NCBI GenBank assembly: GCA_017509565.1
Contig: JAFWPM010000311.1
Coordinates: 1 to 38,407, forward strand
Direction of reading: 5' to 3'
Source of the DNA: Kiritimatiellia bacterium
Lineage (GTDB): Bacteria; Verrucomicrobiota; Kiritimatiellia; RFP12; JAAYLN01
Length of the DNA: 38,407 nucleotides
Below are positions 1-38,407 of the stretch, one piece after another. How positions within the stretch are numbered: position 1 is the first letter of the stretch; each line of letters starts with the position of its first letter. A program made the position numbers and the translations under genes. Below the pieces are notes generated by a model, which was not told the DNA's origin, did not search any database, and saw nothing but the letters and a program-made list of their open reading frames with translations.

Positions 1-238
1 CGCCGCGCTCGATCGCGTCGCGATAGGCGGCGACGACCTTCTGCGAGCGCGCACCGCGCGTTGCGTACCACGCGAGGGCCTTTTCGAGGTCGAGCTTGCC
101 GTCGGGGCCGGGGACCGGCGCACCGGGAGCGGCGAGCGCCTTGCTGACCGCCTGGCGCGAGACGCGCAGCGCGGCGGCCAGTTCGGACGGGCGCACCCGC
201 ACGGCGGGCTTCAGCATCTGCATTTCGGCTTTGTTCAT
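1..238 (-). CDS. Nu1-like HTH DNA-binding protein, possible terminase small subunit (partial)
   Basis: The reading frame is open from an ATG at 238 to the window edge, giving about 79 residues without a stop. The protein begins MNKAEMQMLKPAVRVRPSEL and has a helix-turn-helix of the LRVSRQAVSKAL type at about residues 22 to 35, followed by GKLDLEKALAWY, which is how phage Nu1/terminase-small-subunit and MerR-like helix-turn-helix domains often look. An AAAGG sits about ten bases before the ATG. It is the last visible gene of the leftward operon, 41 bases after the primase-helicase stop. It could be a DNA-packaging recognition subunit or simply a regulator; the C-terminal half, which would decide this, is outside the window. 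Confidence 0.6.
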   Translation of the reverse strand, partial: MNKAEMQMLKPAVRVRPSELAAALRVSRQAVSKALAAPGAPVPGPDGKLDLEKALAWYATRGARSQKVVAAYRDAIERG

Positions 239-279
239 GGTTGTCAACCTTTCGTCAATCCCGTCAACGGCAAATTTTC

Positions 280-2979
280 CTACAGAAACGGCGCGTCGGC
301 GGGATCCGTTACGGGTTCATCGGACGGAGGCGGGTCATTGGTGGTTGTGGTGGATGTTGACCCCCTGTTTTCTTCTTTTCCATGAGTAAAATTTTTCTTA
401 ATAAAAGTTAAAAACGGGGTGTTATCATCCACCATATCCACCACTCGCCGCCCAGGCGGCTCGAATCTCCAGAGGGTATTGCCGGCGGAAATGCGCTTCG
501 ACACGCCGAAGACGGCTTCGTAGTTCCGCTGGTTCTTTCCGATGGTCGTTCCGATCTTCCGCACCGTGAATTCCTCGAGGGCGCGGCCGGAGTATTCTTC
601 GGGCGTGACGCTCTTTTCGGCGAAGACGGTCAGGGATCCGGGACGGTGGCCGGCTTCGTTGCCGCCGCCCTTGAGAACGAGCTGGCGGAGTTCGGAGGCA
701 GTGCCCTCCCACGGTTCGCCCAGCTCCGAGAAGACGCGGTAGAGGACAGCGCCGATGTATTCGTCGGAGAGGATCGCGATCCTGGGCTTGTCGGCCTCGG
801 CGCGGTTTAGCGCCGCTTCGGTCTCGGCACGGTAGCCGAGCGCGACGCCGCACCGCCAGCACCATTCCGACCAGTCCGGGTGGCGGCGGTTGAAGGCCGC
901 CGGCGGAGTCTCCTTGACGCGCAGGGCGCGCGAGAGCGTCCAGCAGAGCCAGGTCATCAGGCCGTCGCGGGCGGCGGCGATCTCCTCGGAGAGTTCGCCG
1001 TCCGATGTCGCCTGCCCGGACGGCGGACGGGCGAAGACGACCGAGACGATACGGTCGGCCAGGCCGGCGTCGGTGGCGTAGTTGGAGTTGGCCGACGTGA
1101 GGATCACGGCGGAGCGCGAGCGCAGGAAGGTCAGGTCGCTGTCGGTGTAGAGCGTGCGGCGCTCCTTCTGCGCGCCGGTCGAGGAGCCGGCAACGGCGTC
1201 GGCCAGCCATTTGATCTTGCTGTCCACGTTGTCGATTGTCGAGATTCCGCCGTAGCCGACGGACACCCAAAATTGTTCCTCGCCCTTCTCCGACTTGTCG
1301 GCGGACGACACGCGCTCGACCATGCCAAGCATTTCGTAGATGCCGCGCGCCGATCGCGTCTTTCCGGAGCCGACTTCGCCGCAGAGCGAGAGCGGCGGTT
1401 TGTTCTTAAGGTTTCGCGGAAGCGCGAGGATCCACAGCAAAAGCAGCAGCGGCGCCAGCGGGTTCTCAGGCGTCGAGATGCCGCCGACGAGGCGCATGGA
1501 GTGCATCGGCACGCCCTCCTCCTCAGGCAGCAGCGCCCAGGGCGCAAGAGTCCGGCCCATCCTGAACAAAACGCCGTCGGTGCCGTTCTCGACGATCGAC
1601 ACGCCGGCCTCGTCGATGCGCGCCATCTCGCCGTCGCCGTTTGAGACGTAGATGCGGCCGTCGCGGTACTCCCAGAAAAGCGACGGCGAGACCTCTACGG
1701 AGCGGGGATCGTACATCGCCGCCTCGCGGCAGGCCGCCAGCAGCGTCCGGAACTCGTTCGAGATCTGATCCAGGCCGCTGGCCCAGCCCAGCCAATAGGT
1801 AAACGGCTCGCTGCCGTTCTCCATCGAATAGAGGCGGCGCGTGGAGCTTTCGTAGAAGTAGAGCGAGGCCGTGCCGGTGCGCTCCGAGTCGCGGAAGAAT
1901 CCGCCGTGGCGCAGCATCCATTCCACGCCGTGCCTCTTTACGGCGGCGCGCCGCTCCTCGGCGCGCGCCGGGTGCGCATGGCCGCGGCTGTCGTAATAGA
2001 CCGCCTGCTCGATGGCCAGCGCCACCGCCTCGCGCAACGTCGGCTCGTCGGCCGGATCGGCGTCGGGATCCGCGTTTTTGGCCACGCCGTCGTCGAACAG
2101 CCTGCCTTGCCGCCCCGCACCCGAGTCAGACGCCGACGAGGACGTTTTTTTCGCAGCATCCACCAGCGGGAACTCGGCGTCAACCTCCATCGCCGTCGCG
2201 CAATGCGCGATGATGTCGTCGAGCGTCCAGCCGGCCGCCAGGGCGTCCGAAGCGTCCTTGACCTTGTGGCCGTTGACCTCAGGCGGCAGGCAGACAGCGC
2301 AAGCCTCGACGCCCTCCGCCCTGATTGCCGCCCTTTCGGCCAGGGCGAACCGCTGGCCCTCAAACTTGTTGTCCTCGGAATCGCGATCGGCGATTATGCA
2401 CACCCGCTGGGCGCCCTTGAACTCCTTGGCCAACTCCGGCCGCCACTTCGATGCGCCGCCCAGGCACGTCGTCGCCACGGCCCCCGCCTTGACCATGTTC
2501 TCAACGTCCTTCTCCCCTTCGACGAGGAACACGGTGCAGCCGGCCGAAACGGCCTCGGCAAGCTCCGGCCAGCGGTAGAGGGCTGCGGCGCCGCAGGTAC
2601 CGCCCCACTTCCACCCGCCGTTCCCGTCTGGCGACATGCGCAAAAACGCCTTCGGCTCTTTCCGGCCAACACAGACAATCGGCTTGCCGTCTTTCGTAAA
2701 ATACTTATATTCCGCAATTATACGGCCTTTCGGCCTGCCGTCTCCGCCTTTCGGTTTGCGTGGAGGATCCTCGTACAGATCCGACTCGGTGAGACCTGCG
2801 GCGGCCAGGACCGCCGAATGGTGGCATCCGGCGTGGCAGTTCAGGCCGACCTTTTTCTTCTCGTCGATCCAAATCGAGAGCGATGGGTTGTGGTCGTCGT
2901 GAGCCGGACACCTGGTGATCCATCCGTCGCCGGTTTTCCTGGCATTTGGAAACTTTGCGAGGACTCTGTCAATTCCCAT
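280..2979 (-). CDS. Primase-helicase (CHC2-like zinc finger, Toprim, AAA+ ATPase) of the mobile element
   Basis: This 899-residue protein likely starts element DNA replication by priming and unwinding. Near the N-terminus is a CHC2-like zinc motif (CPAHDDH, then NCHAGC). At about residues 150 to 215 a Toprim-like fold is suggested by VFLVEGEKD and ADRDSED. After a charged linker near residue 280, the C-terminal half carries a Walker A motif, GEVGSGKT, a possible Walker B at STIDNVDS and a sensor-like ILTSANSN, as in phage DUF927-type or D5-like helicases. The frame can be extended to a TTG at 3003, but the ATG at 2979 has a GGAGG nine bases upstream, so I use it. It is the largest gene of the leftward operon. 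The exact helicase family is uncertain; the primase-helicase role is well supported by the motifs. Confidence 0.85.
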   Translation of the reverse strand: MGIDRVLAKFPNARKTGDGWITRCPAHDDHNPSLSIWIDEKKKVGLNCHAGCHHSAVLAAAGLTESDLYEDPPRKPKGGDGRPKGRIIAEYKYFTKDGKPIVCVGRKEPKAFLRMSPDGNGGWKWGGTCGAAALYRWPELAEAVSAGCTVFLVEGEKDVENMVKAGAVATTCLGGASKWRPELAKEFKGAQRVCIIADRDSEDNKFEGQRFALAERAAIRAEGVEACAVCLPPEVNGHKVKDASDALAAGWTLDDIIAHCATAMEVDAEFPLVDAAKKTSSSASDSGAGRQGRLFDDGVAKNADPDADPADEPTLREAVALAIEQAVYYDSRGHAHPARAEERRAAVKRHGVEWMLRHGGFFRDSERTGTASLYFYESSTRRLYSMENGSEPFTYWLGWASGLDQISNEFRTLLAACREAAMYDPRSVEVSPSLFWEYRDGRIYVSNGDGEMARIDEAGVSIVENGTDGVLFRMGRTLAPWALLPEEEGVPMHSMRLVGGISTPENPLAPLLLLLWILALPRNLKNKPPLSLCGEVGSGKTRSARGIYEMLGMVERVSSADKSEKGEEQFWVSVGYGGISTIDNVDSKIKWLADAVAGSSTGAQKERRTLYTDSDLTFLRSRSAVILTSANSNYATDAGLADRIVSVVFARPPSGQATSDGELSEEIAAARDGLMTWLCWTLSRALRVKETPPAAFNRRHPDWSEWCWRCGVALGYRAETEAALNRAEADKPRIAILSDEYIGAVLYRVFSELGEPWEGTASELRQLVLKGGGNEAGHRPGSLTVFAEKSVTPEEYSGRALEEFTVRKIGTTIGKNQRNYEAVFGVSKRISAGNTLWRFEPPGRRVVDMVDDNTPFLTFIKKNFTHGKEENRGSTSTTTTNDPPPSDEPVTDPADAPFL

Positions 2980-3047
2980 GCCTACAATCCTCCAACTTGT
3001 CAACTTTCTCCAGCGCCACGCGCCCTGCGAGACGGCGCTCTCGGCAC

Positions 3048-3131
3048 CTACTGGCGACCGGCCTCGGTAGTACCTTGACCCCCCTCGGCCTCGGCCTTCG
3101 ACCTGTAAATAACTTTGAAAGGGTGTATCAT
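3048..3131 (-). CDS. Possible small protein of 27 residues in the operon gap
   Basis: The 221-base gap between the primase-helicase and the DUF2786-like gene holds one short frame with a plausible ribosome binding site: AAAAGG seven bases before the ATG. It encodes MIHPFKVIYRSKAEAEGGQG plus seven residues. No family is recognised. Nothing else in the gap looks functional. It may be a real small phage protein or chance; only the start context supports it. Confidence 0.25.
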   Translation of the reverse strand: MIHPFKVIYRSKAEAEGGQGTTEAGRQ

Positions 3132-3200
3132 GCTGCTACCTTTTCGCAACAACAATTAATAAGGGTGCGGGAGCGCCACCAAACGTCGTTGCCATGCTCC

Positions 3201-3743
3201 TCATGCTCCGGTCAGCTGCTTTCTCAGCATCGTTTTCTCAATGCCAAGCGATAGCCGTGCGGCATCCTCTAGCAAACACCTCTCGGCATCCGACAGCGGC
3301 TTGCGCGGCTCGTCGTCAGCCGATGCCTCCAGCAGCAGGTCGTTAGCCGCCAGGAACGCGCGGAAAAGCGCCTTGCGCTGTCGATCATAGTCCCGGCTCA
3401 AAACCTCAAACGCTGCCACGACCTCAACGAAGAAGTCGTCGGCGCACCGGAGCTTGATGGCGTCATGCCCTCTGGTGCGGCGGTCGCTGCGGCACGAGTA
3501 CAGCTCCATCTTGCGGTCCCGGCACCAGACGATCTGGCAAAACAGTTTCTGCCGCCAGCCATCCACGCCGGTCTTGAAGACGTGATCCGAGACGAGGGCC
3601 GCATCGATGGCGTCCAGATCTATGCCGTGCTCCGCCGCAATCGTGTCCAGGAGCGCGGCCGCGTTGGCGGCCTCGCCGCCCTCGCCGTGATCCGCCAGGC
3701 TCTTGATCTTGCGCAGCCGCGCCAGAATGTCATCCCTTGACAT
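3201..3743 (-). CDS. DUF2786-like protein
   Basis: The 180-residue protein begins with the pattern ILARLRKIKSLADHG, then EAANAAALLDTIAAEHGID, which matches the DUF2786 N-terminal signature (repeated helices rich in Ala and Glu, ending in AEHGID). The remaining part is basic and Cys-containing, and its role is unknown. DUF2786 proteins are common in phages and mobile elements. The ATG overlaps the end of the upstream gene by 14 bases and is preceded by GAGGAGG, which fits translational coupling. It sits between a small unknown gene and the primase-helicase, so a role in replication or early takeover is plausible but unproved. Confidence 0.7.
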   Translation of the reverse strand: MSRDDILARLRKIKSLADHGEGGEAANAAALLDTIAAEHGIDLDAIDAALVSDHVFKTGVDGWRQKLFCQIVWCRDRKMELYSCRSDRRTRGHDAIKLRCADDFFVEVVAAFEVLSRDYDRQRKALFRAFLAANDLLLEASADDEPRKPLSDAERCLLEDAARLSLGIEKTMLRKQLTGA

Positions 3744-4011
3744 GGCCGCCCTCCTCTGGTAATTGCCTGAGCCTCAGGCACACGTTGCGCCACGTCTCCC
3801 TCGTGCCATGCTCGATGGGCAGATCGCCAATGACTTCGTACTCGCCGCCTTCGACGATCTCGAACTCGTCGCGCCAGGCGACCCGGACGACGCCTCCTAC
3901 AGGCGCCGGCAACACCTTGCGCTCGATCCATATCATCTGGCCGTTGGCGCCATTCTGGCGCGCGACGCCGCCACTGTCTCCGATCACGATCCGCTTCATT
4001 GCCGCGCCCAT
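3730..4011 (-). CDS. Unknown small phage-type protein
   Basis: The product is 93 residues, MGAAMKRIVIGDSGG onward, with a beta-strand-rich look (GQMIWIERKV, VVRVAWRDEFEIVEGGEYEVIGDLP). No family is recognised. The start is taken at 4011 because GGAGG lies eight bases upstream; a second ATG twelve bases later (MKRIVIGD) is an alternative. The start is only two bases after the stop of the upstream membrane-protein gene, and its binding site is inside that gene, so the pair are probably coupled. The end overlaps the DUF2786-like gene. Confidence 0.6.
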   Translation of the reverse strand: MGAAMKRIVIGDSGGVARQNGANGQMIWIERKVLPAPVGGVVRVAWRDEFEIVEGGEYEVIGDLPIEHGTRETWRNVCLRLRQLPEEGGHVKG

Positions 4012-4013
4012 CC

Positions 4014-4286
4014 CTATATCCTCCATCCCATGTGCGCGGCCAGCGCAGCGCCCATCATCGCGCCGACGAGAAGCAGCGTCGCCGCCGCAGCAGCCGACCA
4101 GAACGCCCCGGCGAAGAAAGCCCGCATTACCCTGTCGTCCACGCCCCTGCGTGGCCGCCACTCCCGCTCGAATGGATTGCGCCTGGGATCTCCGCCCCGG
4201 CGATGCCATCCGTCCGTCCTCATGTCCGGAGTCCACTCGCCGCGCTCGCGGCCTTCGCCGTTCTTGTTTTCGTTGCCGTTTTCCAT
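4014..4286 (-). CDS. Small protein with one predicted membrane segment
   Basis: This 90-residue protein has a polar, charged first half (MENGNENKNGEGRERG and several WRPRR-like patches) and a hydrophobic C-terminal stretch at about residues 55 to 85, rich in Ala, Leu and Met. This suggests a single- or double-pass inner-membrane protein with a basic cytoplasmic head. AAGGAG lies seven bases before the ATG. The family is not recognised. In the early operon of a phage-like element it could be a host-takeover, exclusion or holin-like protein; the sequence does not decide. Confidence 0.55.
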   Translation of the reverse strand: MENGNENKNGEGRERGEWTPDMRTDGWHRRGGDPRRNPFEREWRPRRGVDDRVMRAFFAGAFWSAAAAATLLLVGAMMGAALAAHMGWRI

Positions 4287-4329
4287 CTTTGTTCTCCTTA
4301 CTTGCTTTGTGTTTGCCTGCGCCCTTGCG

Positions 4330-4647
4330 CTACTTGCCCGGCTTCGTCTGGTACAGCGAGTACATCCGCTGCGCCACCTCGTCCGGATCCATCCTGACGA
4401 CCATCTCCGACACCAGGCCCGCCCACGTCGCCGATCTGCGCGACGACTCCATCATCGACTCTTCCATTTGCGCGTACACCTCGATCGCCCGATGCGTCGC
4501 CGGCGAAGCCGGAATGTCGTCGAGGCTCTCGCGCTCGTCGCCCAGGAACATCGTCCGGGCGATCCTCTCGAATCTGTACTGCTCTAGCGGCTCGCAAATC
4601 ACTCCGCAGCCTTCGCGCCTGAATTCCATGTAGGTTTCGTAGTTCAT
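4330..4647 (-). CDS. Unknown protein of the early operon
   Basis: The 105-residue product starts MNYETYMEFRREGCGVICEP and is mostly helical and acidic (RAIEVYAQMEESMMESSRRS, MDPDEVAQRMYSLYQ). A longer frame exists upstream to 4962, but it would run through the next gene; the ATG at 4647 has AAGGAG nine bases upstream. No family or catalytic motif is recognised. Its place between two short genes with strong ribosome binding sites supports that it is expressed. Confidence 0.55.
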   Translation of the reverse strand: MNYETYMEFRREGCGVICEPLEQYRFERIARTMFLGDERESLDDIPASPATHRAIEVYAQMEESMMESSRRSATWAGLVSEMVVRMDPDEVAQRMYSLYQTKPGK

Positions 4648-4667
4648 CGTTTTGTTCTCCTTGCTTG

Positions 4668-4976
4668 TTAGTGTTGTTGATCGCGGTTCGCCTTTCGGCT
4701 TCGCCGTGGAAATCCTTTTTCCGGGGCCGACTCCAGCTCCTCCAGTCGCCTGCGGGCCTGCCGCAGGTCGTCGCGCCGCTTCCGCGCCCTTGCGCGCTCG
4801 AGCGCCGCAGCCACCCGGGGCGACGGCTCGGCGCGCCCCGTCAGCGCGGCGGCCACAGTCTGGCGGGAGAATCCCAGCGCTTCGGCCAGCGCCTTCGCCG
4901 ACGCCGCGCCGTAGATCTCCCTGGCCGCCGCCGTGGCCGTCCTGCGGGCCTCGCCCCTGCATAGTTCCGTCCTCAT
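4668..4976 (-). CDS. Small HTH DNA-binding protein with basic tail
   Basis: The protein has 102 residues. Residues about 20 to 55 contain a helix-turn-helix of the form SAKALAEALGFSRQTVAAAL, followed by an Arg-rich helix (LERARARKRRDDLRQARRRL). The HTH resembles that of the Nu1-like protein at the window edge. It is likely a regulator of the element or an accessory DNA-binding factor. It lies between the excisionase-like gene and the 4330 gene in the same direction. A GAGGAGG is present about nine bases before the ATG. Confidence 0.6.
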   Translation of the reverse strand: MRTELCRGEARRTATAAAREIYGAASAKALAEALGFSRQTVAAALTGRAEPSPRVAAALERARARKRRDDLRQARRRLEELESAPEKGFPRRSRKANRDQQH

Positions 4977-4990
4977 TCCGTCCGCCCTCC

Positions 4991-5182
4991 TCAGCCGATC
5001 GGGATAAGGCGCGGCTCGGACAGCTCCTTCGCGCCCTCGTCCAGAAATGCGTCCAGGTCCTCGCGCCGGATGCGGTAGTACCGGGCGATCTTCGACGCCC
5101 GCAGCTTGCCTTTGTGGATAAGGCCGATCACCAGCTTCTCGGACACCTGCAGGTAGTCCGCCACGTCCTGCACCGTCATCAT
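4991..5182 (-). CDS. Excisionase-family (HTH_17) DNA-binding protein
   Basis: The product of 63 residues is a compact MerR/excisionase-like winged helix: MTVQDVADYLQVSEKLVIGL, then GKLRASKIARYYRIRREDLDAFL. This pattern (helix-turn-helix, a small wing with an aromatic pair, and a final DLDAFL helix) is typical of the HTH_17 family used by excisionases and control proteins. The start at 5182 is chosen over 5206 because GGAGGA sits at the correct distance. As the second gene of the early operon it is well placed to act as Xis or as an early regulator. Confidence 0.8.
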   Translation of the reverse strand: MMTVQDVADYLQVSEKLVIGLIHKGKLRASKIARYYRIRREDLDAFLDEGAKELSEPRLIPIG

Positions 5183-5216
5183 CGTCTGCTCTCCTCCTTC
5201 TTCCATGCGGGGAACG

Positions 5217-5612
5217 TCAGTCCGCGTCCACCATCGAGAGCATGAACGCGCGCAGCTTCTCGGCGGGAAGCTCCGCCAGCAGCGCCGAGACGAGCTTTTC
5301 GTGGCGGCGCAGTTCCTTTTCGAGTTCGGCGTTCATGTCCTTCAGGTCGCTGCGTTCCTTTTCGAGTTCGGCGCATTCGCCCTTCAAGTCGCCGAGTTCC
5401 CCTGCGGTCGCGCCTAGCAGCGTCAGAGCTGAGTCGCGCTGGTTCGCGAGAATGCGGATGTCCGCGATCATGCGGTCGGAGAGCTGGCAGAACTCGTCCT
5501 TGTCGGCGTTGGCAAGCGCCATGTAGGCCGTCTCGACGAGGTCGTAGTGCTCGATCTCCACCGGCTTGCGGCCCTGGGCCTCCATTCGCTGCTTGTACTC
5601 TTCGTAGGTCAT
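5217..5612 (-). CDS. Coiled-coil protein, first gene of the early operon
   Basis: This 131-residue protein begins MTYEEYKQRMEAQG. Residues about 65 to 110 form a strong coiled coil (GELGDLKGECAELEKERSDL, then KDMNAELEKELRRHEKL). No enzyme motif is visible. It is the first gene downstream of the near-consensus promoter at 5650 to 5678, and AGGAGG precedes its ATG. In temperate phages and satellites this slot often holds the anti-repressor or an early regulator, but nothing in the protein itself proves that here. Confidence 0.65.
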   Translation of the reverse strand: MTYEEYKQRMEAQGRKPVEIEHYDLVETAYMALANADKDEFCQLSDRMIADIRILANQRDSALTLLGATAGELGDLKGECAELEKERSDLKDMNAELEKELRRHEKLVSALLAELPAEKLRAFMLSMVDAD

Positions 5613-5649
5613 TCGTTTGTCCTCCTGCTGATTCGAATTTGATGGTAAG

Positions 5650-5678
5650 ATTATTTCAAATATCTGAAAAATTGTCAA
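5650..5678 (-). promoter_or_regulatory. Near-consensus early promoter of the leftward operon
   Basis: On the minus strand TTGACA (5673-5678) is separated by 17 bases from AATAAT (5650-5655), a strong sigma-70-type promoter in an AT-rich island. It lies 38 bases before the coiled-coil gene. A CTGAAAAAT motif (5664-5672) falls in its spacer, so a repressor bound there would block it. Confidence 0.75.
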
Positions 5679-5716
5679 GAAAAAAGTGGAAAATAAATAC
5701 TGAAAATCTGAAAAAT
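5664..5716. promoter_or_regulatory. Candidate repressor operators (CTGAAAAAT repeats)
   Basis: The motif CTGAAAAAT occurs at 5664-5672 and 5708-5716, with CTGAAAAT directly before the latter at 5700-5707. A related inverse copy, GATTTTTCG, lies at 5776-5784 just before the repressor start. The repeats cover both divergent promoters, the arrangement expected for a phage-type switch. Binding by the adjacent XRE protein is inference. Confidence 0.5.
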
Positions 5717-5718
5717 CG

Positions 5719-5747
5719 TTGCTGGATTGTATTTTACATACTTTATA
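5719..5747 (+). promoter_or_regulatory. Candidate promoter for the repressor
   Basis: TTGCTG (5719-5724) and TTTATA (5742-5747) are 17 bases apart, pointing to the XRE-type gene at 5790. TATAAA at 5744-5749 is an alternative -10 box. The gene itself has no visible Shine-Dalgarno sequence. Confidence 0.5.
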
Positions 5748-5789
5748 AATTTGACTTTTTTTTGAAAATTTGTTAGATTTTTCGCCGCT

Positions 5790-6251
5790 ATGGAAAGACA
5801 AGAATCGAAAAATGCCATTTTCCGCCAACGCCTAAGGGAATACCGGCCCAAGGTATATCGTGCGGCAGAAGCCTTCGCACAGGCCATCGGAGAAAAACCG
5901 GGCACGGTTGCAGCCTGGGAGAAGAAATCCGGCACGGCCGCCCCGCAATTACACAAGGTTGCGGCGATATGCCGCGCGCTCGACGTGTCGGCCGACTACC
6001 TGCTCGGCCTCATCGACGAGCCACTCCCCTACGTCCGCGCGGAAAGCCGCTCCGGCGTCTTCCACTCCTTGCGGCGGCATAGCGGCGGCGCGGATGGCGG
6101 CGACGTGATCGCCCATGCCGAAGGCGCGTCGTCCCACGCCTCCAACACGTTCCTCCCGCCCGCCGGCAACCCAGACTGCCGCAACTGCCAGACCCTCGCC
6201 CTCCTTGCCGCCACGCTCAAAAGCCTGTCCGACGGCCGACGCGGGCGCTGA
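5790..6251 (+). CDS. XRE-family repressor of the mobile element
   Basis: The protein has 153 residues. Residues about 20 to 72 form an HTH_3 domain: AEAFAQAIGEKPGTVAAWEK is helices one to three, and ICRALDVSADYLLGLID is the classic end of a Cro/CI-like domain. The C-terminal half is low in clear motifs, with a Cys pair in DCRNCQT. It does not look like a LexA-type self-cleaving peptidase, so induction might need an external antirepressor. It is divergent from the early operon and shares its control region. The sequence before the ATG lacks a ribosome binding site, and the AT-rich leader is short, so translation may be weak or leaderless. Confidence 0.8.
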   Translation: MERQESKNAIFRQRLREYRPKVYRAAEAFAQAIGEKPGTVAAWEKKSGTAAPQLHKVAAICRALDVSADYLLGLIDEPLPYVRAESRSGVFHSLRRHSGGADGGDVIAHAEGASSHASNTFLPPAGNPDCRNCQTLALLAATLKSLSDGRRGR

Positions 6252-6298
6252 GGCGGCCGCGAGGAGATGACTCGATTTGGAATCACGGAGGAGCATCA

Positions 6299-7573
6299 AT
6301 GACCATAGACAAAACCCAGTTCATCGCGAACATCCTCTCCGTCGTCCAGTCGGACGGCAGCATTCACCCCGCCGAGGCGGCCCAGTGCGAGGAAATACGC
6401 AGGCACTTCGGCTTCTCGAAAACCGAATGGGGCAACGCCGAAAAACTGCTGCGCAAGCCGGGATTCGAGGTGCGGCCGACGGGCACCTTCGCCGACAATG
6501 TCGTCAACCTAGAGATGATGCTCCGCGTGGCCTGCGCCGACGGCGACACATCCGCCGCGGAGGCGGATTCCATCACCGGGTTCTGCGCCGCGGTCGGCGT
6601 CACGCAGGAGCAGCTGGACACGCTCTACCAGGGCGTGCTGGCCGAGGTGTCGGCGCATCCGGCGCATTGCCCGAAGTGCGGCGCCGAGGTCCCCGTAGGC
6701 GCGCAGTTCTGCCCGTCGTGCGGGTGCGCTGTGGCCGCCGGGGAGGCCTCCGTCAGGGTCAAGTTCGACATCCCGGCCGAAGGCGTCGCCATCACCTTTG
6801 CGGAATCCGAATGCGCGGGCTTTCAGGACATCTACGCGCAGGCCAGCGCGACGCCGGGGTTCCAGGAGTGCGCCAGGGGGAAGAAGACGTGGTACATGGC
6901 GACATTCCCGAAAAGGTCGGCTGAACTGCTTGGATTCGCGAGGAAGGTGACCGCAATCCGCAACCGCGAACTCTATATCGACGGACGGAAGACGGAATGG
7001 GCGGAGGCGCTCCCGTACGAGCTTGTCGTCTGCGCCGAGGCAAGGGACGGAGCCTACGATCCGGTCTGCCACTGCTTCGGCAAGGACGACGGCGACAACG
7101 ACGAACTCAACCCGGTGGGATGCCGGCTGCTCGGGCTTGAATGGGGGCGCTACGACTATGGCGGGGAATGGGCGAGAATGGGGCAGTGGCAAAAAACAGC
7201 CTCCGGCACCTCGTGGCGGTTTGACAAGGAGCGCATCAGGCATCACCTTCTGGAGAAAGCCCGCTCGGCCTTGATGTGCCCGTATTTCAACCCAGAGGCC
7301 ATCAATCGCTTCCTTGAACTTTTGCCAGACACGGTTGACCCCAAGCACGACCCGGAATGGGGCTACCACCACGTTTACGGCGGGAACCATCCGGGAGCCG
7401 TCCACGTGATTGTCCAAAAATACGAGAACGGCTTCTCGTTCGATGACGATTTTTATTCGGATGGACCCTTCTGCAGGGGATTCGGTTTCTTCAGGGAGGC
7501 GCTCAAAGGCATATACGGCAACCAGGAATGCCTCAAGCCTCTGTTTGACGAGACCCGCCACCCCGGCCACTAG
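6299..7573 (+). CDS. TerB-like / zinc-ribbon accessory protein with unknown C-terminal domain
   Basis: The 424-residue protein has three parts. Residues 1 to about 118 are helical with two acidic loops, SDGSIHPAE and CADGDTSAAE, as in TerB-type domains that bind metal. Residues 124 to 141 are a zinc ribbon with two CPxCG pairs (C124, C127, C138, C141). The remaining 280 residues begin VRVKFDIPAEGVAITF and end near HPGH; I do not recognise this domain. GGAGG lies seven bases before the ATG. It sits between repressor and integrase, a usual place for cargo genes, so a host-benefit or anti-phage function is possible. TerB-like domains elsewhere occur in stress and phage-defence proteins; the role here is inferred. 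Confidence 0.7.
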   Translation: MTIDKTQFIANILSVVQSDGSIHPAEAAQCEEIRRHFGFSKTEWGNAEKLLRKPGFEVRPTGTFADNVVNLEMMLRVACADGDTSAAEADSITGFCAAVGVTQEQLDTLYQGVLAEVSAHPAHCPKCGAEVPVGAQFCPSCGCAVAAGEASVRVKFDIPAEGVAITFAESECAGFQDIYAQASATPGFQECARGKKTWYMATFPKRSAELLGFARKVTAIRNRELYIDGRKTEWAEALPYELVVCAEARDGAYDPVCHCFGKDDGDNDELNPVGCRLLGLEWGRYDYGGEWARMGQWQKTASGTSWRFDKERIRHHLLEKARSALMCPYFNPEAINRFLELLPDTVDPKHDPEWGYHHVYGGNHPGAVHVIVQKYENGFSFDDDFYSDGPFCRGFGFFREALKGIYGNQECLKPLFDETRHPGH

Positions 7574-7586
7574 AGGGGCCGCCACC

Positions 7587-8657
7587 ATGGACGCTGAGTC
7601 GCCAAAGGCGTGGCGCTACGGCCCCGGCACCATCCGCCTTACCCCAAGCGGCACCTACGCCGCCTTCGTCGCTCTCGGCCACGGCAAGCGCCGCCGCGCC
7701 GTCCTTAAGACCATCGCGGAGGCAAAGGCGTGGATCCTCGCCGGCGAATCCCGCTCCGGACCCGACCGCATGCTCGTCGAAGACGCCATGCGCGCGCGCG
7801 CCATTCTTCCCCCGGAAGTCACCCTCGAGGAGGCAGCCCGCCACTGGGCCGCCACCCGCCGCCCCGGCCCCGGCTCCGTCGCCCTCGGCGACGCATGGGC
7901 CGCCTACGCCGCAGAAGCCGCCCGTCTCGTCCGCCCCCGCACCATGCAGGGCTACCGCCACGCCCTGGAGGGCCTCGTCGAGACGCTCGGATCCCGCGCC
8001 GCCGTCTCAGCCATCGGCCCCGACGACATCGAACGCGCCGTCTCCGGGCGCTCGCCCCACGCCCGCAACAACCGCCTCCGCGCCTACGGGGCATTCTTCT
8101 CCTGGTGCGTGGACCGCGGCCACTGCGAGACAAACCCCGCCGCCAAGGTCCGCAAGGCCCGCATTGCGCACGGCGTCCCCGCCGTCCTCTCGATCGACGA
8201 CGGCCGACGCCTGCTCCGCCTCGCCGCCAAAATCGAGCCACGCTCCGTCGCCCTCTTCGCCCTCGGCATGTTCGCCGGCCTGCGTCCGGAGGAAGCCGTG
8301 CGTGTGAGGCCGTCGAACGTCGTCAACGGCTACGTCGTTTTGTCCGGAGACATCACCAAGACCGCCGACGCCCGCACCGTGAAGATCCGGCCCAACCTCG
8401 CCGCCTGGCTTGCGCGGTACCCCGTTCCGGCGCGCGGATGCCCGGAAAAGGGAATCAAGGCCGTGCGCAAGGCCTTCGGGAAATGGGCGCAGGACGTGGC
8501 GCGCCACTCCTACGCCACCTACGCCTACGAGGAAAGCGGCGACGCCGTCCGCGTCGCGTCCGAGATGGGCCACGGCGGAACCGAAGTATTCTTCCGGCAC
8601 TACCGTGCGCTCGCCGCACCAGGAAGCGGACGCGAGTGGTTCAGGATCCGTCCGTAG
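7587..8657 (+). CDS. int: Tyrosine-family integrase
   Basis: The protein of 356 residues is a phage-type integrase. An N-terminal arm-binding-like region is followed by a core-binding domain (about residues 95 to 180) and the catalytic domain. Visible catalytic positions are R233 (FAGLRPEEA), a Lys in DITKTADART, R306 (DVARHSYAT), H329 (MGHGG) and the nucleophile Y339 (FFRHYRA). In the HxxR box the first position is Asp303 rather than the usual His. The ATG at 7587 begins 11 bases after the TerB-like gene. The 3' end is about 140 bases from a tRNA-Thr half, its likely target. The frame can be extended upstream, but that would overlap the previous gene. Confidence 0.92.
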   Translation: MDAESPKAWRYGPGTIRLTPSGTYAAFVALGHGKRRRAVLKTIAEAKAWILAGESRSGPDRMLVEDAMRARAILPPEVTLEEAARHWAATRRPGPGSVALGDAWAAYAAEAARLVRPRTMQGYRHALEGLVETLGSRAAVSAIGPDDIERAVSGRSPHARNNRLRAYGAFFSWCVDRGHCETNPAAKVRKARIAHGVPAVLSIDDGRRLLRLAAKIEPRSVALFALGMFAGLRPEEAVRVRPSNVVNGYVVLSGDITKTADARTVKIRPNLAAWLARYPVPARGCPEKGIKAVRKAFGKWAQDVARHSYATYAYEESGDAVRVASEMGHGGTEVFFRHYRALAAPGSGREWFRIRP

Positions 8658-8677
8658 GTTTGGGATTGGTTTGGACT

Positions 8678-8711
8678 GCCAGACGCCAGACGCCGCCAGA
8701 CGCCGCCAAAC
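8678..8711 (+). repeat. Four short direct repeats, possible integrase arm sites
   Basis: GCCAGAC occurs at 8678, 8685 and 8695, with GCCAAAC at 8705, spaced 7, 10 and 10 bases. They lie between the integrase stop and the tRNA half, about 90 to 120 bases from the presumed crossover. Arm-type sites of tyrosine integrases are often such direct repeats; binding here is inference. Confidence 0.4.
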
Positions 8712-8754
8712 GGCGCTTGACGCCTGAAAGCGGTTTTATAGGGATTTAGGCGAT

Positions 8755-8790
8755 AAAAAAGGCATGTCGGCGGAATCCCGCCAACACGCC
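8755..8790 (-). terminator. Strong rho-independent terminator for leftward transcription
   Basis: Arms 8761-8773 and 8778-8790 pair over 13 positions around a four-base loop; on the minus strand the two mismatches become G-U pairs. The minus-strand RNA then runs into six U (A-run at 8755-8760). It faces transcription coming from the SNF2 gene and would shield the integrase. Confidence 0.75.
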
Positions 8791-8796
8791 CGGAGA

Positions 8797-8843
8797 CATT
8801 CGTAATGCGCAGGTCCTGGGTTCGAATCCCTGAGTTGGCTCCA
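8797..8843 (+). other. 3' half of tRNA-Thr(CGU): right attachment site
   Basis: From the anticodon loop TTCGTAA (8799-8805, anticodon CGT) onward every part has canonical length: 3' anticodon stem, five-base variable loop, T arm with TTCGAAT (8821-8827), acceptor strand AGTTGGC (8833-8839), discriminator T and CCA (8841-8843). No D arm or matching 5' anticodon stem lies upstream. The break is in the anticodon loop or stem, a common crossover site of tyrosine integrases. The T stem has one T-T mismatch. The intact tRNA should be at the other end of the element. Confidence 0.75.
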
Positions 8844-8853
8844 TCTTGAAAAC

Positions 8854-8876
8854 CGCGCGGGAAGCCGCGCGCTTTT

Positions 8877-8878
<2 letters not shown>
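8854..8878 (+). terminator. Rho-independent terminator after the tRNA-Thr half
   Basis: A seven-base-pair GC stem (8854-8860 with 8865-8871) with loop GAAG is followed by six T (8873-8878). It was probably the terminator of the original tRNA-Thr gene. A run of four A on the other side makes it weakly bidirectional, so it may also serve the convergent SNF2 gene. Confidence 0.75.
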
Positions 8879-12086
<3,208 letters not shown>

Positions 12087-12127
12087 GGTTCGTTCCGTTG
12101 ACCTAGCGTGGTGCCGTGGAAAGACGA

Positions 12128-12157
12128 AGCCGCGCCGAAGCGGACTTCGACGCGGCT
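12128..12157 (-). terminator. Probable terminator of fba
   Basis: Thirteen-base arms (12128-12140 and 12145-12157) pair almost fully around CGGA; the one mismatch is a G-U pair on the minus strand. The minus-strand RNA then has a T-rich but broken tract (TCGTCTTT). It lies 28 bases after the fba stop, between fba and the SNF2 gene. Confidence 0.55.
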
Positions 12158-12184
12158 ACGTATGGGCATTGGCACATTGGCCGC

Positions 12185-13129
12185 CTATTTCTTGAGGGCT
12201 GCGAGAAGCTCGTCGGTGCGGTACGCGGAGCCGAGGAGGCAGTTCTTCTCGTAGATGAAGTCGGCATATTCCTTCATGAAAATCTTGCCGGGGTCGCGGA
12301 GGTCGAACTTCGCGGGCTGGTCGCGGAAGAACTCGCGGTGGACGCGGGTCCAGACGAGACGGCCGTCGGTGTCGATGTTGATCTTCGTCACGCCGCGCTT
12401 GGCCGCGCCAAGGAACTGCGTCGCGTCGACGCCCTTGGCGCCCTTGATTTCGCCGCCGGCGGCGTTGATGCGGGCGACTTCGCCCGGAGGGACCGAGGAG
12501 GAGCCGTGCATGACCAGCGGGAAGCCAGGCAGCTGCTTCTGGATCTCCTCAAGGATGTCGTAGCGGAGCTTCTGGTCGCCGGAGAACTTGAATGCGCCGT
12601 GGGAGGTGCCGATTGCGCAGGCAAGGGAGTCGCATCCCGTCTTGCTGACGAAGTCAACGACTTCCTCGGGCTTGGTGTAGACATGCTCGGCGGCCTTGAC
12701 ATCCTCTTCGACGCCCTTGAGCTGGCCGAGTTCGGCCTCGACGACGAGGCCCTTGGCGTGGGCGGCGTCGACTACGCGCTTGGTGATCTCGATGTTCTTC
12801 TCGTAGGGGAAGGCGGAGGCGTCGATCATGACGGAGGAGTAGACGCCGGACTCGATGCAGTCCATGCAGGTCTCCTCGTCGCCGTGGTCCAGGTGAACGG
12901 CGAAAATGGCGTCCGGGAAGATTTCGTTGGCGGTCTGCATCATCGCCTCCAGCATCTTCTTGTGGGTGTACTTGCGGGCGCCCTTGGAAAGCTGGACGAT
13001 GAACGGGGCCTTGGAGCGGACGTTGCCTTCGAAAAGACCCATGGTCTGCTCGAGGTTGTTGATATTGTAGGCACCAATGGCATATTTGCCGTAAGCGTGC
13101 TTGAAGAGTTCCTTGGTGGTTACGATCAT
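12185..13129 (-). CDS. fba: Class II fructose-1,6-bisphosphate aldolase
   Basis: This 314-residue enzyme interconverts fructose 1,6-bisphosphate with glyceraldehyde 3-phosphate and dihydroxyacetone phosphate in glycolysis. It is a zinc aldolase: VHLDHGD (H79, D81, H82) holds the catalytic Asp and a zinc ligand, and VEAELGQLKG and VMHGSSSVP are the typical metal and phosphate-binding loops; GVTKINIDTD gives the NxD signature. Length fits class IIB enzymes. GGAG precedes the ATG by about eight bases. It has its own near-consensus promoter, back to back with that of metK. Confidence 0.95.
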   Translation of the reverse strand: MIVTTKELFKHAYGKYAIGAYNINNLEQTMGLFEGNVRSKAPFIVQLSKGARKYTHKKMLEAMMQTANEIFPDAIFAVHLDHGDEETCMDCIESGVYSSVMIDASAFPYEKNIEITKRVVDAAHAKGLVVEAELGQLKGVEEDVKAAEHVYTKPEEVVDFVSKTGCDSLACAIGTSHGAFKFSGDQKLRYDILEEIQKQLPGFPLVMHGSSSVPPGEVARINAAGGEIKGAKGVDATQFLGAAKRGVTKINIDTDGRLVWTRVHREFFRDQPAKFDLRDPGKIFMKEYADFIYEKNCLLGSAYRTDELLAALKK

Positions 13130-13168
13130 TGGATGTGCTCCGTATGTATAGTTGAAAACAACACTATA

Positions 13169-13197
13169 ATTATGCCAAAAAAGCCGGCGACGGTCAA
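13169..13197 (-). promoter_or_regulatory. fba promoter
   Basis: On the minus strand TTGACC (13192-13197) and CATAAT (13169-13174) are 17 bases apart. This gives a leader of about 33 bases before the fba ATG. Confidence 0.75.
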
Positions 13198-13202
13198 GGC
13201 TC

Positions 13203-13231
13203 TTGCATTCCTCCGCGCGAAAGGCTATACT
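13203..13231 (+). promoter_or_regulatory. metK promoter
   Basis: TTGCAT (13203-13208) and TATACT (13226-13231) are 17 bases apart, 35 bases before the metK ATG. The leader is too short to hold a SAM riboswitch. Confidence 0.75.
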
Positions 13232-13266
13232 TGTTGCGGTTGATTATTTACGGAAAGACGCTGTCC

Positions 13267-14448
13267 ATGAGCAAGATTTTATCGCCGCACGTTTTCACAT
13301 CCGAATCGGTCTCGGAAGGCCACCCCGACAAGGTCGCGGACCAGGTCTCCGACGCCATTCTCGATGCGTACCTGGCCTGTGACCACACCGCGCACGTCGC
13401 CTGCGAGACTGCCGTGGGGCAGAACCTGCTCGTCAATCTCGGCGAGGTTTCGTGCCGGGGAGGCGAATCCGTCGATACCGGCGAAATCGCGCGCGCCGTG
13501 GTGCGCGACATCGGCTACGACCGCCCGGAAGAGGGGTTCTCCTACGACACATTCCGCTACGAAAGCGCCATCCACACGCAGTCCCCCGACATCAGCATGG
13601 GCGTCGACCGCGGATCCGACGAGGAACAGGGCGCCGGCGACCAGGGCATGATGTTCGGCTACGCTACGGACTCCACACCCGAACTGATGCCGGCCCCGAT
13701 TGTTTTCGCCCACAGGCTGCTCCGCACCTTCTCGCGCATGCGCCGTTCCGGAGAACTCCCCTACCTGCGCCCAGACGCGAAGGCGCAGGTCTCGGTACGC
13801 CACGAAAATGGCCGCCCTGTCGCCATTGAGACCGTGGTGGTGTCGCACCAGACAGATGCCGGGACGCCAATCGGGCGCATCCGCCGCGATGCCGAGCAGG
13901 TGGCGCGCCAGGTCCTCGACGGCGCGCTCGTCACCAACTCCACCAAGTTCTATGTAAACCCCACCGGCAACTTCGTCATCGGCGGGCCCGCGGGCGACGC
14001 CGGGGTGACCGGCCGCAAGATAATCGTCGACACATACGGCGGCGTCGGCTCGCACGGCGGCGGCGCTTTCTCCGGGAAGGACGCCTCAAAGGTTGACCGC
14101 TCCGCCGCGTACTACTGCCGCTATGTCGCAAAGAACATCGTCGCCGCCGGGCTGGCCGGGAAATGCGAAATCCAGGTTTCCTACGCGATCGGACGCGCCA
14201 ACGCGACGAGCATCAACGTCTCCACCTACGGGACCGGCAAAATCCCGGAGGAGCGCATCGCCGACATCCTTGAGCATGGCGGCATCTTCGACTTCCGCCC
14301 GGGAATGATCGCCAAGTCGCTTGGCCTCCTCGCGCCAAGGGGCTGGTGCTACCGCGACACCGCCACCTACGGCCACTTCGGGCGACCGGAGTTCCCGTGG
14401 GAGCGAATCGACGTGACCGGGGCGCTCCGCGACGCCGCCGGGCTATGA
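13267..14448 (+). CDS. metK: S-adenosylmethionine synthetase
   Basis: The enzyme makes S-adenosylmethionine from methionine and ATP. Over 393 residues all hallmark segments are present: FTSESVSEGHPDKVADQVSD at the N-terminus, GAGDQGMMFGYA in the middle, and GGAFSGKDASKVDRSAAY in the C-terminal part with the ATP/phosphate-binding loop. The start at 13267 (MSKILSPHVF) is chosen because it matches the family N-terminus; the frame is open 12 codons further but that would run into the promoter. It is probably the first gene of a metK-apt-hisC group with gaps of 33 and 21 bases. Confidence 0.97.
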   Translation: MSKILSPHVFTSESVSEGHPDKVADQVSDAILDAYLACDHTAHVACETAVGQNLLVNLGEVSCRGGESVDTGEIARAVVRDIGYDRPEEGFSYDTFRYESAIHTQSPDISMGVDRGSDEEQGAGDQGMMFGYATDSTPELMPAPIVFAHRLLRTFSRMRRSGELPYLRPDAKAQVSVRHENGRPVAIETVVVSHQTDAGTPIGRIRRDAEQVARQVLDGALVTNSTKFYVNPTGNFVIGGPAGDAGVTGRKIIVDTYGGVGSHGGGAFSGKDASKVDRSAAYYCRYVAKNIVAAGLAGKCEIQVSYAIGRANATSINVSTYGTGKIPEERIADILEHGGIFDFRPGMIAKSLGLLAPRGWCYRDTATYGHFGRPEFPWERIDVTGALRDAAGL

Positions 14449-14481
14449 CCTCCCCTACCCCATACCAAAACCCCGACCGCC

Positions 14482-15009
14482 ATGAAATCCCTTGAAGACT
14501 ACATCGTCAGCATCCCGGACTTCCCCCGCCCCGGCATTCTCTTCCGCGACGTCACGGGCGTCCTCGACTCCGGCGAGGGCCTCCACCTTGCAATCGAGGA
14601 GCTGGCAAGGAAGCTCGACGGTCTCGAATTCGACGCAATTGCCGGCGTGGAGTCGCGCGGGTTCCTCTTCGGGGCGCCACTCGCATACCGCCTCCGCAAG
14701 GGCTTCATCCCCGTCCGCAAGCCAGGCAAGCTGCCGCGCGCCGTCGTCCGCCAAAGCTACGACCTGGAATACGGCTCCGCGACCGTCGAAATGCACGCGG
14801 ACGCAATCCAGCCAGGCCAGCAGGTGGTCCTCATGGACGACCTGCTCGCCACCGGCGGCACCGCAAAGGCCGCCGCGACACTCGTCGAGCGCCTCGGCGG
14901 CAATGTCGTCAAAATGCTCTTCCTCGTCGAACTCTTCGACCTCGGCGCGCGCGAATCCAGACTTTCAGGATACGATGTCGACGCCGTTCTCAAATTCCCC
15001 GGCCACTAG
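14482..15009 (+). CDS. apt: Adenine phosphoribosyltransferase
   Basis: The 175-residue protein salvages adenine to AMP using PRPP. It has the apt N-terminus (YIVSIPDFPRPGILFRD), the flexible-loop region (GAPLAYRLRKGFIPVRKPGK) and the PRPP-binding motif VVLMDDLLATGGTA near residue 113. Family length is normal. It lies 33 bases after metK; adenine released from SAM-derived nucleosides makes this neighbourhood sensible, though that link is inference. Confidence 0.96.
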   Translation: MKSLEDYIVSIPDFPRPGILFRDVTGVLDSGEGLHLAIEELARKLDGLEFDAIAGVESRGFLFGAPLAYRLRKGFIPVRKPGKLPRAVVRQSYDLEYGSATVEMHADAIQPGQQVVLMDDLLATGGTAKAAATLVERLGGNVVKMLFLVELFDLGARESRLSGYDVDAVLKFPGH

Positions 15010-15030
15010 CGGCCGGACGCCACACCGAAC

Positions 15031-16074
15031 ATGAAAAGCCCGATAGCCGAGAACATCGAAGCAATCGCAGGCTACACGCCAGGCGAACAGCCACCCGCCG
15101 GAACCCGGGTGGTGAAGCTCAACACCAACGAGAACCCGTATCCCCCCTCGCCCCTTGTGGCCAAGGCGCTGGCCGACATCGACTGCGCCAGCCTCAGGCG
15201 CTACCCGGATCCCATGGCGACGGCCGTCCGCGAGCGGATAGCCGAAATTCACGGGACAACCCCCGAACACGTGTTCGCCGGGAACGGCTCCGACGAGGTT
15301 CTCGCCCTTGCGACTCGCTGCTTCGTGAGGCGCGGCGGCTCCGCCGGAGCCTTCACCCCCACCTACTCCCTATACCCCGTCCTGTCCAGCATCCGCGACG
15401 TCACATATCTCGAAACGCCTCTCGCGGACGACTTTTCATGGCACACGCCTGACTTTGGCGCCACTCCCCCGGACCTCTTTTTCCTGACCAACCCCAACGC
15501 CCCGACGGGCATCGCCTACCCTGCCGGGGAAATCCGCGACTTCGCCAGCTCTTTCCCCGGGACGGTGCTCATCGACGAGGCCTACGTGGATTTCTCCGAC
15601 GGCTCGTGCATGGAACTCGCCACCGCGCCGGACAACGGGAATGTCGTCGTATCTAGGACCCTCTCGAAGTCCTTCTCGCTGGCCGGGCTCCGCTTCGGCT
15701 ACTGCGTCGGCCCGGAACGCCTGATTGAGGCGATGTTCAAGGCGAAGGACTCCTACAACCTCGACGCCATAACGCAGCGCCTCGCGCTCGCGGCGCTGAA
15801 CGACCTGGAATGGATGCGCGCGAACGCGGCCAACATCCGCTCCGAGAGGTCGCGACTCTCCGCCGCACTGGTGGCGCGCGGCTGGCGCTGCACGCCGTCG
15901 CAGGCGAATTTCGTCTTCGCGCGCCCGCCCAGCGGCGACGCCGCTCGGATTTTCGCCGCGCTACGCGCAAAGGGCGTCTACGTGCGCCACTTCAACCTGC
16001 CGCGCATCAGCGACTGGCTGCGGATTACCGTCGGGACCCCTGCGGAGAACGACGCCCTGCTCGCGGCGCTCTAG
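15031..16074 (+). CDS. hisC: Histidinol-phosphate aminotransferase
   Basis: The 347-residue PLP enzyme has the fold-type I aminotransferase motifs: LNTNENPYPPSP at the N-terminus, RRYPDP, the Asn of FLTNPNAPTG, the Asp of LIDEAYVDF, and the PLP lysine K213 in SKSFSLAGLRFGY. C-terminal SDWLRITVGTP is the usual carboxylate-binding Arg region. The family also includes aromatic aminotransferases, so hisC is the best but not the only reading. No other his gene is in the window. It is convergent with the XylR-type regulator, 25 bases apart, and no clear terminator is seen between them. Confidence 0.9.
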   Translation: MKSPIAENIEAIAGYTPGEQPPAGTRVVKLNTNENPYPPSPLVAKALADIDCASLRRYPDPMATAVRERIAEIHGTTPEHVFAGNGSDEVLALATRCFVRRGGSAGAFTPTYSLYPVLSSIRDVTYLETPLADDFSWHTPDFGATPPDLFFLTNPNAPTGIAYPAGEIRDFASSFPGTVLIDEAYVDFSDGSCMELATAPDNGNVVVSRTLSKSFSLAGLRFGYCVGPERLIEAMFKAKDSYNLDAITQRLALAALNDLEWMRANAANIRSERSRLSAALVARGWRCTPSQANFVFARPPSGDAARIFAALRAKGVYVRHFNLPRISDWLRITVGTPAENDALLAAL

Positions 16075-16099
16075 CCCCGCGCCCGCCGCGGCGCGCCGC

Positions 16100-17254
16100 T
16101 CACCTGAAGGCCGACGGCACCCTGCCCAGCCTGCGCCTGAACACCACGTTCATGTGGCTCGCGTCCGTAAATCCGCAGGCCCTCGCTATCCGGGCCTGGC
16201 TTAGCGACGTCTGCGCAAGCAGCGCCTTCGCCCTGCCCAGCCTTTGCGCGATTATCTCCTCGCCTGGAGACCTCCCGGCCGCCGCCCTGAAGCGCGTCTC
16301 CAACGTCCGGCGAGAGACATTCAGCCCCCTCGCCAGATCGGCGACGCCAAAGTGTTCCGAAATGTTCGCCTCTATGATCTCCCGGCACCGCCTTACCAGC
16401 GCGTCCCCCGCGCTGTCGTGCGCGGTGGACCTGCGCGCGACCACGGCCTTGGCGGCATACAGGATCCGCTGGCCCCCCACGTGTTGCCGCCCGGCCATTG
16501 CCGCGTCCAGCGCCCCGGCGGCCCTGTAGCCGGCCTCCTCGGTCGTCATCGCGATGCTTGAAAGCGTCGGGGTCATTGTCTCGCAAAGGACATCGTCGTT
16601 GTCCACGCCAAGGACCGCGACCTCTTCAGGAACCGCTATCCCGGCACGGGCGCAAGTGCCGAGGACCCCCAGCGCCCGGAAGTCATACGCCACGAAGACC
16701 CCCACGGGCTTCCGCAGCCGAAGCAGCCACTCCCCCAGTTCCGGATCCTCCCCGGAATCGCTTATCGAGCCGCCCACCGCGCCTTCGTATATCGAGCAGC
16801 CAAACCCGCGCCGCGCGAGCTCCGCCGAAAAGGCCTCTCCACGCGCCACCGACCACGGCTGGCGGCCTTGCCCCCCTATGTAGGCGAAGTTCTCAAAGCC
16901 CCTTTCAAGAAAATGCGATACCGCCATCTTCGCAACCGACTCGTTGTCGCAGTCTATCCGCGCCACCGGCGACATGCCCGGCCCTATGTCGTTTAGCAGC
17001 ACCATGGGCGTCCGGTGGCGCCGCGCAAGGCGCACCATGTCCGGCGGAAGCCTGTTGGCAACGATTCCGTCAAAATGCCACGACGCCGCGTCAAACGCCG
17101 TCGGCTCCCCCTCCCGCCCCATGCGGACGTCCATCGTCCACGGCCTGTTGCGCTGCGAGTGGCGAAGTATTCCACGAAGTATCTGCGTGTGCGAAACATG
17201 TGTCCTTGAGAGCAGTATCACTACGTGCGGAGACCTGTCGATAATGTATGCCAT
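16100..17254 (-). CDS. XylR-type transcriptional regulator (sugar-binding domain plus AraC HTH)
   Basis: The 384-residue protein combines a LacI/periplasmic-binding-like sensor (about residues 10 to 275; AVLGVDNDDVLCETMTPTLS is the typical end) with a C-terminal AraC-type double HTH (IIEANISEHFGVADLARGLN, then IARACGFTDASHMNVVFRRR). This is the layout of E. coli XylR. It likely senses a sugar from the neighbouring catabolic genes and acts at the operator upstream of 17314. The ATG at 17254 is chosen; the longer frame begins with a TTG and has no better binding site. It is divergent from the plus-strand cluster, which supports a local regulator. The sugar is unknown. Confidence 0.9.
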   Translation of the reverse strand: MAYIIDRSPHVVILLSRTHVSHTQILRGILRHSQRNRPWTMDVRMGREGEPTAFDAASWHFDGIVANRLPPDMVRLARRHRTPMVLLNDIGPGMSPVARIDCDNESVAKMAVSHFLERGFENFAYIGGQGRQPWSVARGEAFSAELARRGFGCSIYEGAVGGSISDSGEDPELGEWLLRLRKPVGVFVAYDFRALGVLGTCARAGIAVPEEVAVLGVDNDDVLCETMTPTLSSIAMTTEEAGYRAAGALDAAMAGRQHVGGQRILYAAKAVVARRSTAHDSAGDALVRRCREIIEANISEHFGVADLARGLNVSRRTLETRFRAAAGRSPGEEIIAQRLGRAKALLAQTSLSQARIARACGFTDASHMNVVFRRRLGRVPSAFR

Positions 17255-17269
17255 GCCACAATCATACCA

Positions 17270-17293
17270 TTTGTTGCGCAAATATACAACAAA
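17270..17293. promoter_or_regulatory. Palindromic operator candidate for the XylR-type regulator
   Basis: TTTGTTG (17270-17276) and CAACAAA (17287-17293) form a perfect inverted repeat around a ten-base spacer. It is 16 bases before the regulator ATG and 20 bases before the -35 box of the catabolic promoter, so it could serve both. Confidence 0.55.
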
Positions 17294-17313
17294 AGATTTT
17301 CGCAAGCGTCACA

Positions 17314-17342
17314 TTGACTACTTCATCAAGTCCTGCTAGAAT
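17314..17342 (+). promoter_or_regulatory. Promoter of the catabolic cluster
   Basis: TTGACT (17314-17319) and TAGAAT (17337-17342) are 17 bases apart, 67 bases before the metallophosphoesterase ATG. The same TAGAAT box is found at rpmE. Confidence 0.75.
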
Positions 17343-17409
17343 TTTACCAGAGTCGAAAAGGTCGCTTCCCCGTGAAACGAGGCCTCCCCCATTAGTTAGG
17401 ATCCATCCC

Positions 17410-18885
17410 ATGCCAATTTCCCAGTCCGACATTGAACGAAAACTTGATCCGCCAGCCCCCGCGCGGGGACATCGGCCTCTCCTTAGGGTTGGCGTGCTGA
17501 CTGACATCCACATCACCCCGCCAGAGACCGGCGACGAATGGTACGTGAAGGCGCTGCGGCGTTTCGACGCCGAGCGCGTCGACGCCGTGCTCGTCGCCGG
17601 CGACCTCACCACCTGGTCGCGCCGCTTCGAGTTCGAGGCCGCCGCCGCCGCCTGGCGCAAGGTCTTCCCGGAAGACCGCCGCTCCGACGGCGCCAGGGTC
17701 GAACGCGTCTTCATCGCCGGCAACCACGACGTCGACGGTTTCTTCTACCCCGACGGCAAGTTCGCCTCGAAGGAGGAGGCCCTGCGCGAGAGTTTCTTCT
17801 ACCACCGCGACGAGTGGTGGCGCGAGCTTTTCGGCGAGCCCTACGAGCCGGCCGTGATCAAGGTCGTCAAGGGGTACGCCTTCGTTCTCGTGAACTGGTG
17901 GTCGCGCGCCCCGTCCGTGTACGCCACGAACCCGCCCCGCTTCCCGCTCGCGGCGGACGTCCCGCCCGAGGAGAACCCCGCCCCGGCCTTCCTCGAAAAG
18001 ATCGAGGCGCAACTGCCGGCCGACAAGCCGTTCTTCTTCGTCCAGCACGAGCCCCTCAAGGGCACGGTCTGCCAGTGCGACCCCGACGCCGCGCTCGACG
18101 CCACCGGCGCGATTCTCGCCCGCCACCCGAACTGCATCGCCATCACCGGCCACATGCACTACCCGCTCACCGACGAGCGCTCGATCTGGCAGCGGGAGTT
18201 CACCGCCGTCAACGCCTCGTGCGCCCGCGGTTTCTGCTTCTCCTTCCCCGGCCGCGAAAACGGCCACTCGGTGACGGACTACCACCGCGACCCGCCCTTT
18301 GAGATGGACCGTTTCGACATCCAGGCCGTGCGCCAGGGCTTGACGATGGACGTCTTCCCCGACCGCGTCGTCTTCAAGCGCTTCGACATCGTCTCCGACG
18401 AATCGCTCGGCGAAGACTGGGTCGTCGCGCCGCCGCGGCGCGACGTCGCGCCGCGCTATTCCTTCGCCTCCCGCGCCGCCGCGTCGCGCCCGCCGCGCTT
18501 TCCCGCCGGCGCGGCCGTCTCCGTCCGCGAAATCGACGACGGCCACCGCCGCACGGAGCTCGGCAACGCCCTCGACCCCGCGCCGCGCCGCCAGGTGGTC
18601 GTGTCATTCCAGACCGCGCCTGCCACGGCGGACTCGGACCGCGCCCTCGATTTCTCCGTGACGGCCGAGCTGCGCATCCAGGACATGGCGCAGGCCGTGC
18701 AGGAAAAGCGCGTCTATTCGCCACGCTTCTGGGGTGCCGAAGCCTCCGACACCGGCCCGGTCGAATGCGCCTTCGCCATGGAAAACCTGCCCAAGAAGCG
18801 CGAAATCCGCTTCGTCGTGCGCCCGGTCAACAACTGGGGCAAGGCGGGCGAGCCAATCGCAAGCGAATGGAGAAAATTCGAATGA
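17410..18885 (+). CDS. Calcineurin-like metallophosphoesterase
   Basis: The 491-residue protein has the five blocks of this superfamily: LTDIHI, VAGDLT, AGNHDVD, VQHEP and GHMHYP, spread through about residues 30 to 255, which would bind two metal ions and cleave a phosphate ester. The last 90 residues (from VSFQTAP) look like a beta-rich accessory domain. No signal peptide is visible. A frame upstream to 17248 is open but overlaps the promoter, so the ATG at 17410 is used. Its stop overlaps the next gene start (ATGA). Its place at the head of a glycan locus suggests action on a phosphorylated sugar or nucleotide; the true substrate is unknown. Confidence 0.85.
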   Translation: MPISQSDIERKLDPPAPARGHRPLLRVGVLTDIHITPPETGDEWYVKALRRFDAERVDAVLVAGDLTTWSRRFEFEAAAAAWRKVFPEDRRSDGARVERVFIAGNHDVDGFFYPDGKFASKEEALRESFFYHRDEWWRELFGEPYEPAVIKVVKGYAFVLVNWWSRAPSVYATNPPRFPLAADVPPEENPAPAFLEKIEAQLPADKPFFFVQHEPLKGTVCQCDPDAALDATGAILARHPNCIAITGHMHYPLTDERSIWQREFTAVNASCARGFCFSFPGRENGHSVTDYHRDPPFEMDRFDIQAVRQGLTMDVFPDRVVFKRFDIVSDESLGEDWVVAPPRRDVAPRYSFASRAAASRPPRFPAGAAVSVREIDDGHRRTELGNALDPAPRRQVVVSFQTAPATADSDRALDFSVTAELRIQDMAQAVQEKRVYSPRFWGAEASDTGPVECAFAMENLPKKREIRFVVRPVNNWGKAGEPIASEWRKFE

Positions 18886-21143
18886 AGACGTTCGCGTTCA
18901 CGGCATTCCTGCTCTTCGCCTCGTTCGCCGGGGCGCAGGGGACGTTCTTCCGCGTGGAGTCCGACCCTGCCGGCACCGACTGGTTCGTGGCGCCCGACGG
19001 CAGCCGACTTTTCTCCGTCGGCGTCTGCCACGTCCACCCGCACGGATCCTACAGCCACGCCCTGAAGTACTCGCCGTACAAGCGCTTCGTCGAGGAGAAC
19101 TACCCGTCGCTCGACGCCTGGGCCGGCGAAACGGCCGCGCGCCTCCGCGACTGGGGCTTCACTTCCCTCGGCGCGGCCAGCGACATCGCCCTCCTCGCCG
19201 GCCGCGGGTTCCCGCACGTCTCCCATTCCGCCTTGCGCATGGGCCAGAATTTCGCGACCGCCGAACCGGAGCGTTCGATCTGCCCCTCGAAGGGCGCGCC
19301 CTGCACGGCGCTTCCCAACGTCTTCCACCCCGATTTCCCGGCATTCTGCGACAAGATCGCGGCAGAACGCTGCGCCGCCGCGAAGGACGACCCCAACCTC
19401 ATCGGCTGGTACATCGACAACGAACTCGCCTGGTGGGGCCAGAACAGCCAGCGCACGTCAGGCGCGACCGGCGTCTTCGACGCGATCATGGAATTCCCTC
19501 CCGAGCACAGCGCACGCATTGAGCTCGAAAAATGGCTGGCGGAATTTAACGCAGAGGCGCAGAGCCGCCGAGAAACGCAGAGCGGAAATCCGGCAAATAC
19601 GACTCAAAACACTTCACATATTGGCAATCTCCGCGACAACTCTGCGTCTCTGCGTCTCTGCGTTGAATCCTTTCCCGTCGCCGTCAAAGTCGCATTTCTG
19701 CGGCATTTCGCGCGCACCTACTTCGAGATCACGACCGCCGCGATCCGCCGCCACGATCCGAACCACCTGATTCTGGGCTGCCGCTTCGCCGGTCTCGTCG
19801 GCGCGCATCCCGTGGTGTGGGAGGAGGCGGGCCGCTTCTGCGACGTCGTCTCCTTCAACTGCTACCCGTGGGCGGATCTCGACCACGGCGTCGTCCTCGA
19901 CGAAAAGTGCGGTGTCCCGATGGCCGAGCGCTTCGCCGAATACCACGGCTACGCAAAGAGGCCGATGATCGTCTCGGAGTGGAGCTTCCCGGCGCTCGAC
20001 ACCGGCCGTCCGTGTTTCAAGGGCGCTGGGCAGCGCGTTCCAACGCAGGCAGAGCGCGCCGAGGCGTCGGCGCTCTTCCTGCGCACGATGCTCGCGCAGC
20101 CGTTCGTCGTGGGGTGCGAATACTTCATGTGGTGCGACCGGCCGGCGCAGGGTGCGGGAAAGGCCAACGCCGAGGACTGCAACTACGGTCTCGTGAACGA
20201 GGAAAACGTCCCCTACGACCAGTTGCTCGCGGCAATTTCGCCGCTTCTACACGATGCGGCGACACTGCGTCATGAGGTCGCGATGCCCGAGACGCAACTA
20301 CAAGCGGACAACAGCAAGCCCTCCGAGCGCGAGCGCTACTTCGCCGAAGCGGCGGCGAGTGTCGCCTCCAATACGGGTTTTGTCGCCGGGGCACCGTCCC
20401 GGGCGGTTGCTTGCTTCACGCGCGGGGCCGACGACTCGTGGACGCTCTCCAATGCCTTCGTGCGCGTTTCCGGGCGCATCGGCTCGCAATATGCCGCTGA
20501 TGAAATCGCCTTCGGCGGCAGGGCCGTCGGGCGCATCGGCGCGATGCTCCAGCTCGTGGAGAACGGCTCCAACGTCTGGATCGACGCGGAGCGCGCCACC
20601 GCCGTTGCGCCCGCCACGGACGCAGCGACTGGCATCGTCTCCGTCACGGCCCGTACCGAGGCGGCAGGCCGGTTCGCCGTGTCCTTGCGGCTTTCGCTCG
20701 CCCCGGTCGCGCGCGACCTGCTCGCCGAAATCGTTTCGGTGGAAAACCTTGGCGGCGAACCGATCGTCGCATGGCTGCCGTTCCTGCGCACGTGGTCGCT
20801 CGAAGAAAGGCCCGTCGCGGTGCCGATGGTCCTCGACCGTTGGGGCGTCCCCTGCGAAGCGCAGTGGCGGCTTCCAGGAGGCGGCGTGTGGGGCGTGGAG
20901 TCCTCCGATCCCTCGGCCAAGCGCTTCCGCTTCTTCGTCGATCCGCGCGGCGGCCAGCACCCGGACATCAGGTTCGCGCCAATGGCGCCGCGCGCCCCGT
21001 ACCCGGCCGCCGACGCTGCGGCGCAATCGCCGGTTCTTCCCCGCCACCCCTCGCCGCCGATTCCGACGGGATCGGTCTGGACTCCCTCTGTGCCTACCGG
21101 GGCGCGAATCTACTGCAAGCCAGCCGCCGGAGGTGCCGAATGA
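18882..21143 (+). CDS. Secreted clan GH-A glycosidase, beta-agarase (GH50)-like, with in-frame palindromic insert
   Basis: The 753-residue protein starts with a signal peptide (MKTFAFTAFLLFASFAGAQG). The barrel holds GWYIDNELAW with likely acid/base E181, and VSEWSF with likely nucleophile E366, a pattern shared with agarase-like GH50 and GH42-type enzymes. A C-terminal beta-rich domain starts near residue 480. It is a paralogue of the gene at 31068. Compared with it, a segment after LAEF is about 29 residues longer and is encoded by a 117-base inverted-repeat element (19548-19664). The ATG overlaps the previous stop and the stop overlaps the next ATG. Family assignment is by motif resemblance only; the substrate may be agar-like or another galactan. 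Confidence 0.7.
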   Translation: MKTFAFTAFLLFASFAGAQGTFFRVESDPAGTDWFVAPDGSRLFSVGVCHVHPHGSYSHALKYSPYKRFVEENYPSLDAWAGETAARLRDWGFTSLGAASDIALLAGRGFPHVSHSALRMGQNFATAEPERSICPSKGAPCTALPNVFHPDFPAFCDKIAAERCAAAKDDPNLIGWYIDNELAWWGQNSQRTSGATGVFDAIMEFPPEHSARIELEKWLAEFNAEAQSRRETQSGNPANTTQNTSHIGNLRDNSASLRLCVESFPVAVKVAFLRHFARTYFEITTAAIRRHDPNHLILGCRFAGLVGAHPVVWEEAGRFCDVVSFNCYPWADLDHGVVLDEKCGVPMAERFAEYHGYAKRPMIVSEWSFPALDTGRPCFKGAGQRVPTQAERAEASALFLRTMLAQPFVVGCEYFMWCDRPAQGAGKANAEDCNYGLVNEENVPYDQLLAAISPLLHDAATLRHEVAMPETQLQADNSKPSERERYFAEAAASVASNTGFVAGAPSRAVACFTRGADDSWTLSNAFVRVSGRIGSQYAADEIAFGGRAVGRIGAMLQLVENGSNVWIDAERATAVAPATDAATGIVSVTARTEAAGRFAVSLRLSLAPVARDLLAEIVSVENLGGEPIVAWLPFLRTWSLEERPVAVPMVLDRWGVPCEAQWRLPGGGVWGVESSDPSAKRFRFFVDPRGGQHPDIRFAPMAPRAPYPAADAAAQSPVLPRHPSPPIPTGSVWTPSVPTGARIYCKPAAGGAE
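19548..19664 (+). repeat. Palindromic repeat element inserted in frame in the agarase-like gene
   Basis: The left arm AACGCAGAGGCGCAGAG (19548-19564) is an inverted copy of the right end (19648-19664) with one mismatch, and the right arm repeats CTCTGCGT three times from 19640. The whole is 117 bases, exactly 39 codons, so the frame is kept. Composition and codon use differ from the gene around it. Confidence 0.8.
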
Positions 21144-22255
21144 AAAACCGCCCGCTCTCCTCTCTTTTCCGCGCCATCGCCGCGCTCGTGCTTCCCGGCG
21201 CGGGCGCCGCCGCTTCCGTCGCCGATCTGCCGCCGCTCTTCTGGCGCGACTGTGCGACGCTCGACATCGAAGGCCGCGGCTTCCCCGGCGAAACCTCCTC
21301 GCCCTACGTCCGCATCCCGGACCGCTGGAAGGACGCAATCCCGGAGGGCGTCTGGCGCAACTCGCGCACCTCGATGGGGATGTGCGTCCGCTTCGTCACC
21401 GACTCGCCCGCCGTCGGCGTGCGGTGGAGCGCCGCCGCGCTCCCGCCGCCGCACCCGCAGATGGCGCCGGGCGGGCAGACCGGCATCGACGTCTACAGGC
21501 GCGCCCCCGGCGGCGAGTGGACGCACTGCCGCATGGCGACGCCGGACCCGAAGACCAAGCGCGGCGAACTGCTCCTCGACTGGACGCCCGGCGACGAATG
21601 CCTCGTCTATCTGCCGATGCGCATCCCGAATCTCGCATCGTTCGAAATCGGCGTCGCGGAAGGAAGTTCCTTCGACCCGCCGCCGCCGCATGCGGTCGCC
21701 AAGCCCGTCGTGCACTACGGCACCTCGATCGTGCATGGCTCTCGCGCCTCGCGCCCCGGCATGGCCTTTCCCGCGATCTACTCGCGCCTTGCGGATGTCG
21801 AAGTCGTGAATCTCGGCTTCCCGGGCCTCGGAAAAATGGAGCTGCCGATGGCCGATCTCCTCGCCGAAATCGACGCCGCGCTCTACATCGTCGATTGCGA
21901 CTGGAACATGGAGGCCGAGGAGCAGCAGGAGCGCTACGAGGCCTTCGTCCGGCGGCTTGGCGGGCTGAAGCCCGCCGCTCCGATACTCCTTTGCGGCGGC
22001 TGCACTGAAACCGGCGTCGCGCGCACGCAAGAGGTCTTCGCAAAGGGCGTCTACGACAAGCTCAAGGCCGAAGACCCGGAAAAGTGGGCGAACCTGCACT
22101 TCCTCTCCGGCGTCGGGCAGCTGCCCGTTTCCTCCGACGCCACCACGGACCACATCCACCCCAACGACTACGGCCTAGCCCACATGGGCCCGATTTACGC
22201 CGAAGCCGTGAAGCACATCCTTTTCGCAAACCCCAACAAGGAAAACGAACCATGA
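21140..22255 (+). CDS. SGNH/GDSL-type esterase, secreted
   Basis: The 371-residue protein has an N-terminal hydrophobic signal (AIAALVLPGAGAAAS). Residues about 25 to 175 form a beta-rich N-terminal domain seen in many carbohydrate-active SGNH hydrolases. The SGNH block I is HYGTSIVHGS with nucleophile S196, block II Gly is in LGFPGLGKME, and block V is TDHIHPND with D337 and H340. The role is likely deacetylation or other de-esterification of a glycan. It overlaps both neighbours by ATGA, so it is part of a tightly coupled trio with the agarase-like enzyme and the triplicate-module protein. Confidence 0.85.
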   Translation: MKNRPLSSLFRAIAALVLPGAGAAASVADLPPLFWRDCATLDIEGRGFPGETSSPYVRIPDRWKDAIPEGVWRNSRTSMGMCVRFVTDSPAVGVRWSAAALPPPHPQMAPGGQTGIDVYRRAPGGEWTHCRMATPDPKTKRGELLLDWTPGDECLVYLPMRIPNLASFEIGVAEGSSFDPPPPHAVAKPVVHYGTSIVHGSRASRPGMAFPAIYSRLADVEVVNLGFPGLGKMELPMADLLAEIDAALYIVDCDWNMEAEEQQERYEAFVRRLGGLKPAAPILLCGGCTETGVARTQEVFAKGVYDKLKAEDPEKWANLHFLSGVGQLPVSSDATTDHIHPNDYGLAHMGPIYAEAVKHILFANPNKENEP

Positions 22256-24819
22256 AAACACCACGATTCATCGCATCCGGTCTTGCGTTCGCCTGTGCTC
22301 TCGCAGTGCCAAGCACGGGTTCCGCCCGCACCGTCTACGACGCCGGGAAGGCGCTCCGCGCCAACTGCACCGCCGAAACCGGCGCCTACGCCAACCCCTA
22401 CACCGACGAAAACGGCGGCGTGTGGGGGTATTACATCGGCAACCTCGCGCTGACGACGACTTCCACGCTCAATTCCGGAACCTACTCGTGGAGCGGAAAT
22501 CCGCTCGCCGGTTTTGCCGTCGACAACGGGAAGCAGGCCACGAGCGTCCGCGTTTACAACTCCGACACGGCGAAAGAACTATCCAATGGCGAAACGCTCC
22601 AACCAAGCGAACTGATCCTCTTCCCCGGAAACAGCGACAACCAAAACGCCTGCGTCCGCTTCACCGCCCCATCCGCCGGTTGGTATTCGGCTTTCGTCTC
22701 CGCACACGATCTGGCAAAGGAAAACTCGGCATCCGTCAATTCCGGCACGATGGTGACGGTCATGGCGCAGGGGAACACGCTTGTCCAGCAGATCGTTTCG
22801 TGCGAGAAATACGCTGACGCATCCTCGACTCTACGGTTTGATTTCCAGATGCCGGTGCGCTACCTCGCCGCCGGCGATGCGATCACCGTCTTCGTCGGGC
22901 GCAACGGGGCTAACTCCAGCGACAACACGGGCGTCACGTTCATCGTCACGAAGGAGGACGAAGGCGCGTTCTACGACAGCGGCTTGGCGATGACGAACAA
23001 CCTCGCCACCCGCTACGAGAACCCCTACGGCTCGATCGCGGAAGGAACCTGGTATTACTTGATCGCGACCGCGCCGTCCAAAGACGCGGCTCCGCAGAAC
23101 GTTTCCTCCGCGGCCGGGTCGCGCTTCAAGGAATCCGGTGCCAACTCTTCGCAAAACGGCTTCTTCATCGAAGACCGGATCGGCTCGGCTCCATATTTCG
23201 TCGCGAACGAGACGGCTTCCCTGCAAGCAAACATCGCGCCATGCGAACTGCGGGTACACACGCACGCCGGCGACAACTCCTACACCAAATGGCCCGTTCT
23301 CCGCTTCCGCCCTCCCGTGAGCGGCTTCTACTCCGCTTCGATCGTCGCGCGAGACGTCGCGCGCGGAACGGCGGCAACCGCCAACGGCGTCGATGTCTAC
23401 CTGTTCGTCGCGGACACTCTCGTCACAAACGCCTACGTATCGCTCGAATCGTTCGCCTCCACCGCGCATCTGACATTCGACTCCCGCCTCATGGCGGCAG
23501 GCGAACCAATCGACATCGTCATCTCTCCGTCGGGGGACTACTACAGCGACGCCACAGGCATTTCGGCCATCTTCCGGCGGGATGGCGACTCCATCTGCGA
23601 CGCGGGGATTTCGTATTACAAGGAGCATGAATCCAGAAGATGCTCCAACTACTTTTCCGACCAGTCGGACAACGCGGCAAAATGGCTGCTGGCGATGAAA
23701 TCCGATCCTTGGCTGGAGGCGCACTCCCCTCTCGGCACGTATCTCACCCCCGCCGGCACCACCCTTGACTGGTGGACGCACGCCACAGGCACCAGCAACA
23801 ACGGCACGGCCCCGCGCTTCGCAATGGCGACAAACGGCATAGCCTCCGTCGACAGCCTGTATGTGAGTGCCACGGCACCGCTTCTGTCCACGACGCCATT
23901 CGAGATTGTTGCGCAGCCAAGCGCAACCAAGAGTCCTTCATTGCGGGCCGAAGTTCCGTCGGACGGCGTGTATCGCGCCCGCGGCTACGCCCGCGACCTG
24001 ATCGTCGGCACGGCAGCCAATGGCGTCCGCGCCCTGCTTTCGGCCGGCGGCTATGGTCCCGATTCCGTCATCGTGTCGCGAGACAACGGCTCGGCATATC
24101 CATACGAGGCTGCGGTTGCCGCCGGCAGCCTCTGGATGAAGTCGGGCGAAGCGTTGTATTTCACCGTTGATTCGATGTCTGACTCGGCTTCCGACTCCAC
24201 CGCAATTTCCGCGTGCTACGTCCGCGAGGGCGACATCCCCGCTTCCCGCGTCGTGAACGTGGACATCGGCGCGGCGGGCGAGGGCAAACTCTCGCCCTTC
24301 GCCGGTCGCGGCCGCGAGGGCTTCTCGGACTGGACGGCGTGGAACGCGCTGCGTCCCGGCGACTCCGCCGCCGCCGCCGTGGAAAACTGCCGCGAAGCGG
24401 ACGGCACCACGCGCCGCAACGTGACGGTCGCGCTTGAGCGCTCCTCTCCCGGCGCGGCCGCTTCCGGCGCGACCGGCTGCGCGATGCTCGACACGGGCGT
24501 CTCATCTACCGGCGCGGCCGACGCCACCGCCTTCACGGTTTCGGGGCTCGTCCCCGGCGCCGCCTACACGCTCTACCTCTACGGCACGGGCGACGCCGCC
24601 TTCACCGTGGGCGGCGAAAGCAAGGGCCTCGAAGGCCAGTGGCTGCGCTCCGACTGCGAGCCATGCTTCGCCCGCTTCGATGCGGCCGCCGACGCAAGCG
24701 GCAAAATCGCCGGCTCGTTCGCCGCCTCCACCGCCGAGGGCGCAGCGTTCTCTGGCCTTTCCATCGTCGGCGAGTTCCCCCAGTATGCTCCGTCGGCCTT
24801 CACGCTGGTGATACGGTAG
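22252..24819 (+). CDS. Large secreted protein with a triplicated module, family unknown
   Basis: The 855-residue protein begins with a signal peptide (LAFACALAVPSTGSA). It contains three similar modules of about 210 residues, starting near residues 28 (VYDAGKAL), 242 (FYDSGLAM) and 451 (ICDAGISY). Each has a second motif: VRFTAPSAGWYSAF, LRFRPPVSGFYSAS and LRAEVPSDGVYRAR, followed by A-D and a G-A-containing stretch. The last 195 residues (from VVNVDIGAAG) form a separate beta-rich domain. No catalytic motif is recognised. The repeat style suggests glycan binding on the cell surface or as a scaffold for the two upstream enzymes. Function is inferred from position only. The ATG overlaps the previous stop. 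Confidence 0.65.
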   Translation: MKTPRFIASGLAFACALAVPSTGSARTVYDAGKALRANCTAETGAYANPYTDENGGVWGYYIGNLALTTTSTLNSGTYSWSGNPLAGFAVDNGKQATSVRVYNSDTAKELSNGETLQPSELILFPGNSDNQNACVRFTAPSAGWYSAFVSAHDLAKENSASVNSGTMVTVMAQGNTLVQQIVSCEKYADASSTLRFDFQMPVRYLAAGDAITVFVGRNGANSSDNTGVTFIVTKEDEGAFYDSGLAMTNNLATRYENPYGSIAEGTWYYLIATAPSKDAAPQNVSSAAGSRFKESGANSSQNGFFIEDRIGSAPYFVANETASLQANIAPCELRVHTHAGDNSYTKWPVLRFRPPVSGFYSASIVARDVARGTAATANGVDVYLFVADTLVTNAYVSLESFASTAHLTFDSRLMAAGEPIDIVISPSGDYYSDATGISAIFRRDGDSICDAGISYYKEHESRRCSNYFSDQSDNAAKWLLAMKSDPWLEAHSPLGTYLTPAGTTLDWWTHATGTSNNGTAPRFAMATNGIASVDSLYVSATAPLLSTTPFEIVAQPSATKSPSLRAEVPSDGVYRARGYARDLIVGTAANGVRALLSAGGYGPDSVIVSRDNGSAYPYEAAVAAGSLWMKSGEALYFTVDSMSDSASDSTAISACYVREGDIPASRVVNVDIGAAGEGKLSPFAGRGREGFSDWTAWNALRPGDSAAAAVENCREADGTTRRNVTVALERSSPGAAASGATGCAMLDTGVSSTGAADATAFTVSGLVPGAAYTLYLYGTGDAAFTVGGESKGLEGQWLRSDCEPCFARFDAAADASGKIAGSFAASTAEGAAFSGLSIVGEFPQYAPSAFTLVIR

Positions 24820-24842
24820 AAACAGGAAGTCACGGCACCTAG

Positions 24843-25994
24843 ATGATCTCTTCCCAGAAAGACGGCCAACGCTCCGGCTTCTTCCCCCCGATTGGCCAAT
24901 ACGCGCCAAACACGCGCTACCACGAGGGGATACCGTCGCTCGCGGCGTCGCCTTCCGGGGGACGCCTCTGGGCGACGTGGTATGCCAGCGCGACCGGGTG
25001 CGAAGTCGCCGACAACTACCTGATCCTTTCGACAAGCGCGGACGACGGCGCGACATGGCGGGAAGTCCTCGTTTACGACCCGGACCCCAACGGCCCGGTG
25101 CGCGCCTTCGATCCCGAACTCTGGGTCGCGCCCGACGGCCTCATGCGGTGGAGCTGGACGGAGCGGACCTGCCAGCCCGCCGCCGACCCCGGCGACAAAT
25201 ACGCGGGATGCCACAGCGACCCATCGTGCGACAGGCTCATGATGGCCGAACTCGACCCGGACGCCGAGCCGGACGCCGCCGCGATGGCGGATTCCTGCGG
25301 CGTCCGCCAGATAGCGCGGGGTGTGATGATGTGCAAGCCCACGGTTCTTTCCGACGGCACGTGGCTCCTGCCCGTGGCGCACTGGAAAGAAGCGCCCAGC
25401 GCGTGTGTGGTCGCCTCGACGGACGGCGGCAAGACCTTCGCGGGGCGCGGCGGCGCGACGCTCCCGGAAAGCGAGCGGACGTTCGACGAACACCAGATCG
25501 TCGAACTCGCGGATGGGCGGCTGCGGCTCTACATCCGCACGGCGAAGGGGCCGCACGCACTATGGGAGGCCGAATCGGCCGATGGCGGGCGGACGTGGAC
25601 CGCGCCAAGGCCATCCGCGCTGCCGCATACGAGTTCGCGCTTTTTCGTGCGGCGGCTTTCTTCAGGCAACCTCCTCATGGTCAAGAACGGCCTACCCGGC
25701 GAACCGGGATCGGCGCGGCGCGACATGACTGCGTATCTCTCCGGGGACGACGGCGCGACATGGCCATGGGCGCTGCCTCTCGACACCGGACGCGAAAAAG
25801 TGTCCTACCCCGACGGCCAGCAACTTCCCGACGGCAGGATCGCCGTCGTTTACGACTGCGACCGCACCGGCGCGAGGCAGATCCTCTTCGCCTGTTTCCG
25901 CGAGGAGGACATCAAAGAAGGACGCTTCCTCTCTGCGGATTCCCACGCGATGCGGACGGTGCATTCAAAGAACGACTCATCGGACACACAATGA
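24843..25994 (+). CDS. BNR/Asp-box sialidase-like protein
   Basis: The 383-residue protein is a six-bladed propeller of the sialidase superfamily. Four Asp boxes are clear: STSADDGATW, STDGGKTF, SADGGRTW and SGDDGATW. No classical FRIP motif or signal peptide is seen, so it may act in the cytoplasm and not on sialic acid. Many such proteins in PVC bacteria have other glycan substrates. The ATG at 24843 has no good ribosome binding site nearby; AGGAAG is about 16 bases upstream. The stop overlaps the aldo/keto reductase start by ATGA. Confidence 0.8.
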   Translation: MISSQKDGQRSGFFPPIGQYAPNTRYHEGIPSLAASPSGGRLWATWYASATGCEVADNYLILSTSADDGATWREVLVYDPDPNGPVRAFDPELWVAPDGLMRWSWTERTCQPAADPGDKYAGCHSDPSCDRLMMAELDPDAEPDAAAMADSCGVRQIARGVMMCKPTVLSDGTWLLPVAHWKEAPSACVVASTDGGKTFAGRGGATLPESERTFDEHQIVELADGRLRLYIRTAKGPHALWEAESADGGRTWTAPRPSALPHTSSRFFVRRLSSGNLLMVKNGLPGEPGSARRDMTAYLSGDDGATWPWALPLDTGREKVSYPDGQQLPDGRIAVVYDCDRTGARQILFACFREEDIKEGRFLSADSHAMRTVHSKNDSSDTQ

Positions 25995-26965
25995 AAATAT
26001 CACGAACTGTCTCTATAACGGGCGTCCCCAAGCCGGCGCACCGGATGTTCTTCGGCACGGCGATTCCCGCGATGCTGGAGGGAGGAGACGCAAACTCCCT
26101 CCTTTCAGCCGCCGTGGACGCCGGCTTCAACGCCATCGACACTGCGCGCGGGTACGCCCGGGCCGAGGAGTCGATCGCCAAGTGGCTGAAGGCGGCGCCT
26201 GGCAACCGCGACCGCATCGTCCTCCTCACGAAGTGCTGCGACATGTTCGGCGACCGCACCCAAAAGGTCGTGACCGCCGAGCGCATCCGCAAGGAGATGG
26301 ACGAGTCGCTGCGCACCCTCGGCACCGACCACGTGGATGTCTTCCTCCTGCACCGCGACGACCCGACGCACCCCGTTTCAGAATACGTCGAGACGCTGGA
26401 GGCACTGCGCCGCGAGGGCAAGTGCCTCTCCTACGGCGGCAGCAACTGGACGCACTCCCGGCTCGCGGAAGCCAACGCCTACGCCGCCGCCCACGGCTGC
26501 CAGGGCATGACGCTCTCCTCGCCGCACTACGGCCTCGCCGAGCAGGTGCGCGACCCCTGGGGAGGAGACTGCGTGACCGCGACCGGCGCGGCCATGGCCG
26601 ACGCCCGCGCGTGGTATCGCGAAACCCGAATGCCACTGCTCGCCTACTCCTCGCTCGGGCGCGGCTTCTTCTCCGGCGCCTTCAAGGCCGCCGACCTCGA
26701 CGGCGCGAAGCGCGTGCTCGACGACGTCGCGCAGCGCGGCTATCTCTGCGATGCCAACCTGAAGCGCCTCGCACGCGCCGAGGAGATCGCCGCCGCCCAC
26801 GGCGTCCACGTCGCGACCGTCGCGATGGCCTACCTCCTCACGGACGAGATGAACACGCTCGCCGTCGTCAGCATGCCGCAGCCCGAACTTCTCCAAGCCA
26901 ACCTCAAGGTCTTCGATTTCGAATTCGCCCCCGGCGAACGCGAAAGCCTGTCTGCGATCCAATAA
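25991..26965 (+). CDS. Aldo/keto reductase
   Basis: The 324-residue protein has the AKR tetrad in order: Asp and Tyr in AIDTARGYARAEES, Lys in LLTKCC, and His in FLLHRDDP. GGSNWTHSRL and AVVSMPQPELLQANLKVFDF are the usual cofactor-side segments. It would reduce or oxidise a sugar carbonyl with NADP(H). Coupled to the sialidase-like gene by an ATGA overlap, it probably works on a released monosaccharide. Its stop codon overlaps the first bases of the repeat element at 26964. Confidence 0.92.
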   Translation: MKISRTVSITGVPKPAHRMFFGTAIPAMLEGGDANSLLSAAVDAGFNAIDTARGYARAEESIAKWLKAAPGNRDRIVLLTKCCDMFGDRTQKVVTAERIRKEMDESLRTLGTDHVDVFLLHRDDPTHPVSEYVETLEALRREGKCLSYGGSNWTHSRLAEANAYAAAHGCQGMTLSSPHYGLAEQVRDPWGGDCVTATGAAMADARAWYRETRMPLLAYSSLGRGFFSGAFKAADLDGAKRVLDDVAQRGYLCDANLKRLARAEEIAAAHGVHVATVAMAYLLTDEMNTLAVVSMPQPELLQANLKVFDFEFAPGERESLSAIQ

Positions 26966-27100
26966 TGTTGCCAATATCCATTTTGCAGCCACAGAGAACA
27001 CAAAGGAACACAAAGACTTTGTGAACTCTGTGTCCTTTGTGGCTAAAAGCAATTGGCAGCTGGCATTGGTAATTGGCAACATTTTCACATTGGCAACATT
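26964..27100 (+). repeat. Nested MITE-like palindromic element between genes
   Basis: AATGTTGCCAAT (26964-26975) is inverted at ATTGGCAACATT (27072-27083) and again at 27089-27100. Inside is a second palindrome of 58 bases (26987-27044), AGCCACAGAG... to ...CTTTGTGGCT, with roughly 24 of 29 positions paired. The segment is much lower in GC than its neighbours. The remaining gap to 27147 continues AT-rich without a gene. Confidence 0.75.
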
Positions 27101-27147
27101 GTTCCTTGTTCCCTTTGCGTCCTTTGCGGCAAAAATAAAAGAAAATC

Positions 27148-28059
27148 ATGCATAAAATTGCGTTAGTCACCAACGGCGAGGAGCGCCTCCCCGCCGGAAT
27201 CGCGGACCGAATCCGCGAATTCGCCGATTTCCGGGCGAAGAAATGCGCTTCGCCCGACGACCTCCTTTCCTCCTTCGGCGACGCCGAAATCCTCTGGGGC
27301 TTCGGCCCAGACGTGAGCTGCATGGCCCCGCGCGTCCTGGAAAAGATGCCGGCCCTCAAGGCGCTTTTCCGCTCCGGCTCCGGCATCGACGCCCTTCCCT
27401 GCGACTGGGCGCGCGCCCACGGCATCGGCATCTACAACACGCCCGAGTCGATCGCCGAATGCGTCGCCGAGCACGCCGTGTCGCTCCTGTTCTCCTTCAT
27501 CCGCCAGATCCCGCAGTACAACGCCCGCGCCAAGGCCGGCTACCCCTGGGGCAAGGTCGAGGGCATGGACTGGCACATCTCGCACCGGACGCTCGGCCTG
27601 ATCGGCTACGGCAACATCGCCCGCCGCGTCGAGAAGATGGTGTCCGGCTTCGACATGAAGTGCATCCACTACGACCCGTTCGTCCCCGGCTCCCTGCCGC
27701 TGGAAACGGTGCTGCGGGAGGCCGACTACGTGAGCGTCCACTGCCCGCTCGTGCCCGAGACGGAGAAGCTCATCAACGCCGAACGGCTCGCCATGATGAA
27801 ACCCAACGCGCTTCTCGTGAACACCTCGCGCGGCGGCGTGGTCGATGAAGACGCCCTCGCCGACGCCCTCGACCGCGGCGTCATCGCCGGCGCGGCGCTC
27901 GACGTGATGGCGCAGGAGCCGCCGGACGTCCACAGCCGCCTCCTCCAGCACCCGAAGTGCATCGTGACGCCCCATGTCGCCGCATTCTCGTGCGACTTCG
28001 AGAAGAACTTCTTCGACTACTCCGTGAAAAAACTCCGCCAGATCTGCGACGAAATCTGA
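27148..28059 (+). CDS. D-isomer-specific 2-hydroxyacid dehydrogenase
   Basis: The 303-residue enzyme has the NAD-binding motif GLIGYGNIARRVEKM, the substrate-side NTPESIAECVAEHAV, the catalytic Arg in NTSRGGVVDEDAL, the Glu in VMAQEPPD and the His in VTPHVA. It would interconvert a 2-keto acid and a D-2-hydroxy acid. SerA-type or hydroxypyruvate/glyoxylate reductases are the nearest known types. Its position between an AKR and an HpcH/HpaI aldolase suggests sugar-acid metabolism. The ATG follows AT-rich repeat-derived DNA without a clear ribosome binding site. Confidence 0.92.
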   Translation: MHKIALVTNGEERLPAGIADRIREFADFRAKKCASPDDLLSSFGDAEILWGFGPDVSCMAPRVLEKMPALKALFRSGSGIDALPCDWARAHGIGIYNTPESIAECVAEHAVSLLFSFIRQIPQYNARAKAGYPWGKVEGMDWHISHRTLGLIGYGNIARRVEKMVSGFDMKCIHYDPFVPGSLPLETVLREADYVSVHCPLVPETEKLINAERLAMMKPNALLVNTSRGGVVDEDALADALDRGVIAGAALDVMAQEPPDVHSRLLQHPKCIVTPHVAAFSCDFEKNFFDYSVKKLRQICDEI

Positions 28060-28104
28060 ACCTTTCAACTTTTCAACCTTTCAACTTTTCAACTTTTCAA
28101 CCCC
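28059..28104 (+). repeat. Five tandem octamers AACYTTTC before a start codon
   Basis: Units AACCTTTC and AACTTTTC follow each other five times from 28059 to 28098, then AACCCC leads to the GH16 ATG at 28105. The repeat starts in the stop codon of the dehydrogenase. No Shine-Dalgarno sequence is present. Confidence 0.85.
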
Positions 28105-28962
28105 ATGAACCCCACCCTTGACTCCCTTCCCGTCGCCTGCACCGAGGCGACGCCGGTTCCCGGCCACGAGCCGTCGCTCCTTCCGGCCGGGCGCGACTTC
28201 ACGCTCGCCTGGCACGACGAATTCGACGGCACCGCTCTCGACCGCGCCAAGTGGGACTACCGCCTCTCGATGATGCAGAGGCGCCATCCCGCCTGGACCG
28301 ACAAGGCCGTCCGCCTCGACGGCAACGGCAACGCAGTTTTCGAACTCCAGTTGGAGAACGGCATCCCCGTCTCATCCCAGCTCCAGACGGGCTGCAACTT
28401 CATGGACGAGCCCGTGTCGGAAACGCTCTGCAACGGAAGCGACCACCTCCAGTGGCCCATCGGCAAGCTCCACGAACCGCTCTTCGAACACGCCTTCGGC
28501 TACTGGGAATGCCGCTGCCGGCTCCAGCAGAAGCCCGGTTGGTGGAGCGCCTTCTGGATCCAGAGCCCGACCATCGGCGCCTCGCTCGACCCGGCCCGCA
28601 CCGGCGTCGAAATCGACGTCATGGAGTGCTTCAAGCCGGGCGTGTGCCACATCCACAACCTCTTCCAGGGCGGCTACGGCAAGGACAACGTCCGCATCAC
28701 CGCCGGGGGCGACCTTGACCTCGACAAGACCGTCTTCCACCGCTTTGGCGTCCTGTGGGAGGACACGGGCTACACCTTCTACGTCGACGGCCGCGAACAC
28801 GGGCGCATCGAAGGCCACGTCTCGCGCGTCCCGGAGTTCGTGCTAATCTCGACCGAAGTGAAGGGCTACCGCCACGCTGACCACCAGCCGACAAAGGAGG
28901 CCTACGAGGCCGTGGGCGACACCTTCCTCGTCGATTACGTCCGCGTGTTCGACCAAAAATAG
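28105..28962 (+). CDS. GH16-family glycoside hydrolase
   Basis: The 285-residue enzyme is a beta-jelly-roll of family GH16 (laminarinases, agarases, carrageenases). The catalytic EIDVME (E169 nucleophile, D171, E174 acid/base) is intact and of the beta-bulge type. Other family signs are LAWHDEFDGTALDRAKWDY, GYWECRCRLQQKPGWWSAFW and FYVDGRE. No signal peptide is seen, which is unusual for a polysaccharidase, so it may act on oligosaccharides imported to the cytoplasm or be exported another way. The leader consists of octamer repeats. Confidence 0.9.
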   Translation: MNPTLDSLPVACTEATPVPGHEPSLLPAGRDFTLAWHDEFDGTALDRAKWDYRLSMMQRRHPAWTDKAVRLDGNGNAVFELQLENGIPVSSQLQTGCNFMDEPVSETLCNGSDHLQWPIGKLHEPLFEHAFGYWECRCRLQQKPGWWSAFWIQSPTIGASLDPARTGVEIDVMECFKPGVCHIHNLFQGGYGKDNVRITAGGDLDLDKTVFHRFGVLWEDTGYTFYVDGREHGRIEGHVSRVPEFVLISTEVKGYRHADHQPTKEAYEAVGDTFLVDYVRVFDQK

Positions 28963-28972
28963 CCCGCACCCG

Positions 28973-29002
28973 CTTTTCAACCTTTCAACTTTTCAACCTT
29001 AA
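28973..29002 (+). repeat. Second octamer repeat before a start codon
   Basis: CTTTTC, AACCTTTC, AACTTTTC and AACCTTAA run from 28973 to 29002, three bases before the ATG of the aldolase at 29006. This is the same unit as at 28059, in the same position relative to the next gene. Confidence 0.8.
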
Positions 29003-29005
29003 AAA

Positions 29006-29746
29006 ATGTCCCGTTTCTTTGACAACCTTGGCAAGCGCGTCTCCATTGGCGCGGTCATCTCCATGAGCGACCCGACGGTCTGCGAACTCGCCGGCGACTG
29101 CGGCATGGACTTCTGCTGGATCGACGCGGAGCACTGCCCGATGACGATCGAGACCGTGCGCGACCACCTGCTCGCCCTGCGCGGCACGGGCTGCGCCGGC
29201 TTCGTGCGCGTCCGCGAGTGCGACCCGATGATCATCAAGCCCTATCTCGACCTCGCGCCCGACGGCATCATCTGCCCGATGGTCAACACGCCCGAACTGG
29301 CCGAGGCGGCCGTCGCCGCGTGCCGCTATCCGCCGCGCGGCATCCGCGGCTGGGGCCCGCGCCGCGGCATCGGCTACGGCGGCATCCCCGCGCCGGACTA
29401 CATCCGCGAAAGCGGGAAAAAACCGCTCGTCATCTGCCAGATCGAGCACATCGACGCCGTGCGCAACCTCGACAAGATCCTCGCCGTGCCGGGTCTCGAC
29501 TGCATCGCGATCGGCCCGATGGACCTCTCCGGCTCGATGGGCCTGCTTGCGCAGACCGACCACCCGGAACTGAACAAGGTCATCGACGAAATCTGCGCCA
29601 AGGTCAAAAAAGCCGGCAAGATCCTCGGCACGGCCTCCTCAAACTTCCCGCGCTGGAAGGCGCGCGGCGTGGACTGGTTCACGGGCCTCGGCGACTGGAA
29701 CGCCCTCGCCGCCGGCTTCCGCGCCCACGTGGCCGAATGCCGCTAG
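29006..29746 (+). CDS. HpcH/HpaI-family aldolase
   Basis: The 246-residue enzyme belongs to the class II pyruvate aldolases that cleave 2-keto-3-deoxy sugar acids or 4-hydroxy-2-oxo acids. Signature segments are CWIDAEHCPM, PDGIICPMVNTPELAE, RGIRGWGPRRG and the metal-ligand region CQIEHIDAV, then IAIGPMDLSGSMG. Typical length is 250 to 265, so it is complete. With a dehydrogenase and an AKR nearby, a path from a sugar acid to pyruvate and an aldehyde is likely, but the exact substrate cannot be read from sequence. Confidence 0.92.
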   Translation: MSRFFDNLGKRVSIGAVISMSDPTVCELAGDCGMDFCWIDAEHCPMTIETVRDHLLALRGTGCAGFVRVRECDPMIIKPYLDLAPDGIICPMVNTPELAEAAVAACRYPPRGIRGWGPRRGIGYGGIPAPDYIRESGKKPLVICQIEHIDAVRNLDKILAVPGLDCIAIGPMDLSGSMGLLAQTDHPELNKVIDEICAKVKKAGKILGTASSNFPRWKARGVDWFTGLGDWNALAAGFRAHVAECR

Positions 29747-29784
29747 CATTGCGCCAGCCTTTGGGGTAGAATCCCGACATACAC

Positions 29785-31053
29785 ATGAAACCATCCCTTT
29801 TCGCGGAATCCGACAAGGATCCGCTCTCCTACCGCATCGGCGAGCCGATGCGCTTCGCCTTCCGCGCCACCGGCGCGCCATCCGGCGCCCGCATCCGCTG
29901 GGCGCTCACCGGCGACGACGGCCGGCAGGCCTCCGGCGAACTGCCCTGTCCTGTGCCGGGAGCGGTCTGTCCTGTGCCGGGAGCGGTCTGTCCTGTGCCG
30001 GGAACGGCAGTTCCCGGTAATTCCGCGCCGGAAACGCCAGCTCCCGGCCTTCCCCGCCCCGGCTTCGTGCGCCTGCGCGCCGACCTCCTCGCGCCGGACG
30101 GCGCTGAACTCGCGCACTTCGAAGGCGGCGCCGGCGCGGATGTCGATGCCATCCGCGCCGACACGCCGCTGCCACCAGATTTCGACGCATTCTGGGCGCG
30201 GCGCAAGGCGGCGCTCGCCGCCGTCCCGATGGACGGCGCGCAGTGCCGCGAAATCGCCAGCCCCCTCGCCGGCGTCCGCCTCTTCGAGCTCTCCGTCCCC
30301 TGCGCCGGCGGGCGCCCCTCCACGGGCTTCCTCTCCATCCCCGACCGCCCCGGGCCGTTTTCCGCGCGCATCCACTTCCACGGCTACAACGAGAGCTGGG
30401 AGCCGAGCGCCTACGCCACTCCGCCCGCCGAGCGCCTCCTCCAAGACGAAATCCTCCTCGACCTCTCCGCGCACGGCTTCAAGCTCAACCGCGAACCCGC
30501 CTACTACGCCGCCCTCCGCGCCGAAAGCGGCTCAAACGGCCACGACTACGCCTTCGACCCCGTTCAGAACTCCGACCCGGAGACCGCCTACTTCGGCGGC
30601 ATGGCGTGGCGCGTCATGCGCGGCCTCGAATACCTCAAGAGCCGCCCCGAATGGGACCGCCGCACCCTCGTCGCCGAAGGCGGCAGCTGCGGCGGACTCC
30701 AGACCATCTGGGCCGCCGCGCTCGACCACGACGTCACCGAGTGCCGCCCGTTCATCCCGTGGTGCTGCAACCTGGCCGGCCCGGCGGCGGGCCGCGAACA
30801 CGGCGACTGGTTCGTCGAATGGGTCCCCGCCCTCGCCTACTACGACCCGGTGAACCTGGCGCGGCTCATTCCCGCCACCTGCCGCACCACGATCACATGG
30901 GCGGGCCTTGGCGACTACATCTGCCCGCCGTCCGGCGTCATGGCCTTCTACAACACCCTGCGCTGCCCGAAGTCCATCACCTTCATCCAGGGGGCCATGC
31001 ACCTCTACGTGCCGCCGAAGCCGCACCAGACAGGGAAGAGGGGCGCGCCATAA
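29785..31053 (+). CDS. CE7-type acetyl xylan esterase with in-frame repeat insert
   Basis: The 422-residue protein is an alpha/beta hydrolase of the CE7 (AXE1) family: HFHGYNESW for the oxyanion region, EGGSCGGLQ with nucleophile S301, GLGDYICPPSG for the Asp, and GAMHLYVPP for the His. Residues about 54 to 90 are a Pro-, Val- and Ala-rich stretch with CPVPGAV three times, coded by 21-base tandem repeats (29946-30008) within the N-terminal beta domain. Without it the protein would be close to the usual family pattern. No signal peptide is visible. The ATG lies 13 bases after a TAGAAT that could be part of a promoter. Confidence 0.88.
   Translation: MKPSLFAESDKDPLSYRIGEPMRFAFRATGAPSGARIRWALTGDDGRQASGELPCPVPGAVCPVPGAVCPVPGTAVPGNSAPETPAPGLPRPGFVRLRADLLAPDGAELAHFEGGAGADVDAIRADTPLPPDFDAFWARRKAALAAVPMDGAQCREIASPLAGVRLFELSVPCAGGRPSTGFLSIPDRPGPFSARIHFHGYNESWEPSAYATPPAERLLQDEILLDLSAHGFKLNREPAYYAALRAESGSNGHDYAFDPVQNSDPETAYFGGMAWRVMRGLEYLKSRPEWDRRTLVAEGGSCGGLQTIWAAALDHDVTECRPFIPWCCNLAGPAAGREHGDWFVEWVPALAYYDPVNLARLIPATCRTTITWAGLGDYICPPSGVMAFYNTLRCPKSITFIQGAMHLYVPPKPHQTGKRGAP
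29946..30017 (+). repeat. 21-base tandem repeat and palindrome inside the CE7 esterase gene
   Basis: Three copies of a 21-base unit (29946-29966, 29967-29987, 29988-30008) begin CTGTCCTGTGCCGGGA and encode seven residues each. The last copy runs into a perfect palindrome, CCGGGAAC-GGCA-GTTCCCGG (29998-30017). A GCTCCCGGC further on (about 30040) inverts the repeat's GCCGGGAGC. Confidence 0.85.
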
Positions 31054-31067
31054 CGGAAATTCCATTC

Positions 31068-33188
31068 ATGCACAGAATCGTACTCGTCCTGTCCGCCCTT
31101 GCGGCGGCGGCCGCCTCCGCCGCGACAACCGGCTTCTGGCACGTCGAGAAGATCGACGGCCGCGACTGGGCGATTGCCCCGGACGGGCGGCCCACGGTGC
31201 TCGCGGGCGTCGATTGGGTCTGGCCCGCCGGATTCCACTGCGAGGCGCTGGGCTACTCGCCCTACGGGCGTTTCGTCGAGACGAACTACCCCTCCCGCGA
31301 AGCGTGGGCCGACGAAACGGCGGACCGCCTCCATTCCTGGGGCTTCAATTTCCTCGGCTCCGGCTGCGACAACGCGCTTCTTTCGCCGCGCGGCTTTGCC
31401 CACGCCGTAATGCTCAACACGGGCTACCGCCTCGCGCATGACAAGGACAAGGAAAAGGCCATCTCCCCAGGCCTCAACCGCCCCGGCACCGCCTTCCCCA
31501 ACGTCTTCCACCCCGACTTCGAGGCGGCGTGGGATCTCGCCGCCGCCCGCGCCGCGGAGAAATACCGCGACGACCCGAATCTTCTCGGCTACTACCTCGA
31601 CAACGAGCTCTCCTGGGCCGCCGGAATGGGCGACCGCGAAAACGGCATGTTCGACGCCGTCGCAGCCCTGCCTCCGGAACACAGCGCGCGAAAGGCGCTG
31701 GATGCCTTCCTGGCGGAATGGGCTGAAGCCCACCACAAGAGTATTGTGGAGGCGGCCCCGTCCGCCTCCGTGAAGGTTGCCTTCCTGTCCTTCGTGGCGG
31801 AGCGTTACTTTTCCGTGGCGGCCGCGGCGGTCCGGCGCCACGACCCGAACCACATGGTGCTCGGCTGCCGCTTCGCCGGCATCGGCGCGCACGAGGAGGT
31901 GCTCAAGGCGGCCGCCCGCCACTGCGACATCGTCACCTTCAACCTCTACCCATGGGCCGATCTCGACCGCGGCATCGTCCTCACCCGCAAGGACGGACCC
32001 CCCGTCGCCGACGTCCTCACCGACTTCCACGACAAGGTCGGCGCTCCTCTCCTCATCACCGAGTGGAGCTTTTCCGCGCTGGACACTGGGCGCCCCTGTT
32101 CCGATGGCGCCGGCCAGCGCTTCCGCACCCAGGCCGAGCGCGTGGAAGCGGCGGAGATGTTCGCCCGGACGCTCCTGTCGCTCCCCTTCATGGTCGGCCA
32201 CGCCTGGTTCATGTGGGTTGACCAGCCGGCCCTCGGCTTCAACAAGTATTTCCACGAGGACTGCAACTACGGCCTCGTGAGCGAGGAGGGCGTGCCCTAC
32301 GCCGCCCTCACGGAGATGTTCGCGCGGGTGCACGCCGAGGCGGGAAAGTGGCGGATTGAGCCGCATTGTTCACAAATGGCAAATGCCACAAATGTTCACA
32401 CATCGACAATGACAATTCCCGAATCTTCCGAGCGCGAAAAGTTCTTCGATGCCGCTCGTAAGAGTTTTGTCGCAGGGGCACCGTCCCCGGCGGACGCGGT
32501 CGCCTTCCATCAGGAAGCCGACGGCGCATGGTCCCTCTCCAACGGCCTCGTCCGCCTTTCGGGCCGTATCGGCTCCTCCTCGATGGTCGAGGAGGTCGCG
32601 CGCGACGGGCGCGTGCATGGCCGCTGCAACGCGCTCGTCATGACGACGGCGCCGGACTGGCCGCCCGTCACGCGGCTCGTCTCCGCCACGCCTCAAGAGG
32701 CGCCCGGCGGTTGCCGTTCGGTCGTGCTGGTGGGGGAAGGAGGCGAAGCGGCCCGGACTGAGGCGACCCTTCCCGTAAAAGGCCCGGCCTTCGCCATCGC
32801 GATCCGCCTCACGCTTGCGCCGTCTTCCCCCGACATTCTCGCGGAAATCCTCTCCGTGCGGAATCTCGGCGCAACGCCGCTCTCGGTCCAGAAGCTCTTC
32901 CTGTGCCCATTCGCGGCGGGCGACGCGCCGCCGGAGCGGGTGCCCATGCCAGTCAACGTCTGGAAAGGGTGGAACGAATCCTGGTGGCGTCTTGCGGACG
33001 GCGCGCGCTACGGCGCGGTCTCGCACGACGAAAGCGCCGACGGCTTCAACCTCTGGACCGAAGCCGACGGCCGCCAGCATGCGGACATCCCGTTCCGCCC
33101 GCTGGCGAATCCCGTCACGCTCGCCCCGGGCGAAACACTCCAGGCCCCGCGTCCGATGTCGGCGCTTCTGCGCTGCATCGCCGAGTGA
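31068..33188 (+). CDS. Secreted agarase (GH50)-like glycosidase, paralogue of the 18882 gene
   Basis: The 706-residue protein has a signal peptide (IVLVLSALAAAAASA) and the same domain order as the earlier paralogue. GYYLDNELSW gives likely acid/base E180 and LITEWSF likely nucleophile E332. Shared segments include VFHPDF, PPEHSA, RRHDPNH, LGCRFAG, PWADLD and LDTGRPC. It lacks the 117-base insert, but at the same place holds CCACAAGAGTATTGTGG, a short palindrome. A low-GC patch (about 32365-32420) codes for a stretch between the barrel and the C-terminal domain. The ATG at 31068 follows the CE7 stop by 14 bases. It is the last gene of the locus. Confidence 0.75.
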   Translation: MHRIVLVLSALAAAAASAATTGFWHVEKIDGRDWAIAPDGRPTVLAGVDWVWPAGFHCEALGYSPYGRFVETNYPSREAWADETADRLHSWGFNFLGSGCDNALLSPRGFAHAVMLNTGYRLAHDKDKEKAISPGLNRPGTAFPNVFHPDFEAAWDLAAARAAEKYRDDPNLLGYYLDNELSWAAGMGDRENGMFDAVAALPPEHSARKALDAFLAEWAEAHHKSIVEAAPSASVKVAFLSFVAERYFSVAAAAVRRHDPNHMVLGCRFAGIGAHEEVLKAAARHCDIVTFNLYPWADLDRGIVLTRKDGPPVADVLTDFHDKVGAPLLITEWSFSALDTGRPCSDGAGQRFRTQAERVEAAEMFARTLLSLPFMVGHAWFMWVDQPALGFNKYFHEDCNYGLVSEEGVPYAALTEMFARVHAEAGKWRIEPHCSQMANATNVHTSTMTIPESSEREKFFDAARKSFVAGAPSPADAVAFHQEADGAWSLSNGLVRLSGRIGSSSMVEEVARDGRVHGRCNALVMTTAPDWPPVTRLVSATPQEAPGGCRSVVLVGEGGEAARTEATLPVKGPAFAIAIRLTLAPSSPDILAEILSVRNLGATPLSVQKLFLCPFAAGDAPPERVPMPVNVWKGWNESWWRLADGARYGAVSHDESADGFNLWTEADGRQHADIPFRPLANPVTLAPGETLQAPRPMSALLRCIAE

Positions 33189-33230
33189 ATGCCGTCCCGG
33201 AACCGCCCGCCGACTCCGCTCGACTCGACA

Positions 33231-33251
33231 GCGCGGCCATTCAGGCCGCGC
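33231..33251. other. GC hairpin after the last catabolic gene
   Basis: GCGCGGCC and GGCCGCGC pair perfectly over eight bases around ATTCA, 43 bases after the stop of the 31068 gene. There is no T tract, so it may be a 3' stability hairpin rather than an intrinsic terminator. Confidence 0.4.
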
Positions 33252-33306
33252 GGCACCGCGGCGGCCTCCCAGGGCATCCCGCCGCCCCCCGCGGGGTCGC
33301 GGGTTG

Positions 33307-33315
33307 TGGTAGAAT
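33307..33315 (+). promoter_or_regulatory. Extended -10 promoter at the arginase gene
   Basis: TGG followed by TAGAAT (33310-33315) is an extended -10 box. No -35 box is recognisable. The -10 ends six bases before the ATG at 33322, so transcription would begin at or next to the start codon. Confidence 0.5.
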
Positions 33316-33321
33316 AGAGGC

Positions 33322-34230
33322 ATGGATATTCACGTCTTTGAAATGCCGCTGGACTTTGGCGCAAGCCGCCACGGCTCCGACATGGGACCTTCCGCAATCA
33401 GGCTTGCAGGCCTGCGGGAAAAGCTGGAATCGCTTGGCCACAGGGTCAGGCAGTCCGCTTCGCCGGTCCGCACACTGCCCCAGGAGACGCTTGACCCTGG
33501 CAACCCGAAGGCCAAATACCTCGCGCCAATCACGCGCTGGTGCGAGGCGCTGGCCAAGGAGGTCTGCCGGGCCGCCGCCGCTGGCGAGTTCCCCCTGGTC
33601 CTTGGCGGCGACCATTCCGTCGCGCTCGGCTCCATAGCCGGAATCTCGGCCGTGGCCGCCGAACGCGGCGAGCGCCTCGGCGTCCTCTACGTCGACGCTC
33701 ACGGCGACTTCAACACAACTGAAACGACCCCTTCGGGCAACATCCACGGGCAATGCCTCGCCGCCTCCTGCGGGTATGGCCTGCCGCAGCTTGTCAACCT
33801 GCATCGGGGCACTCGCAAGGTCGATCCCGCCAATGTGTGCTTCGTCGGGCTCCGCGACCTGGACAGGGGGGAAAAGGCGCTGATGCGCGAGGCCGGGGTC
33901 ACCGCCTTCACCATGAGCGACATCGACCGCCTTGGGTTCCCGGAAATCATCCGAAGGGTCAAGGCGTTCTTCAACGGGCGCGTTGACTGCATCCATGTCA
34001 GCTTCGACATGGATGTCCTGGACCCGATGTTCGCGCCGGGAACCGGCATACCGCTTGCCGCGGGGCTCTCCAACAGGGAGGCGCTCCTCCTGATGGAGGA
34101 GATTGCGGAAACCGGGATCGTGCGCTCCGCGGAAATAGTCGAAGTCAACCCGGTCCTCGACATCAGGAACCAGACTGCGATACTTGCCGTCGCGCTGGTC
34201 GCCCGGCTCCTTGGCGAAAAGATATACTGA
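33322..34230 (+). CDS. rocF: Arginase-family ureohydrolase
   Basis: The 302-residue enzyme has all the binuclear manganese motifs: LGGDHSVALG, YVDAHGDFNT and HVSFDMDVLDP, and the C-terminal EIVEVNPVLD. Length and the N-terminal region (MPLDFGASRHGSDMGPSAIR) fit arginase, which splits arginine to ornithine and urea; agmatinase or formimidoglutamase are less likely. It is flanked by the end of the catabolic locus and by a convergent LptF/LptG gene eight bases away, so it appears to be a single-gene unit. Confidence 0.92.
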   Translation: MDIHVFEMPLDFGASRHGSDMGPSAIRLAGLREKLESLGHRVRQSASPVRTLPQETLDPGNPKAKYLAPITRWCEALAKEVCRAAAAGEFPLVLGGDHSVALGSIAGISAVAAERGERLGVLYVDAHGDFNTTETTPSGNIHGQCLAASCGYGLPQLVNLHRGTRKVDPANVCFVGLRDLDRGEKALMREAGVTAFTMSDIDRLGFPEIIRRVKAFFNGRVDCIHVSFDMDVLDPMFAPGTGIPLAAGLSNREALLLMEEIAETGIVRSAEIVEVNPVLDIRNQTAILAVALVARLLGEKIY

Positions 34231-34238
34231 GGCAGCGG

Positions 34239-35444
34239 CTACTGGTTCCGCCTCACAAGCACTGCGGAAATCGCGAAGCACAGCAGCGTCGGGAACCAGA
34301 CGACAATGTGCGGCCGGAATTCCGGCATTGTCGCAATGGACTTCGTCGCTATCATGAATGCGTAGTAGACGAGCATCACGCAAAGGCTGATGGCGATGCC
34401 GATGTTGGATTCGCGGCGCGACGTGCGAATGCCAAGCGGCATGCCCAGGAGGATGAACGCGAGGGGCGCCATGCCAAAGGCGAAGCGGCGGCTGAGCTCG
34501 GTGATCAGCTCCGAGCGCACCTTCGGCGCCGCCTCCGCAAAGGCCTGGTCATGGTGTTCCTGCCGCAGGGCCTCCACGGGGCGGTTGACCTTGCGCGCGA
34601 ATTTCCAGATCGCCTTGTTCTTCTCCTCGTCGGTCAGGACTTCCCCGTAGTCGCCATCGGCGCACGCGTCGATTTCAGCTATGCGTTCGGCGATCTCGCC
34701 GTTCTCCAGGTCCGAGACCTTCCGGCGCCAGGTCCGCTTCTGGATCGCATCGTGGATGGTGTGGCGGAGGGCCTTGACCGTGGCCGTCCCCGGCTGGCCC
34801 TCGGCAAAGGGCGTTATGCGCACGTCGTGCATGTCGATGATGACGTCGGTGCCCTTCGTCTCCAGGACGGCCTCCTCACAGCGGGTTTCCCGCGTCGCGC
34901 CGCTTTTCATCTTCTCAAGGATGATCATGTTCTTGAGGATGTCCCCGTCGCGGCTTTCGAACCAGATGTCCACGCCGTTGAAGTTGCGGATGAAGTGCCC
35001 CGGCTCCAGGAGCTTCAGGAGGTCCTTCGCGCGCGTGGTGCTGTTTAGCAGGTCATGCCTCTCCTTGCTTCCATACGGGGCGACGACGCTGTTGATGTAG
35101 ATTGAAACGGCTGTCAGCACTATGCCGAAAAGGACTATCGGCGTCATGATCCGCCAGATGTTCACGCCGCATGAGCGCATCGCGCTTACCTCGCCGTCCG
35201 CCGAAAGGCGCCCGAAGAGCAGGAGCGCGCTCACAAGCGACGCCAGCGGGACGGTGAATGTCAGCGATTCCGGGAAGCTCACCCAGAAGAAATGGAGAAC
35301 GAATGAAGCCGGCAGCCCCTTGACGACGAGCTGCGCCGCCTTTACGACGAGTCCTATCGATAGGACGAAGGAGAGGACAAGCATTGCCAGAAGCCATGAC
35401 GAGACATAGCTTTTGGCGACATAGCGCTGGAGAATCGAGGACAT
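34239..35444 (-). CDS. LptF/LptG-family permease of the lipopolysaccharide exporter
   Basis: The 401-residue protein is a YjgP/YjgQ-type inner-membrane component that, with LptB and LptC, extracts lipopolysaccharide for transport to the outer membrane. It has the expected layout: N-terminal helices (about 15 to 120) with VPLASLVSALLLFGRLSADGE, a central periplasmic beta domain (about 130 to 250), and C-terminal helices (about 310 to 400) with RFAFGMAPLAFILLGMPLGI. LptF and LptG cannot be told apart here. The ATG lies directly after the ompA terminator, with no evident promoter or ribosome binding site. Confidence 0.9.
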   Translation of the reverse strand: MSSILQRYVAKSYVSSWLLAMLVLSFVLSIGLVVKAAQLVVKGLPASFVLHFFWVSFPESLTFTVPLASLVSALLLFGRLSADGEVSAMRSCGVNIWRIMTPIVLFGIVLTAVSIYINSVVAPYGSKERHDLLNSTTRAKDLLKLLEPGHFIRNFNGVDIWFESRDGDILKNMIILEKMKSGATRETRCEEAVLETKGTDVIIDMHDVRITPFAEGQPGTATVKALRHTIHDAIQKRTWRRKVSDLENGEIAERIAEIDACADGDYGEVLTDEEKNKAIWKFARKVNRPVEALRQEHHDQAFAEAAPKVRSELITELSRRFAFGMAPLAFILLGMPLGIRTSRRESNIGIAISLCVMLVYYAFMIATKSIATMPEFRPHIVVWFPTLLCFAISAVLVRRNQ

Positions 35445-35450
35445 GGCGGC

Positions 35451-35483
35451 AAAAAAAACGGCGCGGCGAATGTCCGCCGCGCC
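35451..35483 (-). terminator. Strong terminator of the atpK-ompA unit
   Basis: A perfect nine-base-pair GC stem (35460-35468 with 35475-35483) and a six-base loop precede eight T on the minus strand (A-run 35451-35458). It is 12 bases after the ompA stop and 6 bases before the ATG of the LptF/LptG gene. Confidence 0.85.
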
Positions 35484-35495
35484 TTGTGCTACTGT

Positions 35496-36839
35496 CTACT
35501 TCGCCTTGAGGGCATCGCTGACGCCGCGCTCGCTTGCGCCGCGGATGTAGACTTCGACGCGGCGGTTTTCAGGCGTCCCGTTCTTCAGGTCGGGCTTGAC
35601 CTTCGGGCGGTCGAAGCCATATCCGACGGCCTTCAGGCGGGAGGCGTCGATTCCCTTGGAGATGATGTAGTTCTTGACCGCGTTGGCGCGGCGCTCGGAG
35701 AGGCGGCGGTTGTAGTCGGCCTTCGAGCGGTAGAGACGGTCGGCATGGCCTTCGATGGTCGCCGTGGAGCCTGGGTTGCGCGCGAGGACCTTGGCGACGG
35801 TGTCGATGTCGGGGAAGTCCTTGGCGTGGATGTCCGCCTTGTCGTAGTCGAAGAGGAGGTGCAGCTCGAAGCGGAGCAGGTCGTCGTTGCCGTTGAGCGG
35901 GTTGGTCTTGTCGACGAGAACCTCGTGGCCGTCGGTGACGCCGCCCTTGTCGGTGTCCGGGTCAAGCGGGTCGGTCTTGTACTTGAGGACCTCGGCGCCG
36001 TCCTTGAGCCCGTCGAAGTCCGAGTCGGGGTTGAGCGGGTCGGTCTTGTACTTGAGGACTTCGTCGCCGTCCGTGAGGCCGTCGCCGTCCGTGTCTGGGT
36101 TGTAGGGGTCGGTGCCAATCGAAATCTCATAGTCGTCGGTGAGGCCGTCGCCATCGCTGTCGGCCGGACCGGCCGCCGCGACGAATTCGGGCTGGGCGCC
36201 GGCGTCCCAGTTCCAGACGAGGCCGACTTCGATGAGGTTGTTGAACTCGGTGTTGTCGGAGTCGAGCATCAGGCGGAAATCGCCGCGGACCGCCCAGACG
36301 TCGTTGAAGTGCCACATGACGCCGCCGCCGGCGCGGAATACGAATTCCGACTTGCCGTCGTCAACGACGTCCTTGCCGTAGAAGTTGAGGCCGAGGCCGC
36401 CGGCCAGGAATGGGTCGAGGCGCTCCCAGCGCGTGAAGTGGAAGAGGAGCTCGCCATACGCGCTGGCCATCCAGGTGTCGCCGAAGTTGCGGTCCTTGCC
36501 GCGCGAGTGCGACTGCTGCTGGGAAGTGCGGACCCAGTTGCCGGCGCTGTCCTTCCTCACGTATGCGCCGGCGCCGTCGACGAGGTTCTCGTCGAGCTTC
36601 GGGGCGAACATCACGCCGCCTTCAAGCCCCCACCATTCGTCGAGGTCGTAGCCGAGGCGGAGGTTGAGGTACGGGCCGTCCTCAAGAGGCTGGTCGCCTT
36701 CGAAGTTCAAGTAGCCGATGGCCGGGGCGAAGTACCAGCGCGAAAAGTCTTCGGCCTCCTCGGCGCGAAGTGCCTGCTGCGTGGCAGCGACAGCCATTGC
36801 GGCCACTGCGACGGTCTTGAGTGTAATGTTAGAGCGCAT
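35496..36839 (-). CDS. OmpA-family outer-membrane protein with thrombospondin type 3 repeats
   Basis: The 447-residue protein anchors the outer membrane to peptidoglycan. A signal peptide (to about residue 26) precedes an eight-stranded-barrel-like part (35 to 215; GLNFYG, GVMWHFNDVWAVRGDFR). Residues 227 to 316 are Asp-rich TSP3 calcium-binding repeats such as DSDGDGLTD and DTDGDGLTD; the last copy, DTDKGGVTD, has lost two Asp. Residues 324 to 435 are the OmpA peptidoglycan-binding domain (IEGHADRLY, LSERRANAVKNYI, GYGFDRP). It lies 24 bases after atpK in the same direction and is probably on the same transcript. Confidence 0.93.
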   Translation of the reverse strand: MRSNITLKTVAVAAMAVAATQQALRAEEAEDFSRWYFAPAIGYLNFEGDQPLEDGPYLNLRLGYDLDEWWGLEGGVMFAPKLDENLVDGAGAYVRKDSAGNWVRTSQQQSHSRGKDRNFGDTWMASAYGELLFHFTRWERLDPFLAGGLGLNFYGKDVVDDGKSEFVFRAGGGVMWHFNDVWAVRGDFRLMLDSDNTEFNNLIEVGLVWNWDAGAQPEFVAAAGPADSDGDGLTDDYEISIGTDPYNPDTDGDGLTDGDEVLKYKTDPLNPDSDFDGLKDGAEVLKYKTDPLDPDTDKGGVTDGHEVLVDKTNPLNGNDDLLRFELHLLFDYDKADIHAKDFPDIDTVAKVLARNPGSTATIEGHADRLYRSKADYNRRLSERRANAVKNYIISKGIDASRLKAVGYGFDRPKVKPDLKNGTPENRRVEVYIRGASERGVSDALKAK

Positions 36840-36863
36840 TTGAATTACCTTGGTCGTGGGTTG

Positions 36864-37316
36864 TTAGATGGCGAGGAAGGCGAAGACCATGACGAAAATC
36901 GCCACTGTTTCAATGACGCCGAGGGCGGCGAAGTAGTTCGTGAAGCCCTTGCCGGTTTCGGCGTAGGCGTCGGCGGCCGCGCCGGCCGTGCGGCCCTGGA
37001 GGATTGCGGAGGCGCCGATTCCAAGCCCGGCGAAGATGCCGATGAGGCAGAGGGCGATGCCGGAGGCCTCCGGCGACGCGGCCTTGCCCTTGATCGCGAA
37101 CATGAGGATCATGCCGTAAAGCGTCTGCGTGAGGGCGGCGCCGACAAAGGGCAGCAGATTGGCGGCCTGGCGCCCCTGCGCGTAGCACTTCTTCCACGCG
37201 CCGACGGCTGCCGCGCCGGCCGCGCCGGTTCCAATCGCCGACCCTACGGCGCTGAGTCCAAGCGCCATCACGGCGCCGGCTGTTCCTAGTCCAACGTTCA
37301 ATACATTCGCGTCCAT
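36864..37316 (-). CDS. atpK: V-type ATPase/synthase subunit K (rotor ring)
   Basis: The 150-residue protein is four Gly- and Ala-rich membrane helices, a doubled hairpin as in NtpK-type subunits. The ion-binding carboxylate E136 is in the last helix (GVIETVAIF); the equivalent site in the first half is Gln64 (GAALTQTLYG), as expected for rings with one carboxylate per pair. The ATG at 37316 has AAAGGAAA upstream; the longer frame is not supported. No other ATPase subunits are adjacent. It has its own promoter and is followed by ompA. Confidence 0.88.
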   Translation of the reverse strand: MDANVLNVGLGTAGAVMALGLSAVGSAIGTGAAGAAAVGAWKKCYAQGRQAANLLPFVGAALTQTLYGMILMFAIKGKAASPEASGIALCLIGIFAGLGIGASAILQGRTAGAAADAYAETGKGFTNYFAALGVIETVAIFVMVFAFLAI

Positions 37317-37353
37317 GTGGTTTCCTTTTAGGATGAAAGTTATTTCACATTTA

Positions 37354-37383
37354 ATTATACCCTCAATCCACCAAAAATTGCAA
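37354..37383 (-). promoter_or_regulatory. Promoter of atpK-ompA
   Basis: On the minus strand TTGCAA (37378-37383) and a perfect TATAAT (37354-37359) are 18 bases apart, 38 bases before the atpK ATG. It is divergent from the rpmE promoter. Confidence 0.75.
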
Positions 37384-37418
37384 GCGCAATTTCCGCGGGA
37401 CCCGCAAGTTTTTGCAAT

Positions 37419-37447
37419 TTGACATTTGCCAGCCTTCTTGCTAGAAT
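37419..37447 (+). promoter_or_regulatory. rpmE promoter
   Basis: TTGACA (37419-37424) and TAGAAT (37442-37447) are 17 bases apart, 36 bases before the rpmE ATG. The -35 box is perfect. Confidence 0.85.
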
Positions 37448-37482
37448 TGATTTCCACATTTTCGACTGAAGAGGTTCTTGAA

Positions 37483-37686
37483 ATGAAGAAGGACATCCAT
37501 CCAGAGTACGCCGACGCGACGATTACCTGCGCCTGTGGCAACGTCATCCACACACGCTCCACCAAGAAGGCCATGACTGTCAACACCTGCTCCGCCTGCC
37601 ACCCCTACTTCACCGGGCAGCAGACGCTGGTTGACACCGAAGGCCGCATCGACCAGTTCTACAAGCGCTACGGCAAGAAAAAATAA
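37483..37686 (+). CDS. rpmE: Ribosomal protein bL31, zinc-binding type
   Basis: The 67-residue large-subunit protein begins [20 protein letters not shown]. Four cysteines, C16, C18, C36 and C39, form the zinc site of the C+ type of L31. [12 protein letters not shown] and [11 protein letters not shown] are the family signature. The start at 37483 has GAAGAGG upstream. As often seen, it precedes prfA; the 182-base gap between them has no gene and no clear terminator. Confidence 0.97.
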
Positions 37687-37868
37687 GCCCGTGGCGGCGT
37701 GCGTGCCGGTTCGCAAACAAGTTGGCCAATGCGCAGAATCGTTTCCCCGGGCCAGGCGCCGTCGCGAATACGCTTTACGGCAGACGACGGCAATGGCGCA
37801 TGGGAATACGGGACAGGCAGGGGCAGTTCATTTGCGAATCGCCACGCTAGACTCGCGGGAATCGGTCC

Positions 37869-38407
<539 letters not shown>

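Follow-up and report, generated by a model that had tools for sequence, protein, structure and literature searches.

Palindromic repeats that lie in frame within protein-coding genes are already known from Rickettsia, Wolbachia and Opitutus. The palindromic elements of Rickettsia (RPE) and Wolbachia (WPE) are 100-150 bp in length, comprise several families, and are found both in intergenic regions and in frame within unrelated genes, where the encoded peptide is tolerated (PMC2229807, PMC10969869). REP sequences with a GTAG/CGTC tag are present in frame in Opitutus terrae (Verrucomicrobia), in Rickettsia conorii and in the recB gene of Xanthomonas, in which different REPs occupy about the same site (PMC3733652). 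Bacterial MITEs with open frames (Correia/NEMIS, ERIC/RU-1 and YPAL) are small, non-autonomous stem-loop elements that are fused in frame, and the Correia elements occur as a short coding-compatible form of 107 bp and a longer stop-containing form of 155 bp that differ in their locations (PMC2229807). The coding palindromes of Nematomorpha mitochondria also consist of inverted repeats within translated genes, but these palindromes are perfect, are under active maintenance and do not occur as dispersed repeats (PMC6649704).

We examined a 38,407-nucleotide stretch of DNA (the window) from a rumen Kiritimatiellae MAG, referred to here as the own genome (G000); the data throughout are metagenome assemblies. 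The window carries on its forward strand a gene (18882..21143, ATG at 18882) for a secreted, 753-residue GH50-like glycosidase with an exo-beta-agarase fold. A Pfam search with the 753-residue protein gave no match, and an AlphaFold model based on a 34-sequence alignment (pLDDT 85, pTM 0.85) returned GH50 agarases as the best PDB matches in Foldseek (E 3e-22). An earlier note, made from the sequence alone, had described an in-frame element with terminal inverted arms at 19548..19664 of this gene, and the sequence, the reading frame and the hairpin agree with that description. This core begins 222 codons into the gene, (19548-18882)/3, and is 117 nt or 39 codons long, and its terminal 9-base arms, AACGCAGAG/CTCTGCGTT, are an exact inverted match. 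The full palindrome on the forward strand is 125 bp (19544..19668), with 29-nt arms that are 86% complementary and are built on the octamer ACGCAGAG: the 5' arm (19544..19572) consists of the units ACGCAGAG GCGCAGAG CCGCCGAG and the 3' arm (19640..19668) of CTCTGCGT CTCTGCGT CTCTGCGTT. Its hairpin has a folding energy of -53.1 kcal/mol vs -30.2 +/- 3.3 in shuffles (z = -6.9), and none of 200 shuffles folded as well. The octamer arms are open in all six frames, yet this is estimated to hold for roughly half of random octamers and was therefore set aside as evidence. We designate this element F1a, of the octamer-arm family F1; in length and folding it resembles an RPE.

Peptides encoded by the inserts include ETQSGNPANTTQNTSHIGNLR. 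Structure prediction, which the earlier note had proposed as a check for a surface loop, places residues 231-260 in a low-confidence stretch (pLDDT 48-68) flanked by two long helices predicted with confidence, with surroundings in the 80s-90s, as expected if the insert is a disordered surface loop. The loop is probably translated without harm. The strong mRNA hairpin and a precedent in Magnusiomyces mitochondria (PMC6649704) might instead point to an insert that is transcribed and then skipped by translational bypassing, or spliced out. This is very unlikely, since bypassing would not require in-frame, stop-free inserts, yet each insert observed in genes is both in frame and free of stops, and an Rfam search of the window gave no match and hence no intron-type family.

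Comparison with related genes identifies the element as an insertion. A paralogous GH50-like gene in the same window (31068..33188, forward strand, 706 aa) is 48% identical to the host glycosidase and lacks the element; the alignment gives it 29 residues fewer at this site, in accord with the earlier note. In the nearest orthologues of the host gene (L102 and L103, at 65% identity), short loops of unrelated sequence take the place of the element, which is not a conserved protein part in these relatives, and orthologues of the paralogue in other genomes have other palindromes in the same loop. Throughout the GH50-like family the loop at this site varies in length (alignment of about 70 homologues). 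For the window gene, neither a target-site duplication nor an exact empty site was readable, because the loop itself is variable. The own genome contains 24 matches to the GH50-like protein, representing a large family expansion. The variable loop length would also suit a normal, rapidly evolving protein loop with DNA that merely happens to be palindromic, a reading that is scarcely credible given the hairpin z of -6.9; it is contradicted as well by dispersed copies of the same DNA between genes and by the confinement of palindromes to two loops of CTP synthase described below.

In the own genome, a 15-base arm pattern with up to 2 mismatches gave 108 matches vs 44 for the reversed control, and a strict two-arm pattern gave 6 places vs 0 control matches. 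A genome search of this kind had been suggested in the earlier note, and it shows that arm copies recur both between genes and in frame within genes; neither of the two outcomes that the note named as refuting was observed. Intergenic copies of this and the other repeat families were found at L038, L041, L046, L048, L057, L062 and position 26987 of the window, and in-frame copies at L036, L201, L044, L066, L069 and L273; this dispersal over intergenic sites and unrelated genes is a further likeness to RPE. Most intergenic F1 copies belong to a form, F1b, that consists of a ~170 bp unit with a common long core and outer ends. The F1b unit, CATTGTCATCCCATGTAATGATCAACGC...GCGTTAAAATACTTGTGGGACGC, is MITE-like and contains stops (L035, L036, L041, L043, L046, L048, L057 and L062); none was seen within a gene, and no target duplication was read at its copies. 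The in-gene forms, F1a (the window and L036), have a different core. The terminal inverted repeats and the differing locations of F1a and F1b parallel the MITEs and the two Correia forms, with the difference that no target duplication or donor transposase was identified here, in a donor search that was not systematic.

F1 and at least four further types of palindromic repeat, with unrelated arm sequences, are found in frame in many genes of rumen Kiritimatiellales, including those for GH50, GH5, XylR-like regulators, GltB and CTP synthase. The other types are represented by CACAGAG (F2), ACAAAGG (F3), ACAGGATT (F4) and CACGAAA (F5); F3 elements, at 54-68 bp, are shorter than the window palindrome and the RPE. 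The in-gene census covered 0.9 Mb, about a third of the own genome, together with pattern scans, and strict patterns across the phylum sample detected F1 in 8 of 388 genomes and F3 in 9 of 388. Searches of a plasmid collection for F3 and of a phage collection for the window element found neither, and viral contigs searched for the F3 pattern gave none. One viral contig (L288, 6275-6368) has an F1-like two-arm palindrome. A literature search with the arm sequences found no paper, and one for these families in Kiritimatiellae, with subscription papers mostly outside it, found no description.

The earlier note had also linked the window element to an intergenic element near 27085 through a shared motif. 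The evidence does not support this motif as a link, as the match between 19613 and 27084 occurs in one instance and includes a two-base gap, and TTCACATATTGGCAA occurs once and TTCACATTGGCAA twice in 1.07 Mb of the own genome. Near 27085 it is ATTGGCAACATT that is truly repeated, and this string flanks a palindrome at 26987..27044 (forward strand), AGCCACAGAGAACACAAAGG...CCTTTGTGGCT. This palindrome belongs to F3, a family different from F1 that is also in frame in GH50, GH5, XylR-like, ManA-like and PyrG genes, and it lies within a composite repeat (26964..27103, forward strand) with direct copies of ATTGGCAACATT at 27072-27083 and 27089-27100 and an inverted copy at 26964-26980. Pairing the two places was nevertheless apt, because F3 sits in the same loop in orthologues of the 31068 paralogue.

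The GH50 loop is occupied by different families in different relatives. Loop DNA from the alignment of about 70 homologues contains F1 in the window gene and L096, F3 in L073, L074, L075 and L112, and F2 in L114 and L137, and short tandem repeats take the place of palindromes in L072 and L128. In the GH50-like family, 8 of 19 inverted repeats fall in the loop, which represents 4.4% of codons (p = 7e-7, with related genes treated as independent). Tandem GGCAATCGAC-like units, a further repeat type, occur in these same GH50-like and PyrG loops in L072, L128, L245 and L261. Other genes show a similar pattern. F1 is in frame in a GDPD-GH5 protein of the own genome (L036), and F3 lies at the same GH5 junction in a GH5-phosphoesterase (L201). 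F3 is also present in a XylR-type regulator (L069) and in the same linker of a second one (L273), and in two copies in a mannose-6-phosphate-isomerase-like protein (L066, named by eye, with no Pfam match); F2 is in frame in a glycosidase-like protein (L044, also with no Pfam match). Relatives carry F3-type inserts in glutamate synthase (L214) and CTP synthase (L212 and L227), and the family domains of all three are complete despite the inserts, two of which in GltB lie inside a full-length GATase_2 domain. In an uncharacterised secreted protein common to four genomes (L269-L272; G000:C178, G018:C220, G022:C47 and G050:C114), an F3 palindrome is in frame right after the signal peptide, with the junction sequence AAGEDF[SHKEHKEHKDF...]ADNFTLPPGARIEG. 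Because relatives carry several unrelated repeats in the same few loops, these loops serve as sites at which palindromic repeats land again and again.

CTP synthase provides the clearest case. Among 30 orthologues, length variation is mostly confined to two loops, located before DGILVPGGFG and before SERHRHRYE, whose counterparts in solved structures are short. The first loop holds F2, F3, F4, an F1/F2 mixture and others, the second F3, F4, F5 and others, and in several genomes the loops are empty. The two loops comprise 10% of codons and contain all 18 of the inverted repeats scoring >=14 (p = 1.5e-18, with related genes treated as independent). A tree computed with the loops left out has L242, with an empty second loop, as sister to L238 and L239, which carry different families at the first loop; L250 and L265 differ as well. 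Support for the deep branches of this tree is poor, and so no event count is given. The pyrG gene of G036 (L268, ~2375 and ~2740) is frameshifted; it was considered as a broken insertion and rejected, as the shifts are short tandem duplications, probably assembly errors, rather than an element. The recurrence of several families in the same loops of one protein, with turnover between close orthologues, differs from RPE and WPE, as does the host, a Kiritimatiellae MAG of another phylum; RPE were compared by description. The Rickettsia-type reading in the earlier note is thus right in kind (palindromic, dispersed and in frame) and too narrow, since several families share the loops.

These shared sites might reflect DNA history instead of protein tolerance, either through target preference or through an element-for-element exchange in which palindromes replace or join palindromes in loops by recombination. 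The first CTP synthase loop is occupied by different families in the close orthologues L238 and L239 (identity about 93%), half-arms remain in L242, L248 and L265, and palindromes are nested in L137 and in the 26964-27103 composite, and these features favor exchange. So do elements that are identical where their flanks differ. Between regulators L069 and L233, none of 19 element codons differ vs 118 of 331 flanking codons (p 0.0006; p 0.005 for synonymous changes alone), and in the C178 protein none of 19 differ vs 42 of 149 (p 0.004), both comparisons having been picked after the fact. Such identity would not be expected from a simple, old insertion, and recombination between copies, recent transfer or a DNA-level constraint are possible causes because protein selection spares synonymous changes. 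Against exchange, the sites are alike at the protein level across unrelated genes (loops, domain linkers and the post-signal-peptide position of L269-L272), and L238/L239 carry an element at the second CTP synthase site, where their sister L242 has none. We consider target preference or exchange a possible but not a probable account of the shared sites. A stronger form, in which families continually replace each other, copies are kept identical in DNA by recombination and the same surface loops of essential enzymes are constantly rewritten with stop-free repeat sequence, is doubtful.

The palindromes could also be REP- or BIME-like sequences moved by REP-associated tyrosine transposases (RAYT). 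The own genome has 7 Y1_Tnp genes and most relatives have them too, and in-frame REPs are documented in genes, foremost in Opitutus terrae (PMC3733652), so that the presence of palindromes in frame in housekeeping genes is shared with a member of the Verrucomicrobia. However, the arms here consist of 8- to 10-base units, inspection of individual copies revealed no GTAG/CGTC tag at the stem base, and no RAYT link was found: the seven Y1_Tnp loci of the own genome are flanked by repeats of other kinds, GAAGGGAGACACCCTTC and AAAGGGACAG, or by none. Repeats of these kinds accompany the Y1 transposase genes at L162 and L165 (GAAGGGAGACACCCTTC) and at L163, L164 and L166 (AAAGGGACAG). As the flanking repeats differ from F1-F5, RAYT genes were rejected as the mover, and this origin appears unlikely.

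The highly probable explanation is that non-autonomous palindromic repeats insert widely and that, in genes, only in-frame, stop-free copies in tolerant loops or linkers persist and are translated. The F1a repeat, a member of the set of five or more unrelated types that spread through rumen Kiritimatiellales genomes, has inserted in frame in a flexible loop of the secreted glycosidase and would be translated as a mostly disordered surface loop. Insertions would hit many places, and those in genes would last only where the frame, the absence of stops and a tolerant loop or domain linker permit, so that the same few sites are filled repeatedly by different types. Selection on the protein, rather than target choice, probably accounts for the shared sites, and the repeats may be selfish or neutral, filtered by protein tolerance. 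The survival of in-frame copies only is partly a detection effect, because gene-breaking copies would appear intergenic here. T-runs precede and A-runs follow the stems (TTTTTAGCC...GGCTAAAAA; ATTTAACGC...GCGTTGAAT), a polarity that is wrong for an intrinsic terminator on either strand, and terminator prediction called none at the stems; the wrong polarity may help the stems survive within genes.

With these findings, protein-coding palindromes change from an oddity of Rickettsia into a regular trait of an entire rumen lineage, in which the same enzyme loops are filled by unrelated repeats in different relatives, a situation at which earlier cases only hinted. For CTP synthase, glutamate synthase and glycosidases, they amount to an insertion scan performed by nature that marks loops accepting 20-40 extra residues, and they allow one to test whether protein selection or DNA target choice decides the survival of small repeats.
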